DNA of 64,000 nucleotides from Terriglobia bacterium. Lineage in GTDB: Bacteria > Acidobacteriota > Terriglobia > Terriglobales > Acidobacteriaceae. Below are positions 1 through 64,000 of this stretch, in pieces. Both the position numbers and the translations under genes were made by a program. The DNA lies in the NCBI GenBank assembly GCA_020073015.1, contig JAIQFZ010000001.1, positions 1 to 64,000 on the forward strand. The letters run 5' to 3'. The notes beneath the pieces are model-generated. The model worked only from the letters and a program-made list of their open reading frames with translations, searched no databases and was not told the DNA's origin. The first letter of the stretch is position 1; every line of letters begins with the position of its first letter.

Positions 1-76
1 CTAGAAATATCGCCCGCCGCGTTTTCCTCGTGTACTGCTCAAAACCGGTCATCATCGCCAGGGTCCTCTGCTTCAT
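1..76 (-). CDS. IS5-family transposase, N-terminal fragment (runs off the window)
   Basis: An open frame starts with ATG at 76 and runs to the window edge, giving about 25 residues beginning MKQRTLAMMTGFEQYTRKTR. From memory of the family, this is a typical IS5-group transposase N-terminus, before the DDE catalytic domain. Whether the rest is intact cannot be seen. It reads away from the HU gene. Confidence 0.55.
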   Translation of the reverse strand, partial: MKQRTLAMMTGFEQYTRKTRRAIFL

Positions 77-138
77 CTCGCAAGCACTCTAACTTGACTG
101 GCTGTGGAAAGCGGAGAGCTTAATCAGAGTCTCCCTAG
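1..138 (-). mobile_element. End of an IS5-type insertion sequence (cut by window edge)
   Basis: The minus strand carries the beginning of a transposase reading MKQRTLAMMTGFEQYTRK, which resembles the start of IS5-family transposases. About 45 bases upstream of it is the tract GGGAGACTCTGATTAA (positions 121-136 read on the minus strand), which looks like the terminal inverted repeat. The four bases CTAG at 135-138 fit the YTAR target that IS5-group elements duplicate. The other end lies outside the window, so the duplication cannot be verified. Confidence 0.6.
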
Positions 139-470
139 TGCACAGCCGGAGGCACCGGAGGCACGGCCGGCGCCGTTCCCGCAGTCGTCGCTGCGCCTTC
201 GTTCACCAGGTCCTTCAACTCTTTGCTGGGCTTGAAGAACGGGATTTTCTTGGCCGGCACTTCCACCCGGTCCCCGGTCTTGGGGTTGCGCCCGACGCGG
301 GATTTGCGCTGCCGCGTGCGGAAACTGCCAAAACCGCGGATTTCGATCTTGTCGCCCACGCGCAGCGAACGCACGATGCTGTCAAAGATCGTCTCCACAA
401 TCACTTCGCTGTCTTTGCGGGTCAATTCCGCCAGCCGGGAAACCTCTTCGATCAGGTCCGCTTTTGTCAT
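135..470 (-). CDS. hup: HU/IHF-family nucleoid DNA-binding protein
   Basis: A histone-like protein that bends and compacts DNA as a dimer. The frame could open at a GTG at 482, but the ATG at 470 has a GAGG five bases upstream and gives the canonical start MTKADLIEEVS. The body shows the HU fold: helical dimerisation part, then the beta-arm with RGFGSF, the arm tip GRNPKTGDRVEVPAKK, and FKPSKELKDLVN. A tail of about 20 Ala/Pro/Thr residues follows, longer than in classical 90-residue HU. The stop codon TAG lies within the CTAG at the junction with the insertion sequence, so the insertion left the reading frame closed at the same place. sppA lies 120 bp upstream on the same strand. Confidence 0.93.
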   Translation of the reverse strand: MTKADLIEEVSRLAELTRKDSEVIVETIFDSIVRSLRVGDKIEIRGFGSFRTRQRKSRVGRNPKTGDRVEVPAKKIPFFKPSKELKDLVNEGAATTAGTAPAVPPVPPAVH

Positions 471-589
471 ATGCCTCTTCACTCCCTTTGGGGCAGGGTT
501 TTCGTGACCAAGGGTTCTCGCCCCCGGTTCTCAGGTGCCTATAACCTTCTCAAATTTCAGGGGTTCTGCGCAAGTGGGACAAGAAGCAC

Positions 590-1501
590 CTACCTCCACA
601 GGTAATAAAACCCGACCTGCTGCTCCAAAAGCTTCTCCCGGGTCGGCAAATAGTCCGATACATCCCCAAACAGCAGATCCAGCCCCGACCGCTTCTGTTT
701 CGGCGGCCACACCAGCGTCGGCTCGCCCGAAATCCCCACCGCCTTGGCCGTATCTTTGACTGCCCCTTCAAAATCCGTGATCTGATCCACCAGTTTCATG
801 GGCGCTGCCTGCTCGCCGGTCCACACCTTGCCATTGGCAATCGCCCGGATGTCCTCTTCCTTAACATGCCGCCCTTCCGCCACGGCCTGGATGAACTGCG
901 TGTGCATGTTGTCGATCAGGCTCTGCATGTACGCGCGCTCCGCCGGCGTCATCTCCCGCGTCGGGCTGCCCGTATCCTTGAACTCGCCCGCCTTCATCGT
1001 GATCGCGTTCAGCTTCGCCCAGTGCAGCAGTTCGCCGTAGTTTACCCACTCGGCAATCACGCCGATCGAGCCAACAATGCTTCCCTTGTCCGCGTAGATC
1101 TTGTTCGTGGCCGAGGCCACGTAGTACGCCCCGCTCGCCCCCACCGTCTCAATCGACGCCACAATGCGTTTCTTCTTCTCGTCCCGGATCCGCTTCACTT
1201 CCCGATAGATCTCCTCCGAAGCGGCCACACCGCCCCCAGGCGAATTCACATGAAGGATGATGGCTTTGACGGAATCGTCGTCGGCAAATTTCTTCAGCTG
1301 CGGCACAACCTGTTTCGGAGAAAGAATCACGCCGTCCAGTTCGACCACGGCGATCTTCGACCCGAAACCGGAGAAGCCGTCTCTGTCATCCTGGCCGCCG
1401 AAACTCAGGTACACCAGCGTGAAGACAGCCACTACAAACAGCGTAAACAACCCGCCGCCCACCAGCACCCACACCCACCACCGCGAACGCCCTTCCGCCA
1501 T
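590..1501 (-). CDS. sppA: Signal peptide peptidase SppA (S49 family)
   Basis: A membrane-anchored serine protease that degrades cleaved signal peptides. One N-terminal membrane segment (about residues 8-32, WWVWVLVGGGLFTLFVVAVF) is followed by a single S49 domain, the short 36K type of about 300 residues. The nucleophile region is VGASGAYYVAS and the general-base lysine probably lies in GEFKDTGSP, followed by the family motif REMTPAERAYMQ. The start at 1501 (MAEGRS) is preferred over one 13 codons upstream because it places the membrane anchor at the usual distance. No strong ribosome binding site is visible. The gene lies just upstream of the HU gene on the same strand. Confidence 0.92.
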   Translation of the reverse strand: MAEGRSRWWVWVLVGGGLFTLFVVAVFTLVYLSFGGQDDRDGFSGFGSKIAVVELDGVILSPKQVVPQLKKFADDDSVKAIILHVNSPGGGVAASEEIYREVKRIRDEKKKRIVASIETVGASGAYYVASATNKIYADKGSIVGSIGVIAEWVNYGELLHWAKLNAITMKAGEFKDTGSPTREMTPAERAYMQSLIDNMHTQFIQAVAEGRHVKEEDIRAIANGKVWTGEQAAPMKLVDQITDFEGAVKDTAKAVGISGEPTLVWPPKQKRSGLDLLFGDVSDYLPTREKLLEQQVGFYYLWR

Positions 1502-1599
1502 ATTCACAAGAGTGTAGCACCCGGCGCCTGCGGGGTTCACGCCCGCAATCTGACATCTGTCTTCTGACCTCCTCCAACGCTGACGTACACTTGAGCTCG

Positions 1600-3255
1600 A
1601 TGCGTGACCCCATCGAACTCGAGGTCTTCAAGAACCTCTACCACTCCATCACTGAAGAAATGGGCGCGGCCCTGCGCCGCACCTCGTTCTCTCCGAATAT
1701 CAAGGAGCGGCGCGACTATTCCTGCGCCGTCTTCGATTCCCAGGGACAGGTCATTGCGATGGGCGATCACATGCCTGTGCATCTAGGATCGATGCCCAAG
1801 TCCGTGTCGGCCGCCATCCAGCAATGCGCTCTCGAACCCGGCGACGTGGTCATGCTCAACGATCCCTTTCGCGGCGGCACGCACCTCCCCGATATCACGC
1901 TGGTCATGCCTGTGTACGTGAAGGGGACGAAGGCGGGCGGGCAAGAATGCCCGCCCCACACGCATCCCGATTTCTACGTTGCCTCGCGCGCCCATCACGC
2001 CGACGTCGGCGGAACCTATCCCGGCTCCATGGGCCCCTGCCGCGAAATCTATCAGGAAGGATTCCGCATCCCTCCGGTCAAGATCATGCGCGCCGGAATA
2101 CTCGTTCCCGATGTCCTCGCGCTCCTCCTCAACAACGTCCGCACCCCCGAAGAACGCGAAGGCGACCTCGGCGCCCAGATCGCCGCCTGCCAGACCGGTG
2201 CGCAAAGACTCCACGAAATCTGCGCCCGCTACGGTCTCGCCCGCACCAAGAAAGCCGCCGCTAACCTGCTCGGCTACTCCGAAGACCTGATGCGCGCCTT
2301 CCTGAGCAGCGTCCCGCCCGGCCGCTACCAGGCCGAAGACTTCCTCGACAACGATGGCGTCGAAGACAAACCCGTCCGCATCGCCCTCACCATCGACGTT
2401 TCCGCTTCATCCTGCGAAGAGACGCGGCTTGCCGCGTCTCGTCATAGGCAATCCCCGGCCGCCGTCACCATCGACTTCACCGGCAGTGACCCGCAAGTCC
2501 AGGGAGCCGTCAACGCCGTCGAAGCCATCACCTACTCCGCCTGCTTCTACGTCTTCCGCTGCCTGCTGCCCGAAAACGTACCTGCCGCTGCCGGACTCAT
2601 GCGCCCCATCCGCGTCATTGCTCCGCCCGGCACCGTGGTCAACGCCAAGCCTCCCGCGGCCGTCGCCGGGGGCAATGTAGAAACCTCGCAGCGCATCGTC
2701 GACGTGCTCCTGAAAGCGCTCTCCCACGCGATTCCCGACCGCATCCCCGCTGCCGCCTCCGGCACCATGAACAACCTGACCATTGGCGGGATCGATCCCC
2801 GATCCGGTGAGCCCTTCGCCTACTACGAAACCATCGCCGGAGGTATGGGCGCGCGCTGTACGAAAGACGGCGTCTCCGGTGTCCACACCCACATGACCAA
2901 CTCGCTCAACACGCCCGCCGAGGCCCTCGAGCACGCCTACCCGCTGCGCCTGCGGCAGTATTCTCTTCGCTCCAACAGTGGAGGGATAGGTCTCCACAAT
3001 GGAGGCGACGGCATCATCCGGGAAATCGAAGTCCTGACCGATTCCCAAGTCACCCTGCTCGCCGACCGCCGCTCCCGAGGCCCCTACGGCCTATCCGGAG
3101 GCACCGACGGCGCCCCCGGCCGCACCGTCATCCTCCGCAACGACGGCTCCCAGGAAGAATTACCCGGCAAGACCAGCACCCGCCTGCGTTCCGGAGAAAG
3201 AGTCCGAGTAGAGACTCCCGGCGGCGGTGGTTGGGGCAGACCGAATCCAACCTGA
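1600..3255 (+). CDS. hyuB: Hydantoinase B/oxoprolinase family protein (HyuB)
   Basis: Member of the N-methylhydantoinase B family, the partner subunit of ATP-dependent hydantoinases and oxoprolinases. Family motifs seen: RDPIELEVFKNLYHSITEEMG at the N-terminus (the usual first residues), GDVVMLNDPFRGGTHLPD, FYVASRAHHADVGG, and the C-terminal AGGMGARCTKDGVSG. The length of about 551 residues is normal. No HyuA (ATPase) gene is next to it, which is unusual. Two stretches look inserted and coincide with palindromic repeats: GGQECPPHT at about residues 113-121 and ETRLAASRH at about 273-281. The frame stays open through both. ATG at 1600 is chosen over the TTG at 1591. Confidence 0.9.
   Translation: MRDPIELEVFKNLYHSITEEMGAALRRTSFSPNIKERRDYSCAVFDSQGQVIAMGDHMPVHLGSMPKSVSAAIQQCALEPGDVVMLNDPFRGGTHLPDITLVMPVYVKGTKAGGQECPPHTHPDFYVASRAHHADVGGTYPGSMGPCREIYQEGFRIPPVKIMRAGILVPDVLALLLNNVRTPEEREGDLGAQIAACQTGAQRLHEICARYGLARTKKAAANLLGYSEDLMRAFLSSVPPGRYQAEDFLDNDGVEDKPVRIALTIDVSASSCEETRLAASRHRQSPAAVTIDFTGSDPQVQGAVNAVEAITYSACFYVFRCLLPENVPAAAGLMRPIRVIAPPGTVVNAKPPAAVAGGNVETSQRIVDVLLKALSHAIPDRIPAAASGTMNNLTIGGIDPRSGEPFAYYETIAGGMGARCTKDGVSGVHTHMTNSLNTPAEALEHAYPLRLRQYSLRSNSGGIGLHNGGDGIIREIEVLTDSQVTLLADRRSRGPYGLSGGTDGAPGRTVILRNDGSQEELPGKTSTRLRSGERVRVETPGGGGWGRPNPT
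1935..1961 (+). repeat. Family A palindromic element inside hyuB
   Basis: The arms GGGCGGGC (1935-1942) and GCCCGCCC (1949-1956) surround AAGAAT, followed by CACAC. This matches the intergenic repeat at 4643-4669 read on the other strand, apart from a few bases. It is in frame and encodes GGQECPPHT; the ValS gene carries nearly the same peptide. Confidence 0.8.
2419..2440 (+). repeat. Perfect GAGACGCGGC palindrome inside hyuB
   Basis: GAGACGCGGC and GCCGCGTCTC are exact inverted arms around TT. The translated peptide (ETRLAASRH) interrupts an otherwise conserved domain. It is likely a second palindromic insertion in the same gene. Confidence 0.65.
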
Positions 3256-3282
3256 AACGCGGAGTATGTACCAATCCACGTT

Positions 3283-3357
3283 GTCTTCCTGAGCGAAGCG
3301 AAGGACCTATGTACTCGACCGCGCCATGCAGAGGTCTTTCGCTTCGCTCAAGATGAC
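3283..3357. repeat. Long inverted repeat of the CTGAGCGAAGCGAAGGACCT type
   Basis: In the gap between hyuB and the HtrA-type protease. The left arm CTGAGCGAAGCGAAGGACCT is mirrored by AGGTCTTTCGCTTCGCTCA at the right. Relatives lie at 6055-6144 and 63446-63501. It could form a long hairpin in RNA. Nothing else is seen in the 3256-3469 gap. Confidence 0.75.
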
Positions 3358-3469
3358 ACCCATACTTAAGAAGCACGGATGTATTTAGGATGCGCCCTCG
3401 GCGCCCTCTGCGGTAAAACGCACTTTTTCGTTAGAATTCTTATTTGCACCCTTAGGGAGTGAACCACCC

Positions 3470-4609
3470 ATGAAATTTCTCCGTCCTTTTCTTCTTGCCC
3501 TGATCCTGGCCGCCACCTTCTTCTACTTCACCACCTACCGCCATGGCCGTCTGCAATCTGCCAACTGGATCAGCCGCCCCCACCAGGTCGAAATCACCGA
3601 AGCCGCCGGCGGCGAGTCGCTTGACTCCGAAGAGCAGAACAACATCGCCGTCTATCGCAAGAACATCGGCGCGGTCGTCAACATCACCTCGCGCGTCATG
3701 ACCTTCGACTTCTTCTACGGGCTGGTTCCCCAGGAAGGCCAGGGCTCCGGCTTTGTCATCGACAAAGAGGGACACATCCTCACCAATTACCACGTGATCG
3801 CGGAAGCTCGCGAGGTCTGGGTCACGCTGCACAACCGGAAGAAATATCGCGCCACCATCGTGGGCACCGACCGCGCGCATGACCTCGCCATCATCCAGAT
3901 CAAAGGCGCCGATATCCGGCCCGTGACGCTGGGCGATTCCACCAACCTGCAGGTCGGGCAAAAGGTCTACGCCATCGGCAATCCCTTCGGCCTTTCCGGC
4001 ACGCTCACCCGCGGCATCGTCAGTTCGATCCGCCAGGTGAAAGAGCCCGACGGCATGGAAATCGAAGAAGCCATTCAGACCGACGCGGCCATCAATCCCG
4101 GCAACTCCGGAGGCCCGCTGCTGAACTGGCACGGCGAAGTCATCGGTATCAATACGATGATCGCCTCGAGCGTCGGCCAGAGCGCCGGCATCGGTTTCGC
4201 CATCCCGATCAACACCGCCAAAGCCGTGCTCAATGATCTGGTCACTCTTGGGCGCGTACGCCGTCCCGCGCTCGGCGTCCGCACCATCCCCATCGATCCC
4301 GATCTGGCCAGTGAAATGGGCCTGGCCGCCGACTACGGCCTGCTGATCGTCCAAGCCGTCCAGGGAGGCGCCGCCGACCGAGCCGGCCTGCACGGCGGAA
4401 GCGAGCGCGCCTATCTGGGCAACACGCCCATCATGGTCGGAGGAGATCTGATCGTAGCCGTGAACGGAGAAAGAATCGAAAGCCAGCAGAACTTAGCCCA
4501 GGTAATGAACAAGCACCGAGCGGGTGACACCATCACCGTAACCATCTACCGCGGCAAGAAAAAAATGGACGTAAGCGTAACCCTGGGAGAATCCAGAGAA
4601 CAGGTGTAA
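3470..4609 (+). CDS. HtrA/DegP-type trypsin-like serine protease with PDZ domain
   Basis: Envelope protease or chaperone of the DegP/DegS group. An N-terminal membrane anchor (FLLALILAATFFYFTTY) is followed by a trypsin-like domain with the triad visible as NYHVIAEA (His), RAHDLAIIQI (Asp) and NPGNSGGPLL (Ser). A single PDZ domain occupies roughly residues 270-370 (GLLIVQAVQGGAADRAGL, GGDLIVAVNGERIES). One PDZ plus an uncleaved anchor resembles DegS more than DegP. A purine-rich AGGGAGTGA sits upstream of the ATG at 3470. It stands alone between repeat-containing gaps. Confidence 0.92.
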   Translation: MKFLRPFLLALILAATFFYFTTYRHGRLQSANWISRPHQVEITEAAGGESLDSEEQNNIAVYRKNIGAVVNITSRVMTFDFFYGLVPQEGQGSGFVIDKEGHILTNYHVIAEAREVWVTLHNRKKYRATIVGTDRAHDLAIIQIKGADIRPVTLGDSTNLQVGQKVYAIGNPFGLSGTLTRGIVSSIRQVKEPDGMEIEEAIQTDAAINPGNSGGPLLNWHGEVIGINTMIASSVGQSAGIGFAIPINTAKAVLNDLVTLGRVRRPALGVRTIPIDPDLASEMGLAADYGLLIVQAVQGGAADRAGLHGGSERAYLGNTPIMVGGDLIVAVNGERIESQQNLAQVMNKHRAGDTITVTIYRGKKKMDVSVTLGESREQV

Positions 4610-4642
4610 GGTAGCGTCCGCGCCCCGCCGGCAACGGTGTAT

Positions 4643-4669
4643 GTGTAGGGCGGGCACTCCTGCCCGCCC
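4643..4669. repeat. Family A palindromic repeat (GGGCGGGCACTCCTGCCCGC)
   Basis: A clean intergenic copy: GTGTA, then GGGCGGGC-ACTCCT-GCCCGCCC. Used here as the type copy of the family found between and inside genes across the window. The rest of the gap 4610-4804 shows no gene. Confidence 0.85.
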
Positions 4670-4804
4670 AGCTTGTCAGGAGGGAGTGTCGGGCCCCTCG
4701 TCTGGCGTTCCAGTTCCTACCCTTACCACAATAACGTTCCGGCCGGAGTTCTCCCGCGAGGCAGGCAGCTAAAGTCAGTAACCGGTTGTGCCGATACCAC
4801 CGAC

Positions 4805-5044
4805 ATGGATATCTCTGCTATCGCCCTTCAGGGGCTGCAACAGGCTGATGCTCAGTTAGAGAAGGCCGCAACGAGAATCGCAGCCTATGGAGCGACATCC
4901 CCCGACGGAGCCAACTTGGATACTGTGGACCTCAGCGCCGAGGTGGTCGCGCTCATGTCAGCGAAGACCGAGTTCTCAGCGAACCTCAAAACCTTGAAAA
5001 CCGCCAACGAAATCCAGAAAAACCTGATCGATCTGACCGCCTAA
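4805..5044 (+). CDS. Small flagellar rod/hook C-terminal-like protein
   Basis: A 79-residue protein starting MDISAIALQGLQQADAQLEK and ending with VDLSAEVVALMSAKTEFSAN then LKTLKTANEIQKNLIDL. Both ends match the paired N- and C-terminal helices of flagellar rod/hook proteins (FlgB, FlgC and FlgE type) with the middle missing. Such mini-proteins are found in many non-flagellar genomes. No flagellar genes are nearby, so a structural flagellar role is not supported. The ATG at 4805 is chosen because the family starts there; an upstream extension to 4673 includes repeat DNA. Confidence 0.75.
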   Translation: MDISAIALQGLQQADAQLEKAATRIAAYGATSPDGANLDTVDLSAEVVALMSAKTEFSANLKTLKTANEIQKNLIDLTA

Positions 5045-5177
5045 GTCGTAAACTGTCGTATCCTATCCCCAGCCTATGACCGCAGTCCGCTAATCCGCCC
5101 TCCGCTCTCCTGGCGACACCGCGCCCGAAGTGTGTACCGTCGCTACGCGTCCCTCCCAACCAGAAAGGATCACTGCA

Positions 5178-5999
5178 ATGCAATTCGTAGATCGGGCTCT
5201 CGCCCGCCGTTTTGAATCCGCGGAAGAAATGCCGCAAGTGCACCACGCCCACGCCGACCAGACGATGCGTCCTCACGTCGGCTCCGCCGTCGAGCCCATC
5301 GCCGGAGGCCACATGATCTTCGCAGGCCTGGGCTCGCCCATCGGACGCGCCGTAGGCATGGGCCTCAACGCTCCCGTCACCGAAGCCGACTTCGATCAAC
5401 TCGAAAATTTCTACTACTCGCGAAAAGCTCCCGCCCAACTTGACTACTGTCCCCTCACCGACATCAGCCTGCTCGAAATCGCCCGAAAACGCGGCTACAC
5501 AATCGCCGAACTCAACAACGTTCTGGCCCGCAAACTCGACCCCACCGAAACCTTTCCGCTCGCTGCAGGCTTCACCATCCGCCCTGGCCGCCCAGGCGAG
5601 TCTCTCGCCTTCAGTGCGATCGTGCGCGAGAGCTTCTTCCCCGACGGCGGCGAACCCGCGGGGTTCGACGAAATGCTCGCCCCCATGTTCGGCTTCCCCG
5701 GAGCGCTCACCTTCGTCGCCGAAGCCGATGGCAAGCTAATAGCCACCGGCGCCGGCCTCATCATCCCCGACCACAATATCGGAGCCCTGTTCGGAGCCGG
5801 CACGCTCAAACCGTATCGAGGTCGAGGCCTGCAAACCGCCATCCTGCAGAGAAGACTGGAAGTCGCAGCCCAAGCCGGATGCGAATACGCCGTCATCGTC
5901 ACCCAAGGCGGCACCACGTCGATGCGCAACGCTGAGCGACTAGGCTTCACCCTGGCCTATAGCAAAGCAACCCTGATCAAAGAGCCACCCGCGGTTTGA
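5178..5999 (+). CDS. GNAT-family N-acetyltransferase
   Basis: About 273 residues. The C-terminal half is a GNAT fold: the acetyl-CoA pyrophosphate loop is LKPYRGRGLQTAIL (Arg/Gly-x-Gly type), followed by AAQAGCEYAVIVTQGG and NAERLGFTLAY, the usual last strand-helix. The N-terminal half (FYYSRKAPAQLDYCPLTD) resembles a degenerate second GNAT domain. The ATG at 5178 is preceded by AGAAAGGA at good spacing, so it is preferred to the GTG at 5130. The substrate cannot be predicted. Confidence 0.85.
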   Translation: MQFVDRALARRFESAEEMPQVHHAHADQTMRPHVGSAVEPIAGGHMIFAGLGSPIGRAVGMGLNAPVTEADFDQLENFYYSRKAPAQLDYCPLTDISLLEIARKRGYTIAELNNVLARKLDPTETFPLAAGFTIRPGRPGESLAFSAIVRESFFPDGGEPAGFDEMLAPMFGFPGALTFVAEADGKLIATGAGLIIPDHNIGALFGAGTLKPYRGRGLQTAILQRRLEVAAQAGCEYAVIVTQGGTTSMRNAERLGFTLAYSKATLIKEPPAV

Positions 6000-6054
6000 G
6001 GGCGTGGCTAGCTTGTATCTGGTACCTGGCTCGGTCATCCCGTCACTCTGCGCT

Positions 6055-6144
6055 GTCATCCTGAGCGCAGCGAAGGACCTATGCATTCTTTGCGGCCGAC
6101 ACAAATTCATAGGTCCTTCACGACTGAAACCGGTTCAGGATGAC
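6055..6144. repeat. Long inverted repeat with GAAGGACCTATG arms
   Basis: GTCATCCTGAGC at the left pairs with GGTTCAGGATGAC at the right, and GAAGGACCTATG pairs with CATAGGTCCTTC inside it. Same family as 3283-3357. It occupies most of the gap 6000-6217 between convergent genes, where a transcription stop would be expected, but no U-tract is seen. Confidence 0.75.
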
Positions 6145-6217
6145 ATGACCGCGACGCAAGTCAGACTCACGCCTCGCGTGCGCGCAGCCAAAAAGTCCGC
6201 GGGGATCACCGCCCCCC

Positions 6218-7831
6218 TCACTTCGCCGCCACCACCGCCAGCTTGGCCTTCGCCAGTTCCGGACGATCCGAATTCGATCCCTCGCAAGTCTTCACCAGCA
6301 AAGCGTAATACTCCGCCGCCTGCGCAGGCTGGCTTGCCATCTCCGCCGCCCGCGCCGCGCCGTACAATCCATCAAAGCGCTTGGGATTGAACTTCAAATC
6401 TCCCTGATATTCTGCCAGCGCCTGCTCCGGACGCTTCATTTCCACCAGCATGTCGGCCAGCATCTCCCGCGCGGGCATCGATGTCTGTTCTTCACCGACC
6501 GCATCCTCGTGATCGGCGATCTTGCGCAGCGCCGAGGTCGCCTCCTCGTCCCGGCCTTCCGCATGCGCGACCCAGGCCAGACCCTCCTGCCGCAGCATGT
6601 CAACCCACTCTGCCCCGTAGCGGTGGCCCTTCTTGGCGAGCAGGCCCTTGTGGATACTCTCCAGTTCCGCCAGATCCCTCTTCGCCTCGCCAAGTTTTCC
6701 GCTCCGCGCGTTCCCGATCGCCCGAGCCCAGTACGTGTAGGCGCGGTCACCCGGATCTGCCTTGGCAATCACCGGCAGCGCCCCCGCCTCGGACCAGCGG
6801 TGCAGTTCCATGGCGTACATCGCCGGAAATTTCGACATCGCAAAAGCCTGCATGTCGCGCTCCATGCCCTCCATGTGCATCGCGGGCATGGTCTTCACTT
6901 CGTCAATCACGTGTTGCGCGTCCGCCTCGCGCCCGCTTTGCAGGCACGCATAGATCATGAAATCCATGGCATGAAACTGGTGCCATTCGCCGCCCATGTG
7001 CATCGCCGCCATCTTGCGCGTTGCCTCAACCGAAGCCTGGTTCGACCGGATGGAATCCGGCCAGTCTCCCACCCGGGCAAAAATGTGCGATGGCATGTGC
7101 AACGCGTGCGGAGCCGCCGGTGCCACCTGCGCATAGCGTCGCGCCGCCGGCAACCCAAGCTCCGCCAATTGCGGCTTGTCATAGGTGTGGATCAAATAAT
7201 GCGCAATCCCCGGATGATTCGGTTCCACGTCAAACAGTTTCCCCAGGATCACTCCCGCCTTCTTGCGATTGGCAAACGTGGTGTCCTCATCTGGCTCCGA
7301 CGCCAGCAGCGAGAGCGCATAAAACGCCGCCGCTTCGTGGTCGTCGGGATATTTCTGATACACCTTCTCCATCGCCGCCGAGTAGGCCCGCGCCCGTGCC
7401 TCGTGATCCAGCTTCTTGCTGTTCGAATAGAACGCCTCAAGCGCGCCGATGTAGTCGCGCTCGCGATCGGTCTTCGCCTTTGCCCTATCCGCCTTCTTCA
7501 ACTCTGCTTCCGCCCGCTTGATGGTCGCCTCTTTCGGCTGATCCCATAGCTGGTGCCAAAGGCTCATCGCCTCGCCCCAGTACGCCATCGCACACTTCGA
7601 GTCCTGCTGCGCGACGTCGGCGAAGGTTTTCTCCGCCTCTTCGTACCAGAACGAATGCAGCAGCGCCACGCCCTTCTCGAAACCCTTCTGTGCCTCCGGA
7701 GCGCAAGACACCGGAAAATGTACTGTGCCGAGTTGCTGCTGGGTCAGTTCTTCATGATGGTGACCTTCATCCGCCACCGCAACGCAGGAAAGGCCTGCGA
7801 CAATCCAAAAAATCCATAGAAGCTTGCGCAT
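6218..7831 (-). CDS. Secreted tetratricopeptide repeat protein
   Basis: A 537-residue protein with a cleavable signal peptide (LLWIFWIVAGLSCVAVA) followed by a His-rich DEGHHHEE segment. Several TPR-like helix pairs are visible, e.g. GFEKGVALLHSFWYEEAEKTF and YWARAIGNARSGKLGEAKRD, and again near the C-terminus (LAEYQGDLKFNPKRFDGLYG). Conserved local motifs include MAYWGEAMSLWHQLW and ALHMPSHIFARVGDW, which I recognise from a common Acidobacteria/Bacteroidetes TPR family of unknown function. The HHH segment could bind metal, but this is only a suggestion. A mobile element is inserted about 50 bp upstream and may have separated it from its promoter. Confidence 0.85.
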   Translation of the reverse strand: MRKLLWIFWIVAGLSCVAVADEGHHHEELTQQQLGTVHFPVSCAPEAQKGFEKGVALLHSFWYEEAEKTFADVAQQDSKCAMAYWGEAMSLWHQLWDQPKEATIKRAEAELKKADRAKAKTDRERDYIGALEAFYSNSKKLDHEARARAYSAAMEKVYQKYPDDHEAAAFYALSLLASEPDEDTTFANRKKAGVILGKLFDVEPNHPGIAHYLIHTYDKPQLAELGLPAARRYAQVAPAAPHALHMPSHIFARVGDWPDSIRSNQASVEATRKMAAMHMGGEWHQFHAMDFMIYACLQSGREADAQHVIDEVKTMPAMHMEGMERDMQAFAMSKFPAMYAMELHRWSEAGALPVIAKADPGDRAYTYWARAIGNARSGKLGEAKRDLAELESIHKGLLAKKGHRYGAEWVDMLRQEGLAWVAHAEGRDEEATSALRKIADHEDAVGEEQTSMPAREMLADMLVEMKRPEQALAEYQGDLKFNPKRFDGLYGAARAAEMASQPAQAAEYYALLVKTCEGSNSDRPELAKAKLAVVAAK

Positions 7832-7879
7832 TCGGAATACCCCCGCTCACGGGCAGTCTAGTGTGCGCGATTGTAGGGG

Positions 7880-7896
7880 GTCAAGCGTTGAGGGGG
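7880..7896 (+). repeat. Left flanking direct repeat of the mobile element
   Basis: GTCAAGCGTTGAGGGGG occurs here and again at 10601-10617, immediately outside the inverted ends. Because the element itself ends in GGG, the true target duplication is 14-17 bp. This is the expected footprint of a transposition event. Confidence 0.8.
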
Positions 7897-8084
7897 ATAG
7901 GAGGTAGAGCGTTTTGAAACCGGTCTCGTTACCGACTAGTAAACATCTTGGACGGAGGCCGGGGCCCGCGCGCTGGCGAGTGGGGCGCGATGGTGGGCCG
8001 GGCGCTAGCAGCCTGTGGTGCAAGTCTGGATTCCGGAACGAAAAAGAATGCGTGATTCACAGTGATCATTCGTAGAATGCGCGC

Positions 8085-9641
8085 ATGGCGATGGGCACGC
8101 GCAAGCAGCGGGAGAAGCAAGAGGGGTTGTGGATCGCGCACACGGAGCTGGCATCGGCGCCGGGGCATCCGTTTTATCAGCGTTTGAATGAGTTGCTGGA
8201 AGCGGAGGGGTTCGACGGGTTTGTGGAGAAACGGTGCGCGAAGTTCTATGCGGCCAAGTACGGGCGGCCGTCGCTGACGCCGGGGATTTACTTTCGGGCG
8301 CTGCTGATCGGGTATTTCGAGGGCATCGGGGCGGAGCGCGGCATTGCCTGGCGGCTGGCGGATTCGCTGGCGCTGCGGCGTTTCGTGGGCATCGCGCTGG
8401 ACGAGTACACGCCGGATCACTCGACGATTTCGCGAACGCGGCGGCTGATCGATCTGGACACGCATCGCGAAGTATTCGCCTGGGTGTTGGGTGTGCTGGC
8501 GGATCGCGGGCTGCTGAAAGGCCAGCGGATCGCGATTGATGCAACGACGCTGGAGGCGAACGCGGCGATGCGCTCGATTGTGCGGCGGGATACGGGCGAG
8601 AGTTACGAGGAGTTTCTGCGCGGGCTGGCGAAGGCCTCTGGCATTGCGACGCCGACGCGCGAAGACCTAGCGCGGTTGGACTTCTACGAGAGCGATCAGC
8701 TGTCAATTCGTGGAGTTCTCGCCGACGCATCTCCGGGAAGTCCGGTGGAGCAGGGTCATCTACCGTTCGGTGAGAACTGGTATGGCAACAATCTCAAGTG
8801 GAAGTTCACTTCCTACGAGCGCGATTCCGACGTTGGCGACGATTTCGCGCTGCTCCGTCGGTATCAGAACGTGTATGGGCGGTTCAACTCCCCCGATCCC
8901 GTCATGGGTTCTGCGCAAGACCCACAGACCTGGAATCGCTACACGTATGTTCTCAATGGTCCGTTGAATTACATAGATCCTCTTGGTCTCATGCCTATGA
9001 TTTGCAGTCCCGTTGGCAAGGAGGGTGGTTTCGGTTGCTGGATGCTTTGGGGCTGCATTAGTTTGTACGTGGACAACATATATTGGGGCGAGTATTGCGC
9101 CGGGGGCAGGGGAGGTTCACTGCTAGACCCTCCCGAGCCGACTCCGCCACCGCCGCATCCCCCAAACAACGCTACTCTGCCAAAGTGCTCATCTCTAGGA
9201 CCTCTCGGTGTGCTAGCTGCGGGCTTGAGTTTGGCGTCTCAATGGTCAGGAACCGGTTACACGTTGGGAGTTAATGGGAATGGCCTCAAGGCGAAGGTTG
9301 TTGGCGCTGATATCGCGGCCTCTGTCGCATTAGTTTCAGATCCCGCTGGCAACGTTGGTGTCGCACGAAGCCTATCCATAACACCATCCGTCGGAGCGCG
9401 CTCTTACGGCGGGGGCGTCATCATTGGCGGCTCAACATTTTCGGATCTCTCTGGCTACAGCTCATATAGCAACGTCAATTTCACTACGACATTCGGGGCT
9501 GGTTTTGCGACCGGCTTTACGGAGAGTTCAAATTCGTCTGGCCTCACTACTACGGCTTACGTGGGTTTTGGTACGGGTGGGAGTGCTGGAGCAAAGGGAT
9601 TAAGTCTGACAAACAATGTACAAGCATTCTGTAAACAATAA
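8085..9641 (+). CDS. Chimeric ORF: truncated IS transposase fused to Rhs C-terminal region
   Basis: A 518-residue open frame with two unrelated parts. Residues 1 to about 200 (PGHPFYQRLNELLEAEGFD, DEYTPDHSTISRTRRLID, GQRIAIDATTLEANAAM) are the N-terminal half of an IS1182/IS5-like transposase, ending after EDLARLD, where intact homologues continue into KRK-type sequence. The rest is the end of an Rhs/YD-repeat protein: LKWKFTSYERDSDVGDDFA and YGRFNSPDPVMGSAQDPQ, then WNRYTYVLNGPLNYIDPLGL, the hallmark that precedes the variable toxin tip. The tip (about 215 residues) has a Pro-rich linker, then a Gly/Ser-rich region, with no nuclease motif I recognise. Whether the chimera is expressed is unknown. 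Confidence 0.8.
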   Translation: MAMGTRKQREKQEGLWIAHTELASAPGHPFYQRLNELLEAEGFDGFVEKRCAKFYAAKYGRPSLTPGIYFRALLIGYFEGIGAERGIAWRLADSLALRRFVGIALDEYTPDHSTISRTRRLIDLDTHREVFAWVLGVLADRGLLKGQRIAIDATTLEANAAMRSIVRRDTGESYEEFLRGLAKASGIATPTREDLARLDFYESDQLSIRGVLADASPGSPVEQGHLPFGENWYGNNLKWKFTSYERDSDVGDDFALLRRYQNVYGRFNSPDPVMGSAQDPQTWNRYTYVLNGPLNYIDPLGLMPMICSPVGKEGGFGCWMLWGCISLYVDNIYWGEYCAGGRGGSLLDPPEPTPPPPHPPNNATLPKCSSLGPLGVLAAGLSLASQWSGTGYTLGVNGNGLKAKVVGADIAASVALVSDPAGNVGVARSLSITPSVGARSYGGGVIIGGSTFSDLSGYSSYSNVNFTTTFGAGFATGFTESSNSSGLTTTAYVGFGTGGSAGAKGLSLTNNVQAFCKQ

Positions 9642-10113
9642 GCCCGTTCTGGGGTCTCGGCAAGCGTGGATCGCCATGAGGATCATGGAAGCAGTTGTGT
9701 TCTTATCGCTGCTCGTGTTTATCCTACCCCTGACCATGCATCCGTCCGTCTTCCACGCCGACGGCAGAGACTTCCTACCTTTCTTGGGCATCTTCGGTGC
9801 TCTGATGCTCGCCGGGTTTGCTCAGGCTCATCGAATCGTGTACGGCTTTGTCGATGCCGGAGGCATCCATTACCACAGGTACTTACGCTGGAAATATGTC
9901 AGTTGGGAGCAGATCGAGAGCATTGCCAAACGCCCCATGGGCACGATTCATGTCGATGTGGAAGGGGAGAATTTTCCTAGCCGCCACCTTGTCTTCCTTA
10001 AAGATACGGTGGCGTTTGGGGGGCAATCCAAATCTGTTACTTTCGACGATCTTAGAGGCATGTGGATTCGAGCGCGACAATCCCCCACAGGATCTATGAG
10101 AAACGGGGTTTGA
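9616..10113 (+). CDS. Small membrane protein downstream of the Rhs tip (possible immunity protein)
   Basis: 165 residues, overlapping the end of the chimeric ORF by 26 bp in another frame, as often seen for toxin-immunity pairs. Two membrane segments (VVFLSLLVFILPLTM and FLGIFGALMLAGFAQ) precede a soluble part with GIHYHRYLRWKYVSWEQIE, which resembles bacterial PH-like domains of small membrane proteins. No family could be named with certainty. The position next to an Rhs tip suggests an immunity role; this is inference only. Later ATGs at about 9676-9685 are also possible starts. Confidence 0.55.
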   Translation: MYKHSVNNKPVLGSRQAWIAMRIMEAVVFLSLLVFILPLTMHPSVFHADGRDFLPFLGIFGALMLAGFAQAHRIVYGFVDAGGIHYHRYLRWKYVSWEQIESIAKRPMGTIHVDVEGENFPSRHLVFLKDTVAFGGQSKSVTFDDLRGMWIRARQSPTGSMRNGV

Positions 10114-10184
10114 GCTTGGATCAAAGTAGTGGCGGGTGGGCCACATCAACGTGGAGAGTAGAACCTGGGTCTGTCCTTTGAACG

Positions 10185-10433
10185 TTGACACGAAAACAAC
10201 GGGGGTTCGCCGCCGGGACTGGTTTCAACGCCAGGCGCAGACAGAGACACCCGGAAACGCAGAGCTGTCCGGTTGTGCCAAAGCGAGTGCCCGACCCGGT
10301 TTCCGCAAAAGGGACGGAAAGCGGATGGAAGCTTGTAGTCGGATTCGGTGTTTTCCTGCTTGCGGTCGGGGCGGTCTTGCTCGGGACCTCGGGAATCAGC
10401 GGTCTTGGCTCTGATTTTGCCAATTCAAGGTAG
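10185..10433 (+). CDS. Doubtful ORF with one membrane segment
   Basis: An 82-residue open frame inside the mobile element. Only the second half (WKLVVGFGVFLLAVGAVLLG) looks protein-like, as a single transmembrane helix; the first half is Arg/Pro-rich and not convincing. No ribosome binding site is seen. It may be the eroded remnant of a second small membrane protein next to the putative immunity gene. Confidence 0.2.
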   Translation: MTRKQRGFAAGTGFNARRRQRHPETQSCPVVPKRVPDPVSAKGTESGWKLVVGFGVFLLAVGAVLLGTSGISGLGSDFANSR

Positions 10434-10593
10434 TCCATGCCCGCGCCCGCCCGCCAACTAGGCTCACTGTTCCCGCCCCCGCCGCCAGCCCTACTCGCCC
10501 GCCTCGCCCCCACTCGCTCGCGCGCGGGCCCCCGGCCTCCGTCCAAGATGTTTACTAGTCGGTAACGAGACCGGTTTCAAAACGCTCTACCTC

Positions 10594-10785
10594 CTATCCC
10601 GTCAAGCGTTGAGGGGGGCTAGTCGGACAGCGTCCCGGAACGACGATTGGCAATGCGAAGGCAAGGATGTCCTGACGGGAATAGGAGGCGAGCTTGCGCG
10701 GAATCAGCGAAGCGATCGCCGTACCCTGCTGGATCCAAGTCTCGGTGTCCTCGGACTTCACCACGCACTTGATGACACGGAACAC
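10594..10785 (-). pseudogene. ORF whose 3' end was replaced by the mobile element
   Basis: A minus-strand frame from GTG at 10785 (FRVIKCVVKSEDTETWIQQG then TAIASLIPRKLASYSRQD) now ends inside the inverted end of the element. If the element and one direct repeat are removed, the frame continues through RLTPYNRAH to a stop at 7858-7860, about 27 bp upstream of the TPR gene. No family was recognised, and it may be a short regulatory or hypothetical gene or chance coding. Confidence 0.3.
10601..10617 (+). repeat. Right flanking direct repeat of the mobile element
   Basis: A second copy of GTCAAGCGTTGAGGGGG, just outside the right inverted end. Together with 7880-7896 it marks the insertion point. 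Confidence 0.8.
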
Positions 10786-10795
10786 GACAAATCCA

Positions 10796-10820
10796 GAGCG
10801 CGGATCCCCGATCCGCGCTC
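10796..10820. repeat. Perfect palindrome GAGCGCGGATC / GATCCGCGCTC
   Basis: Inverted arms of 11 bases around CCC in intergenic DNA. Likely another palindromic repeat family rather than a terminator, as no T-tract follows on either strand. Confidence 0.65.
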
Positions 10821-10915
10821 CGGCACCGGGAACCAGGAGACGAGTTCACGGTGATTCTGCGGGCTGTGCAGCGTACGCTCACGGTTTGAGCGCAAATGGC
10901 ACGCTGCACTTCAAT

Positions 10916-10947
10916 CTCCGGAGCGCATTGCTGTCCGCGCTCCGGAG
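10916..10947. repeat. CTCCGGAGCGC inverted repeat downstream of GloVer gene
   Basis: CTCCGGAGCGC at the left and GCGCTCCGGAG at the right form an 11-bp stem. It lies about 40 bp past the restored stop codon of the minus-strand GloVer/IPT gene and could act as a transcription stop, though a T-run is missing. Confidence 0.5.
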
Positions 10948-10983
10948 TTAAAGACTCGGCGTCTCCCTATCCATTGATCATCC

Positions 10984-13001
10984 TCAATTGATCGTGAACG
11001 TCTTGGCGTTGCTGGTTCCGCCTCCTGGCGTTTTGTTGAAGACGGTTACGCTCGCTGTGCCTGCTGTCTTGATGTCGGCGGCCGGCACGGTTGCGGTCAA
11101 CATCGTGCTGCTGACATACGTAGTCGTCAGCTTCACCCCTTCCACTCAATCACGGAACCGGAAACATAGCCGGTTCCCGTGGCGGTGAGGGTGAAGGCGG
11201 CGCCACCGTGCGTCGCCGAGCTCGGTGAGATCGAGGCCAGCGTTGGCACCGGATTGTTGACCACGAAGTTGAAGGCCGCGGATGTGCCACCTCCGGGCGC
11301 GGGATTGGTGACCGTGACTTTGAACGTTCCGGCTTTAGCAATCTCGGCAGCGTTGATGATCGCCGTAATCTGAGTCGCACTCACAAAACTCGTGGTGCGA
11401 GGAGATCCCAACCATTTCACCACCGAGGCACTCATAAACCCCGTGCCATTCACTCTGAGCGTAAATCCGGCGCCGCCCACGATCGCGGTGCTCGGCGAGA
11501 GCGACGTAATGGTCGGCATGGGGTTCCCAGGTTTGGGCGTGAACTTGATGGCACTTTTCAAAGTGCCGGAAGACTCGGTGACGGTCACATATCCCTTGGT
11601 TGCGCCGGCAGGGATCGTTGCCGTCAGGTAGGTATCGGAAACCACGATGAAGTTGGCCAACGTCCCATTGAATTCGACCGCGCTTGCGGTCGAGAAGCCC
11701 TGGCCGAAGATGCCCAGCGTTGTTCCGATGTTGCCGAGCGGGGCCTGCAGGATGATATACGGCTTCAACCCAGTGTTGAGGCCATAGAACACGCCGCGCC
11801 CTACCGAACCGCCTTGCGCGGTCGTGCCGTAGAACGTTCCGTTCGGGTGCAACACCAGCGGCGAACTCAGCATGCATCCGTCCGCCGTCCCCTGGGCACA
11901 TGTCGCTGGCAGCAGATTGTACAGGTCCGTGTAGACGCCTTTGGTCGTGATCTTGAACAGACTTTCGGGCCCGTAGCCGCCCATGTTGAAGGTCAGAGAT
12001 GGCGCATACAGGCTGCCGTCTGTGCCCAGCGTCAGGGGGAAGCTGGGAAAGCCTGCATGATCCACGGAATAATTGAAGTTGTGCAGGACGCTGATCGTGC
12101 CTGTGCTGACCAGTTGGAAGATCGTTCCATGGCCGTAGGTGCCGCCGTAGTTGGTCGTGCCGTAGAACTTCCCATCGGCTCCCTGGGTCACGCCCGCAAC
12201 CGGCATGTAAGGGCCAGTGTTGGGAAAGCTGTAGAGCACGCTAACCTTGCCCTTCGGTGTGATCTGGTAAACCGTGCCGCCGTTGTAATCACCGGGCTTT
12301 CCACCGATTTGGCTCGTGCCATAGAAGTTGCCGTTAGCGCCGAGCGTGAGAGGCCCGCTCGGAGTCCCAGGTTCCGGTATGCCCTGGAAGACGTGCAGAA
12401 TCGTGAACTGGCCGGCTGGCGTGATCTTGTAGAAGATTCCGTAGGTATAGGATCCGGGGCAACCATTTTTGCCCGTAGTTGTGCCGTACAGATTTCCGTC
12501 TGTGCCCAAGGTCAGAGGGCCAAGTCCGTATGTGTTGTAAGAACAGAACGGGAACTTGTACAGAACGGTGGGTGCATCGTCCTCGTGGGTGGGATCGAAC
12601 TTGAAGATGACACCGCCGTTATCCAGGTTGTCGTCCCACAAATTACATGTGCCGTAGAGAAGGCCGTCGCTGCCGAGCGTCAGGCCGTTGTAGCATTGCT
12701 CTGCAGGGTCGGGAGACTGTGGGGACTTCCAAAGCAGCTTCTCCCCTCCCCCCGGAGTGATCTGGTAGATCTCAGAACGCATTTGGTTGATGGTGCCGTA
12801 GAAATTGCCGTCGCGGCCAAGGGCCAGTTGGCCATTGGGACCATTCTGGGAGCTATCCACGACTCCGAAGTTGTAGAGGGGGGCATAGGTTTGCGCCTGC
12901 GCCGGGATGGCAATCCCGGCCAATATCACCACAGTGGCGAGCATGGTGAGAGCAACTGCGGCCATGCTGAACTTCTTAACCTGGAAATGAATGCAATTCA
13001 T
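10984..13001 (-). pseudogene. Secreted GloVer-repeat protein with IPT/TIG domains, frameshifted near the end
   Basis: Starts at ATG 13001 after AAGGAGACGATCC, with signal peptide MNCIHFQVKKF...IPAQAQ. Next come about nine repeats of the LTLGTDGNLYGTT type (the 'GloVer' motif), which probably form a beta-propeller at the cell surface. At least two IPT/TIG immunoglobulin-like domains follow (PTITSLSPSTAIVGGAGFTL and VPTLASISPSSATHGGAAFT). The frame stops at 11133 (IEWKG), but one extra G in the GGGG run just before would restore [20 protein letters not shown] through SNAKTFTIN to a stop at 10984. So it is either a one-base deletion or an assembly error. The long upstream extension of the open frame (to 13484) is an artefact. 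Confidence 0.8.
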
Positions 13002-14700
13002 GGATCGTCTCCTTAGTAGTCGAAAATATGAAGTCGTTTGTATTTGGGGGGAATTGCGCCGGAAGCCTCCGCAGTCCTTGACTGAGCGGAAACCACGGAT
13101 CGAGCCAAAATGATTTGTGCGCATCTTCGATGAATCCGAGTACGCAACGCAATCGCCGTAGGTATCAATAGTCCACGCCCTTCCAGAAATTGGGGGTTTG
13201 CACGATTTCGTAGCGCCCGGGATTGCTGCGCACGAGCGCGTCGGCGGTGGAGTTCCAGGCGGTACCATGGCCGACCGTGCCATTGCCGTACATGTTGTTG
13301 TCCTGGATGACCGTCTGATCGAGCAGGTAGTTGCTGAACGCCTGGCCGCGCCTGGCATTGCTGTCCTGTTGGGCCCAATAGCCGGCGTGCTGGGCGTCGT
13401 TGGCAGCATCGGTTGCCGCATACCGGGCTGCGGCGTCGCGGCCGATTTGGTGAATGGCAGCGATGGCGGGAGCCGCGATGGCATGGGCTTCCTGGGCGAC
13501 GACCGCTTCGTTGACCTGAAAGCTGGCGAAGATAGCGCCCACGGTGGCGCGCCACTTGTCAGCGAAGTTTGGGGCGATCGAGCTTAGAGAGAGCGAAACC
13601 ATGTAGTCGCCCATCGCGTTCGGAGCCGTGGTACACAACAGCGTCTCCATCTCAAACAGGTCTTTCTCCGCCGCGTTTTGCACTCCAATCAGCCCACGCC
13701 CGATGGCATGAACGCAGCGTTGGCCAGGGGGAGCGGGCACCTGCTCAGAGCGGGCGATCCGAAAGTCGATCCTGTTGCCGTTCGCGCGCCAGAACTCTCG
13801 GAGCAAACCGGGAAAGCCTCTGACCGGTTCCACGTTGGACGGATAAATAATTTTTTCGTAGCTGCCGGGAGCGTTGCGGTAGCCCCCGTAAGGGTTGGTA
13901 GCCCACCGGCATAAGTTGAGGTTGATGATTACGTTGTAATTGGGGTCGACCACCATCACGGTGCCCCCGTTACCTTTGAGGGTCCATCCATCGGGGATGC
14001 CGACCATGGCCGAGTTGTCGGGGGCTCTAACCATGCGCAGGGTGGCAGGAGGCGCGGATCGACCGGCGGAGTGCTCGCCAGTCGCCGGACCGGAAGCCGC
14101 ACCCGCTCCCGCCGCATGCCACACGCTGAAAAGCTTCGTCAGCATCGGGTTCACGGTCGAGCCAAAGCGAGCCGCGTCATCGGTGACCAGGGCCGCTTCG
14201 ATGTGATTGGAAGCAACTTCCGTGGCGATCAGCAGGCCCGCCACCGGTTTGTTTCCCTGGGTGCGATTGACGACCGTGAAGAAGACAGCAACTGAATTTG
14301 TGTTGCGTACCCTAAAGAGTTTTCCCACTTGAGGCTTCGCGCCGCAGTTGTTGTGCACGGAGCGCAGCACGGCGCCCATGGCTGCCGCTTGGCTGTTCGC
14401 ACCGTCCACCTGTCCGTAGACGATCGTGCCGCCTTCGGGATTCTCAATGGTCTTGAGTTGGGTTTGGGCTCGGGCCGGGCTGCCTGCCCCGGCAAATAAT
14501 AGTACGAGCATGGTGAACGCAATTGCGGCCATGCTGAACGTCTTGCTTTGGCAGCGAATGCAGTTCATGGATCGTCTCCTGAGTAGTTGAAAAGATGAGG
14601 TCTTGTGCTCTCGCGGAACTGCGTCGAAGATTTCCGCAGTCTCCGACTGAGGGGGCTGCTGAGTCGGTCCGCGCACGAGCCGACTTTCAACGAAATGCGG
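13002..14700 (-). repeat. Duplicated leader and signal-peptide region of two adjacent genes
   Basis: About 110 bp before each start (13002-13110 and 14569-14680) are similar: CTCAGTC then GGACTGCGGA or AGACTGCGGA, ending in TACT[AC]AGGAGACGATCC, and the similarity runs on into the first 20 codons (MNCI, FSMAA, TML). The two mature proteins are unrelated. The listed span covers both copies. Confidence 0.65.
13165..14568 (-). CDS. Secreted protein of unknown function sharing the leader of its neighbour
   Basis: 467 residues, start ATG 14568 after AGGAGACGATCC. The signal peptide MNCIRCQSKTFSMAAIAF...PARA closely resembles that of the GloVer protein downstream. The mature part has no named domain that I recognise: motifs include NPEGGTIVYGQVDGANSQAA, GIPDGWTLKGNGGTVMVVDP and LFEMETLLCTTAPNAMGDYM, and the C-terminus is rich in Ala, Gln and Asn. 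Context suggests an envelope or extracellular role. The upstream untranslated region is also partly duplicated before the GloVer gene. It is divergent from the winged-helix/TPR regulator, with 320 bp between them. Confidence 0.8.
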   Translation of the reverse strand: MNCIRCQSKTFSMAAIAFTMLVLLFAGAGSPARAQTQLKTIENPEGGTIVYGQVDGANSQAAAMGAVLRSVHNNCGAKPQVGKLFRVRNTNSVAVFFTVVNRTQGNKPVAGLLIATEVASNHIEAALVTDDAARFGSTVNPMLTKLFSVWHAAGAGAASGPATGEHSAGRSAPPATLRMVRAPDNSAMVGIPDGWTLKGNGGTVMVVDPNYNVIINLNLCRWATNPYGGYRNAPGSYEKIIYPSNVEPVRGFPGLLREFWRANGNRIDFRIARSEQVPAPPGQRCVHAIGRGLIGVQNAAEKDLFEMETLLCTTAPNAMGDYMVSLSLSSIAPNFADKWRATVGAIFASFQVNEAVVAQEAHAIAAPAIAAIHQIGRDAAARYAATDAANDAQHAGYWAQQDSNARRGQAFSNYLLDQTVIQDNNMYGNGTVGHGTAWNSTADALVRSNPGRYEIVQTPNFWKGVDY

Positions 14701-14888
14701 GCCGCCGTCAATGGTCCGGGGATGACCTGCGTGCGACGTGTATGCAACGCGCCAACATCCTTGCTTGCACCGTCTTGGAGAGATTTATTGTGGGTTGGCA
14801 GGATCGTGTGAGCGGCCCGAAAGTGCTAGTTCGAAGAGATTCGCTAGGGTGTTAGACTACTTAGTCTCCCCCGCCAGTGCGTTCTCCT

Positions 14889-16430
14889 ATGACCCTTGCA
14901 CAGGCGTCTCCGGTCGTCGTCCACTTCGGTGTGTTCGAAGCGGACCTGCGCGCGGGCGAACTGCGCCGCAACGGAGTCAAAGTTCGCATCCAGGACTTGC
15001 CTTTTCGCGCCCTGGCTCTTCTGCTGAGCCGTCCCCACGAGGTCGTCACCCGCGAAGAGCTTCGCCAAGCACTTTGGCCGGACGGCGTCTTTGTGGATTT
15101 CGACCGAAGCATCAGCACGGCCATCAAACGGTTGCGCGATGCGCTGGGCGATTCCGCCGATAACCCGATTTTTGTTGAAACCATTGAACGCCGGGGCTAC
15201 CGCTGGATCGGCCCCGTACAAGGCCCGGAATTGTCCGTGGAAGCCGTCGTGCAACCCGGCCTCCAGATTGTCGCACCGCCTCTGCCCCACGCCTCGCCGC
15301 GCTGGAAATTCATCTTCGTGCTTCCGGTCTTGGCGCTGCTGTTTGCGGCGTGGATTTTCCGGCCCAGCTATCGCTCCGCGAAAGCCGGATCGAAGACGCA
15401 ACGAACCTCTTCTGCGTCCAGTGCGGGCTTGCCGCATCACGCCGCCAACCGCGATGCGGAGGAGTTCTACCTCCAGGGCCGTTACTATTGGGAAAAGCGA
15501 ACTCCCGACAGCCTGAACAAAGCCGTCGACTCGTTCACCCAAGCCATCGTCCACGATCCAGGCTACGCGCCCGCCTACGTCGGACTCGCGGATTGCTACA
15601 ACCTGTTGCGCGAATACACCGTGATGCCTGCCGCAGAGGCCTACCCGCGTGCCTTGGCCGCCGCGAAAAAAGCGGTCGAACTCGACCCCCAGTCCTCCGA
15701 GGCGCACGCCTCCCTTGCCTTTGCCTCCTTCTTCGGGATGTGGGACGCCGCCACCGCTGACAGAGAATTCCGGCGAGCGATCGATCTTAATCCGAATAAC
15801 GCCATCGCCCATCACTGGTACGCGACTTATCTTGAATGCCTCCGGCGTTACCCCGAGTCGTTGGCGGAAATCGAGCGTGCCCAGGCGCTCGAACCCGCTG
15901 CCAAGTCTGTGCTGGCCGATAAGGGCGCCATTCTTTTCGACGCCGGCCGCCTGCCGGAGGCCATCGCCCTTCTGAAGCACATGGAAGAAAACGAGCCCGA
16001 CTTTATTTCCCCCCACCGCTACCTGAAGTTCATTTACCTGCAGACAGAGGACTATCCCCGTTATCTTGTCGAAGCCAGAAGCGAAGCCGTTCTGATGCAC
16101 GACAATTCGGCTCTCGCCGTGGTGGAGGCGACCGAAAAGGGTTTTGCCACCGGAGGCGGAAAAGACCTGCTAAAGACCCTCCTCCAGCAACAAACGAAGC
16201 TTTATCAGCGCGGCCAGTTGTCGCCGTACTTCCTCGCGGTGACGTGCTCACTACAGGGGAACAAGCAAGAAGCTCTGCGCTACCTGAGGACCGCCTACGA
16301 TCAGCGCGCCGACGGCTTGTTCCAAATAGAAACCGATCATGCTTTCGACAACCTGCACAACGAGCCTGCCTTCCGGCAGTTAGTCGCCGACGTTGGCCTG
16401 CCGCCACTTTCGGAAGAGAACTCCCGTTAA
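14889..16430 (+). CDS. CadC-like winged-helix regulator with TPR sensor part
   Basis: A membrane-bound transcription regulator. The N-terminal OmpR/CadC-type winged helix (about residues 8-105) shows VHFGVFEADLRAGELRRNG, TREELRQALWPDG and FVETIERRGYRWIGP. One membrane helix (WKFIFVLPVLALLFAAWIF) is followed by an external part with TPR units (DAEEFYLQGRYYWEKRT; AYPRALAAAKKAVELDPQSS). The architecture is common in Acidobacteria, where DNA binding is linked to an extracytoplasmic repeat domain; the signal is unknown. The ATG at 14889 is preferred to the in-frame GTG at 14877. It is divergent from the secreted protein at 13165-14568, a candidate target. Confidence 0.88.
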   Translation: MTLAQASPVVVHFGVFEADLRAGELRRNGVKVRIQDLPFRALALLLSRPHEVVTREELRQALWPDGVFVDFDRSISTAIKRLRDALGDSADNPIFVETIERRGYRWIGPVQGPELSVEAVVQPGLQIVAPPLPHASPRWKFIFVLPVLALLFAAWIFRPSYRSAKAGSKTQRTSSASSAGLPHHAANRDAEEFYLQGRYYWEKRTPDSLNKAVDSFTQAIVHDPGYAPAYVGLADCYNLLREYTVMPAAEAYPRALAAAKKAVELDPQSSEAHASLAFASFFGMWDAATADREFRRAIDLNPNNAIAHHWYATYLECLRRYPESLAEIERAQALEPAAKSVLADKGAILFDAGRLPEAIALLKHMEENEPDFISPHRYLKFIYLQTEDYPRYLVEARSEAVLMHDNSALAVVEATEKGFATGGGKDLLKTLLQQQTKLYQRGQLSPYFLAVTCSLQGNKQEALRYLRTAYDQRADGLFQIETDHAFDNLHNEPAFRQLVADVGLPPLSEENSR

Positions 16431-16557
16431 ACTAACGCCGCCGCTCTCCGCAGGGCCGTGCGCAGGAGTCTCCAAAGTTGCCGGGTGCTCGAGACATCAA
16501 TTTTACAAATCGGGTGCAGGAAACTGGGTGTAGAATCCGCTTATTCGGGGGTGGCGC

Positions 16558-17780
16558 ATGAGATGCCATCAGGTTCCTCGTTGGTCTCCGAGCGGTTTCG
16601 TAGCCCTTCTCACCCTAACGCTGGTTCTTGCTCACGCGGTTGTCTGCGGCGCCCAAGGCAAACCCGGGGGTGGCGGTGGGGGCAAGACGGGTATTTCGGT
16701 TCAGCCCTCGAGTCTTCCCAACTTTCCGTCGTCTCCCCTCCCCGGCCCGATGTTTATAACGGGCACGGTGGCGCTGGAGGGTGGAGCTGCCATCACGGAC
16801 ACAGTAGTGATCCAAAGCGTTTGCCACGGGGACGTGCGCAACGAAGCGTACTCAGATTCCAAGGGAAACTTCAGCCTCAACCTGGGCGACCGGACGCGGG
16901 ACGCAGTTGCGACCGCGGACGAGGCGGAATCGCCGCTGGGGAACCCGAGTGCGAGCGGACGGATGCGTGCGCCCCGAGACTTGCGTGATTGCGCCTTGCA
17001 GGCGACCTTGGCGGGATTCCGGTCCGATGTGATCGAGCTGCGCGGCAAAGTGCACGACCAGGGGGACGCGGATGTGGGCACGATCATGTTGCACCGCATG
17101 GCCCAGGTGGAAGGGTTCACGGTGAGCGCCACGACGGCGGCGGCTCCTCGGTGAGCGCCACGACGGCGGCGGCTCCTCCGGCGGCCCGCAAAGAATACGA
17201 GAAAGGCAAAGAGGACGAGCAAAAGGGGAAGTGGGAATCAGCGGCGAAAAGGTTCGCCAAGGCCGTCGAGATCTACCCGAAATACGCGGTAGCATGGTGC
17301 GAACTGGGACGCGTCCAGTTGCAGCGGAATGATGAGCCCGCGGCGCGGATATCGTTCGGGCGTGCCCAGGAGGCGGATTCGAAGTTCATCACGCCCTATG
17401 CGGAGTTGGCAAAGCTGGCGCTGAATGCGAAGGACTGGAAGGAACTGGCGCAGGTTACTGAGACGCTGCTGGCGCTGGATCCCGTGGACTATCCGCAGCG
17501 CTGGTTCTACAACGCGGCGGCGAATTATTACCTTGACGAACTGGATAAGGCAGAAAAGAGCGCCGCACGCTGCATCGCTCTGGATGAGCAACACCGGATA
17601 CCGAGGATCGAATACCTGCTGGGCATGGTTCTGGCGAAGAAGAAGGACTATTCGGGAGCAGCTGCTCACATCAAGACCTATATCCGCCTGGCTCCTAATG
17701 CGCCGGATCTGGAGGCCGCGCAACAGCAAATCGCGGAATTGGAGAAGAGCGCAGCTCTCTCGCAGAACCCGAATAAGTGA
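16558..17780 (+). pseudogene. Secreted carboxypeptidase-regulatory-like/TPR protein split by a 29-bp duplication
   Basis: Part one (16558-17154) has a signal peptide, a Gly-rich linker (GKPGGGGGGKTG) and an Ig-like regulatory domain (FITGTVALEGGAAITDTV; SDSKGNFSLNLGDR). Part two, in another frame to 17780, continues as TPR units: KEYEKGKEDEQKGKWESAAK, AWCELGRVQLQRNDEPAA, EYLLGMVLAKKKDYSGAAAH. The frames meet at two exact tandem copies of a 29-base unit (17121-17149, 17150-17178). Removing one copy restores a single protein reading GFTVSATTAAAPPAARKEYE. Because 29 is not a multiple of three, the duplication truncates the protein. Confidence 0.82.
17121..17178 (+). repeat. Exact 29-bp tandem duplication
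   Basis: Two head-to-tail copies of a 29-base unit starting GGTGAGCGCCACGACGG and ending GGCTCCTC. The duplication shifts the frame of the surrounding TPR gene. Loss of one copy by slippage would restore it, so it could act as an on/off switch. Confidence 0.9.
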
Positions 17781-17905
17781 GCGACGCCTTACAACCAGCC
17801 GAATCGACCGACAACCGACCGGAGGACGATGCAGAAGTCGCGAGTCTTGTTCCACCAGCTTGTTGGCTGCTTCGGCTCTGACTTGTTCCAGGGTTAGAAC
17901 AGCAC

Positions 17906-18166
17906 CTACTGCGTCTGCTGATTCTCCGTGGAGACCAACTCGTCGTCCGCAGGCCACTGACCGTTCGCCAGGCAAAACTTCAACTCGTCGTCCGACTTCG
18001 CGCGCAACTGCTGGCTGATGTCGTTCAACTCGATCCGCTCACTCACTTTGCCCTCAGCACGATCAGAATCTCGCGCTGTTCGAGAAGTGGGAGGCGGACC
18101 GCGGGCACCACCCTTCAACACATCCCGAGAGATTCGCGGGCGAGGGCGCCACCGCCACACGCTCAC
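17906..18166 (-). CDS. Possible small gene or remnant after the octaheme cytochrome
   Basis: An 86-residue frame whose GTG overlaps the cytochrome stop (GTGA). The first 30 residues coincide with an eroded palindromic repeat and are not convincing. The second half (SERIELNDISQQLRAKSDDE then LKFCLANGQWPADDE) looks like genuine coding. No family recognised. The rest of the gap 17781-18162 shows nothing else. Confidence 0.3.
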   Translation of the reverse strand: MSVWRWRPRPRISRDVLKGGARGPPPTSRTARDSDRAEGKVSERIELNDISQQLRAKSDDELKFCLANGQWPADDELVSTENQQTQ

Positions 18167-19452
18167 TGGTTATAGCGCCTCTTGTAGAACTCAATCTGCT
18201 GCTGTACCTGTTCGGGCGTCAGGCCCTGCGTCCATTTGTGGTATTCGCTCTTCATTACGCCAGCGGTCACGCCCGGCATGAGTTGTTCCGCTTCGGGGAT
18301 GAACTCGTTGTAGAAAGTCTTCGACACTTCATAAAAGCCGTGCCACTGGGTGTAATCCGGACCCATCATGGCGGTCCCCATGCGCGCGCGCCGGCCCTGG
18401 TGGTGCCACATCTCGTAGTAGGTCCATTCGATTTTTTCGTCGAAGGGAGTCTTGGTGAGTTTGCCGCTGGCATAGAGCTTCTCCATGATGGCCTTGGCCG
18501 GCTTGGCAAACTTTTCGTTGTAAAGCTCGACCGTGCCCTCGTACTGCTTGTAGAAATTCTCGACCCATCCGGTGGCGTGACAGTTGGAGCACACATCCTG
18601 CATGGCGGCGCGCCGCTTCTCCCAGTTCTCCAGCTTGAAACTCACCACCGGGCGCAGGGTGTAGCTGATGCGGTCACCGACGTCATGAGTGATCTTCTGA
18701 TTGCTTGTGGCGCTCATGTGGCAGGTGGCGCAGGTGGGGGCGGCGGAGTAGTCCTGGCCCACCACCCATGATTTCGAATCCAGGTTCATCTTGGCGATAT
18801 TCGCGCGGAACTGGATGCCGTGCTTGGACTCGGCGTAGATCTCAGCCTGGGGATGGTCCGGACCCAGATGACACTTGCCGCAGTTCTCGGGCTGGCGGGC
18901 CAGGGCAGAGCTGAAAGAATGACGCCCGTGACAGGCGGCGCAGCTTCCCTTGCTGCCGTCGGGATTGATGCGCCCGATGCCGCTGTTGGGCCAGGTGGAG
19001 AAGTCGAACTTGCCGTCGCCGAGATATTGCACTTCACTGCCGTGGCACTGGCGGCAGCCATTCATGGCAGCCGGTCCACCTTCCACGACCTCGCCCAACA
19101 TGTTGTCGAGAGAACCGATGAAGTGGGCGGCGTCGGCGTGCCGGCTCTTTTCGAACTGGTCCACCTCCGGCTTGTGGCAGCGGGCACAGTAGTACGGAGT
19201 CACGATCACGGCGATCTTCAGGCCGTAGTGGTCGAAGGTCGCGGGATCGCCCGGGTTGGCCTGGTGGCAGGAATAACAATCCACACTGGCCTTGGCATGG
19301 GCGCTTCCCCGCCACTGCTCGACGGCGCCGGGGGTGCTGGCGCTGTGACACTCCAGGCACTGCTGGCCCTCCTTGGAGATTTTGGGAGTTGACTGGGAAA
19401 AGCCGCTGACGCAGAAAAATACTACCCAGGCGCAGAATACGTAGGAGCGCAT
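18163..19452 (-). CDS. Octaheme cytochrome c, hydroxylamine oxidoreductase-like
   Basis: A periplasmic multiheme protein of 429 residues with signal peptide. Eight CXXCH haem sites: CLECH 32, CYSCH 59, CARCH 89, CRQCH 133, CAACH 171, CGKCH 191, CATCH 241 and CSNCH 288. The haem number and the region EMWHHQGRRARMGTAMMGPD followed by YTQWHGFYEV match the hydroxylamine oxidoreductase (HAO) family. Family members oxidise hydroxylamine or, in other branches, reduce nitrite or hydroxylamine. Whether the cross-linking tyrosine of true HAO is present (perhaps in PDYTQWHG) cannot be settled by eye. A strong GGAGG lies five bases before the ATG. No cytochrome partner genes are nearby. Confidence 0.82.
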   Translation of the reverse strand: MRSYVFCAWVVFFCVSGFSQSTPKISKEGQQCLECHSASTPGAVEQWRGSAHAKASVDCYSCHQANPGDPATFDHYGLKIAVIVTPYYCARCHKPEVDQFEKSRHADAAHFIGSLDNMLGEVVEGGPAAMNGCRQCHGSEVQYLGDGKFDFSTWPNSGIGRINPDGSKGSCAACHGRHSFSSALARQPENCGKCHLGPDHPQAEIYAESKHGIQFRANIAKMNLDSKSWVVGQDYSAAPTCATCHMSATSNQKITHDVGDRISYTLRPVVSFKLENWEKRRAAMQDVCSNCHATGWVENFYKQYEGTVELYNEKFAKPAKAIMEKLYASGKLTKTPFDEKIEWTYYEMWHHQGRRARMGTAMMGPDYTQWHGFYEVSKTFYNEFIPEAEQLMPGVTAGVMKSEYHKWTQGLTPEQVQQQIEFYKRRYNQ

Positions 19453-19876
19453 TTCGACCTCCGGGGGAGCTGCTGGCGACCCGCATCGAACAGCGGCGCT
19501 GACTCAGACAGTATGGTGAAAACGGCTGACCCTGTCTGTGACATTTGTCCCGAGATTTCGTTTTTGACTTCAAGAATGGCAAGTGCGACTTTGAAGGACT
19601 CTGTCTTCTATCCCTTCGATCGCTCGACGGGGCACGCGATACGAAGAAGGAGAACGATACCCCTTGGGCACGACCAGGCGCGCACGCGTGGGTGCCTGGG
19701 CACCGTGAGGCCTTTACCATGATTCCAAAAGACTGGAGAAGGAAAGGGGGGAGGGGGGCACCCCGTAACTAGGTCGATAACGCCTCAGGGTCCGAACCGG
19801 CTCACCGCGCGGAGCACGAAAATATGTCCTGGGACATAACTATTCCCTCCGCTGCCTTTCGAGGCGCAGCGAGTGC
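19453..19876. other. Intergenic region, 424 bp, no gene seen
   Basis: Contains the palindrome ATGTCCTGGGACAT (around 19825) and a similar TGACATTTGTCCCGAG tract (around 19540), which look like remains of an insertion element. No convincing ORF. Presumably holds the promoter of the octaheme cytochrome gene. Confidence 0.4.
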
Positions 19877-20329
19877 TTACCTCTTCACCGCCAGAATTGC
19901 TGCCGCCACGAGCTTGCTTGTCTGCTCATCGCCCGCCGGCGCCGCTCCCAACCCGGCCCGGTCCTGCACGTGCCGGTTCTTGATCCCAATGTACACAGCG
20001 TTGTAGGCCGTGTCGCCCAGGTTCTCTACCTGGTGCTTGAAGGGCGGAAACCACCGTGCTTCGCCAGGTTTCGCGAAGACCTCCTGCGTTTTCCCATGTT
20101 CATCGGTGAAACGCAGATGCCCGGCCGTAAGAACCACCACCACACCACCCGGGTGCGCATGCAAGCTCGACTTCTCGTGCGGCCCATAGTGAACGTTCAC
20201 CACCTGCACCGAGTCGTTCTCAAAAGCCAACTTGTAGTGTGCGGACTCGACCTTGGTGGGATCCTGTGCAACCGCCACCTGCAGCGCGACCCCAACCAGC
20301 AGCCCAATCAAACAAAATTTCGAAACCAT
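19877..20329 (-). CDS. Secreted cupin-domain protein
   Basis: 150 residues: signal peptide (FCLIGLLVGVALQVAVAQ) then a small beta-barrel cupin with HYGPHEKSSLHAHPGGVVVV (metal-binding His/Glu pattern of motif 1) and GEARWFPPFKHQVENLGD (motif 2). Cupins of this size bind a metal and often a small ligand; the role here is not known. The ATG at 20329 has AGGAG five bases upstream, so the longer frame to 20419 is rejected. Confidence 0.82.
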   Translation of the reverse strand: MVSKFCLIGLLVGVALQVAVAQDPTKVESAHYKLAFENDSVQVVNVHYGPHEKSSLHAHPGGVVVVLTAGHLRFTDEHGKTQEVFAKPGEARWFPPFKHQVENLGDTAYNAVYIGIKNRHVQDRAGLGAAPAGDEQTSKLVAAAILAVKR

Positions 20330-20447
20330 GGTTTTCTCCTGAACAGTCCCCGCGATCGCCCGCAGGACTTCCATGACACTCTTCGCCGCCGTCCAATAAG
20401 ACACGGGTGCCTCATGCAATCTGTTTGGGGGAAATTTTCGCTTCCGG

Positions 20448-20717
20448 CTACTGCAGCCGGAAGCGTTCGTTCATCAGCCGTTGCAATCGCGGTCTGTAGA
20501 GGATGTCGAAGGCGAGTTCCTTATCCGGAAACATGCTCAGCGCCGCTCGCCGGGCGTTTGCGACCATCTCGGAAGCCTCCTCCACCGTGAGATCGGGATC
20601 CTGGCTGATCACCGACATCACCATGCTGATCATCATCTGCAGGCGGCGGATCTTCCGGGCCTCTTCCAGGTGTTCGTTTTGCTTACCACCTGCCTGCCCG
20701 GACCACTGAACGTCCAT
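20448..20717 (-). CDS. Conserved small helical protein of unknown function
   Basis: 89 residues from ATG 20717 (MDVQWSGQAGGKQNEHLEEA). The core RKIRRLQMMISMVMSVISQD, LTVEEASEMVANARRAALSM and FPDKELAFDILYRPRLQRLM resembles small proteins I recall from other Acidobacteria and deltaproteobacteria. It looks all-helical and cytoplasmic. The N-terminal extension to 20828 is unlikely. Confidence 0.65.
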   Translation of the reverse strand: MDVQWSGQAGGKQNEHLEEARKIRRLQMMISMVMSVISQDPDLTVEEASEMVANARRAALSMFPDKELAFDILYRPRLQRLMNERFRLQ

Positions 20718-20925
20718 ACTGCCCCCGACGATGAGCGCCACCGACCCCGTACCCCCACCCGATCGTTGCATGAAGGCCCGACTGCCACCGCTATCCCCGC
20801 TATTGCCATTGTGCCACCTTTGGGCCACGATTCAAGCGTCACTCGGCCTTAGCCCTTTTGTGACGTGCAAGACAAGGCTATAGTGACTGCCGTAATCTGT
20901 TAATGGACAGTTTTGCGGAGGACGC

Positions 20926-21216
20926 ATGCCAGAACCGACCAGCCCCACGCCGCAGCCCGAGCCAAACGAAAAACTCGTGAAGATATTCGACACTGAGCGG
21001 GAACCGGAAGCCATAGTTGTCCAGGGACTTCTGGAATCGGCCGGCATCGACTCCGACCTCAAGTCCATTGACGCGGTCCAGGACGCGTTCCCCGGCGTCG
21101 GCGGCGCCGTGATTCTGGTGCGCGAAGAGGATGCGGAAGAAGCGGCAAAGATCATCGAGTCGTACCGGCAGTCGCCGCCTCTGGATGACGACGAGACGGC
21201 CGAAATCACTGGATGA
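20926..21216 (+). CDS. DUF2007 (putative signal-transducing) domain protein
   Basis: 96 residues. EKLVKIFDTEREPEAIVVQG, LLESAGIDSDLKS and VILVREEDAEEAAKIIESY fit the small alpha/beta DUF2007 domain, a GlnB-like fold of unknown role. A GGAGG lies five bases before the ATG. Its 3' end overlaps the convergent comEC gene by 11 bp. Confidence 0.82.
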   Translation: MPEPTSPTPQPEPNEKLVKIFDTEREPEAIVVQGLLESAGIDSDLKSIDAVQDAFPGVGGAVILVREEDAEEAAKIIESYRQSPPLDDDETAEITG

Positions 21217-23839
21217 GCGCCACCTCGGGAGTCACCGATTTCCCATCCAGATAGAAACTCACCGCACCCTCTTCATCGGTGCGGTACGTTTTCACCCCCG
21301 CCTGCTCGAGTCGCGCCAGTACTTCCCGCCGCGGATGGCCGTATACATTCCGCACCCCCACCGAAATGATGGCGTAGCGCGGATGAAGTGTGGCCAGCAG
21401 ATCGGCTGAGGTGGCGGTCGCGCTGCCGTGATGCGCGACCTTCAGGACCGTCGCCTCGGGATGTTCCTCTACGATGCGCTGCTCTACGACACGCTCCGCG
21501 TCCCCTTCCAGCAACGCGGCCGCACTGCCAACACTCGCCGTAAACACCAAGCAATCGTCGTTCGGCCGCATGGCTCCCGTGTCTTGATCGCGCCCGGGGG
21601 CGAGCACGTGGAAATGCGCGCCGCCGTAATCAAACTCGTCGCCTTCCTTCTTCACGGAGATTTCGATTCCCGCTTTCTGCGCTTGTGCCACAACCGGCAG
21701 GAGTTCCCCCTCGGGACGATCGACGCTGATCCAGAGTTCGCGGGGATGGAAATTTGCCATAACAGCTGGCATGCCGCCCAAGTGATCGGCATGCGGGTGA
21801 GAGATCACCACGGTGTCGATGTGGTCGATCCCTCGATTCCAAAGATAGGATGAAACGACCTGCTCGCCGATGTCAAAATCGGAGTGCATCCACAGCGGCA
21901 GCCCTCCCGCGTCCACCAGGAGCACGCGTCCCTCGGGCGTCACCAGCAGAATGGAATCGCCTTGCCCGACATCGATGGACGTCATCTCCATGACTCCGGC
22001 CCGAATGTGTGGCCGAGACGGAACAAAAGCAATCCAGGCGGCCACGCAGGCGAGGGCCGCTACCGCCCCCAAAGCAATCATGCGCCCGCGCCGCACCGCT
22101 ATCATTGCGAACGCCAGTGTGGCCATCGCAATCAAGATCATGGTGAGTGATGGCATGGCCACGCGCAGATCGGCCACCCGCGCGCCTCCCAGCCAGTGCA
22201 CCGTTCCCGCAATTCCCTCCAGCGCAAAACTCGAGACCCAAACCGCAGGCTTGGCAAGGGTTGTTGAAACATACCCCATTCCGACCGCCGCGGCAGCCGC
22301 TGGCATGAGCACTTCGGTCAGCGGAATCACCGCCAGGTTCGCTGGCAATCCCATCGTGGTTGCGCGATGAAAGTGGTAGGCCATCAGCAGCGCAAGTCCT
22401 GCCTGCATCAGGGCCGACATGAACACCAGTTCACCGAGGCCGATCGTGATCCGCATGAAAATTGCCGGCAGAGCCAGGCCAGTGCGCTTGCCGAGAAATC
22501 TTGCGAGCCTTCCTCCGATCATCCGCAGATCCAGACGGAATTGCGCCACTTTCGGAGCGACATGCAGGTCGTAGCTCGCCGCTCGCAACAGGCGCAAACC
22601 GCGCGCATACGGCAGCGTCGTTTGCTCCAGGATGGGCGCGCCAATCGCCGCGATGACAAACACGGCGAGGAACGTCAGCTGGAAACTGGCGCCGAACAAT
22701 GAATGCGGGTCGGCGATCAGAACGCCCAGAGCCGCCGCGCCGATCGCGTTGAGCATGTTGCGTTCGCGGTATAGCAGGCGCGCGCCCAGATAAATCGCCA
22801 GCATGAGCGCCGCTCGCCACACCGGCGCTCCCACCCCGACCACCAACGCATAAGCAAACGACACAACCACTGTGGTAATCGCAGCCAGCACCGGATCCAA
22901 GCGAAACTGGCGTAGAGTCCAGAAAATGGCAACCGCCAGGATGCTGAGGTTCATCCCGGAAACAACCAGCACGTGATAGGTGCCTGAGCGCTGGAACTCG
23001 GTGCGCGTGGCGTTGCGGAGAAACGAATCCTCGCCCAGCACCATTGCGTCCATCAGCGACGCCTCGCCCGCCGGCCACAACTGGTGAATCCTGGCCACGA
23101 TGCTGGCGTGAACTCGTGTGCGCCAGAGTTCAATTCGGCTGCCCGAGAAGCCCGCCAGTCGCTCGATTTGCTGAGCCTGCGCCGAGCCGAGCACGCTGAT
23201 GCCGTTGTCCTGCAGATAGCCTTCATAATCGAAGGCGCCTGGATTGCGGAAATTGCGCGCAGGATGAAGTTTGGCGCGGATGCGCAGCCGCGTGCCATAG
23301 GTAAGTGGAGGAACGGGCGCGTCGCCCGCCCACGTTTCAACGCCGCCCGCATCGCCGCCGGGCGAGGACGCCCGGCGCTTCACTCCTTCAGAATTTTCGA
23401 CCTGTTCATACACCGTCAGCCGCACCCCAGCCCTTAGGGGTCGGCTCTGGCCCTCGCTCTCCAGTTCCTCGGTCTCCACATCAATCGACTCACGAGTCGA
23501 TCGCGGGCCCGCCGCTCGCGCATATCCCTCCCGGATCACGTGCGCTGTGAGGGTAACTTCACGCCTATCCGCCAACTCAAGAATCTGCGGATCGGCCGCC
23601 TGTCCTCCTCGAACCTGAATCAGAAAAGCTCCCAGCAGGATCCACGTACCCAAAGAGAGCGATTTCGCCATCCAGGCTCGCCGCGGCACAAACCACCACG
23701 CGGCCAGGACGAAAGCCAGCACTGCGATTGCCCACCACGACGGAGGCCGCCAAGCCCGCACCCCGACCCACAGCCCCGTCGAAAACGCCAGTGCCGCCCA
23801 GAACAGCGGCTGGCGCGGTGGTTTGTGGTCGTGCGTCAT
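21206..23839 (-). CDS. comEC: ComEC/Rec2 DNA-uptake channel protein
   Basis: Inner-membrane channel for transforming DNA, about 877 residues. The N-terminal DUF4131-type part (RNFRNPGAFDYEGYLQDNGI) is followed by the competence domain with many membrane helices (GTYHVLVVSGMNLSILAVAI is the signature) and a C-terminal metallo-beta-lactamase-like domain (SIDVGQGDSILLV, DTVVISHPHADHLGG, LKVAHHGSATATSADLL). The start at 23839 (MTHDHKPPRQP) is chosen; the upstream extension lies in repeat-rich DNA. A segment at about residues 154-176 with two GGGCG/CGCCC palindromes (23314-23377) seems inserted into the N-terminal domain. Confidence 0.92.
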   Translation of the reverse strand: MTHDHKPPRQPLFWAALAFSTGLWVGVRAWRPPSWWAIAVLAFVLAAWWFVPRRAWMAKSLSLGTWILLGAFLIQVRGGQAADPQILELADRREVTLTAHVIREGYARAAGPRSTRESIDVETEELESEGQSRPLRAGVRLTVYEQVENSEGVKRRASSPGGDAGGVETWAGDAPVPPLTYGTRLRIRAKLHPARNFRNPGAFDYEGYLQDNGISVLGSAQAQQIERLAGFSGSRIELWRTRVHASIVARIHQLWPAGEASLMDAMVLGEDSFLRNATRTEFQRSGTYHVLVVSGMNLSILAVAIFWTLRQFRLDPVLAAITTVVVSFAYALVVGVGAPVWRAALMLAIYLGARLLYRERNMLNAIGAAALGVLIADPHSLFGASFQLTFLAVFVIAAIGAPILEQTTLPYARGLRLLRAASYDLHVAPKVAQFRLDLRMIGGRLARFLGKRTGLALPAIFMRITIGLGELVFMSALMQAGLALLMAYHFHRATTMGLPANLAVIPLTEVLMPAAAAAVGMGYVSTTLAKPAVWVSSFALEGIAGTVHWLGGARVADLRVAMPSLTMILIAMATLAFAMIAVRRGRMIALGAVAALACVAAWIAFVPSRPHIRAGVMEMTSIDVGQGDSILLVTPEGRVLLVDAGGLPLWMHSDFDIGEQVVSSYLWNRGIDHIDTVVISHPHADHLGGMPAVMANFHPRELWISVDRPEGELLPVVAQAQKAGIEISVKKEGDEFDYGGAHFHVLAPGRDQDTGAMRPNDDCLVFTASVGSAAALLEGDAERVVEQRIVEEHPEATVLKVAHHGSATATSADLLATLHPRYAIISVGVRNVYGHPRREVLARLEQAGVKTYRTDEEGAVSFYLDGKSVTPEVALIQ
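23314..23377. repeat. Two G/C palindromes within comEC
   Basis: CGGGCGCGTCGCCCGCCCACG (23314-23334) and GCCGGGCGAGGACGCCCGGC (about 23357-23376). Both stay in frame and encode the segment between VEQVENSEGVK and VPPLTYGTRL. Likely palindromic insertions like those in hyuB and valS. Confidence 0.6.
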
Positions 23840-23924
23840 TTCTAGTTCGATGTAAGGTCGGCAACTCGTCCAAGTCAGCGGAGGAACCAACTCTCCTATG
23901 CCGAAGAAATCCGAAGTTGCCGCC

Positions 23925-24225
23925 AAAAAGGGAGGGGCACGACTTCAGTCGGCCATCACGCCGAAGAAAGAAGCCCGGCTTCAGCCGCTGAGGGCCAAGG
24001 GTCCAGCTTAAATCCCGGAAACGCCGAGCAATAGCGGAACTCGCATGCGTTGACGACTAGTTCCCCCTCGACCGGATTCCGATGAATGTAGGTTCCAACA
24101 GCTCACCTCAGCGGCTGAAGCCGCATTGGTTTTGCGTTGCTTGCGGCACGACTGAAGTCGTGCCCTTCCCAAGATCCGGCTGGCGTTGAAGTTGTCCGCA
24201 GCCTGTGAAGTCGTGCCCTTCCCTT
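23925..24225. repeat. Cluster of CACGACTTCAGTCGTG / GGCTTCAGCCGC repeats
   Basis: In the 420-bp gap between comEC and the rRNA methyltransferase. Seen: GGGCACGACTTCAGTCGGCC (about 23936), CGGCTTCAGCCGCTGAGG (about 23978), CAGCGGCTGAAGCCGCA (24112), GGCACGACTGAAGTCGTGCC (24146) and GTGAAGTCGTGCCC (24207). The first and fourth, and the second and third, are inverted relatives. No gene. Confidence 0.75.
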
Positions 24226-24262
24226 CGACGGGGGAGAGCGCTATGGACGAACGCGAAAGCAG

Positions 24263-25564
24263 TCAGCGCGCCAGCAGCATCACCGATTCGATGTGAAACG
24301 TCTGGGGGAAGAGGTCGAACAGGTGCGCTTCCTCGATACGATACCCGGACGCCAGCAAGGGGGCGAGGTCCCTCGCCAGCGTCGCAGGATCGCACGAAAC
24401 GTACCGGATGCGAGGCGCTCCGAGTTCCACCAGCCAGCGGGTCACCGCCTTGCCAGCACCGGTGCGGGGAGGGTCAATGACAACCAGGTCAGGCCTTTTA
24501 CGCACCGGCCGGCTCCTCAGGTAGTCCTCGGTTCGCGTGCCGACCGCTTTCACGTTCGCAGGCACATTCTGCACAAGATCGGCATGCGAAATCAGTGACG
24601 CCTCTACAGCAAATATGTGATGAAAACTGCGCGCCAGCACCGTGGAGAACAAGCCCACGCCCGCGTACAGATCGAGCGCGGTCTCCCCGCCGACATTTGA
24701 AGTCACCAGCGAAACCAGTTCGTCCACCAGATACCGATTCACCTGAAAGAAGGCGCCCGCACTGACGCGATAATCTGTCTCCCGCACTCGATACTGAATT
24801 GCCTGATCGCCCAGTTGCGCCAGCTGCTTCAAGTCCATCGGAGCCTCATCTTCTGAACGCCGGCGCGACGGGAAGAACGAAAGCCCCGCGATTTCCGGCA
24901 ACTCGCGCTGCACTCGCTCCGCCCATTGCGACAGGTTTTCTTTGTCGGCCCCGCGTTCGCAGAATACCCACGCCAGCAAACGCTCGTCCGCAGCATCCGC
25001 GAAGAACTCAATCTCTTCCACTTCTGCCGGACACTCGCCTCCCCGCAATTCAACCACCTGCGTGATCATGCGCTGAATCAGCGGCGAACTGATCGGACAT
25101 TCCCGCACCGGAAGCAGTTCGTGCGATCCAAACCGGAAATATCCGAGCGCAAACTCTGGTGCCGTCTGCACCTGCAGCCGTGTGCGATTCCGGTACTGCC
25201 ACGGCGGTGAAACATGCAGATTGATCTCTGCCCGCAGATCGATCTTCGCCACGCGCTGCAACGTCTCGCGCAGAATCCCCGCCTTGAATTCCAGCTGCCG
25301 CTCATAGGGGATGTGCTGGTAGTGGCAGCCGCCGCACTGCTGAAAGTATGGGCACCGTGCCGCGACGCGCTCCGCCGACGGCTCAACCAACCGCGCAACC
25401 GACCCCCGCGCGAAACCCGGCTTCTCCTGCCGGATATCGGCCTGAACCTGTTCCCCCGGCAAAACGAACGGCACAAACACAGCCATGCTGCGCCCGTCCG
25501 CGCCCTCCGCCGTCCGCGCCAGCCCATCCCCGCCGTAGATCAGTTTTTCGATGGAAAGAAGCAT
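24263..25564 (-). CDS. rlmD: 23S rRNA (uracil-5-)-methyltransferase, RlmD/TrmA family
   Basis: Transfers a methyl group from SAM to C5 of a uridine in 23S rRNA. An N-terminal TRAM domain (IEKLIYGGDGLAR) is followed by a 4Fe-4S site (CPYFQQCGGCHYQH, with the fourth Cys in RECPIS) and a Rossmann methyltransferase domain (ALDLYAGVGLFSTVLA; DLVVIDPPRTGAGK; YVSCDPATLARDLAPL with the catalytic cysteine). 433 residues, normal length. RlmC and RlmD cannot be told apart by eye, so the symbol is provisional. Repeats flank it on both sides. Confidence 0.88.
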   Translation of the reverse strand: MLLSIEKLIYGGDGLARTAEGADGRSMAVFVPFVLPGEQVQADIRQEKPGFARGSVARLVEPSAERVAARCPYFQQCGGCHYQHIPYERQLEFKAGILRETLQRVAKIDLRAEINLHVSPPWQYRNRTRLQVQTAPEFALGYFRFGSHELLPVRECPISSPLIQRMITQVVELRGGECPAEVEEIEFFADAADERLLAWVFCERGADKENLSQWAERVQRELPEIAGLSFFPSRRRSEDEAPMDLKQLAQLGDQAIQYRVRETDYRVSAGAFFQVNRYLVDELVSLVTSNVGGETALDLYAGVGLFSTVLARSFHHIFAVEASLISHADLVQNVPANVKAVGTRTEDYLRSRPVRKRPDLVVIDPPRTGAGKAVTRWLVELGAPRIRYVSCDPATLARDLAPLLASGYRIEEAHLFDLFPQTFHIESVMLLAR

Positions 25565-25574
25565 GCCGTTTTAC

Positions 25575-25602
25575 GTGTAGCGCGGGCACTCCTGCCCGCG
25601 CC
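25575..25602. repeat. Family A palindromic repeat
   Basis: GTGTAGCGCGGGCACTCCTG then CCCGCGCC: the same layout as 4643-4669. Sits 10 bp upstream of the rRNA methyltransferase start codon. Confidence 0.8.
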
Positions 25603-25662
25603 CGGACGCTGCGAGTTCTCATCAGACTGCGCTTCGCAGCCGGTGTCCTTACAGTCGGCTTT

Positions 25663-25689
25663 GGGCGGACAGGAGTGTCCGCCCTACAC
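25663..25689. repeat. Family A palindromic repeat, opposite orientation
   Basis: GGGCGGACAGGAGTGTCCGC then CCTACACC. Lies three bases from the stop codon of the next minus-strand gene. Confidence 0.8.
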
Positions 25690-25691
25690 CT

Positions 25692-26402
25692 TTAATGCAT
25701 ATAAAACAAACTCAGCCTGGGCACTCCGCCCCCCTCCAGCAGCCGCTTGCGCACATACTGCTTATGGAGTTGCTCAATCTGCGCGGCCGTCATGTTCCTC
25801 CGGTACGGCGCCAGATCCCGGTCGGCCTCGGCCCGCACCTCCACTAAATCCTCATCTGGAGTCGCCGCCATCAGCACCGCGAACAGCTTTTCCTCGAGCA
25901 CCGTCAGCCGCCGCTCCAAATCTTCCAGCCGCGGAAGCTTCCCGCCACGCTCGATCTCTTGGGCGATCTCACGCAGCGATCCCGCACCCTCCCGCGCCAA
26001 GGCTCCCGTAGCGAATTCCGCCCGCTCCGGCAGCTTCGCTTTCTCGAGCTTCTCCGCATTGCCCCGCAGAAACGCCGCAATCTCGGCGACTTCAAAGCCC
26101 GGTGCTTTCGGAGTCAGCGAATCGCCCGCCGCTCCTACCGCCGCCTCTTTCATGTCCTCGGTCGCGGCCAGCACGGCCTGCGAGCAGTACGCCAGGCTGT
26201 TTACCTTCTTCGATTTCGACGGACGCTGATCATATTTATCAAACGCCTCGTCAATCCCGCGCAGCACCGCCTCCAGCGGAATCCCCGCGTTCTTCCACGT
26301 TTCAATCAGCGCCCAATCGAGCGTCGAAAGCAGCAGGATCGTCCCCCGCCGACGCTGGTAGTGCTCCTCGATTTCGGTGAAATAGTTGAAGTAGTTTTCC
26401 AC
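25692..26402 (-). CDS. Conserved hypothetical protein downstream of coaX
   Basis: 236 residues from GTG 26402, starting MENYFNYFTEIEEHYQRRRG. No named domain. The sequence is soluble, helical and charged, with LSTLDWALIETWKNAGIPLE, VLRGIDEAFDKYDQRPSK and LAYCSQAVLAATEDMKEA. It starts 6 bp after the coaX stop, so it is probably cotranscribed. I recall similar proteins next to coaX in other Acidobacteria but cannot assign a function. Confidence 0.75.
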   Translation of the reverse strand: MENYFNYFTEIEEHYQRRRGTILLLSTLDWALIETWKNAGIPLEAVLRGIDEAFDKYDQRPSKSKKVNSLAYCSQAVLAATEDMKEAAVGAAGDSLTPKAPGFEVAEIAAFLRGNAEKLEKAKLPERAEFATGALAREGAGSLREIAQEIERGGKLPRLEDLERRLTVLEEKLFAVLMAATPDEDLVEVRAEADRDLAPYRRNMTAAQIEQLHKQYVRKRLLEGGGVPRLSLFYMH

Positions 26403-26408
26403 GACACA

Positions 26409-27332
26409 TCAGTGGGGTTTTGAGGACTTCGGCGAAGGCCACGGTTTCGCACCGCCATCCGGCGCGGAAGGCTTCGCCGCTTTCGGCGCTTTCGGCGCGG
26501 CCTCCCGCCGGGAAGACTGATTGCGCTCCCAGATGATGCGCAGCCCTTCCAGGGTCAAAAACTCGTCCACATCTTTGATGAACCGCGACGCCGTGCCAAT
26601 CAGCGATCCCAGCCCACCCGTCGCCACCACGCGCGTCCCGTCGCCCAGTTCATCGACCAGCCGCTCGAGAATTCCATCTACCAGCCCCAAATAGCCGTAG
26701 TAGAGCCCCGACTGCAAGCTCCCGACCGTATTCGACCCAATCACGCGCGCCGGTTTGCGGATCTCCACCCGCGGCAGCCGCGCCGTGCGTTGAAAGAGCG
26801 CGTCGGCCGAAATTCCAATCCCCGGGCAGATCACCCCGCCCGTGTATTCGCCCTTCTTCGAAACACAGTCGAACGTTGTGGCCGTCCCGAAGTCCACGAT
26901 CACACACGGTCCGCCGAATTTCTCAAACGCGGCCACCGCGTTCACAATCCGGTCTGCGCCCACTTCCGCGGGATTGTCATACTGCACCGGCATCCCCGTC
27001 TTCACGCCCGGTTCGATGAACAGCGGCTTTACGTTGAAGTAGCGCTCACAAACCTGCCGCAACACCGGGTCGAGCGGAGGCACGACGGATGAAATCACGA
27101 TCCCGTGCACGCCCGAAACTTCCAGGTTGTCGATCGAGAACAGATTCCGGAAGATGATGCCGTACTCATCGACCGTGCGATTCAGGTGCGACCCTACGCG
27201 CCAGTTCGCCACCAGCCGTTCATAGCGCACGGGCTCGGGCGCGGACGCATCCTCCCCTGGGTGCACGTGCACCACCCGGGCGAAAACGCCTAAGACCGTG
27301 TTCGTATTGCCGACATCAATGACCAGAAGCAT
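26409..27332 (-). CDS. coaX: Type III pantothenate kinase
   Basis: First step of CoA synthesis, phosphorylating pantothenate. An ASKHA-fold enzyme with [17 protein letters not shown] (phosphate loop), [34 protein letters not shown] (catalytic Asp) and [20 protein letters not shown]. 307 residues, about 45 more than usual, because of a Lys/Pro/Ala-rich C-terminal tail. Followed by a likely cotranscribed hypothetical gene. Repeats separate it from birA upstream. Confidence 0.94.
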
Positions 27333-27341
27333 AATCCGATT

Positions 27342-27406
27342 GTGTGGGGACGGGCGTCTCGCCCGTCCAAGCTTGCGTAGGGACAGCCGCCCTCGGCTGT
27401 CTCTAC
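27342..27406. repeat. Two palindromic repeats between coaX and birA
   Basis: GTGTGGGGACGGGCGTCTCG then CCCGTCC (27342-27368), then GTAGGGACAGCCGCCCTCGG then CTGTCTCTAC (from 27376). The birA stop codon (27403-27405) lies within the second repeat. Confidence 0.8.
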
Positions 27407-28356
27407 ATGATTCTCACCGTTCCGCTCACTACCGTCCGCAGCCCTTCCGCCGTTCGCACCTGCAAGAACCCGCGACCGTCCAGTCCTTCCGTAACACCGT
27501 CGAGGCCGCTATTCTCCTCGACGCTCACCTTTCGCCCGTGCACCGACGACGAACTTTCCTCAAACCGCCGTAGAATCGACGGCCGCGCTCCGGCATCGTT
27601 GGCCAACACGCGATACTCGCGGTCGAGCGATTTTAGCAAAGCGCCGCACAGCTCGACGCGCGACCACTCTGTCCCTGTCTCGATCCGCAAAGAAGTCGCA
27701 ATCTCCCGCAGGTCCGCCGGAAACTTCGCCTGATTGACATTGATCCCGATCCCCACCACCAGGTGCCGCACCTGAGTCGCCTCGGCATTCATTTCGGTCA
27801 GAATGCCGCAAAACTTTCTGCCGCCCAGAAGCAGATCGTTCGGCCACTTCAGATCAGGTTCAAGCTGGGGCGCAATCTCCAGCACTGCCGCGCGCATCGC
27901 CAGGCCCGCCGCCAGCGAAAAAATCAACGCATCCGAAGGCGGCATCGCAGGACGTAAGATCACCGAGCAATAAATCCCCGTTGACTGCGCCGAATGCCAG
28001 GTGTGCGCCCCGCGCCCACGTCCCGCGATCTGCTCTTCCGCCAGAAACACGCTGCCTTCGGGCGCGCCCTCGGCGGCCGACTGCATGGCTTCAGTGTTGG
28101 TCGATCCAATTTTGTAGTAGTGGTGAATCTGCTTCGCGAAGATGGTGCCCTTCACCAGTGGAGCGACCATTTCCGGCAGCAGCAGATCCGGTACCGCGCG
28201 CAGTTGATACCCGGTTGCCGGATGCCCAGCCACATCCACGCCCAGTCCGCGCAGCTGCTGGATCAGCCGCCATACTTCCGAACGGCTGGTGCCGATCTCC
28301 TCGGCAATTTTCGTCCCGCTGACCACCACCGTGGCGTGGTCCATCAGCAGGCGCAC
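27403..28356 (-). CDS. birA: Biotin-[acetyl-CoA-carboxylase] ligase / biotin repressor
   Basis: Attaches biotin to the carboxyl carrier protein and probably represses biotin genes. The N-terminal winged helix ([33 protein letters not shown]) is followed by the BPL/LplA catalytic core with [16 protein letters not shown] (biotin/ATP loop), [18 protein letters not shown] and VVGIGINVN, then a C-terminal SH3-like domain. Start is uncertain: the GTG at 28356 is used, but the frame is open for about 30 codons upstream. The last codons overlap a palindromic repeat, which supplies the TAG stop. Confidence 0.92.
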
Positions 28357-28451
28357 GATGCGACCGAGGCGGGCATCGGTGCGGGTAGCAGCGCTGGCCG
28401 TGGCGCGGGATTTGGCTTGAGCCTTGATGCGGGAATTATAAACAGTTACTG

Positions 28452-28549
28452 ATGTCTAGTTTGTGGTTTCTTGTTTATGGTTTCTACAAGCTGACGGAGG
28501 ATTTTTGCGAGCAACAAGAAACCAGCAACCAGGAACTGGTTGACTGGTT
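28452..28549. repeat. GAAACCAGCAACCAG-type repeat between nadC and birA
   Basis: AACAAGAAACCAGCAACCAG (28513-28532) matches AACGAGAAACCAGCAACCAG at 55941-55960, with an inverted relative (TTTGTGGTTTCTTGTTT) at the left. No gene in this gap. Confidence 0.65.
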
Positions 28550-29428
28550 CTACGCGGGCGTTACCCGCAAACTCATATCCACTGCAAGCGAGGAATGCGT
28601 CAGTGCGCCCACTGAAATGAAGTCCACGCCGGTCTCGGCATAGGCGCGAATATTTTCCAGGTTAATGCCGCCTGCGCACTCCACCGGAATCCGCCGCGGC
28701 AGGTGCGCGCAGATCTCGACCGCTTTCCGCACGTCTTCGACACTCAGATTGTCGAGCAGGATCGCCTCCGCCCCGTGCCCCAGCACCTGCTGCAACTCCT
28801 CGAGCGAGCGTACTTCAATCTCGATCGGCTGGCTGCCTCGCCGGTTGCGGATCGCGCGCTCCAGCGCCGGCACGGCACCCCCAGCGAGCGCGATGTGATT
28901 GTTTTTGATCAGCACGCCATCCGACAGATCGAGCCGGTGATTCTGCCCGCCGCCGCAGCGCACCGCATACTTATCGATCACCCGCAAGCCAGGGATAGTC
29001 TTACGAGTATCCAGAATCCGCACACGAGTTCCCTCGACCGCATCCACGAACTTGCGCGTCATCGTGGCGACGCCGCTCATGCGCTGCAGAAAATTCAAAA
29101 TCACGCGCTCGCACGACAGAATCACCCGCGCGTTGTGCCGGATCACCGCAATCTGCTGCCCCTTGTGCACCCGAATCCCGTCGAAGATCGACGGATGGCT
29201 GGTCACCTCATAATGCGAGGTCACGGCCCCGTCGAGCGCTGCGTACACGTCAAGAATCCGCGGCACGCACCCGAGCCCGGCCAGAGTGCATTCCTGTCTG
29301 GCCAGGATCGTAGCGGAAGCCCGCTGACTGGGATCGATGCACGCGTAGCTGGTCGCATCGCGCGTGGCTCGATCTTCGTTGAGCGCGTTCTCAAGAATCG
29401 CCGTAATCCGTCGTGAATTCCAGTCCAT
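28550..29428 (-). CDS. nadC: Nicotinate-nucleotide pyrophosphorylase (carboxylating)
   Basis: Converts quinolinate and PRPP to nicotinate mononucleotide in NAD synthesis. 292 residues, usual length. Motifs: GCVPRILDVYAALDG, RVILNFLQRMSGVAT, ILDTRKTIPGLRVIDKYAVR and CGGGQNHRLDLSDGVLIKNN (active-site Arg/His/Lys), IEIEVRSLEELQQVL, and VECAGGINLENIRAYAETG then VDFISVGALTHS (phosphate site). It shares the minus strand with birA and coaX. The start codon is four bases from a family A repeat. Confidence 0.95.
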   Translation of the reverse strand: MDWNSRRITAILENALNEDRATRDATSYACIDPSQRASATILARQECTLAGLGCVPRILDVYAALDGAVTSHYEVTSHPSIFDGIRVHKGQQIAVIRHNARVILSCERVILNFLQRMSGVATMTRKFVDAVEGTRVRILDTRKTIPGLRVIDKYAVRCGGGQNHRLDLSDGVLIKNNHIALAGGAVPALERAIRNRRGSQPIEIEVRSLEELQQVLGHGAEAILLDNLSVEDVRKAVEICAHLPRRIPVECAGGINLENIRAYAETGVDFISVGALTHSSLAVDMSLRVTPA

Positions 29429-29432
29429 GTTC

Positions 29433-29577
29433 GTGTAGGGCGGTACTCTTGCCCGCCCAATCTCGCGTAGGGACAGCCGCCCTCGGCTGTCCAGCGGAGC
29501 GAAGCTCCGCAGCTATAGCAACCCAAACCCGTCGAGCTACGCTCGACGGGACAGCCGAGGCGGCTGTCCCTACGTGG
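29433..29577. repeat. Array of palindromic repeats between nadC and valS
   Basis: Five hairpins in a row: family A (29433-29459), GTAGGGACAGCCGCCCTCGG then CTGTCC (about 29467-29492), AGCGGAGCGAAGCTCCGC (about 29493), GTCGAGCTACGCTCGAC (about 29529) and GGGACAGCCGAGGCGGCTGT then CCCTAC (about 29549-29574). They fill the whole gap between the two genes. Confidence 0.8.
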
Positions 29578-32346
29578 CTACGGGCAACCCAGCTCCTTCA
29601 TCTGCGCCACCGTCTTCTCGCGCAGCACCTTCAACTCCTCCGCGCGCGCCTTCAGCCCTTCCACAACTTTCGCCGGCGCCTTCGCCAGGAACTGTTCATT
29701 CGAAAGCTGGCGCTGCCCGTTGGCGATTTCTTTTTCGATCTTCTCGAGCTCTTTTTTCAGACGCTCGCACTCCGCCGCCACGTCAATCTTCTTCTCATAT
29801 ACCACGTGGACATCGAACCGCGCAGTACTACGCGCACCAGCGATCTTCGCCAGAGACGAGTCGACGAACACCACCTGCTCAACGTTCCCCAACCGCTCGA
29901 CTGCACCGCGATTGTCCTCGATCAGCCGGCGGATCTCGGGCTCGTGCGCAAACACCTGGATGGGCACCTTTACCTTCGGTTCAACCTTCAGTTCCGCCCG
30001 CAGATTGCGCACGCTGACAATCAAATCCTGCAGCACCGCCATCTGCGTTTCCACCGCCAAGTCGATCTGTCCGTCATCCGCCGCCGGATACGCTGCCAGC
30101 GCAATCGACTTCAGCGGCGGCGTGCCTGCGTACACCGCATGCCAGATTTCCTCGGTAATGAAAGGCATCACCGGATGCAGCAGCCGCAACGCCCCATCAA
30201 ACAGATTTACCAGATTCGCGCACGCCGCCCGCGCCGTCTCCGCACTCGCGCTCTCCATCAGCCGAGGCTTGACGAGCTCAATGTACCAATCGCAAAACTC
30301 GCCCCAAAAGAAATCGTAGATCCGGTTCGCCGCCTCATGAAACCGGCAAGTCTCGATCGCATCATTCACATCCCGAGTAGCCCGATTGAACCGCGAAAGA
30401 ATCCACCGATCTTCGAGCGTGGACGCAGCAAATGCGGCCACGCCTTTGCTCGTGTGGGGCAGACACTCCTGTCCGCCCCCGGGCCGCAGGTCCGGCGCAA
30501 TCCGATCCACATTCATGAACATGAATCGCGCCGCATTCCAAATCTTGTTCGCGAACGCCCGATACCCGTCCGTCCGGCTCTCATTGAACGCAATATCCGT
30601 GCCCGGAGCCGCCATCGCCGCCAGCGTGAACCGCGTCGCGTCCGTCCCAAAGCGGTCGATGACGTCCAGTGGATTGATCACGTTCCCCTTCGTCTTCGAC
30701 ATCTTCTGTCGATCGGCATCGCGCACCAGGGCGTGAATGTAGACGTTGCGGAACGGAACGCTGTCGTTCTTCTTCTCCGACCAGCCGCTCGCCTTCTTGA
30801 TGGCCGCATCCTGCTCGTGCCCCTCCATGAAATGGCAGCCAAACATGATCATGCGCGCCACCCAGAAGAACAGGATCTCGTACGCCGTGATCAGCAGCGT
30901 CGTCGGATAAAACACAGCCTGATCGCGCGTTTTCTCCGGCCAGCCCAGCGTCGTAAACGGCAGCAGTCCCGATGAAAACCAGGTATCGAGCACGTCCGTA
31001 TCCTGCTCCAGCTTCGCGCTGCCGCACTTCGGACATTTCGCGGGCGCCGCGCGCGCCACGATCACCTCTTTGCAGTCACCGCAGTGCCACACCGGAATCC
31101 GGTGTCCCCACCAGAGCTGCCGCGAGATCGTCCAGTCGTGGATGTTGTACATCCAGTTCAGATAAATCTGTTTGTAGTTCTCGGGCGTGATCGTGATCTC
31201 GCCCGACTCGACGGCCGCGATTGCCTTCTTGGCCAGCGGCTCAATCTTGATGAACCACTGCTCCGAAAGACGCGGCTCGACCACCGTGCCGCACCGGTCG
31301 CACTTGCCGAGCGGCACCGTGTAATCCTTTTCGGCGACCAGGAAGCCCTGTTCCTTCAGATCGGCCAGCACCGCCGCGCGGGCCTCGTAGCGGTCGAGTC
31401 CTTTATAGGCGCCCGCGTTCTCGTTCATGCGCGCGTGCAGGTCCATCACGTCGATCTGCGGCAAGTTGTGCCGTTTCCCCGCCTCGAAGTCATTCGGATC
31501 GTGCGCCGGAGTGATCTTCACCGCGCCCGTGCCAAACTCCGGCTTCGCAATCTCATCCAGAATGATGGGAATCTCGCGCTTCATCAGCGGCAGCAGCACT
31601 CCCTTCCCGTGCAGATGCGTATAACGTTCATCGGCGGCATTCACCGCGACCGCCGTATCGCCCAGCATCGTCTCCGGACGCGTGGTCGCCACGGTGATAA
31701 ATTCATTCGTGCCAATGACGGGATAGCGGATCTCCCAGAGCTTGCCCGCGACGTCCTCGTGCTTCACCTCGAGATCGGAAATCGCCGTCTCGCATCGCGG
31801 ACACCAGTTCACAATGTACTTCCCGCGATAAATCAGCCCCTCTTCGTACAGCCGGACGAACACCTGGCGCACCGCGCGCGAAAGGTTCTCGTCCATGGTG
31901 AAGTACTCGCGTCCCCAGTCGACCGACGCGCCCAGCCGCTTCATCTGGTCGAGAATCGCGCCGCCATACTCGCGCTTCCACTCCCAGACACGCTCCACAA
32001 ATTTCTCGCGCCCCATCTCGCGCCGCTTCTTGCCTTCTTTCGCCAGCTGGCGCTCGACCATCATCTGCGTCGCGATGCCAGCGTGATCGGTGCCCGGCAG
32101 CCAGAGCGTGATAAACCCGCGCATGCGATGCCAGCGCACGAGAATATCCATCTGCGTCTGGTTCAGCATGTGGCCCATGTGCAGGCGGCCGGTCACATTC
32201 GGCGGCGGCAACAGCAGGGTGAACACCGGACGAGTCTCGCCCGGCGCCGGCGTCTCCACATGAAACAGTTTTTCTTTGATCCAGTACTCGGCCCAGCGCG
32301 TCTCAATCGCGCCCGGTTCGTAAGCTTTCGGCAATTCGTGCGGCAT
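29578..32346 (-). CDS. valS: Valyl-tRNA synthetase
   Basis: Class I synthetase charging tRNA-Val, 922 residues. Catalytic motifs: PPPNVTGRLHMGHMLN (HIGH type) near residue 50 and KMSKTKGN near residue 540. The editing domain (TTRPETMLGDTAVAV) is present, with zinc-type Cys pairs at CDRCGTVV and CGDCKEVI...CPKCGS. The C-terminal coiled coil (ERLKKELEKIEKEIANGQRQ) is also present. An extra peptide GGQECLPHTSKG at about residue 622-633 coincides with a family A palindrome and lies between the catalytic and anticodon-binding domains. AGGA stands five bases before the ATG at 32346. Confidence 0.96.
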   Translation of the reverse strand: MPHELPKAYEPGAIETRWAEYWIKEKLFHVETPAPGETRPVFTLLLPPPNVTGRLHMGHMLNQTQMDILVRWHRMRGFITLWLPGTDHAGIATQMMVERQLAKEGKKRREMGREKFVERVWEWKREYGGAILDQMKRLGASVDWGREYFTMDENLSRAVRQVFVRLYEEGLIYRGKYIVNWCPRCETAISDLEVKHEDVAGKLWEIRYPVIGTNEFITVATTRPETMLGDTAVAVNAADERYTHLHGKGVLLPLMKREIPIILDEIAKPEFGTGAVKITPAHDPNDFEAGKRHNLPQIDVMDLHARMNENAGAYKGLDRYEARAAVLADLKEQGFLVAEKDYTVPLGKCDRCGTVVEPRLSEQWFIKIEPLAKKAIAAVESGEITITPENYKQIYLNWMYNIHDWTISRQLWWGHRIPVWHCGDCKEVIVARAAPAKCPKCGSAKLEQDTDVLDTWFSSGLLPFTTLGWPEKTRDQAVFYPTTLLITAYEILFFWVARMIMFGCHFMEGHEQDAAIKKASGWSEKKNDSVPFRNVYIHALVRDADRQKMSKTKGNVINPLDVIDRFGTDATRFTLAAMAAPGTDIAFNESRTDGYRAFANKIWNAARFMFMNVDRIAPDLRPGGGQECLPHTSKGVAAFAASTLEDRWILSRFNRATRDVNDAIETCRFHEAANRIYDFFWGEFCDWYIELVKPRLMESASAETARAACANLVNLFDGALRLLHPVMPFITEEIWHAVYAGTPPLKSIALAAYPAADDGQIDLAVETQMAVLQDLIVSVRNLRAELKVEPKVKVPIQVFAHEPEIRRLIEDNRGAVERLGNVEQVVFVDSSLAKIAGARSTARFDVHVVYEKKIDVAAECERLKKELEKIEKEIANGQRQLSNEQFLAKAPAKVVEGLKARAEELKVLREKTVAQMKELGCP
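30453..30484. repeat. Family A palindrome inside valS, in frame
   Basis: GTGTGGGGCAGACACTCCTG then TCCGCCCCC. Read on the coding strand it gives GGQECLPHT, nearly the same peptide as the copy in hyuB (GGQECPPHT), in the same reading frame of the element. Confidence 0.85.
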
Positions 32347-32359
32347 CTTGATCCTGATC

Positions 32360-32404
32360 GTGTAGGGACGGCCGCCCTCGGCCGTCCAGCCGAGCGCAGC
32401 TCGG
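32360..32404. repeat. Two-hairpin repeat upstream of valS
   Basis: GTAGGGACGGCCGCCCTCGG then CCGTCC, followed by the second hairpin CCGAGCGCAGCTCGG. The same two-part arrangement, with few mismatches, is found at 53341-53383 inside the acyltransferase gene. The remaining gap to 32685 shows no gene. Confidence 0.8.
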
Positions 32405-32685
32405 AGAAGGTTTCGGCGGACGGATGAACTTTTGATCTTACAGGCCCAAGAAAACAGGGGTCAAACGGGAGACGGGGTAAGCGGAACACGCGGGATGGAA
32501 CATGCACCCCCCGTTAACCACCTCAGTTAGCAGTCGGCTCGGCATACCGGTTATCTAATCAGCCAGAGTGTGAAGAAAACACCCGCGGCGGCGCCGCCCG
32601 CAACTTCAGATTTTTCACAAGCTTGCAACCCGACAGAGCGGGCGTACAATTCCTGTCATTCTTGAGATCGAAAAGGAGATTGCGG

Positions 32686-35600
32686 TTGGTAAACTCTCAT
32701 TCCGACGAGCCATCGGAAGCAGATCAAGCTTCCAGCGAGAGTTCAGCGGCGGCGAATGGCTTGGGCGCAAAGTCCAAGGCGGAGTCTGCATCCCCTTCGT
32801 CATGGTCGACCGAACCCTCTGCCGAATCACCCGTTGAAAGTCGAATTGAGGAAGAGCTTTGCAGGCTGAAACGTGCATTGCGCGCGCTGAGCGCCTGCAA
32901 TCAGGCCCTGGCGCAAGCCCGCAGCGAGCAGGAACTGCTGGACCAGATTTGCGACATCATCGTGCGCCTCGGCGGGTACCGGATGGCGGGTATCTTGTAT
33001 GCGGAAGCAGACGAAGAGAAGACCGTGCGGCCCATGGCGCAAGCAGGTCACGACAATGGATACCTCGAGGCGATTCAGATCAAGTGGTCGGATACCCCTG
33101 CGGGTCGCGGGCCGGCGGGCACTGCCATCCGGGAGAACCGGATTTGCGTGATTACGGACACGGCGACAGATCCGCAGTTCGCGTCGTGGCGCGAGGGCGC
33201 CTTGAAACGGGGATTTGCGGCGGTCATCGCGTTGCCGCTGCGGGTCGCCGGCTCGCCCTTCGGTGTGTTGGGGATCTATTCGGGGCAGAGGGGTTCGTTT
33301 GAGAGCTCGGAAGTCGAGTTGCTGAGCGAGATCGCGAACAGCCTGGCTTACGGCATCACCGCGATTCGCTCGCAGGAAGAGCGCAGACGGGCCACCGCTG
33401 CGCTGCAGGGGGCTGAGGTCAAATACCGCCAACTTGTAGAGCAGGTCCCAGCGATCTCGTACCTAGCCGACGCTGGTGCGCTCGGTGCGTTTCACTATCT
33501 CAGTCCACAAGCGCAAGCCATGCTCGGTTACCGCCCGCAAGATTGCACCTCCAACCCCTTCTTTTGGTGGGAGCACTTAAACCCGGAAGATCGCCCAATC
33601 GCCCTGACCGAGGACAGTTGGGACGAAGGCCGCCCCTTTCAACTGGAATACCGGATGAAGAGGCAGGATGACCGGGAGGTCTGGATTCGGGACGAGGGGA
33701 TGATTTTCCGCGATCCGGAAACAGGAAAGCGAATGACTCGTGGCGTGATGATCGACATCACGAAGCAGAAACAAACCGAAGAAGCCCTCCGCCAGAGTCA
33801 GCAGCGATTGCAACAGGTCATCCGTGTTTCGCAGATCGGCATATTCGATCATGACCATTTAGCGAACACGATTTACTGGTCGCCGGAGCAGCGGAATATC
33901 TACGGTTTCGGTCCGGACGAAGTGGTAACCCTGCAGGCGTATTTCCATCACGTGTACCCCGAGGACCGCGAGGCCATGGCTGTAGCTGTCCGGCGTGCCC
34001 ACGATCCGGCGAGTGATGGCTTGTTTGACGTTGATCATCGGATCGTACGCCGCGATGGCGACATCCGGTGGCTAAGCACCCGATCGCAAACGTTCTTCGA
34101 GGACAAAGGTGCCGCGCGCCATCCGGTACGCACCATCGGCGCAGTGTGGGACATTACAGAGCGCAAACACTCAGAGCAAGCTTTGCGTGAGGCCGAGGAA
34201 AAATACCGGGAGATCTTCGACCACGCCGTCATCGGCATCTTTCAGAGCACGCCCGATGGCCGGTACCTGAGCGTTAACAAGGCCATGGCCCGCATGTATG
34301 GCCACAGCTCCCCCCAGGAAATGGTGGCCATGGTCACTGACATCGAGCGCCAGGAGTACGTCCAACCGTCGCGTCGTCAGGAGTTCAAGCATCTATTAGA
34401 AGAACAGGGAGTAGTGCGTGACTTTACGTTTGAATTCCATCGTATGGACGGAAGCCTGGCATGGGCACTGGTAAATGCCCGGGCGGTCCGCGATGGGCAG
34501 AGAACGGTGATCTACTACGAAGGAACGCAAGACGACATCACCGAGCGCATGCGTTTGGAAGCGCAATACCAACACGCACAAAAAATGGAGGTCGTTGGAC
34601 GCTTGGCCGGGGGCGTGGCTCATGATTTCAATAACCTTCTTGGCGTGATCATCGGGTACAGTGAACACGCGGCGGGTCGCCTCGGCCCAACTCATCCCGT
34701 TACGCGGAGCATCTCCCAAATCAAACAAGCAGCAGAACGCGCGGCCAGTCTAACCAAGCAGCTTCTGGCTTTCAGCAGGCAACAGGTTATCTATCCCCGA
34801 ATGCTCGACCTGAATAAGGTCGTCGGTAGCTCGGCGGAAATGCTGGAGCGGTTGGTCGGCGAAGACGTCAAGGTGACCTTCAAGCCCGGCGCTCAGCTTG
34901 GGTTGATCAAGGCCGATCCGGGGCAAATCGAACAGATTCTGATGAATCTGGCCGTGAATGCGCGCGATGCTATGGCCAGGGGCGGGAAGATCATGATTGA
35001 GACGGCAAACGTCGAGCTCGACAAAAACTACGTGCAGCAGCATCCGCTCGTGCTTACCGGTCCCTACATCATGCTGACGTTCGCCGACACCGGTTGTGGC
35101 ATCGATCAAGAAACCTTGCCTCACATTTTCGAACCGTTCTTCACGACGAAAGCTCCAGGAAAAGGAACCGGTCTTGGGCTTGCGACCGTATATGGAATCG
35201 TCAAGCAAAATAACGGTTACGTCTGGGTCTACAGTGAGCGGAACGAAGGGGCTATTTTCAAAATCTACCTTCCCAGAGTCGGAGAAGTGGAGAGTTCGTT
35301 TGAGCCTGGCCCCGAGGCTGAGAGCCAAGGCGGATCAGAGACCATCTTGCTGGTAGAAGATGAAGCGGCCCTCCGTGAGGTAACCGCCAGCCTGCTGGAG
35401 ACCGGTGGTTACAAGGTGTTAACAGCAGAGAGCGCGCCGGCAGCGCTTGTCGTGGCCCGGGAGTACGAGGGAAGGATCGACCTGCTCCTGACTGACGTAA
35501 TTATGCCCGTTATGAGCGGAGTTGAATTGTACGATCGCCTGGTGAAATCGCGACCCGCGACCAGATTGCTCTACATGTCCGGGTACGCGGGGGATCAGCT

Positions 35601-35700
35601 TAGCCATTACGGCCAGTTCGACCCGAGATCAGAGATCCTCCAAAAGCCATTCACGCGGAAGGCGCTGCTGAAAAAACTGAGAGCGGTCCTGGGGAGCTGA
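32686..35700 (+). CDS. Hybrid sensor histidine kinase (GAF, three PAS, kinase, receiver)
   Basis: About 1004 residues from TTG 32686, which has AAGGAG seven bases upstream; a TTG at 32623 is less likely. Order: GAF domain (QELLDQICDIIVRLGGYRMA to IANSLAYGITAIR), three PAS domains with PAC ends (RQLVEQVPAISYLADAG; RLQQVIRVSQIGIFDHDH; YREIFDHAVIGIFQSTPD), HisKA (GRLAGGVAHDFNNLLGVIIG, phospho-His), HATPase (NLAVNARDAMARGG; FADTGCGID; GTGLGLATVYGIVKQ) and a receiver (LLVEDEAALREV; LLLTDVIMPVMSG with the acceptor Asp). No membrane segment, so cytoplasmic. It could sense redox or small ligands; the signal is unknown. Confidence 0.92.
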   Translation: MVNSHSDEPSEADQASSESSAAANGLGAKSKAESASPSSWSTEPSAESPVESRIEEELCRLKRALRALSACNQALAQARSEQELLDQICDIIVRLGGYRMAGILYAEADEEKTVRPMAQAGHDNGYLEAIQIKWSDTPAGRGPAGTAIRENRICVITDTATDPQFASWREGALKRGFAAVIALPLRVAGSPFGVLGIYSGQRGSFESSEVELLSEIANSLAYGITAIRSQEERRRATAALQGAEVKYRQLVEQVPAISYLADAGALGAFHYLSPQAQAMLGYRPQDCTSNPFFWWEHLNPEDRPIALTEDSWDEGRPFQLEYRMKRQDDREVWIRDEGMIFRDPETGKRMTRGVMIDITKQKQTEEALRQSQQRLQQVIRVSQIGIFDHDHLANTIYWSPEQRNIYGFGPDEVVTLQAYFHHVYPEDREAMAVAVRRAHDPASDGLFDVDHRIVRRDGDIRWLSTRSQTFFEDKGAARHPVRTIGAVWDITERKHSEQALREAEEKYREIFDHAVIGIFQSTPDGRYLSVNKAMARMYGHSSPQEMVAMVTDIERQEYVQPSRRQEFKHLLEEQGVVRDFTFEFHRMDGSLAWALVNARAVRDGQRTVIYYEGTQDDITERMRLEAQYQHAQKMEVVGRLAGGVAHDFNNLLGVIIGYSEHAAGRLGPTHPVTRSISQIKQAAERAASLTKQLLAFSRQQVIYPRMLDLNKVVGSSAEMLERLVGEDVKVTFKPGAQLGLIKADPGQIEQILMNLAVNARDAMARGGKIMIETANVELDKNYVQQHPLVLTGPYIMLTFADTGCGIDQETLPHIFEPFFTTKAPGKGTGLGLATVYGIVKQNNGYVWVYSERNEGAIFKIYLPRVGEVESSFEPGPEAESQGGSETILLVEDEAALREVTASLLETGGYKVLTAESAPAALVVAREYEGRIDLLLTDVIMPVMSGVELYDRLVKSRPATRLLYMSGYAGDQLSHYGQFDPRSEILQKPFTRKALLKKLRAVLGS

Positions 35701-35721
35701 CGTCCGTTGAATGGAAAGGCC

Positions 35722-35750
35722 CCCACTTCTCGAAAAGCGCGAGAAGTGGG
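35722..35750. repeat. CCCACTTCTC / GAGAAGTGGG palindrome
   Basis: Exact 10-base inverted arms around GAAAAGCGC, 22 bp after the hybrid kinase stop. It could act as an intrinsic stop signal; no U-tract follows. Confidence 0.7.
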
Positions 35751-35822
35751 CCACCCTCTATGAGTCTGTTGCTAATGGAAGGGTCCTTACCGTTGTTAAC
35801 ACTTCTCCTCCTTTGAACGTCT

Positions 35823-36473
35823 ATGATTTTGGTGCGAATGGCCTCGAGGTCAGGAGATCGAGATGACTTGCTCGCGGCAGGTTTGGGACGCCAGCCTGCG
35901 AGGGAGCAAACCGCGCCGCAAGTTTCCGAAGACGCGATCCTGGTGGGTGCGGCACGCGACGGGGATCGGGCAGCATTCGGGCGCCTCTACGATCGCTACG
36001 CTCGCATGGTCCACGGAGTTCTGTTGGCGAAGGTGCCGCTCAGCGAGGTGGATGACCTGGTTCAGGATGTCTTCATGATGGCACTCCGGCGGCTGTCCTC
36101 GCTGCGGGCCACCGGAAGCTTTGGCGCGTGGCTGGCAACGATCGCTCGCAATCTGGCGAATGACTACTACAGGCGTTCGGTGCCAGAGGATCCACTGGCG
36201 GACGACTCGTCTGAAAGCGATATCGAGCGCGGAGATACCGGCCGAGATCATGAAGGCCCGGCCGCAACAATTCTGGATGCGGTCAGGAGCCTGCCGGATG
36301 CCTATCGGGAGACATTGATTCTGCGGCTGGTGGAAGGGATGACCGGGCCGGAGATCGCGGCACGCACGGGGATGACGCACGGCTCGGTACGGGTCAATCT
36401 GCATCGCGGGATGCAACAACTCCGCGCGAAACTGAGCCCCGGCAGCAATGGCCCAGAACAGGAGACGCCGTGA
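35823..36473 (+). CDS. ECF-type RNA polymerase sigma factor
   Basis: 216 residues. Sigma-70 region 2 is AFGRLYDRYARMVHGVLLAK and DDLVQDVFMMALRRL with WLATIARNLANDYYRR; region 4 is LPDAYRETLILRLVEGMTGP then EIAARTGMTHGSVRVNLHRG. The gene end touches the following FecR-like gene (stop TGA overlaps its ATG), so they are translationally coupled and probably form a sigma/anti-sigma pair. Either ATG at 35823 or 35838 may be the start. Confidence 0.9.
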   Translation: MILVRMASRSGDRDDLLAAGLGRQPAREQTAPQVSEDAILVGAARDGDRAAFGRLYDRYARMVHGVLLAKVPLSEVDDLVQDVFMMALRRLSSLRATGSFGAWLATIARNLANDYYRRSVPEDPLADDSSESDIERGDTGRDHEGPAATILDAVRSLPDAYRETLILRLVEGMTGPEIAARTGMTHGSVRVNLHRGMQQLRAKLSPGSNGPEQETP

Positions 36474-37603
36474 TGGATGCGGGGAACAACGATAAGCTGA
36501 AGAGCCGAATGGAAAACGAAGCACGGGCAAGGAGTGACGATTATTTGTGGGATGGATCGGGAGAACTGGATCCTGAAGTCCAGAGGCTGGAAGCGCTACT
36601 CGGGAGGTTTCGACATGACCGTCCCGCTCCGGCGTTTCCTGAGATCGTCCGCGAAAGACGATGGACGTTCTTTCTGGGGGGGATGCGGCTATTTCCTGTT
36701 CTGGCGACGACCGCCGCGGCTGTGGCGGCTGTAGCGGTTGTGATGTTTCTGGCGTACAGGTGGAAGACGGTCCCGGTTACGGTAGCGGGTTGGGATGTAT
36801 CCCGCGTGGCAGGAACACCTCAGATCGGACGTAAGACAATCGGCGGGAAAGATGGAACTGGCCGTCTTGGGGTCGGCCAGGTACTGGAGACTGACACTCA
36901 GTCTCGGGCCAGCCTTCAGGCGGACGATGTCGGCCAGATCGAGGTGGATCCGAGCACGCGCCTGCGTCTGCTGACTATGGGTGCAGGTCTGACGCGGATT
37001 GCGCTGGAACGCGGGACAATTCATACCTATATCTGGGCGCCTCCCGGACAATTCGTGGTCGACACACCATCGGCTGTGACGGTGGATCTGGGTTGCGCCT
37101 ATACCTTGCAGGTGGACGATTCGGGCGCGGGGCTGGTGCGCACATCGCTTGGGTGGGTCGGATTCAAGCTGAATGGCCACGAGTCGTTCATTCCTGCCGG
37201 CGCGGCCTGCGCTACGCGGCCCATGGTCGGTCCGGGCACACCTTACTTCGAGGATGTGGCGTCGCAGTTCCGCGCTGCTTTGACGAGATTCGATTTTGAG
37301 GACAGCACGCCACAGCAACGCGCGGGGGACCTGGCAATCGTGCTCGGCGCGTCTCGCAAACGCGACGCCCTCACGCTGTGGCATCTGCTGGCGCGTGTCG
37401 ATGAGGGCCAGCGAGTCCTGGTCTACGATCGGCTGAGAGCGCTCGCGCCTCCCCCGGCGGGGGTCGCGAAGGATGGAATCATGCGTCTTGACCAGCCGAT
37501 GCTTGATTTGTGGTGGAACGCACTCGGGTTTGACGATATCTCGGTTTGGCGGCACTGGGAGCGGTCCTGGTCGGGAGCGGCGGCGCCGGTTCGCGAAAGA
37601 TAA
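36473..37603 (+). CDS. Membrane FecR-like protein, putative anti-sigma factor
   Basis: 376 residues. A cytoplasmic N-terminal stretch (about residues 1-60) is followed by one membrane helix (LATTAAAVAAVAVVMFLAYR) and a periplasmic FecR-type beta domain (LETDTQSRASLQADDVGQIE; TRLRLLTMGAGLTRIALERG; QFVVDTPSAVTVDLGCAY). This is the topology of anti-sigma regulators. The ATG at 36473 follows GGAG and overlaps the sigma gene stop by one base. The C-terminal region after residue 260 is not recognised. Confidence 0.85.
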   Translation: MDAGNNDKLKSRMENEARARSDDYLWDGSGELDPEVQRLEALLGRFRHDRPAPAFPEIVRERRWTFFLGGMRLFPVLATTAAAVAAVAVVMFLAYRWKTVPVTVAGWDVSRVAGTPQIGRKTIGGKDGTGRLGVGQVLETDTQSRASLQADDVGQIEVDPSTRLRLLTMGAGLTRIALERGTIHTYIWAPPGQFVVDTPSAVTVDLGCAYTLQVDDSGAGLVRTSLGWVGFKLNGHESFIPAGAACATRPMVGPGTPYFEDVASQFRAALTRFDFEDSTPQQRAGDLAIVLGASRKRDALTLWHLLARVDEGQRVLVYDRLRALAPPPAGVAKDGIMRLDQPMLDLWWNALGFDDISVWRHWERSWSGAAAPVRER

Positions 37604-37608
37604 GCGAC

Positions 37609-37680
37609 CCTCAGAGGCTGAAGCCCACGCTGATTAATACAGTTACGCGGCCCTGAAGGGCTGCTCTTCCACGGTGATCC
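37609..37680. repeat. Palindromic tract CAGAGGCTGAAGCCCACGCT / GCGGCCCTGAAGGGCTGC
   Basis: The stretch following the FecR-like gene shows the AGGCTGAAGCC and GCCCTGAAGGGC motifs seen in other intergenic repeats here. No gene is seen in 37604-37815. Confidence 0.5.
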
Positions 37681-37815
37681 ATACGGTCACGAGTCTTTCC
37701 GCGCATTACTCTTGCCATGCACTCCGCATATTTCGCACAGCTTGTTAACAGTCCACTCTTCGGTGGCGTCTCTTTGAACGTGGGGTCGAATCAACGACAC
37801 GAGGAGATACCAAAC

Positions 37816-38490
37816 ATGAATTCACCTGTATTTGCGCGTCTTGCAATCAGCATCGTGGCAATCCTGCTTGGACTTACAGCCTTCGCACATGCAGGACCGC
37901 CTCTTATCTGTCATCCCATTGAAATCGGGCAAGCGAGGTCGTTGCCCTGGGTCGACTTGAACTACCAGAAAGAGAGCGGAGGCTATGACCTGAGGGGCCT
38001 GACGCGGGACACTCTCGCCATCCTCGATGCGAACACGCCGGTGCTTGTGCGAATGGAAACTCTCCGGCGGGCTACGCTCTACGCTCGCCAGGACCCGCAA
38101 GTTGCGAAAGAGTTGCTTACCCGACTGCGCGCCCGTGCGGCCAATTCCGACGCCGCCGGACACCCTGAGGCTCTAGCTTGGTTTGACGCCGGCTATCTCA
38201 TCGAGACCTACAAGCAATGGATCGGTAAAGGCGAACCAAATCCGGCGGCTGGTCTTGACGGATATGGCTTAATCAAGAGGGCCATCAGCTTGCGCGGGGA
38301 CGATCCAGAGATGGAATTTGCAGCTGCTCTGGTCACGTTGACGGGCCCGGAGAGCGCTCACCGAGAGCACGCGCGGAAGGCGATGGCAGGGGCGAAGAGC
38401 GACCGTTTGCTCGCTGAGAACCTGGCTTCCAACTTCAATCGTCAGACTATCTCCGAGCTGCTGACTGACCCGCCTGCAGGAAGGATTTGA
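37816..38490 (+). CDS. Secreted protein of unknown function
   Basis: 224 residues from ATG 37816, preceded by GAGGAG. Signal peptide FARLAISIVAILLGLTAFAHA. The mature part contains PPLICHPIEIGQARSLPWVD and repeats of helical segments (ARQDPQVAKELLTRLRARAA; AAGLDGYGLIKRAISLRG). Not recognised. The next gene follows after 3 bp, suggesting one operon with it and perhaps the sigma pair upstream. Confidence 0.75.
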   Translation: MNSPVFARLAISIVAILLGLTAFAHAGPPLICHPIEIGQARSLPWVDLNYQKESGGYDLRGLTRDTLAILDANTPVLVRMETLRRATLYARQDPQVAKELLTRLRARAANSDAAGHPEALAWFDAGYLIETYKQWIGKGEPNPAAGLDGYGLIKRAISLRGDDPEMEFAAALVTLTGPESAHREHARKAMAGAKSDRLLAENLASNFNRQTISELLTDPPAGRI

Positions 38491-38493
38491 CAC

Positions 38494-39678
38494 ATGAACT
38501 CGCGGATCAAGAAGTCTCTCTCGGGAACGGAAAAGAGATCCTGGCCTGCTCGCTTGCTCGTGTTCGGGCTTCTGGGCTTAGGGTTTGCTACCTTTCTCAT
38601 CGCGGACGAGCAGCACCCTTCCCCTGACCTGACGGCCCATGAGTGGGGGACGTTCACCGCGATTGCCGGCAAGGATGGTCACGTGGTGGAATGGACGCCC
38701 TTCACGGGGCCGGCCGATCTGCCCGGATTCGTGGAGCACCTCAGCGACGCGAACCTCAAGCCCGGACTGCGCGGCACGATTCGCATGGAGACGCCGGTGC
38801 TGTATTTCTATTCTCCACGCGATGTGACCGTATCGGTTCGGGTGGCATTTTCGAAGGGAGTCATTACTGAGTGGTATCCTCGCGCGGCTCGTGTTCAGCC
38901 TAGCGGGATGCTGCGCAATGCCAGCTTGAGCCAGTTGCGGAGTGATGGAAGCATTACGTGGAATGACGTGGCCGTTTCCCCGAACCTGAGTGGCGAGTTC
39001 CCACGCAAATCTGCGGCGAGTCGCTACTATGCTGCCCGCGAAACCTCTTCCGCGGCACTACGCGTGAAGACAACTTCCGGTGAGCAGCAGGAGAAATTTC
39101 TGTTTTACCGTGGGGTCTCGGCCACTGGTCTGCCGCTGTCCGCTGGGTTGAACGCCGATCGCAAGCTGGTGGTCAAGAATTTGAGCCGAGAGGAGATTCC
39201 AGCGGTCATTCTTTTCGAGCGGCGGGGCGAACGAGTCGGCTATCGTTTGGGGCCCGCGTTGACGGATGAAATAGCACTCGACCCTCCGGCGCTGAACGGC
39301 AGCGTGGATGCACTCTGCGGCGAGCTGGAAGGGATGCTCGTCGCTCAGGGTCTCTATCCAGACGAAGCCCATGCCATGGTGGAGACTTGGCGGGATTCCT
39401 GGTTCGAAGAAGGGAGCCGACTGATCTACGTTGTGCCGCGCGGATTCGTCGATCACATTTTGCCACTTGCCATCAATCCTGCACCGGGACGAATTGTGCG
39501 CGTTTTTGTCGGCCGTCTTGAAATCGTGACACCCGCGACGGCGAGGGCAGTGGGAACCGCCGTTGCCTCTGGTGATGAAGTGATTCTGAGCCAATACGGA
39601 CGCTTCCTGGAACCGATTCTGCGGATCGTGAGGGAGGAGCACCCGGAGTCAGTTCCGGGACGCCGAAGTGGTCGATGA
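38494..39678 (+). CDS. Secreted protein with AHEWGTF motif
   Basis: 394 residues. A short basic N-terminus, one membrane helix (LLVFGLLGLGFATFLIA), then DLTAHEWGTFTAIAGKDGHV, which I recognise from a family of unknown function found in Acidobacteria and Planctomycetes. Later conserved stretches: RIVRVFVGRLEIVTPA and DEVILSQYGRFLEPILRIV. It probably acts outside the membrane. The start is 3 bp after the preceding gene, so coupled. Confidence 0.78.
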   Translation: MNSRIKKSLSGTEKRSWPARLLVFGLLGLGFATFLIADEQHPSPDLTAHEWGTFTAIAGKDGHVVEWTPFTGPADLPGFVEHLSDANLKPGLRGTIRMETPVLYFYSPRDVTVSVRVAFSKGVITEWYPRAARVQPSGMLRNASLSQLRSDGSITWNDVAVSPNLSGEFPRKSAASRYYAARETSSAALRVKTTSGEQQEKFLFYRGVSATGLPLSAGLNADRKLVVKNLSREEIPAVILFERRGERVGYRLGPALTDEIALDPPALNGSVDALCGELEGMLVAQGLYPDEAHAMVETWRDSWFEEGSRLIYVVPRGFVDHILPLAINPAPGRIVRVFVGRLEIVTPATARAVGTAVASGDEVILSQYGRFLEPILRIVREEHPESVPGRRSGR

Positions 39679-39919
39679 CCGAATTCTGCCGAAACACCAC
39701 GGCAGAGCCGGGCTCTGGGGGATCAAGACAGTAAGAAGTGGGGAGGACTGTGCATTCGCGCGATATGTACCTCCGCTGTAGGCCACAGCCAGCCGAAAAT
39801 CGAGGGAGAAGTGGTCGCGGCCGCCCTGCTGATGCATTTCTTGGTACGCGCCTGGGAACGGGGGATCAGAGAATGTATAAGTGGGAAGCTTAGGGTCGGA
39901 AAGTCGGAGGAAACAAGCG

Positions 39920-39942
39920 CGGGCGCCTCAAACGGGCGCCCG
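39920..39942. terminator. Possible hairpin stop at the end of the 39968-40383 gene
   Basis: CGGGCGCC and GGGCGCCCG arms around TCAAAC. On the minus strand the hairpin is followed by GCGCTTGTTTCC, a weak T-rich stretch. Otherwise the gap 39679-39967 shows nothing but unlikely short frames. Confidence 0.4.
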
Positions 39943-39967
39943 GTGGGAGATCAGGATGGGGACGAGT

Positions 39968-40383
39968 TTAGGGGCAGACCATGATGCGCTGGCCGTAGGC
40001 ATCAGTTGACCGCCAGCATCCGCGGACGGCCTGATAGTCCCAGTTGTTGACAGCGTTGTGGGTCACGTCCGAGTTGTGCTGGGCGGAGTTGTTGTACGCG
40101 TTGTAGGACTGCTGGAGGCGCGCATTGGAGGCAGCCAGGGACTGCGGGGTGACGCCGGTGGGGAGAGAGAAGGGCGGGTGTAGCCCATCTGGCGGAGGCG
40201 CAGCATGTAGTTGTAATACTGCATGGCGACCATGCGGGCGTAAAGGTTTCCCTGGCTCTGTAACTGCATTTGGGAGCGGATGGCCCAGCTCATGTCCATG
40301 TTGGGCATCTGGGCGGATGCGGCGGGCATCAGCACCACTGTCAGGGCCAAGGCCGCGATGACGACGAGAAGTTGCTGCTTCAT
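39968..40383 (-). pseudogene. Small secreted protein gene with a frameshift
   Basis: A strong AAGGAGGA precedes ATG 40383 (MKQQLLVVIAALALTVVL, signal peptide). It reads on as PNMDMSWAIRSQMQLQSQGN, YYNYMLRLRQMGYTRPSLSP, then shifts. Another frame from about 40180 continues as PTGVTPQSLAASNARLQQSY, NAVNNWDYQAVRGCWR, TDAYGQRIMVCP and ends at 39968. The shift lies in a C/T-rich tract near 40180. Function unknown; likely an exported protein with a disulphide. A sequencing error in the tract is also possible. Confidence 0.7.
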
Positions 40384-40515
40384 AAATCCTCCTTGAATTT
40401 GAGCGGCGCTTGATTTTTTCGGAGTGCCGAATTCCGCTCTCAACTATTCATCGCGAAACCGGGGAGTGGGAGGGCTCACGGCGAGAGCAAATATTTTCGA
40501 CGCGGGAGTGAATAT

Positions 40516-41088
40516 TCAGGATTTGGGGTGGCAGACTGGGACACCTTGAGTATCGCTGGAGACGGCACAGCCTCTTTGCATGATCTGTTGTAGCTTCTTG
40601 CGCGCGCGGTGGAGACGGATCTTGACGGTGAAGAGGCTCACTCCCAGTAGGTTGGCGATCTCGGGGGCGGTGAGCCCATGGGCCTCGCGCAGCAAGATGA
40701 CTGCGCGATAGTGATCGGGCAGGAAATCGAGGCAACGTTGTACGCACGCGCTGGTTTCTTTGCGCTCGACCACCTCCAGTACGGAGGGAGACGCGGACAC
40801 CGCCGACGCTAGCTGGGCAGCGCCCTCATCGGCTTCCACGGCAGGATGACTTTTGCGCTGGCGCAGACGATCGAGGGCCGCATGCGTGGCGATACGATAC
40901 AGCCAACCGCGAACGGCTTCGGGATCGCGCAGTGAGTCGCCGCGACGATATGCGCGAAGAAAAGTCTCCTGGGTCAAGTCTTCGGCCTCCGCGGAATTTC
41001 TCTCGAGACGGAGGAGGTAGCGATAGATTCGATCGTGGTAAGCCTCGAAGAGCGGGCCCGCGTCAACGGCTTTGGCTGCCGGTGCCAT
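40516..41088 (-). CDS. ECF-type sigma factor with C-terminal Cys extension
   Basis: 190 residues. Region 2: FEAYHDRIYRYLLRLERNSA and AEDLTQETFLRAYRRG, then VRGWLYRIATHAALDRLRQR; region 4: LPDHYRAVILLREAHGLTAP and EIANLLGVSLFTVKIRLHRA. The end CAVSSDTQGVPVCHPKS has two cysteines spaced as in other Acidobacteria ECF factors and may bind metal or sense redox, by analogy only. No anti-sigma gene is adjacent; small membrane genes follow upstream. Confidence 0.88.
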   Translation of the reverse strand: MAPAAKAVDAGPLFEAYHDRIYRYLLRLERNSAEAEDLTQETFLRAYRRGDSLRDPEAVRGWLYRIATHAALDRLRQRKSHPAVEADEGAAQLASAVSASPSVLEVVERKETSACVQRCLDFLPDHYRAVILLREAHGLTAPEIANLLGVSLFTVKIRLHRARKKLQQIMQRGCAVSSDTQGVPVCHPKS

Positions 41089-41174
41089 AGTGTTATTTCA
41101 TCTCGTCGACGCGGGGAAATCCACGACCGCAATCACCGTTGCCTGTGACTGGCCGGCGGGTGGGTGGCCATCCT

Positions 41175-41489
41175 TTAGCTACTTCCTGTTTGGTGAGGAG
41201 CGGGGGATTCGGCCGTGCCCGGCTTATCTTGCATCTGTTTCATCCACGCCTCGCAGTCGCACATTGGCTGCCTCGGATTTGCTACTGAGGGTGCGGTCGA
41301 GATATCGAACGGGATGTACAGGGCGCAGAACCTGACCACGCCGGTCAGCAGGACCAGCAAGCCGACTACGGCGACGATCACTCCGATGCTGCTTTTCCCG
41401 ATCAGCAGGAAGAGTCCACCGCAAAAGAGAATTGCACCGAGCGCCAGTCGAACAACTCGGTCCACACCACCCACATTGCGACGCAACAT
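41175..41489 (-). CDS. DUF2892-type small inner-membrane protein
   Basis: 104 residues. NVGGVDRVVRLALGAILFCG and the second helix SIGVIVAVVGLLVLLTGVVR match the DUF2892 (YgaP membrane) domain. The C-terminal tail has CDCEAWMKQMQ, two close cysteines that might bind metal or sulfur. Function unknown. Confidence 0.75.
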   Translation of the reverse strand: MLRRNVGGVDRVVRLALGAILFCGGLFLLIGKSSIGVIVAVVGLLVLLTGVVRFCALYIPFDISTAPSVANPRQPMCDCEAWMKQMQDKPGTAESPAPHQTGSS

Positions 41490-41540
41490 GACTTCATCTG
41501 CTCCTTTCCTTCGCTCCTGAACCCTGTGCCGGAGTCCAAG

Positions 41541-41828
41541 TCAGTTGATCTCCACCGACAACCCGCCGACGAAGCGGGCAGCGAGGTTATAGAGGAGTGC
41601 GCTGACGACTGCGGCGATGCCGCCGATGATCCCATAGACGATCGGACACACGACCACCGCTAACAGGCCCAGGGAGCCAACCCAGGGCATACGCGCATGG
41701 GGACCAAGCGAGATTCCGGCCAGCGCGATCGCACCGCAGAACACGCCCGCAACCAAACCCAGCAGGGCGTACGCAACCAGACCTACGTTGACGGCAGAAG
41801 CTGGACCAATACGCGTGAGGACCGCCAT
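41541..41828 (-). CDS. Small membrane protein
   Basis: 95 residues with two to three membrane helices (VGLVAYALLGLVAGVFCGAI; LAVVVCPIVYGIIGGIAAVV) and a short polar C-terminus LYNLAARFVGGLSVEIN. It resembles small membrane proteins of unknown function with a C-terminal FVGGI. Probably cotranscribed with the DUF2892 gene 50 bp downstream. Confidence 0.65.
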   Translation of the reverse strand: MAVLTRIGPASAVNVGLVAYALLGLVAGVFCGAIALAGISLGPHARMPWVGSLGLLAVVVCPIVYGIIGGIAAVVSALLYNLAARFVGGLSVEIN

Positions 41829-42004
41829 ATTCGTACCTCCTTCGAACCGAAGCCCAGATCAGTACATCTCCAGGACGAAAACGGAGGGGGAAAAGATACG
41901 GGCGTGATGGGCGGAGGCTCGTGGGGCAGAGCCGGGCGAGAGGCTGGGATCACGGCACCCATAGGCGACGACGGGAATGCGGGCTAGGCAGGCGAGGCGG
42001 CGTT

Positions 42005-42745
42005 CTACTTCTTCTGGCTTACTTGTGCGGTCTTCGCCGGCAGCTGGAAGTCGACGCCACGGTCGTCGTTGGCTTTCTGGGTGGCGGGGAGATCGAGGTC
42101 GGCGAGCAGGATCTTGCGGGAACGGCCCTCGGCGAAGTCGAAAAGAGTATTTCCGACAATGGCGTAATTCTGCACTTCGGACTTGTGCCCGTCCTTGAAG
42201 ATCAGGACCGTCGTGGGTTGGGCAACGACCGGCTCGGGCTCGGTAGAAACTGGAGGAGCGGCGGCTGCCTTGGGAGCAGGTTCGCGGGGCGCCTGACGGG
42301 GTGCCGCGGCGTCATGGTACCAGGGGCCGCGGTCGTAGACTACGGGCACGCCGCGCGTGTAGGTGTAATCGACGTCGACGGACTCGTCGTCGCCCGTGTC
42401 TTGCTCATTGTAGGCAACCGGATAAGGAACGGCATAGGGAACGTACACCGGCATGCTAATGCCAACGGGAAACCGGTGGTGATCATGGATCCGGTGGTCA
42501 AAGGGCGCCGGATTGGTGGAGAAAAAGGGCCCGAAGCAGCAATCGCCGGGATTGCCGAAACCGTTGGGTCCGAGAGACGTGACGCTGGCGGGTACGCCCG
42601 GAGCTGGGTTGTTGCTTCCCCCGAAGCCAAAGGAAGTGACCGAGGCCGGAGTGCCGTGAATCTGGGCCTGCACGGATGCGAAAGCAAGTAGCAGCAGTAC
42701 CAGCGGGCAGGACAGCAGCAACAAGGGACGAATCCGGGCGCGCAT
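42005..42745 (-). CDS. Secreted hypothetical protein with a GTPASVTSFG repeat
   Basis: 246 residues. Signal peptide LLLLSCPLVLLLLAFASVQA, then two copies of a short motif (HGTPASVTSFGFGG and PGVPASVTSLGPNGFG), a Pro/Tyr-rich region (FPVGISMPVYVPYAVPYPVA), and a C-terminal part with VAQPTTVLIFKDGHKSEVQN that resembles small beta domains. Unknown function; such secreted proteins are common in Acidobacteria. Confidence 0.72.
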   Translation of the reverse strand: MRARIRPLLLLSCPLVLLLLAFASVQAQIHGTPASVTSFGFGGSNNPAPGVPASVTSLGPNGFGNPGDCCFGPFFSTNPAPFDHRIHDHHRFPVGISMPVYVPYAVPYPVAYNEQDTGDDESVDVDYTYTRGVPVVYDRGPWYHDAAAPRQAPREPAPKAAAAPPVSTEPEPVVAQPTTVLIFKDGHKSEVQNYAIVGNTLFDFAEGRSRKILLADLDLPATQKANDDRGVDFQLPAKTAQVSQKK

Positions 42746-42852
42746 GGGAGCCTCCCAGCTATAGGTTACACGACTTTCAGGCCTGCTATATAGAACTCCT
42801 TATGGTCGTGAAAGTTGCACAGAAAAACTTTGCGCACGAGCAAAGATGCCGG

Positions 42853-43086
42853 TCAGGCTGCAGTGCTGGGGGTCCGGGAGGCGATCCGGCTGAGTTCCAG
42901 CACACGGTGGCGCACATAGCCGTCCTCGGTCAAATGGGCCGAGGCGGTGTGCTTCCGGCCTGTGGCAACCATCTGGTCGGGGGCGCTGCGCTCGAGGAAC
43001 CTGGGGTCGAATTCCCGGCAGAAATCGCAGGGGCGGCTGGAGCGGGTGTCGGAGCGGCTGACGGCGGCTGGATTCATGTGTTCCAT
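42853..43086 (-). CDS. Possible small protein with a Cys-x-x-Cys pair
   Basis: 77 residues from ATG 43086, which has AAGGAA upstream. RPCDFCREFDPRFLERSAPD then QMVATGRKHTASAHLTEDGY looks like real coding and may bind zinc. Not recognised; it overlaps nothing else. Modest confidence. Confidence 0.45.
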   Translation of the reverse strand: MEHMNPAAVSRSDTRSSRPCDFCREFDPRFLERSAPDQMVATGRKHTASAHLTEDGYVRHRVLELSRIASRTPSTAA

Positions 43087-43286
43087 GTGACGGCTTTCCT
43101 TAGGTTAGCGCGAATACAGACTCGCCCAGATCGGGCAGCGAATGGGGGCTCAAAAAAATTGGGTTCGTCGTGACGCGCCTTTTTACTACACGCGACGGGG
43201 CTACGCAAGACGGGGTTGTGGATAACCCGACATTCCGGTTCGGCTCTTCAGTCCCTGCGGCACGTTGCTCATACGCTTGACGATAC

Positions 43287-43781
43287 TCAACCAGATCCCG
43301 GCTTCTTCGACTGCCCCAGCGCCGCAATCATTCCCTTTGTCGCCCGCAGATAGTCCGCCGGCGCGATCAGAATCTGCAAGCCCCGAACTCCGGCCGAAAC
43401 CGAAACTACATCACACAGCTCGATCGTCTCGTCCACATAGACCGGGAAGTCGCGCTTGGAGCCGAGCGCAGTCACCCCGCCACGGATGTAGCCGGTCAGG
43501 AATGGCAGATCTTTCACCGGCACGAGCTGGATCTTTCGGTCTCCTGCGGCGGCCGCCAGCGCTTTCAGGTCCAATTCCTGGTCTCCGGGAATCACCGCCA
43601 TCGCAACACCATGGCGGTCCCCACGCGCCACCAGCGTCTTGAAAACCTGCTCCGCCGGCAATCCGACCTTAGCCGCCACCGTTTCCGCGGTCAGATCGTC
43701 CGGATCCACCTCATACTCGCGCAACTCATAGCGAATGCCTAACTGGTCGAGCAACCGCGCCGCATTGGTCTTCTGAGCCAC
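43287..43781 (-). CDS. ybaK: Cys-tRNA(Pro)/Cys-tRNA(Cys) deacylase
   Basis: Removes wrongly attached cysteine from tRNA-Pro. 164 residues. [20 protein letters not shown] is the usual start, followed by [20 protein letters not shown] (catalytic Lys in FKTL), [20 protein letters not shown] and [20 protein letters not shown]. Complete and normal length. Confidence 0.9.
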
Positions 43782-43881
43782 AAAGAGATTCTAAGGCAGC
43801 CAACCGAGAGCCTGGAGCCCAAAGCCGAAAGCCTAGTCCCCGGTGTATAGTGTCCCTTTCATTCCCCCATGGAGGCCCCAC

Positions 43882-44235
43882 GTGCGTCTTCTCTTGAACT
43901 GGGTGCTGAGTGCGATCGCCGTTTGGATCGTCTCGAAGGTGGTGCCGGGCATCAGCGTGAGCGGCCCCATGGCGGCGCTGATTGCCGCTTTGGCGATCGG
44001 CTTTATCAACGCGACCATCGGATTTCTGCTAAAAGTCCTCACCTTTCCGCTGACGCTAGTGACGTTGGGCCTGTTCTGGTTCGTCATCAACGCGGCCATG
44101 CTGAAACTGGCCTCCGTGCTGGTGCCGGGATTCGAAGTGCACGGCTTTGTCGCCGCCCTGCTCGGAGCCATCCTGCTGAGCCTGGTCAGCTCACTGCTGC
44201 AATGGCTGATCATGCCGAGCCGCAAAGCGCGCTGA
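43882..44235 (+). CDS. Phage holin family 4-type membrane protein
   Basis: 117 residues from GTG 43882, preceded by GGAGG at six bases; the longer frame from 43843 is unlikely. Four membrane helices: NWVLSAIAVWIVSKVVPGI, AALIAALAIGFINATIGFLL, LTLVTLGLFWFVINAAML and LLGAILLSLVSSLLQWLIM. Fits the Phage_holin_4_2 family, mostly chromosomal membrane proteins of unknown function rather than real holins. Confidence 0.8.
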   Translation: MRLLLNWVLSAIAVWIVSKVVPGISVSGPMAALIAALAIGFINATIGFLLKVLTFPLTLVTLGLFWFVINAAMLKLASVLVPGFEVHGFVAALLGAILLSLVSSLLQWLIMPSRKAR

Positions 44236-44266
44236 GAGACACTGATCCGACCACCGGGAGAGAGGT

Positions 44267-44686
44267 TCAGTGGCTGGTCGGAACGCTCGCAAACGCAATC
44301 CCGCGCTTACGATTAATTCGGCAGATTACGTCCTCCAGAACTTTGGGCAGCAAGTTTTGCCCGTTCACCATAAGCGAATTCTTTTCCAGGTAGTCCTCAG
44401 CGCCCACCGCCATTAGTTTGTCCCGATTCTTCCCATAGAGAGCACTCAGCACGACCACCGGGATGTGGGCGGTTCCCGGATTGCTTTTCAAATACTCCAG
44501 GACTTCGAGCCCACTCATCTTGGGCAGCAGCAAATCCAGCAGAATCAGGTCGGGCTGCCGCTCCCGGGCAAGTTGCAATGCCGATTCGCCGTCTTCCGCG
44601 CAGATCACTTCATACCCCACCTTGATCAGAACGCGCTCGTTTTCCAACCGAAGTGCCCGACTGTCCTCGACTAAGAGAATTCTCAC
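44267..44686 (-). CDS. Single-domain response regulator (CheY-like)
   Basis: 139 residues. MRILLVEDSRALRLENERVL (acidic pocket), LILLDLLLPKMSGLEVLEYL (phospho-acceptor Asp about residue 51), VVVLSALYGK and AEDYLEKNSL (conserved Lys). No output domain, so it acts through a partner. No kinase gene is adjacent; the nearest are the hybrid kinases at 32.7 and 60.7 kb. Confidence 0.9.
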   Translation of the reverse strand: MRILLVEDSRALRLENERVLIKVGYEVICAEDGESALQLARERQPDLILLDLLLPKMSGLEVLEYLKSNPGTAHIPVVVLSALYGKNRDKLMAVGAEDYLEKNSLMVNGQNLLPKVLEDVICRINRKRGIAFASVPTSH

Positions 44687-44689
44687 GAG

Positions 44690-44856
44690 TCACCGTCTCT
44701 GCTTTCCTATCGGCAGAGACCAGAAATGAATTAGCAGGGACATTCCACGACTAGTGGAGGAGGCCTTCAGGCCTGCATGGGAACTGAGCGAACAGGAAGG
44801 CTCTTAGCCCGTCGAAGGGTTTTCTCTGCTGGTGTGAGAACCCGCCCGAGGACTCC
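44690..44856. other. Intergenic region with a small palindrome
   Basis: AGGCCTTCAGGCCT (about 44762) is an inverted tract. The response regulator promoter should lie here. No gene. Confidence 0.3.
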
Positions 44857-45498
44857 TTAGTTCTCTCTCTGAGCTTCTTTCCGTAGCGTTGCATACACCT
44901 GCCGCACCTGCGCTTCGGTTGCCTCGGGCGAGCCGGAATTGTCGATCACAAAGTCTGCTGCCTTGACTTTCTCTGCGTCGGGAATCTGTGCCGCCATGCG
45001 CCGGGTCACCTCGGCCCGCGCCGCGTCTTCGGAGATTTTCTGCCGGCGGGCAAACCGCTCCACCCGCTGCTCGGAGCGGCAAGTAACAACGATCAGGTAG
45101 TCGAAGCGCTCGGCGACCCCAGCTTCGAGGATGAGCGCCGCCTCCACCATCGCGATCGCCTTCGGATCGTCTTTCCCGATGTCCTCCATCCATTCGTTCT
45201 CATGCTGGACCACCGCCGGATGCACCAGGGCATTCAGTTCCTGCACGCGCGGAGGCCTTCCGCTCGCCGCATTGCCAAACGCTTCCTCCGCCAATTTCGG
45301 CCGATTGATGGTTCCGTCAGGATTGAGAATCCCGCGCCCGAAGCGGCGCACGACTTCTTCATAAACGGGCCGCCTTGGATACATGAGCCATTGAGCAACC
45401 AAGTCCGCCTGGATCACGTGCGCCCCAAGTTTGATGAACATCTCGCCGACCACGGATTTGCCGCTCGCAATCCCGCCCGTCAGCCCGATTTTGAGCAA
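44857..45498 (-). CDS. coaE: Dephospho-CoA kinase
   Basis: Last step of CoA synthesis, phosphorylating the ribose of dephospho-CoA. P-loop GLTGGIASGKSVVGEMF at the N-terminus; then HVIQADLVAQWLMYPRRPVY, LNALVHPAVVQHE and the lid region RRQKISEDAARAEVTRRMAA. 213 residues, normal. folD is 45 bp upstream on the same strand. With coaX it gives two of the CoA steps in this window. Confidence 0.93.
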   Translation of the reverse strand: MLKIGLTGGIASGKSVVGEMFIKLGAHVIQADLVAQWLMYPRRPVYEEVVRRFGRGILNPDGTINRPKLAEEAFGNAASGRPPRVQELNALVHPAVVQHENEWMEDIGKDDPKAIAMVEAALILEAGVAERFDYLIVVTCRSEQRVERFARRQKISEDAARAEVTRRMAAQIPDAEKVKAADFVIDNSGSPEATEAQVRQVYATLRKEAQREN

Positions 45499-45542
45499 AG
45501 GGAAGTCACCTTTACGAACCGCTCGAATTTACTTCGACTGCT

Positions 45543-46484
45543 TTACACCCGGCTCATCTCTCCCTGCCGGATGCCGCGCCGTAACTTCGCCGCTTTCACC
45601 GTGTTCGCCATCAGCATCGCGATCGTCAGCGGCCCCACTCCGCCGGGCACCGGCGTGAGCGCGCCCGCGACTTCAGCCACCTCGGGATGGACATCTCCTA
45701 CCAGCGTCGATCCTTTCGTCAGAAAAGTCTCTTCCCGCTTCTTGTTTCCAGCAAAGAAGCGCTCGAATTCCCTTCGGTCACTGACTTTGTTAATGCCCAC
45801 GTCGATAACGGCTGCGCCCGGCTTCACATAGTCGCGCGTGACCATCCCAGCGCGCCCAATCGCGGCCACCAGGATGTCGGCCCGCCGGCAAACTCCCGGC
45901 AGGTCACGCGTCTTCGAGTGGCAGACGGTGACGGTGGCATTCTGGTTGAGCAGAAGCATGGCAACCGGCTTCCCGACTATGTCGCTGCGGCCCACCACCA
46001 CCGCCTCCTGTCCCGCCACCGGCACGCCCCCGCGTTTCAGGATTTCCATGACCCCGGCGGGCGTGCACGGGACCAGGCCGGGACGCTGAGTTGAGAGATA
46101 TCCCACATTCATAGGGTGAAAACCATCAACGTCCTTGGCTGGATCGACCGCCAGCAGGACTTTCTTCGCGTCAACCTGCACAGGCAGGGGCAACTGCACC
46201 AGGATGCCGTCGATCTCATCGCGCCGGTTCAGGTCGGCAATCAAAGCAAGCAATTCGTCGGTCGTTGCGGTTTCGGGGGGGGTGTGCTTTTCGCTGTACA
46301 GCCCGACTTCTCCCGAGCTTTTAACCTTGCCGCGCACATAAACTTCTGAAGCCGGATTCGTGCCCACCAGCACCACGGCCAGCCCCGGACGGACGCCACT
46401 CGCCGCCAGCGCCCTCACTTCCGCCGCAACTTCAACGCGAATTTCCGCGGCCATTTTGTTGCCATCAAGAATTCTGGCGGTCAT
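45543..46484 (-). CDS. folD: Methylenetetrahydrofolate dehydrogenase / cyclohydrolase
   Basis: Bifunctional folate enzyme, 313 residues. [20 protein letters not shown] and [10 protein letters not shown] hold the catalytic Lys; then [49 protein letters not shown] (NADP site) and [20 protein letters not shown] then [15 protein letters not shown] good AGGTG-type site precedes the ATG. Divergent from the Trm112 gene. Confidence 0.94.
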
Positions 46485-46582
46485 TGCACCTCACTCGGCA
46501 CCTCACACAATTGGAAGAAATGCGATTCTATCGCAGATGAAGTGGCTGTTTCTGCGAGCATTCGGCGCTACAATGGAGCCCT

Positions 46583-46753
46583 ATGATTTCCCAGGATCTT
46601 CTCGACATTCTCGTGTGCCCGGTTTGCAAGAAGCCGATGGTCCTGAAAGAAAACGGGGAGAGCTTGAAGTGCGGTGTCTGCCGCCGCGTCTATCCCATTC
46701 AGGACGACATCCCGATCTTGCTGGTCGACGCCGCCACGACGGACGCGGCCTAA
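46583..46753 (+). CDS. Trm112/YcaR-type small zinc protein
   Basis: 56 residues: MISQDLLDILVCPVCKKPMV, then LKENGESLKCGVCRRVYPIQ and DDIPILLV. The CPVC and CGVC pairs form a zinc ribbon. Trm112-like proteins partner with methyltransferases in translation. The gene is short, complete and divergent from folD. Confidence 0.88.
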   Translation: MISQDLLDILVCPVCKKPMVLKENGESLKCGVCRRVYPIQDDIPILLVDAATTDAA

Positions 46754-47017
46754 GACCCTACCGCAGGTTCGGTTTTGGCCCAGACCGGAACGACACTTAG
46801 TGTCATTTTGGCAACACGGGGCGTCACCCTGTCTGACCCGTCCGATTGACGATTCCCCCACAACTCCTTGTGTTTCCTCGTGTTTCAACACGTAGGGACC
46901 CTTGGGTGCCGTGTGCTTTGGTGTACCAAAGTTACGGCATTCTAATTGCATGCAACGTATCAGGTTGCCGATGAGTCTAATTGGGCAAGGAAGTCAGGGT
47001 CGGAGGTGAGAACGGCC
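46754..47017. other. Intergenic region of about 260 bp
   Basis: Contains ACACTTAGTGT and other short palindromes but no gene; the promoter of the 47018 gene presumably lies here. Confidence 0.3.
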
Positions 47018-47254
47018 ATGAAAGACAAAGACAGATTTACGGTGACAGAGCTGTGCGCCTTGCGCAACGACCTTTTGCAGGGCGGAATGATCGATTCCCG
47101 GGACGCAGCTGAGCTTCTGCAGGTTTTTCTCATGGGACGCGGTTATGGCGTTTCCCAGGAAGCGGCGCTCGATGCCGCCAGCCGGGTGGAAATGGCCGGT
47201 TGTTCCTTGCCCGTCCTGGAGCGCGAACTCGAAGGGCTTGCGCTGGTCATGTAA
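47018..47254 (+). CDS. Small hypothetical protein
   Basis: 78 residues from ATG 47018, with GGAGG ten bases upstream. KDRFTVTELCALRNDLLQGG then MIDSRDAAELLQVFLMGRGY and GVSQEAALDAASRVEMAGC, helical and cytoplasmic. Not recognised. A good terminator follows downstream. Confidence 0.68.
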   Translation: MKDKDRFTVTELCALRNDLLQGGMIDSRDAAELLQVFLMGRGYGVSQEAALDAASRVEMAGCSLPVLERELEGLALVM

Positions 47255-47329
47255 GTTTTGCAGCCACGACGTTCAAGGGAAACTGATCCGGCTTAACTGA
47301 GCACATTGGACAGTTTCTCAACACGAAGA

Positions 47330-47358
47330 GCCGGGCCGAACAGCCCGGCCTTTCTCTT
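47330..47358 (+). terminator. Intrinsic transcription terminator
   Basis: GCCGGGC and GCCCGGC arms around CGAACA, followed by CTTTCTCTTT on the plus strand. Ends the transcript of the 47018-47254 gene. Confidence 0.8.
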
Positions 47359-47454
47359 TCCGCCCACACCTCTCTCGCAGCTCTGCTGGATTACCTTGGT
47401 TGGGTCACTTTCCGGCTCTTCATCCCAGTCCCCGTCTCGCCGACAATAGCCACC

Positions 47455-48915
47455 ATGGACCGCGCCAGCAAACTCGGCATCGCATTCGTCCTCGTCTTTG
47501 CGATGCCTTTTGCGGCATTCGGGCTGTTCGCGTTTTCCGCCGCCATTCGCCAGATGATTACGGGCGCAGGCGACAAGCCGGTGTGGCTGGCCTTGCTGTT
47601 TGGCGTGGTCTTCTGCGGCGTTGGGTTCGGCCTGATGCTGGCCGTGCTCTACGAGAACCGGCTCTACCAGCGCAACCAGCGGCGGCAGGCCGAGCATCCG
47701 TCCGAACCCTGGCTGTGGCGCGAAGATTGGGCCCAGGGTCGCGTCCTCAGCAGGACACGCGGCAACATGATCGCCGGCTGGGTGTTTGCGATCCTATGGA
47801 ATCTGGTTTCCGCGCCCGTCGCCTATGTAGTCCCGCAGCAGGCCGCGAAAACACCCGCAATCTACATCGCACTGCTTTTTCCCATCGTCGGAGTCTGCCT
47901 GCTCATTCGTGCCATCCGTCAGACTCTGGAATATCACGAATTCGGCAAGACTTATTTCGAAATGGCGAGCGTACCGGGAGTGATTGGCCGCGATATCAAA
48001 GGTGTGATTGAGGCCCGCTTCCCGCACACGCCCGATCACGGGATTCACTTGCGCCTTTCCTGCCTGCACCGCGTCACCACCGGCTCCGGCGACTCCCAGT
48101 CCACCAATGAGAACATCGTTTGGCGCGACGAAGCGGATTTGTCCTCCGGCCAGCTTTGTCCTGGCCCGGCAGGGACGACGATCCCCGTAACCTTCCGCAT
48201 CCCCTGGGACGCACAAGCCACCGAAAAACGCAGCCCGCGTGATGAAATCGTATGGCTCCTTGAAGCGCTGGCCGATGTTCCCGGAGTCGACTATCACGAT
48301 ATCTTCGAAGTGCCCGTCTTCCGCACCCAGCAGACGCCCGCTCAGCAAGATCCTGAACCGGAAGTTTTCGCTGCACACCCCGCGACCCGTCCCGATGTGC
48401 TGACGGTCGACGTGCGCGCCACCGCCAACGGCACCGAGTTCTTCTTCCCCGCCGCTCGCAACCAGGGGTTCGCGGCCATGACGAATGGATTCTTCCTTGT
48501 CTTCGCCTTGGGAACATTCTTTCTGTCCCGCGTCCACATCCCGATCATCTTCGCGCTGGGGTGCGGATTCTTCTCGCTGATCTTGCTCTACATCACCATC
48601 CAGATGTGGTTGGGAACCACCCGCGTGGTAATCGGGAGCGGACTTCTCAGCCTGCAGGATGGCCTGCTGGGTGGCGGCAAAGTACAGCAGTTCAGTTGTG
48701 CGGAGATTGAGTCGATCACCACCAAGATCACCGCGCAGCAGGGCGGCGCTACCGGCACTCCCTATTACGACATTCAAATGGCTCTACGCGACCGGCCCAT
48801 GAAAATCACCCTCGGCCGCACGCTCCGCAACAAACGCGAAGCCGATTGGCTGGTGGAGGAAATGCGCCGCCTGACCGGTCTGCAACTCAAGTCTATGACC
48901 GCCGCCATGTCGTAA
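47455..48915 (+). CDS. DUF3592-like membrane protein
   Basis: 486 residues with four membrane helices: two near the N-terminus (LGIAFVLVFAMPFAAFGLFA; LALLFGVVFCGVGFGLMLAV), one around residue 120 and a pair near residue 350 (FFLVFALGTFFLS; IIFALGCGFFSLILLYITI). The soluble parts include HTPDHGIHLRLSCLHRVTTG, IPVTFRIPWDAQATEKRSPR and WLLEALADVPGVDYHDIFEV, like other DUF3592-type proteins. Function unknown. Confidence 0.7.
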   Translation: MDRASKLGIAFVLVFAMPFAAFGLFAFSAAIRQMITGAGDKPVWLALLFGVVFCGVGFGLMLAVLYENRLYQRNQRRQAEHPSEPWLWREDWAQGRVLSRTRGNMIAGWVFAILWNLVSAPVAYVVPQQAAKTPAIYIALLFPIVGVCLLIRAIRQTLEYHEFGKTYFEMASVPGVIGRDIKGVIEARFPHTPDHGIHLRLSCLHRVTTGSGDSQSTNENIVWRDEADLSSGQLCPGPAGTTIPVTFRIPWDAQATEKRSPRDEIVWLLEALADVPGVDYHDIFEVPVFRTQQTPAQQDPEPEVFAAHPATRPDVLTVDVRATANGTEFFFPAARNQGFAAMTNGFFLVFALGTFFLSRVHIPIIFALGCGFFSLILLYITIQMWLGTTRVVIGSGLLSLQDGLLGGGKVQQFSCAEIESITTKITAQQGGATGTPYYDIQMALRDRPMKITLGRTLRNKREADWLVEEMRRLTGLQLKSMTAAMS

Positions 48916-48949
48916 GAACATCCTGTAAGGTTGCTGAAAGACCTACGTT

Positions 48950-49022
48950 TTGTATCAGGGCATCGCTTTTAGCGATGCGATAGGCGTTGGCTTTCAATTG
49001 CCCCTTCAGGGGCTGCCGCTGC
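48950..49022. repeat. Palindromic intergenic repeat GCATCGCTTTTAGCGATGCG
   Basis: GGGCATCGCTTTTAGCGATGC then a CCCCTTCAGGGG hairpin, between convergent genes. Resembles the AGGGGCTG-type repeats elsewhere. No gene. Confidence 0.65.
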
Positions 49023-49046
49023 CATTCCAACTCTTTCCGCAGCCTG

Positions 49047-51584
49047 CTAGAGTCCCGCAACCATCTCCTGTAGCTCCCGCGCAATCTTCTCTGAATCCTT
49101 CTCCGCCGGAAACTGCACCGGCTTCCCAACGCGCACTTGGATCCTCCCCGGCGCCGTCAGTCTCCTGCCCGCTTTCTTGATCTCGTACAGCCCGTCGATG
49201 CGCATGGGAAGAACCGGAATGCGCAGGTTGTTGGCCAGCAGCCCCACACCTGCCCGGAACGGGCAAAGCTTCCCATCTTCCGTGTGTCTCCCCTCCGGAA
49301 AAACCAGCACGCTGTACCCACGATCCACGGCCTCTCCCGCATAAGCAAAGCTCTTGCGGAATCCCGACTGCCGCGGCAGCGGGAACAAATTCAGCAGCGC
49401 GACGCCCAGTATCCATTGCATCCGGTCGTAGACCCGCCCGAGCCACCCTCGATCCACCGCCGGCGATCGCAGCTTTTCCAGCGCCTCTCCTCCCGCAGCC
49501 GTGGCCAGCCAGTGCCGGATTCGCGGCGGCAGCGCAGTCTGGATAAAACCCACATCCACGTCGGAAACATGATTCGAGACGACCAGCAGCGGCCCGCGTA
49601 TCCCGCGCAAGTTTTCCTGTCCAAGGATCCGCGGCCAACCCAGCACCAGCATCGCCGGACGCATCAGCAGATAGTGCGCCGCCAGCCGTGCCCACCTCAC
49701 CGGCCAGCGTAGCGCCCAGCGCGGATAGTGATATTGCCTGCGTTCGCCCCGCTCTCCCTGCAGAAGCTTTTCCAGATCGCCGACCGTCGCCGCACTAGCA
49801 AATTGCGTCTCGCTCAGATCCACCTGGTAGCGATCCTCGAGCGCTCCTAGAAGCTCCACGCGCTCCAGCGAACTTAACCCCAGGCTGCTTTCCAGATCCG
49901 CCCCAGAGGCAAGCGTTTGCGGAGGACGTCCCGTCACCCTCGAAAGCAGGTCTGAAAGTGGGCTGGCACCAGCAATGAAGGCACGGGCGCCCTCGCCCGT
50001 ACGCTGTCGCAGGCCAGCCTCCACCGCCTCGCGAATCACATTCCGCCGCGCTTTCTGCGTTGACGTTCGCGGAAAATCCTCTTCCGGCCACACAAACCAG
50101 CTGCGCATCCGCTGATACTCGGCCAGCGCCTGGTTGGCTCGTGTCACCACCTTTTCCGCGTCCGCATCGCGCTCGCGCAGAATCAGCACCGCGCACGGCT
50201 CGGCGTTACCGCCCCGTTCCAGGCCCACCACCACGCAGTCGCGAACTTCCTTCTGCTCCCGGAGCGCCGCTTCCAGGTCTTCGGGATAAACATTCATGCC
50301 CGCGGGCGTAACAATCACTTCCTTCTTCCGCCCTTTGAAAAACAGATTGTTGTCGCGGTCGACCGCCCCCAAGTCGCCGGTGCGGTACCAACCCTCTTCG
50401 CCGGCGACGGGTTGCAGTTCATGCCCATTCCAGTAGCCGCTGGCGACGCCGTTGCCGCGCACCAGAATTTCGCCATCTTCCGCCAGTCGAAGCTCGCGCC
50501 CCGACAACACCTTCCCGATCGATCCCCGGCTCAGACGGAATGGATGATTGACGCTGATCAGTGACGTCGTCTCCGTCAGCCCGTATCCCTGAATCAGCGC
50601 ATATCCCAGCCGATGCCAGAATTGTTCCGTCTCCCGATCCAGTGCCGCGCCGCCGCTGATCATCGCCCAGAATTTCCAGCCGAATTGCCGGCGAATGTCG
50701 CGGAACGTCCACCAGCGGCGCAGGTAGTGCTGCCCGTCGGCCCGGCGACAGCGCTCTGCAAAATTCTCGCGGCGTCCGCTGTCTTCCAGATCCCGCTCGA
50801 TCTTCTGCTTCAGCGACTCAATCATCCGCGGTACCGCCACCAGCACCGAGACGCGCTCTCGCCGGATGGTTGCCATCACTTCCGTCGGGTTCAATGTGTG
50901 CTCGAACACCACCGTCCCGCCCATGAGCGGGGGCAAAAAGATTCCCAGAAATTGTCCAAAGACATGACTGAGCGGCAGCAGGTTCAGGAAGCGAAGCGGG
51001 TGCACCAGTCGCTCGTAGCGCAAATACTTTCTGATCTCGGCATCGAGCGGTGTGACATTGGCGAGGACGTTCGCATGGGTGATCACCACTCCCTTGGGTT
51101 CGGCCGTCGTGCCCGAAGTGAAGACGATCTCCAGCGTGTCTGACGGCTGAATCTCCACTGGCCGAAACGGATCCGCCGAGTGCCGGGAAATCGCTGCCAA
51201 AAGCTCCGTCGGATCGATCGCCTCAATGCCCTCGAACACCTCCGCCCGTTCGCGAGAACACAGCACCAGCCGGGTTCGCACCTGCCCGCCGATCCGGCGT
51301 GCGAACTCCGGGCTCGCGCCGTCATCGATAGGAACCGCAATCACCCCGCACAGCGCGCATCCAAAGAACGCCGCGATCCACTCCGCGCAGTTCGCAGACC
51401 ACAGCAACACCGCGTCTCCCCGGCCTACATTGCGTGCCTGCAACTCGCGGGCAAAACGGTGCGCGGCCTCGGCCACCTGCCGGTAGCTCCAGTGCTGATG
51501 CCGGTATCCCTGCGGATACACGTAGGCGCACTCCCTGCCCCAGGCTGCGAAGTCGTCCAAATAGTCCAGCAGACTTGCCCGCAT
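49047..51584 (-). CDS. AMP-ligase / acyl carrier / acyltransferase fusion protein
   Basis: An 845-residue protein with three parts. The N-terminal part is an acyl-CoA/ACP synthetase-like AMP-ligase (IVFTSGTTAEPKGVVITHAN; LIQGYGLTETTSLISV; WYRTGDLGAVD). After a linker at about residue 527-540 (with a GGGCG palindrome) follows an acyl-carrier domain (DLESSLGLSSLERVELLG, pantetheine Ser). The C-terminal part is a PlsC acyltransferase (VVSNHVSDVDVGFIQTAL, HX4D type; VFPEGRHTEDGKLCPFRAGV). Comparable to Aas (acylglycerophosphoethanolamine acyltransferase), but with the order ligase-ACP-PlsC. It would load an acyl chain on the ACP and pass it to a lysophospholipid. Confidence 0.88.
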   Translation of the reverse strand: MRASLLDYLDDFAAWGRECAYVYPQGYRHQHWSYRQVAEAAHRFARELQARNVGRGDAVLLWSANCAEWIAAFFGCALCGVIAVPIDDGASPEFARRIGGQVRTRLVLCSRERAEVFEGIEAIDPTELLAAISRHSADPFRPVEIQPSDTLEIVFTSGTTAEPKGVVITHANVLANVTPLDAEIRKYLRYERLVHPLRFLNLLPLSHVFGQFLGIFLPPLMGGTVVFEHTLNPTEVMATIRRERVSVLVAVPRMIESLKQKIERDLEDSGRRENFAERCRRADGQHYLRRWWTFRDIRRQFGWKFWAMISGGAALDRETEQFWHRLGYALIQGYGLTETTSLISVNHPFRLSRGSIGKVLSGRELRLAEDGEILVRGNGVASGYWNGHELQPVAGEEGWYRTGDLGAVDRDNNLFFKGRKKEVIVTPAGMNVYPEDLEAALREQKEVRDCVVVGLERGGNAEPCAVLILRERDADAEKVVTRANQALAEYQRMRSWFVWPEEDFPRTSTQKARRNVIREAVEAGLRQRTGEGARAFIAGASPLSDLLSRVTGRPPQTLASGADLESSLGLSSLERVELLGALEDRYQVDLSETQFASAATVGDLEKLLQGERGERRQYHYPRWALRWPVRWARLAAHYLLMRPAMLVLGWPRILGQENLRGIRGPLLVVSNHVSDVDVGFIQTALPPRIRHWLATAAGGEALEKLRSPAVDRGWLGRVYDRMQWILGVALLNLFPLPRQSGFRKSFAYAGEAVDRGYSVLVFPEGRHTEDGKLCPFRAGVGLLANNLRIPVLPMRIDGLYEIKKAGRRLTAPGRIQVRVGKPVQFPAEKDSEKIARELQEMVAGL
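49984..49999. repeat. ACGGGCG/CGCCCGT palindrome in the fusion-gene linker
   Basis: ACGGGCG CC CTCGCCCGT encodes RTGEGARA between the ligase and the acyl-carrier domain. Short and G/C rich, so an insertion is possible but not certain. Confidence 0.4.
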
Positions 51585-51655
51585 ACCTTGTTTAGTAGCA
51601 CAATTCTCAAGCCTTTACAGGAAGACTGTTGCAGAAAGGCGTGGTCCGGGGCCGG

Positions 51656-52192
51656 ATGGCAAAACTTTCACTGATGAGACTTTCAACGACTCCGGCCGTT
51701 TTGCTGTTGGCCCTGGGTGGTCTGGTCGCCTGCCAGCCTCCCGGTTCCAGCGGCGCCAGCGCGGCTGCGCCGCCGCAGTCCGAGCGCTCCGGAGCTTCAT
51801 CCGCCGCCGGCCCCGCCCGCGATCTGAGCCAGGATGAAGCCGCCGGCGGCCACATTCTGCGCAAGCACGTCGGCCGGACCGACGATGAACTCCTCGAACG
51901 CCTCGACCACGAGCGCAACATTTCCGGCGCATCCACCTACACCGACCGCACCACTGCCGAGCGCGTTGTGGGCGCAGCCATCGCCCGGTCCCAGGACCGC
52001 ATCCAGCACTGGCTCAACCGCAGCGGCGGACATCCCAACCTGGTCCTGGACTACGATTCCGACCACCCGATTGGACGCACCATCAACCGCGGCGAAAGCC
52101 TGTCTCGCCCTTGCTCTCACGCCCTGGTCGTGCTGAAATACGATCCACCATCCGGTTACTACGTCTTGACCTCTTATCCGGAGTGCCGCTAA
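51656..52192 (+). CDS. Lipoprotein with RNase A-like CdiA-CT toxin domain
   Basis: 178 residues from ATG 51656. A signal peptide with lipobox (VLLLALGGLVAC, Cys about residue 26) is followed by a Ser/Ala/Pro linker and a C-terminal domain of about 110 residues: GGHILRKHVGRTDDELLERL, GASTYTDRTTAERVVGAAIA, then NLVLDYDSDHPIGRTINRG and YYVLTSYP. This is the bacterial CdiA-CT RNase A-like fold used as a toxin tip in contact-dependent inhibition. Known domain members cleave RNA. Here it is a small lipoprotein, without CdiA. The stop overlaps the start of the next gene (TAATG). Confidence 0.85.
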   Translation: MAKLSLMRLSTTPAVLLLALGGLVACQPPGSSGASAAAPPQSERSGASSAAGPARDLSQDEAAGGHILRKHVGRTDDELLERLDHERNISGASTYTDRTTAERVVGAAIARSQDRIQHWLNRSGGHPNLVLDYDSDHPIGRTINRGESLSRPCSHALVVLKYDPPSGYYVLTSYPECR

Positions 52193-52542
52193 TGGACCGC
52201 AAACCTTCCCACTCGAAGCCAGAAATCACCACCGCCAATTTCCCAACTCTGCACACCTTCCTGCGCGGCTACTTCCACGAAGACGTTGCCGACGAGTACG
52301 GGACTCCCCCCGAAGCCGCCGAGCAGTTCTGCGAAGACGCCGATACCGACGAACGCACCCCCGTCGCCCGCGAGTGGCAGCAATTAACGGAACTGACACA
52401 CGGACAGCCTGCCACCCTCAACGCAGCCTTGAAAAAACTAGGCAGTGCGGTGCAGTTGAATGAAGAGGAGATCCCGCAGATTTCCGCCATCTTCGCGCGT
52501 TGCCTCGCGCAAAAACCCAGGCGCCACGCCGCCAATGAATAA
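52192..52542 (+). CDS. CdiI-type immunity protein
   Basis: 116 residues, start ATG 52192 overlapping the toxin stop by one base. TLHTFLRGYFHEDVADEYGT then PPEAAEQFCEDADTDERTPV match the CdiI immunity family (CdiI_2 type) which binds and neutralises CdiA-CT toxins. Cytoplasmic, no signal peptide. The pairing with the RNase A-like lipoprotein supports the toxin-immunity interpretation. Confidence 0.82.
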   Translation: MDRKPSHSKPEITTANFPTLHTFLRGYFHEDVADEYGTPPEAAEQFCEDADTDERTPVAREWQQLTELTHGQPATLNAALKKLGSAVQLNEEEIPQISAIFARCLAQKPRRHAANE

Positions 52543-52580
52543 CCTCGGCCAGGGCAAGAGTTCTTCTGCTGCTGGGGACC

Positions 52581-53426
52581 TCACGGCAAAGGCTGGGCAA
52601 CAAGATTCTCGATCGCCGATCGCACCTTCGCCGACACCGCATCCGTATCGTGCAGACTCAGCCCTGCCGTTGAAATCGGCTCGCCCACCCGCATCTCCAG
52701 AGGCTGGCACTTGATGTGATAGGTATTCATCGGCAGCAAACCGAAGGTGCCCAGCAGCGCGATCGGCACAATGTCAGCCTGCGCCTTGATCGCCAGAAAA
52801 AACGCTCCCGGGAGAAATGGTTGCAGATGTCCATCCTGCGTGCGTCCGCCCTCGGGGAAGATCACCAGCGGCATACCGCTGCGCAGGCTCTTCAGAGCCG
52901 ACTTGATCGCTCCGATCGATGCCGCCGGATTCTGCTGGTTGATGCACACCTGCCCCGACCGCTTCAGATGCCACCCCACAAACGGATACGACAGCAACTC
53001 GCTCTTGAAGACAATCCGGAACTGGAAGGGCAGATGAACGTAGAGAATCGGAATGTCCAGCGCCGATGCGTGTGTCACCGCGTACACGCGCGGGTTTGAG
53101 GCATCGACCCGGTCCATCCCCGTCACCTTCACCGGCGACAGGATTGTCTTCATGATCAGCTGCGACCACAGACGCGCCAGTCGGTGCTGCACGCGTCCGC
53201 TCCGGTCAAACAGCGAACAAATTAGCGAAATCGTTCCCAGCACCAGCGTGTAAGCCCAGATCAGCGGATTCAGAATGAAATAGGACCGCAGACGGCTGAG
53301 CCAGCCATGACGCGTCACCGCCAGCCGCTTCTCCACCCACGTAGGGACAGCCGCCCCCGGCTGTCCAGCCGAACGCAGCTCGGCCCGCTCTTTATCGGGC
53401 TCCACGGTTGTCGTGATCTTCGTCAA
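52581..53426 (-). CDS. plsC: 1-acylglycerol-3-phosphate acyltransferase-like protein
   Basis: About 281 residues. PlsC motifs: YAVTHASALDIPILYVHL (HX4D) and VIFPEGGRTQDGHLQPFLPG, with QPLEMRVGEPISTAGLSLHD near the end; two membrane stretches (FILNPLIWAYTLVLGTISLI). It would acylate lysophosphatidate in the membrane. The start is uncertain: TTG 53426 or GTG 53405, because the long frame to 53906 is a shadow of folC. A palindromic repeat at 53341-53383 encodes the segment RAELRSAGQPGAAVPTW near the N-terminus. Confidence 0.82.
   Translation of the reverse strand: MTKITTTVEPDKERAELRSAGQPGAAVPTWVEKRLAVTRHGWLSRLRSYFILNPLIWAYTLVLGTISLICSLFDRSGRVQHRLARLWSQLIMKTILSPVKVTGMDRVDASNPRVYAVTHASALDIPILYVHLPFQFRIVFKSELLSYPFVGWHLKRSGQVCINQQNPAASIGAIKSALKSLRSGMPLVIFPEGGRTQDGHLQPFLPGAFFLAIKAQADIVPIALLGTFGLLPMNTYHIKCQPLEMRVGEPISTAGLSLHDTDAVSAKVRSAIENLVAQPLP
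53341..53383. repeat. Two-hairpin palindromic repeat inside the acyltransferase gene
   Basis: GTAGGGACAGCCGCCCCCGG then CTGTCC, followed by CCGAACGCAGCTCGG. Nearly the same 43 bases as upstream of valS (32362-32404). In frame with the acyltransferase. Confidence 0.82.
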
Positions 53427-53450
53427 ATCGTTCCCGCCAATTCCTGCAAC

Positions 53451-53477
53451 TCGCGGACAGGAGCGTCCGCGCCACAC
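53451..53477. repeat. Family A palindromic repeat
   Basis: TCGCGGACAGGAGCGTCCGC then GCCACAC between folC and the acyltransferase gene; relative of 56538-56564. Confidence 0.78.
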
Positions 53478-53482
53478 TTTAC

Positions 53483-54847
53483 TTAGATGTGTACGCCCAG
53501 CTGCCGCATCGCCTCGCCCACAATGTAGATCGAACCCGTAACCACCACCAGCCCTCCGCGACGCGCGATTTTGCCAGCGTCCGCAAGGGCCGAAGCTACA
53601 TCCGCAGCTTCCCGGATGTCGCCTGCCACGCGCGAAGCTGCCTGCCGGATCTCCGCCCCGCTGGCCGAGCGCGGGTTGTTGGCGGGCGTCACAATCACCT
53701 GCTCGGCAATCGGAAACAAAATTTCGGCAATCTCCGCGATCGCCTTGTCCCGCAGCACGCCAAACACCATCGTGACCGGCCGCTCTCCGTACGCCGCCGA
53801 CAACGTCGACCGTAAAGCCCAGGCTCCCGCCGGATTGTGCGCCACGTCCAGCACGTACTCCGGGCTGCTGCCGTCGCTCGCTACAACTTGAAACCGTCCC
53901 GGCCAACGCGTCTCGCGAATGCCGTGTTCAATGGCCTTCGGCGTAATCTGCGTGAACCCCTGGTCGTGCAACTCCGCCGCCGCCGCAATCGCCAGAGCGA
54001 GGTTCCTCAGTTGGTGACGCCCCACCAGCGGCGACTCAATCACAATCTCCTGTCCCAGCACTTGCATCGGATATCGCAGCCGCAGGAAGGTGTCACCTGC
54101 TTTCTGGGTACTGGGTACCAGGTACTGGCTACTCCCCGGCGAAACCGGGGGCACATAAGGCACCGCGTTCACCGCCCGTGCGCCCCGGTCCAGAATCGTG
54201 TTTCCGATCACGTCGTTCGCCTCCGGCAGTTGCGGCAGCGTAACCACCACGCCACCCGGCCGGATAATCCCAGCTTTCTCGCGCGCAATCTCACCGATCG
54301 TGTTGCCCAGGTATTTCTGATGATCGAGTGCGATGTCAGTGATCACGCTGACTCGCGGCTCCACGACGTTGGTCGCATCCAGGCGCCCGCCCATCCCGAC
54401 TTCCAGCACCGCCAACCCCGGCCGCACCCGCGCGAAATGTTCAAAGGCCATCGCCGTCAGCATCTCGAAAAAGCTTGGATGCCACGGCAGATCGCCCTCC
54501 GTCACGAGCCGCTCCGCTGTGCGGTCCGCGACGTCGTGCAGCAGGGCGAAATCGTCGTCCCCGATCGGCTCGCCGTTGACTCGGATCCGCTCATTGATGT
54601 GCACCAGGTGCGGCGATGTGTACAGCCCGCTCTTCAGCCCTGCTGCCTGCAGGATGGAAGCCAGCGTTGCGGCGGTCGAGCCCTTGCCGTTGGTCCCCGC
54701 AACCAGCACACTCGCAAAACGTTTCTCCGGATGCCCGAGCGCCGCCAGCAGCACCCGCATATGCGCCAAGTCGAACTTGTGCGACGGCGTCTGTGCCAGC
54801 TCATGGCCCAACGCATACATCTGCGCAACTGCGGTTTCGTAGGACAT
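53483..54847 (-). CDS. folC: Folylpolyglutamate synthase / dihydrofolate synthase
   Basis: Adds glutamate to dihydropteroate and folates. 454 residues from ATG 54847. Motifs: VLVAGTNGKGSTAATLASIL (P-loop), GLYTSPHLVHINERIRV, PGLAVLEVGMGGRLDATNVV, ISVITDIALDHQKYLGNT and LDVAHNPAGAWALRSTL. A region at about residue 238-249 (SSQYLVPSTQKAG) coincides with a GGTACC-type repeat and is probably inserted. accD lies upstream and the acyltransferase downstream, on the same strand. Confidence 0.93.
   Translation of the reverse strand: MSYETAVAQMYALGHELAQTPSHKFDLAHMRVLLAALGHPEKRFASVLVAGTNGKGSTAATLASILQAAGLKSGLYTSPHLVHINERIRVNGEPIGDDDFALLHDVADRTAERLVTEGDLPWHPSFFEMLTAMAFEHFARVRPGLAVLEVGMGGRLDATNVVEPRVSVITDIALDHQKYLGNTIGEIAREKAGIIRPGGVVVTLPQLPEANDVIGNTILDRGARAVNAVPYVPPVSPGSSQYLVPSTQKAGDTFLRLRYPMQVLGQEIVIESPLVGRHQLRNLALAIAAAAELHDQGFTQITPKAIEHGIRETRWPGRFQVVASDGSSPEYVLDVAHNPAGAWALRSTLSAAYGERPVTMVFGVLRDKAIAEIAEILFPIAEQVIVTPANNPRSASGAEIRQAASRVAGDIREAADVASALADAGKIARRGGLVVVTGSIYIVGEAMRQLGVHI
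54103..54135. repeat. CTGGGTACCAGGTACTGG tract in folC
   Basis: TACTGGGTACCAGGTACTGG is a near-palindrome that stays in frame within folC. A related tract (TATCTGGTACCTGGCT) occurs at about 6016 between genes. Confidence 0.5.
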
Positions 54848-54976
54848 AGACAAGCTCTCAGCCATCAGCCGTCAGCCATCAGTTTCAGGGTATCGGCCCG
54901 TCCTATTCCAGAGACGCGCAATGAAACGCCAAAGATTCACAGTAAGTGGGGAAAAGGAGGTCTCCGACTGGCCGAA

Positions 54977-55014
54977 AGCTGATAGCTGAAGGCTGATAGC
55001 TGAAGGCTGACGGC
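54977..55014. repeat. GCTGATAGCTGAAG direct repeats
   Basis: Two and a half copies of a 14-base unit between folC and accD. The gap 54848-55019 shows no gene. Confidence 0.7.
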
Positions 55015-55019
55015 GGAAT

Positions 55020-55868
55020 CTACGCGGCCGCCGCCATGAACTCCAGCGCCCGGGCAATGTACGGCTTCAACTCTTTGCGCGTCACGACCGCATCCAGCAT
55101 CCCGTGTTCCAGCAAGAACTCCGACCGCTGGAATCCGGGCGGCAACTTCTGCCGGATGGTCTGTTCGATCACACGCGGCCCCGCGAAACCAATCAGCGCT
55201 CCCGGCTCCGCGATATTCAGATCGCCCAGCATGGCAAACGAAGCCGTCACGCCCCCCGTTGTGGGGTCGGTCAAAACCGAAATGTAAGGAACGCGCGCCG
55301 CATCCAGCCGGGCCAGCGCGGCCGAAATCTTCGCCAGCTGCATCAGGCTGATCACGCCTTCCATCATGCGCGCCCCGCCCGAGGCCGAAACAATAATGAT
55401 CGGTGTCTGCGTGTCGGTGGCTCTCTCAATCGCGCGCGTAATCGCCTCGCCCACCACCGCTCCCATGCTGCCGCCGATAAACGAGTACTCCATCGAACTC
55501 ACAATCACCGGCCGCCCATTGAGCTTGCCGTGCGCGTTGATGACTGCGTCTTTCAATCCAGTATCTTTCTTCGCCTGCTTCAGCCGCGAGGAGTACGCCT
55601 TCAGATCCACAAACTTCAGCGGGTCGGTCGAAACCAGATTGCTGTCGAAAACGTCATACTGATTGTCGTCTAAAAGTTGTGCCAACCGCGTGCGCGCGTC
55701 GATGCGGAAGTGCTTGTCGCACTTCGGGCAGACATTCAGATTATCTTCCAGGTCCTTTTTCCAGATGATCTGGCGGCAGCCGTCGCACTTCACCCACAGC
55801 CCCTCCGTGCGAACCTTCCTCTCGCCCGAAGTATCCAACTCACCGGATTGTCGTTTGAACCAAGTCAT
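55020..55868 (-). CDS. accD: Acetyl-CoA carboxylase carboxyltransferase, beta subunit
   Basis: First committed step of fatty acid synthesis. 282 residues from ATG 55868; the longer frame to 55934 lies in repeat DNA. Zinc ribbon CDGCRQII...CPKCDKHF, then the crotonase fold with SMEYSFIGGSMGAVVGEAIT, IIIVSASGGARMMEGVISLM and TDPTTGGVTASFAMLGD. The alpha subunit gene (accA) is not in the window. folC follows downstream, a common pairing. Confidence 0.95.
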   Translation of the reverse strand: MTWFKRQSGELDTSGERKVRTEGLWVKCDGCRQIIWKKDLEDNLNVCPKCDKHFRIDARTRLAQLLDDNQYDVFDSNLVSTDPLKFVDLKAYSSRLKQAKKDTGLKDAVINAHGKLNGRPVIVSSMEYSFIGGSMGAVVGEAITRAIERATDTQTPIIIVSASGGARMMEGVISLMQLAKISAALARLDAARVPYISVLTDPTTGGVTASFAMLGDLNIAEPGALIGFAGPRVIEQTIRQKLPPGFQRSEFLLEHGMLDAVVTRKELKPYIARALEFMAAAA

Positions 55869-55872
55869 AAAG

Positions 55873-55966
55873 GCAGTTGCTAGTTGCTCGTTTCTGCTTT
55901 CTAGTTGTCTTCCGTACGCTACGCAGCACTTCAAACTAGCAACGAGAAACCAGCAACCAGAAACTA
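55873..55966. repeat. Inverted repeat of the GAAACCAGCAACC family between cobO and accD
   Basis: TTGCTAGTTGCTCGTTTCTG at the left and its inverse AACTAGCAACGAGAAACCAG at the right span about 90 bp. The cobO stop codon TAG lies in the right arm. Confidence 0.75.
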
Positions 55967-56500
55967 GTACTCAATTCCTCTCTGCGCCATCACGCCCTTC
56001 TCATACGCGTGCTTCACCTGGCGCATTTCCGTCACCGTATCGGCAAGCTCGACAATTGTCGGATGCGCATTCCTCCCGGTCAAGATGACATGCACCATCT
56101 CCGGCTTCTGCTTTAGCGACTCTGCCACCTTGCCCGCGTCCAGCATACCGTAGCTGATGGCGTAATTGATCTCGTCCAGCACCACCAGATCCCATTCCCC
56201 GGACTGGATTGCCTTCTCCGCCTCCGCCCAAGCCTCTTCAACCATCCGAACGTCCTCAGGATCGGGCTTCTCGGCTCCCACTTTCACAAACCCCCGGCCC
56301 ATCTGCTTCATCACGAACTTATCGCCGAACGCCTGTACGGCATCGAGTTCGCCATAGTGCCACGAACCCTTCAGAAACTGCAGCATCAGAACCCGCATCC
56401 CCTGCCCAACTGCCCGCAGCGCCGTCCCCATTGCCGCGGTGGTCTTCCCCTTACCCGGACCGGTATTCACGATGATGAGACCACGGCGCAGATCCGACAT
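55964..56500 (-). CDS. cobO: Cob(I)yrinic acid a,c-diamide adenosyltransferase
   Basis: Adenosylates corrinoids using ATP (CobA/CobO/BtuR family). 178 residues. P-loop NTGPGKGKTTAAMGTALR near the N-terminus, then LMLQFLKGSWHYGELDAVQA, WDLVVLDEINYAISYGM and VHVILTGRNAHPTIVELAD with TEMRQVKHAYEKGVMAQRGI at the end. No other cobalamin genes are nearby; a salvage role is possible. Confidence 0.93.
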   Translation of the reverse strand: MSDLRRGLIIVNTGPGKGKTTAAMGTALRAVGQGMRVLMLQFLKGSWHYGELDAVQAFGDKFVMKQMGRGFVKVGAEKPDPEDVRMVEEAWAEAEKAIQSGEWDLVVLDEINYAISYGMLDAGKVAESLKQKPEMVHVILTGRNAHPTIVELADTVTEMRQVKHAYEKGVMAQRGIEY

Positions 56501-56537
56501 AGAAGGCGAATGCTTGATTCTACGCTACCCAAGCCCA

Positions 56538-56564
56538 GTGTGGCGCGGACACTCCTGTCCGCGA
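56538..56564. repeat. Family A palindromic repeat
   Basis: GTGTGGCGCGGACACTCCTG then TCCGCGA; lies about 40 bp upstream of cobO. Confidence 0.8.
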
Positions 56565-56692
56565 AAAGCGTGTGCCCAGCGGAAGGGTCGCCTTCGAGTA
56601 GAACTGGTCTCATCGATGGGTGTGGAAGGGAGCAGCTTTCATCCGGACCGCCGAACACGAGGGCTTTACGAACTGCGGAGGAATTGCAAATG

Positions 56693-56726
56693 AAGAAAGG
56701 CGGACGGCTTTGGCGACCGTCCGCCT
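56693..56726 (-). terminator. Intrinsic terminator for the small gene at 56749-56916
   Basis: On the minus strand GGCGGACGG and CCGTCCGCC arms around TCGCCAAAG, followed by TTTCTTC. Placed 23 bp past the stop codon. Confidence 0.78.
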
Positions 56727-56748
56727 CGAGTCAAACGGGGGAGCTTGT

Positions 56749-56916
56749 TTACGGCATTTCGACAACCCGCGACAACCTTGGCGGCCCGTCGCTGGTCGCC
56801 GCGCCCGGATCGTCCGCGCTCAGCAACCGTGCCGCCATCCGCAAGATTTCCATCTCTTTCCGGATCTTGAGTATTTCCTGCTCTTTCGCCCGTATCACGT
56901 CGTATGGGTTTTTCAT
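56749..56916 (-). CDS. Small conserved coiled-coil-like protein, 55 residues
   Basis: MKNPYDVIRAKEQEILKIRK, then EMEILRMAARLLSADDPGA. It begins with a charged helix that could form a coiled coil. I recall similar very short proteins in Acidobacteria (MK-PYEV-R-KEQE). It is backed by a well-placed terminator. No clear ribosome binding site; function unknown. Confidence 0.65.
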   Translation of the reverse strand: MKNPYDVIRAKEQEILKIRKEMEILRMAARLLSADDPGAATSDGPPRLSRVVEMP

Positions 56917-57075
56917 TGGGGGAGGGCCTCGTGCAGCTCTTCAGGACTTTGTTCCGCCTGTGAACCACACAATAGTCCACTTCCCGAGCCTTGAGAACCT
57001 GTCGGAGGTGCATCCCGTCCGGAAATCGAACCGCCAGCAGACCCGGCAACCGGCCGATGCCTGTTTACTCCTGAG

Positions 57076-57516
57076 TTAATGTCCCAGATGATAGGGATGG
57101 TTCTTCAGAATGGTGAGAGCGCGGTAAAGCTGCTCTACCAGGACCACGCGCGCCAGTTCATGCGGCAGCGTCATTTTGCCCAGAGACAAAACAAAACCAG
57201 CCTGCTGCCGCGCCTCGTCGCCAAAGCCATCGGCCCCGCCGATCGCGAACAAAACAGGCAGCGCACTCACCTGCTCGCGCGCCAGAAAACCGGCTAGTTC
57301 CTCCGACGACAGCTGCTTCCCGCGTGTATCGAGCAGGACCAGTTTGTGCCGGTCCCTCTGTCGTTCCCCCCGCGCCAGCGACAGAACCGCAGCCTCGTCC
57401 TTCAGCGCCAGGCCCACAACCTCCGCATAGCGCGAGATCCGCTTCAGGTAGTCGTCGGTCAGAGTCTGGATCGCCGGCTCTTTCGTCTTCCCGATCCAAG
57501 CCACTTTGATCTTCAT
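57076..57516 (-). CDS. rlmH: 23S rRNA (pseudouridine-1915-N3)-methyltransferase
   Basis: SPOUT-fold enzyme modifying helix 69 of 23S rRNA. 146 residues: MKIKVAWIGKTKEPAIQTLT at the start, LVLLDTRGKQLSSEELAGFL, PVLFAIGGADGFGDEARQQA (SAM knot), LPHELARVVLVEQLYRALTI with the final NHPYHLGH. Part of the usual nadD-rsfS-rlmH neighbourhood, though other genes lie in between. Confidence 0.94.
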   Translation of the reverse strand: MKIKVAWIGKTKEPAIQTLTDDYLKRISRYAEVVGLALKDEAAVLSLARGERQRDRHKLVLLDTRGKQLSSEELAGFLAREQVSALPVLFAIGGADGFGDEARQQAGFVLSLGKMTLPHELARVVLVEQLYRALTILKNHPYHLGH

Positions 57517-57542
57517 GGGTGCTTGCCGTTAACGGCGGGTGC

Positions 57543-57581
57543 GCCGCTCATCGCGCACTTTGCGATGAGTGGGATTCCACT
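57543..57581. repeat. CTCATCGCGCACTTTGCGATGAG repeat (copy 1)
   Basis: Inverted arms CTCATCGC and GCGATGAG, then TGGGATTCCA. A second copy with few changes is at 62993-63030. Confidence 0.8.
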
Positions 57582-57630
57582 GGGTCGCACGCGCTCCTGG
57601 AGAAGCCACTGAAGTTCCAACACTCAAACC

Positions 57631-58464
57631 TCACGCTTTCCCTGACGCAAACACAACCTCCGCCCCAAACCGCACCTCATCCCCCACCCGATACCGCTCG
57701 ATCGCGGCCTTCGCCTCGGCCCGAATCGCCGGCCACGCGTCGGCCGGCACCCGCTCCAGCATTGGCCGAAACGGCGCGGACACTGCGCAGGCATACTCAA
57801 AGACTTCTTCCGCTTCTCCCGGCCAGGTCCAGGGCAATTTGCGAACCGACTCTTCTACCTCCTGAAACCGCGCCGCCCGCAACACCTCCGCCAGCGACCC
57901 CGCCTTCGAAAACCGAAACAGGTCAGCCCCGCCCGGCTCCAACATCGTTCCGCCGGCGTGCCGGTGCACAATCTCCATCGTGGTCTGCCAATACGGCTGC
58001 TCGATCGGGCCCCACGCCGCAAAGCAGGCGCGAGCGCCCGCCTGCAACACGCGCCGCAGTTCCATCATTGCACGCTCGACATCCGCGAAGAACATCACCC
58101 CAAAGCGGCAGGTGGCCAGGTCAAAGCTCTGGTCGGCAAACGGCAGCTTGTGGGCATCCGCCTGCTGCGTCGAGAAGTTCGCAAGCCCCTTGCCTTTGGC
58201 GCGCTGTCCAGCCAGGTCGAGCAAGTCGGAACTCAGGTCCGTGGCCGTCACATGGCCGTCCGACCCCACCCGCTGCGCCAGACTGATCCCCGGCTCCCCT
58301 GTACCGCACGCCAGGTCGAGCACCTGCATGCCAGGGCGCGGCAGCGCATATTCCACCAGCGCCGCGGTAACCGCGCTCCCCAGGACCGCCGACTTCGCTC
58401 TCCACTTCTCCGCCGCGATCAGCCGATACGACGAACTCCACGGAGCTGCATGTGATGCCGCCAT
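57631..58464 (-). CDS. SAM-dependent methyltransferase, class I (UbiE-like)
   Basis: 277 residues. Motif I MQVLDLACGTGEPGISLAQR, then VTATDLSSDLLDLAGQRAKG (motif II), LPFADQSFDLATCRFGVMFF (motif III/post) and MMELRRVLQAGARACFAAWG. Resembles the UbiE/Methyltransf_11 group that methylates small molecules; the substrate is not predictable. Start is one base after the rsfS stop, so it is cotranscribed with rsfS. Confidence 0.85.
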   Translation of the reverse strand: MAASHAAPWSSSYRLIAAEKWRAKSAVLGSAVTAALVEYALPRPGMQVLDLACGTGEPGISLAQRVGSDGHVTATDLSSDLLDLAGQRAKGKGLANFSTQQADAHKLPFADQSFDLATCRFGVMFFADVERAMMELRRVLQAGARACFAAWGPIEQPYWQTTMEIVHRHAGGTMLEPGGADLFRFSKAGSLAEVLRAARFQEVEESVRKLPWTWPGEAEEVFEYACAVSAPFRPMLERVPADAWPAIRAEAKAAIERYRVGDEVRFGAEVVFASGKA

Positions 58465-58465
58465 C

Positions 58466-58897
58466 TCAGGCCTTCTTCTTTCGTACGCGCTTTGGCGCCG
58501 CGCCGCTCGCTGCCCGCCGACGCTTGGGAGCCGCCATCAATTCCGCTGGCTCCAGCCGCGTTGCTGACTTCCACAAACGCTCCAGGTCGTAGTACCGCCG
58601 GGCATTTTCCGAAAAAATGTGGACGACAAAATCCACGTAGTCCAGCAGCACCCACTCCGCCTGCTTGTAGCCCTCGGTGTGCGTCGGACGCAGGCCCAGC
58701 GCCTCCAGTCGATCATCCACCGCGTCCGCAATCGCCTGGATCTGCCGCGGATTGGTCCCACTGCACATCACAAAATAATCGGTGAACGCCCCCGAATCTT
58801 TTTCCAGCTCAAGAACCGTGACTTGTTCGGCTTTTTTATCCTGGCAGGCGAGGATGGCTTCGTTGACCTGACGTTTGAGGTCGTTCGTCTTCTTCAT
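58466..58897 (-). CDS. rsfS: Ribosome silencing factor RsfS
   Basis: Binds L14 and blocks subunit joining in starvation. 143 residues from ATG 58897. LKRQVNEAILACQDKKAEQV, TDYFVMCSGTNPRQIQAIAD, GLRPTHTEGYKQAEWVLLDY and VDFVVHIFSENARRYYDLER are family motifs. A C-terminal Lys/Arg/Ala tail (PKRRRAASGAAPKRVRKKKA) extends it by about 25 residues. nadD lies further upstream. Confidence 0.93.
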   Translation of the reverse strand: MKKTNDLKRQVNEAILACQDKKAEQVTVLELEKDSGAFTDYFVMCSGTNPRQIQAIADAVDDRLEALGLRPTHTEGYKQAEWVLLDYVDFVVHIFSENARRYYDLERLWKSATRLEPAELMAAPKRRRAASGAAPKRVRKKKA

Positions 58898-59127
58898 AGA
58901 GGGCGTATCGATTGTAACGCGCAAGCGGCGCGGTAGGGCGAAGCGCGAGCAGCGCCGCGGAGGGCAGGATCGGTCGCCGATAGGATGATTACAGCGAGAC
59001 GCCCGCCGATCGCTTGTAGAACGGCGATGTTACGCCAGCGACCTCCCCTCCCCTAAGAGTTGAATTGACCGACGCGCTGCGTCCGTTTAGCATGGCGCAG
59101 TCCAGTCAGCCTGTCTACGAGGCGTTC

Positions 59128-59661
59128 ATGACCAGTCGGAGTATTCTCCTTCCATGTTTGCTGTTCCTGTTCCTTTCTGCGAACCTGTTCGCCCAAAGCC
59201 AGCAAAAGCGAGGACCGTCCACTCCAGAGGAGCGGACGAAGGCCGTACAGATCGCTCGTGGCCTCGAATCCGATCCATTGCAGCCCGGCAACAAGGACAT
59301 GCGCACGTGGTTTACGCTCTGGCTGATCGAGGTACCAGATATCACCGTTCAGGTCTGCGGTGAAGAACTCGGACCGGTCTTCCACGAGTCGAACCGTGAC
59401 AAGAATTTTGTGAGCGAAATTTTTGGCCAAAGCATGTTTTCCGCCGCCAGTTTTGTTATTGAGCATCCGGACCAAGCCAAGAACGCGATTGCTGTGTACA
59501 CCGCTGGACTCGAAGGGTCGCTCAAGGCTTACCAATCAATACTCAAGACACATCCAGAGGCAAAGTGGCCGTTCCTTGATGACTTGATCCTGAAGCAGCA
59601 GAAGGGCGAATTAGCAAAGCACGTTGAGAAAGCGACAGCCAAATGCAGGAAGCACGGCTAG
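59128..59661 (+). CDS. Secreted hypothetical protein inserted between rsfS and nadD
   Basis: 177 residues from ATG 59128, with GAGG five bases upstream. Signal peptide ILLPCLLFLFLSANLFAQ, then RGPSTPEERTKAVQIARGLE, WFTLWLIEVPDITVQVCGEE, SEIFGQSMFSAASFVIEHPD and AYQSILKTHPEAKWPFLDDL. No family recognised. It runs opposite to the surrounding housekeeping genes, so it is probably a later insertion. Confidence 0.7.
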   Translation: MTSRSILLPCLLFLFLSANLFAQSQQKRGPSTPEERTKAVQIARGLESDPLQPGNKDMRTWFTLWLIEVPDITVQVCGEELGPVFHESNRDKNFVSEIFGQSMFSAASFVIEHPDQAKNAIAVYTAGLEGSLKAYQSILKTHPEAKWPFLDDLILKQQKGELAKHVEKATAKCRKHG

Positions 59662-59727
59662 AAGCTCAGGCAGGGGATGCGAGCCGATTTTCACTCGCCC
59701 TTCGCGCCGCGTGGTGACCGCCAGCTC

Positions 59728-60411
59728 TCACGCGCCCTTCCGGTACAGCCCCATCTTCCGCACATACTCCGCCACCCGAGGATCCAGCCATCGCCCCAGC
59801 GGCTTGCCCTGCGCCGCCGCGGCCCGAATCGTCGTGGCGGAAACATTCTGCTGCACCCCATCCAGCAGGTGCAGAGTCACGCCCGGCAGCACCAGGTCTC
59901 CCGTCGCCGCCTGCTTCTGAAACGGCTTCGTCACCGCCGCCGGAGGACGTACCGCCTCCGGCAGCGACTCGGCAACGTCTCGCAATGAGAATCCTGGACG
60001 GCTGGCCACGATGAACTCGCACTCCGCCAAGAGCGCCTGAGCCTCGTGCCACTTCGCAATGTCCTTGAAAGCGTCGATTCCGGTCAGAAAGAACAGCCGG
60101 TCCGCCTTCTTCAGCGTCCGCTTCACTCGCCGGACCGTATCAATCGAGTAGTTGGCCGCCTGCGCTACTCCTCCACCCGAACCCGACTCCAGCAGCGACG
60201 GCACACATCGCTTGTCATCCTGCGTTGCCAGCACCACCATCGCATACCGATGAACAAACGCAGTGACTGGCTGTTTCTGTTTGTGCGGAGGTACGTTCGC
60301 GGGCACAAACAGCACCTGCCGAAGTGAGAAGCGGTCTGCCGCCGCCTGGGCCAGCGCCAAATGCCCGCGGTGGATTGGATCGAAGCTTCCGCCGAAAACC
60401 CCGATGTTCAT
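59728..60411 (-). CDS. nadD: Nicotinate-nucleotide adenylyltransferase
   Basis: Forms deamido-NAD from nicotinate mononucleotide and ATP. 227 residues. MNIGVFGGSFDPIHRGHLAL holds the HxGH motif; FVPANVPPHKQ, FFLTGIDAFKDIAKWHEAQA and NVSATTIRAAAAQGKPLGRW (SxxxxR) match the family, with YVRKMGLYR at the end. With nadC it gives two NAD steps in the window. Upstream of rsfS as usual, with one inserted gene between. Confidence 0.94.
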   Translation of the reverse strand: MNIGVFGGSFDPIHRGHLALAQAAADRFSLRQVLFVPANVPPHKQKQPVTAFVHRYAMVVLATQDDKRCVPSLLESGSGGGVAQAANYSIDTVRRVKRTLKKADRLFFLTGIDAFKDIAKWHEAQALLAECEFIVASRPGFSLRDVAESLPEAVRPPAAVTKPFQKQAATGDLVLPGVTLHLLDGVQQNVSATTIRAAAAQGKPLGRWLDPRVAEYVRKMGLYRKGA

Positions 60412-60658
60412 CCGTCCCCTTTCTACTATGCGCGGTTAGTTTCGTGTTTCTCACCGCGTGTTGCAAGTCTTTGTTCCTTGTAAACACAATTTTGCACCAT
60501 CGATTCTTGAGTTACTGGCAATTCGGCGTAAGGTAGCTATGCCCACTCGTCGCTCCAAACCCGGCTCCCACACTGGCCTTTGGGACACTGTGCCTTCGCC
60601 GGGACCGTGTGAACAGGCGTAACTCGCTTGCGCATCTCTCTGCGCATAGCATGAATTT

Positions 60659-62935
60659 ATGCGAATGAAACTCCCTCTCATCCGCACGCTCGCAGTGGCT
60701 CCGGCCCGCGCTCCCATTTTGCGCTACGGTGTCGCCCTGCTCAGCGCGGTTCTCGCTCTCATCCCGACCCTGCTCCTCACCGATATCGCCGAAAGCCGCC
60801 TCGTCGTTTTCGCGGTTGCCGTCATGGTCAGCGCCTGGTACGGCGGTTGGAAGCCCGGACTCGCCGCCACCTCCTTCGCCCTCACCGTCAGCGCCTACTA
60901 TTCGCTGCTGGGAGAGAACACCCCGGCCGAATACCGCAAGGCGGTTGCCCACCTGATCCTCTTTTTCGCCGTCGCCCTGCTGATCTGCTGGTTCAACGCC
61001 GCCCTCCGCGCGACTCAGGAAAGCCTGCGCCGATCCGAGGGCAACTTCCGTTCACTCGTCACGAACGCCCCGTACGGAATCTGCCGTTGCAACTCGCTCG
61101 GAATCGTCCTCGACGCCAACCCTGCCCTGGTCGCCATGTTTGGCTACTCCAGCGCTACCGAACTCACCGGCCGTCACCTGGGCAGCCTCTACGCCGATGC
61201 CCAGCAGTGGTTCCAGACCGCCGACTATTTTCACGCCGGAAAGGAATTCAACAGCCTGACCACCGAATGCGTTCGCAAAGACGGCACCTCCATCGTGGCC
61301 CGCATCTCCGGCCGCGCCATCCCCAATGGAAAGACCGGCAGCACCTTTGAGATCTTCATGGAAGACCTCACCGAAACTCGCACGCTCGAGCAGCAGCTCC
61401 GGCAGGCTCAGAAAATGGAAGCCATCGGACGCCTCGCCGGCGGCATTGCCCACGACTTCAATAACCTCCTGATGGTCATTTCCGGATACTGCGAGTTCCT
61501 GCTCGAGCGCGCCGGTTCCGACCCTCGCCTCCGCGGCCCCGCCCAGGAAATTGCCAACGCCACCCAGCGCGCCACCGCGCTCACCCGCCAACTGCTCGCC
61601 TTCAGCCGCAAGCAGATGCTGGCGCCCAAGGTCCTCGATCTCAATGAGGTTGTCACCGAAAACCTCAAGATGCTCACGCGCATGATCGGCGAAGACATCG
61701 ACCTGGTCATGGTCCCCAGTCCTGCCATCGGGGCCATCCGCGCTGATCCCGGCCAGGTCGATCAGGTCATCATGAATCTGGCCGTCAACGCCCGCGATGC
61801 CATGCCCGACGGCGGCAAACTCACCATTGAGACCGCCAACGTCTCGCTCGACGAGAACTTCGCCCGCACCCACGCACCCCTCCAACCCGGCGATTACGTC
61901 ATGCTCGCCATCAGCGACACCGGGGTCGGGATGGACGGCGAAACTCAGTCCCGCATCTTTGAACCTTTCTTCACCACCAAGGGCGCCAAGGGCACCGGCC
62001 TCGGCCTCTCCACTGTCTACGGCATCGTGAAACAAAGTGGCGGATTCATCTTCGTCTACAGCCAGCCCCACCGCGGCACCGCCTTCCGCGCCTATTTTCC
62101 CCGCGTCGACGTCCGGGAGGAGCCCGCCATCATCCAAGACGCCCTCGGCCTGCCTCGCCCCGAGCGCGGGCAGGAAACCATTCTCCTGGTCGAAGACGAG
62201 GTCAACCTCCGCCGCCTCACCCGGCAATACCTGGAGACGCAGGGCTACAAGATCCTCGAAGCCGAAGATGGTGCCGCCGCCCTGCAAATTGCAGCCGGGC
62301 ATAAAGGCACCATCGACCTCGTACTGACCGATGTCATTATGCCCGGAATGAACGGCCGCGAACTGGCCCGCCACATTTCCGCCCAACGCCCAGACGTCCG
62401 CGTGCTCTTTATGTCGGGCTACACCGAGGATGCCATTGGTCACAACGGCCTGCTCGACGCCGGCATCAACCTGCTTCAGAAACCCTTCAGCCTTCCCGCC
62501 CTCAAAGACAAGGTCCGGGAAGTATTGGACTCCGAGCCAATTCCCGAGGAGGCCACTATGCCTTCTAGCGTCGGTACCGATTCCACCGCTCTGGCAGCAA
62601 GAAAGATTCCCCCGTTTCGCGCTCGCCGCTTCAACCTTCATCTCCCCTTGCGCTATCGCTTGCTCGGAGAAACGAATTGGCGGCCCGGCACCACCGAAAA
62701 TATCAGCCGTTCCGGACTCCTGTTCCAGGCGCAGGAGATGCTCGAACCCAGCGCACAGCTTGAAATTAACCTCGTGCTGCCCTCCGAAATCGCCGGCCTC
62801 GCCGCCACCGAGGTCGTCTGCCGCGGAGAAGTCGTCCGCTCCATCGGACCCCAAGGCCCGGAACTGTCTCCGGCGCTGGCCGCCAAGATTCTCCAATACC
62901 ACTTCCAGCACGGCTCTCACGTCCCCGAAGCGTGA
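60659..62935 (+). CDS. Membrane hybrid histidine kinase with PilZ domain
   Basis: 758 residues. An N-terminal DUF4118-type four-helix membrane part (APILRYGVALLSAVLALIPT; WYGGWKPGLAATSFALTVSA; ILFFAVALLICWF) is followed by a PAS domain (NFRSLVTNAPYGICRCNSLG), HisKA (GRLAGGIAHDFNNLLMVISG, phospho-His), HATPase (NLAVNARDAMPDGGKLTIET; TGLGLSTVYGIVKQ), a receiver (LLVEDEVNLRRLTRQYLETQ; LVLTDVIMPGMNGRELARH) and a C-terminal PilZ domain (RRFNLHLPLRYRLLGETNWR; TENISRSGLLFQAQ). PilZ binds cyclic di-GMP, so the kinase may link two-component signalling with this messenger. The start may be ATG 60659 or 60665. Confidence 0.9.
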   Translation: MRMKLPLIRTLAVAPARAPILRYGVALLSAVLALIPTLLLTDIAESRLVVFAVAVMVSAWYGGWKPGLAATSFALTVSAYYSLLGENTPAEYRKAVAHLILFFAVALLICWFNAALRATQESLRRSEGNFRSLVTNAPYGICRCNSLGIVLDANPALVAMFGYSSATELTGRHLGSLYADAQQWFQTADYFHAGKEFNSLTTECVRKDGTSIVARISGRAIPNGKTGSTFEIFMEDLTETRTLEQQLRQAQKMEAIGRLAGGIAHDFNNLLMVISGYCEFLLERAGSDPRLRGPAQEIANATQRATALTRQLLAFSRKQMLAPKVLDLNEVVTENLKMLTRMIGEDIDLVMVPSPAIGAIRADPGQVDQVIMNLAVNARDAMPDGGKLTIETANVSLDENFARTHAPLQPGDYVMLAISDTGVGMDGETQSRIFEPFFTTKGAKGTGLGLSTVYGIVKQSGGFIFVYSQPHRGTAFRAYFPRVDVREEPAIIQDALGLPRPERGQETILLVEDEVNLRRLTRQYLETQGYKILEAEDGAAALQIAAGHKGTIDLVLTDVIMPGMNGRELARHISAQRPDVRVLFMSGYTEDAIGHNGLLDAGINLLQKPFSLPALKDKVREVLDSEPIPEEATMPSSVGTDSTALAARKIPPFRARRFNLHLPLRYRLLGETNWRPGTTENISRSGLLFQAQEMLEPSAQLEINLVLPSEIAGLAATEVVCRGEVVRSIGPQGPELSPALAAKILQYHFQHGSHVPEA

Positions 62936-62992
62936 GACCCTAACACCGTCAGATTCCAATTCCATGGAGAGACGGGTGTCCACTCCGGGTTC

Positions 62993-63030
62993 CCCACTCA
63001 TCGCGCACACTGCGATGAGTGGGATTCCAT
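62993..63030. repeat. CTCATCGCGCACACTGCGATGAG repeat (copy 2)
   Basis: About 38 bases matching 57543-57581 with few mismatches, in the gap 62936-63139, which shows no gene. Confidence 0.8.
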
Positions 63031-63139
63031 TGAGGCGACTGATGGATTCCCGAGCATTGCCCGTCCTGATGTCCTCGTTACCTTCGATACCCCAGCCCAT
63101 TTGGACAACCTCGCCCAAGACTGCTACAGTGCCGCCAGT

Positions 63140-63433
63140 ATGTCCCTGGTAGTCAAACTCGAAGACGATCTCGGCGAACGCAGCGAATGGGTCATGCTAC
63201 ACGCCGTGATCCCCACCAACAGCGACGGATCTTTTCCCTTGCTCAGTGGCATCGACCCCTTCGGCAAAACCGTCTTCAACCACCTGCAAATGCAAGAATT
63301 TCTGCGGGAATGGGAAAAGGTGAAAGATCGGGTCCGCGACGAATCCCAGATGGAAGCCTGGGAAAAAGTGAAGCACATGGCCGAAACCTGCCGCCACGAC
63401 CGCGACCTGTATCTGCGCTTCGTAGGAAACTAG
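63140..63433 (+). CDS. Small hypothetical protein
   Basis: 97 residues from ATG 63140: MSLVVKLEDDLGERSEWVML, IDPFGKTVFNHLQMQEFLRE, WEKVKDRVRDESQMEAWEKV and CRHDRDLYLRFVGN. Likely a cytoplasmic helical protein. No family recognised. The longer frame from 63101 is less likely. Confidence 0.65.
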   Translation: MSLVVKLEDDLGERSEWVMLHAVIPTNSDGSFPLLSGIDPFGKTVFNHLQMQEFLREWEKVKDRVRDESQMEAWEKVKHMAETCRHDRDLYLRFVGN

Positions 63434-63445
63434 CGATATGACTCT

Positions 63446-63501
63446 GTCATCCCGAGCGTAGCGGGAAGTTCACGAAGTGAAGTTCCCGCGGAGTCGAGGG
63501 A
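63446..63501. repeat. Inverted repeat of the TCATCCCGAGCGTAGCGGGA type
   Basis: TCCCGAGCGTAGCGGGAAGT with TTCCCGCGGAGTCGAGGGA, between convergent genes; relative of 3283-3357 and 6055-6144. Confidence 0.72.
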
Positions 63502-63513
63502 CCCTGCGTTCTT

Positions 63514-64000
63514 CTACTTCTCCGGCAAGTTTGCCGTCAAAAACCGCACCACATTCTCCCCCATGATCATCCGGATCTCTTCCTCCGAATACCCTGCCGC
63601 CAGCATCGCATCCGTAATCTGCACCAATCCCGTCGTGTCAAACGGCGTGGTCACCGCTCCATCGAAGTCTGACCCCAGCGCCACATGCTCCGCCCCCACC
63701 ATCTGCGACACATAGCGCATGGCCTTCACAATGGCGCGGGCATCGGTCCCGCAATTTGCCGTATCCCAATACCCAATCCCGATCAGCCCGCCCTTCGCCG
63801 CAATCGCCCGGATCTGATCGTCGCTCAGATTGCGGTTGTTGGCGCACGTCCCTTTCGCCCCCGTGTGCGAAACGACCAGGGGCCGCGTAGCCATCGCCAG
63901 CACATCGTCAATCGTTTTCGCCGAAGCGTGCGCGAGGTCGACAATCATGTGCCGGGCTTCCATCTGCCGTACCCACTCCCGGCCCTTCTCCGTCAGCCCG
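63514..64000 (-). CDS. Membrane dipeptidase (peptidase M19), C-terminal part, cut by the window edge
   Basis: The frame runs off the end at 64000, with GLTEKGREWVRQMEARHMIV as the visible start, then DLAHASAKTIDDVLAMATRP, LVVSHTGAKGTCANNRNLSD, HVALGSDFDGAVTTPFDTTG and RMIMGENVVRFL, all typical of renal dipeptidase-like zinc enzymes (His of VSHTG, Asp of GSDFDG). The N-terminal metal-binding part is outside the window. It would cleave dipeptides, often with a D-residue. Confidence 0.88.
   Translation of the reverse strand, partial: GLTEKGREWVRQMEARHMIVDLAHASAKTIDDVLAMATRPLVVSHTGAKGTCANNRNLSDDQIRAIAAKGGLIGIGYWDTANCGTDARAIVKAMRYVSQMVGAEHVALGSDFDGAVTTPFDTTGLVQITDAMLAAGYSEEEIRMIMGENVVRFLTANLPEK

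Follow-up and report, generated by a model that had tools for sequence, protein, structure and literature searches.

Reviews describe bacterial RNase A enzymes as toxin ends that accompany secretion systems (PMC9086364). The nearest described relative of the locus considered here is the CdiA-CT/CdiI pair of Yersinia kristensenii, in which the active site of the toxin domain, YkrCT, is made up of H175, R186, T276 and Y278, the toxin contains no disulfide, and the inhibitor, CdiI Ykris, caps the active site (PMC9086364). A cell that secretes an RNase has to keep the enzyme inhibited internally, as is seen with barnase and barstar (PMC8837141). The pair described in this report lies within a window of 64,000 nucleotides, which corresponds to positions 1-64,000 of the forward strand of contig JAIQFZ010000001.1 from a Terriglobia bacterium (GCA_020073015.1), and consists of two genes on the + strand that are flanked on both sides by genes on the - strand. 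Its toxin domain is 40% identical to that of Y. kristensenii and has the four active-site residues in common with it, and its inhibitor is detectably homologous to the Yersinia CdiI. Unlike the Yersinia pair, however, it is found without CdiA or CdiB, and the toxin is a short, vertically inherited protein with its own signal peptide, a lipobox and a pair of cysteines. With moderate confidence, we read the locus as an exported RNase with a cytoplasmic inhibitor, forming a stable inherited module that is not part of a CDI system.

The first gene (51674..52192, + strand) encodes a predicted exported lipoprotein of the RNase A superfamily, 172 amino acids in length, which matches the Pfam family RNAse_A_bac (PF18431) at 103.1 bits against a cut-off of 27, with all 113 profile positions covered. 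The RNase A-like catalytic domain (GGH...SYPECR; 51845..52189, +) is the sole folded domain of the protein, and is followed by the TAA stop codon at 52190-52192. Upstream of the domain are a predicted type II signal peptide (51674..51733, +), which ends in the L-V-A-C lipobox (51722-51733) that had been recognized from the sequence and has Gln at position +2, and a low-complexity linker rich in Ser, Ala and Pro (51734..51844, +). This linker contains no folded domain (AlphaFold pLDDT ~60, residues 1-40) and leaves ~37 residues between the lipid anchor and the RNase; the toxin model has a pLDDT of 87.7. The sequence-only reading had placed the two genes at 51656-52542. Both open reading frames stand, but the beginning of the toxin gene has moved. 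In the closest relative of the locus (L020) the ATG at 51674 is conserved, whereas the one corresponding to 51656 is missing and an indel of one base disrupts the frame ahead of 51674; the start is therefore set at 51674, and the upstream ATG at 51656, probably unused, was dropped as a candidate.

Numbered from the ATG at 51674, the catalytic residues are His65 (51866..51868, +; YkrCT His175), Arg76 (51899..51901, +; YkrCT Arg186), Thr166 (52169-52171, +; YkrCT Thr276) and Tyr168 (52175-52177, +; YkrCT Tyr278). The first three are the same in all 62 sequences compared, and the tyrosine is found in 61 of them. The claim of an RNase A-like domain with an intact active site has thus survived a check for the loss of conserved catalytic residues, as all four are present. 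The protein also contains Cys147 (52112..52114, +) and Cys171 (52184..52186, +), which may be joined by a disulfide close to the catalytic strand at the C-terminus. The cysteine pair is present in 29 of the 62 relatives, and in two loci (L050 and L066) the C-terminal Cys is retained with the second Cys at a position other than that of Cys147. In the Terriglobales versions, the pair would fit an oxidizing compartment and a life outside the cytoplasm.

The second gene (52192..52542, +) encodes an inhibitor, or immunity, protein of the CdiI_2 family with 116 amino acids and no signal peptide, and matches PF18593 at 40.7 bits against a cut-off of 26.7. Its ATG begins at 52192, on the last base of the toxin TAA, so the one-base overlap with a CdiI-family gene that had been proposed is real. 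In profile searches both chains of a single solved complex, 5E3E, are recovered: 5e3e_B with the profile built from 62 toxin homologues (3.6e-26), and 5e3e_A, the CdiI chain, with that built from 53 inhibitor homologues (E 1.7e-11). The toxin also matches 5e3e_B in a phmmer search (3.6e-20); a single-sequence search of the PDB with the inhibitor gave no match, and its match came only with the profile. At the level of structure, Foldseek places 5e3e_B as the top match of the toxin model (E 6e-13, rmsd 1.8, TM 0.89 by target length). With the inhibitor model (pLDDT 86.2) the CdiI chain is clearly ranked first, at a weak E-value (0.013-0.022) and a probability of 1.00.

Among 396 Acidobacteriota genomes, 18 contain the RNase A domain, 17 contain CdiI_2 and 16 contain both, with never more than one CdiI_2 in each of these 16. 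In 13 of the Acidobacteriota loci a short exported protein is directly followed by the inhibitor gene. The domain had been thought of as one that normally ends very large CdiA proteins, a view that does not hold in Acidobacteriota, where most matches are short exported proteins. A scan of 84,980 species returned 68 loci, nearly all from metagenome-assembled genomes (MAGs), which are found mostly in Acidobacteriota but also in Dehalococcoidia, Lihuaxuella, cyanobacteria and others. A CdiI_2-like gene is located directly behind the toxin in 60 of the 68. The lipoprotein architecture itself was sought and found in other genomes: with signal types assigned by simple rules and a loose regular expression for the lipobox, 46 of the 68 relatives combine a lipobox-like site with a CdiI_2 neighbor, one further match (L080) resembles a plain signal peptide, and another 17 relatives have a hydrophobic N-terminus without a lipobox, 11 of these with CdiI_2. 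By these assignments lipidation is the commonest predicted anchor, and others exist. None of the lipobox proteins has Asp at +2.

Several members of this wider family depart from the common arrangement. One MAG (JAIQFO) has two copies of the pair on two contigs (L024 and L025), which are 68% and 63% identical to that of the window. In one locus (L016, genome G385) the RNase A domain ends a phage portal-like protein and a small overlapping gene comes next, and two others (L017 and L019) encode long proteins with an RNase A-like domain at the end that lacks its N-terminal catalytic part; a CdiI_2 gene comes after each of them. In Lihuaxuella thermophila DSM 46701 (L074), a cultured carrier, the toxin is a lipobox version and the gene beside it matches only weakly. 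Four cyanobacterial loci (L081, L082, L084 and L085) and a Rhodospirillales MAG (L080) encode RNase A-like proteins that are secreted, and 10-360 bases downstream of each is a gene for a protein of 95-106 amino acids that belongs to no Pfam family. These small proteins are ~31% identical between the cyanobacterial and L080 groups, have marginal similarity to CdiI_2, and are candidates for a second inhibitor family.

The distribution of export signals bears directly on where the two proteins work. Nearly all of the short toxin relatives have an export or anchor signal and none of the inhibitors does, a hydrophobic N-terminus being found in 0 of 68 inhibitor homologues, so the conserved trait is export of the nuclease together with retention of the inhibitor. 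An inhibitor that is not exported places the need for protection in the cytoplasm, the compartment that contains the RNA. The suggestion that the toxin acts in the periplasm, either of a target cell or within the envelope of the producer itself, draws on the export signal, but is made very unlikely by inhibitors that are never exported. A pair of small overlapping genes in an operon also brings to mind an intracellular toxin-antitoxin system in which the signal-like N-terminus would be irrelevant. This is more improbable again, as the signal or anchor has been retained across ~63 divergent relatives even though its sequence varies freely among them.

A CDI system is recognized by CdiB and a CdiA with a TPS domain, with the toxin at the C-terminus of a large CdiA, and the 172-residue protein does not have this form. 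The source genome is 99.2% complete in 245 contigs. It contains no match to CdiB/ShlB (PF03865), in a search for which a Moorena genome served as positive control with 5 matches, and no match to the TPS domain of CdiA (PF05860), in a search that had no positive control; ShlB is also missing from seven further genomes with toxin relatives. The proposed absence of CdiA and CdiB is upheld in these searches. Carriage of the pair as mobile or phage cargo was also considered and was ruled out, as collections of phages and viral contigs yielded no relative and plasmids yield only distant matches (~28-36% identity, in Rhizobium and Pantoea).

In ~25 of the 68 loci the pair adjoins a gene for a divergent acyl-ACP synthetase/acyltransferase, found in the window at 49047..51584 (-), which marks a conserved place and has no part in the mechanism. 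Across 22 loci, protein distances between toxins and between inhibitors follow those of the synthetase gene (Mantel r 0.81 and 0.89, respectively). In a comparison of the window with L020, the RNase domain has a dN/dS of 0.078 and the inhibitor one of 0.071, compared with 0.01-0.15 for the neighboring genes and 0.071 for AccD, with dS similar across genes; the signal and linker, at 0.28, are the fastest-evolving part. The low values and the tracking of the synthetase together indicate vertical inheritance under strong purifying selection. Orphan CdiA-CT/CdiI cassettes are common near CDI loci, which counts in favor of the pair being the degenerate remnant of a CdiA C-terminus. It is nevertheless the least probable of the alternatives and is refuted by the dN/dS values, equal to those of core genes, and by the conservation in dozens of species of a protein with its own signal peptide, without CdiB. 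The pair is found beside the synthetase gene in only 2 of 30 inspected family loci that have that gene, and must therefore have been lost, or gained, often.

Two other features of the window may be mentioned. The intergenic region between the synthetase and the toxin contains a block, TGTTTAGTAGCACAATTN..CTTTACA (51590-51622), that is conserved in ~13 species and is likely to be the promoter or operator of the synthetase. A regulatory element common to the toxin and its neighbor was considered for it and dropped, since the block is probably the synthetase's own. Farther away, a single-frame open reading frame at 8085-9641 combines a transposase-like N-terminal half with an RHS-type core and tail (YGRFNSPDP...YIDPLG), apparently as the result of an insertion in place of the original beginning of an RHS gene.

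The main alternative to an exported nuclease is an antibacterial lipoprotein toxin that reaches neighboring cells by surface contact, by exchange of outer membrane or in outer-membrane vesicles, and from which CdiI shields kin, in the manner of the SitA system. We regard this as possible but distinctly doubtful. The toxin and immunity families are those of CDI, the lipobox lacks Asp at +2, the distribution is patchy, and SitA lipoproteins bear CdiA-type nuclease ends (PMC5562445). Against delivery, the pair is inherited vertically at a fixed place under strong purifying selection, and carrier genomes have one CdiI_2 each, with no orphan or additional immunity genes and no orphan arrays. It is the N-terminus that varies while the folded toxin domain stays constant, opposite to the pattern of polymorphic toxins, and no variable toxin end is present. 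The ~37-residue linker between the anchor and the RNase is too short to accommodate an escort or translocation domain like those of SitA (PMC8546572), and SitA orthologues have been reported only in species with traAB (PMC5562445). The short linker, conserved toxin and variable N-terminus lead us to prefer an exported RNase and its inhibitor to a toxin that is delivered, and the idea of a polymorphic contact toxin is not borne out by this single vertically inherited locus with its one inhibitor. A variant, in which a non-polymorphic, lipid-anchored RNase A shared across the Acidobacteriota lineage sits on the outer membrane or on vesicles and enters neighbors without a secretion system, the inhibitor making carriers mutually safe, is less likely than that and would be somewhat surprising.

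The exported RNase with a cytoplasmic inhibitor is favored by homology to both chains of the complex, by the intact active site and the export signal, and by the fact that the pair is conserved and passed on vertically under purifying selection. According to this reading, the first gene would encode an RNase from the bacterial branch of the RNase A superfamily that works without metal. The Sec pathway would export the protein, which would carry a lipid on its N-terminal Cys and be held by it in the cell envelope. The absence of Asp at +2 makes the outer membrane the probable location. The second gene is probably translationally coupled to the first through the one-base overlap, and its product, a small helical inhibitor, would stay in the cytoplasm. 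An RNase that folded there would kill its maker, a problem that is solved by an inhibitor from the adjacent gene that caps the active site. The target would be either precursor that has folded before export or enzyme that re-enters the cell. The likeliest substrate of the RNase is RNA beyond the cytoplasm, from the environment or from lysed neighbors, and use against competitors is possible. Two considerations weigh against the exported nuclease: the relative of the pair with a tested role, in CDI, inhibits neighbors, and the patchiness at the synthetase locus (2 of 30) fits a housekeeping enzyme less well. No tie to the use of RNA, whether regulatory or metabolic, was found.

Among known systems, an entry for an "RNase A-like domain-containing lipoprotein" exists in NCBIfam (NF041883); its name gives no role, and it has a lipoprotein and an RNase A-like domain in common with the protein described here. 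At 66.8 bits the protein falls below the cut-off of 200 for this model, which covers residues 33-176, and is therefore not a member. The combination of lipoprotein and RNase A is thus not new in itself, and CdiA-type toxin ends on lipoproteins are also on record from SitA (PMC5562445). What is new is that the pair is widespread, vertically inherited and often located beside the same divergent acyl-ACP synthetase gene; the literature searched contained no description of such a paired, vertically inherited module in Acidobacteriota.

In SitA/SitI of the myxobacteria, a lipobox protein with a CdiA-type nuclease end is likewise accompanied by an immunity protein, and the SitI-type protein is not transferred. 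SitA, however, has escort domains at its N-terminus, its toxin ends vary, and it is found only together with traAB (PMC5562445, PMC8546572), whereas the toxin here is constant and has no escort domain. Ribocin of P. aeruginosa (PA3318/PA14_21120) is similarly a stand-alone member of the RNase A superfamily with a signal peptide and homologous His, Thr and Tyr residues, but it is only 15% identical to CdiA-CT Ykris and belongs to another family; it is reported to cut eukaryotic ribosomes, and the available portion of the report does not mention an inhibitor gene (PMC13189344). Barnase/barstar of Bacillus amyloliquefaciens (PMC8837141) and NucA/NuiA of Anabaena (PMC4890671) both consist of an exported nuclease and a dedicated cytoplasmic inhibitor, as is predicted here, although their folds differ from the RNase A fold and CdiI_2, and barnase is secreted free rather than being, as predicted for this protein, lipid-anchored. 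A further parallel is provided by the secreted RNase A of vertebrates and its cytosolic inhibitor. In contrast to the toxin ends of secretion systems, the RNase A enzyme and inhibitor here form a free-standing unit of two genes that is inherited and strongly conserved in soil bacteria and whose enzyme is predicted to lie at the cell envelope, which suggests that the toxin ends of CDI systems may derive from, or be domesticated into, ordinary exported nucleases.
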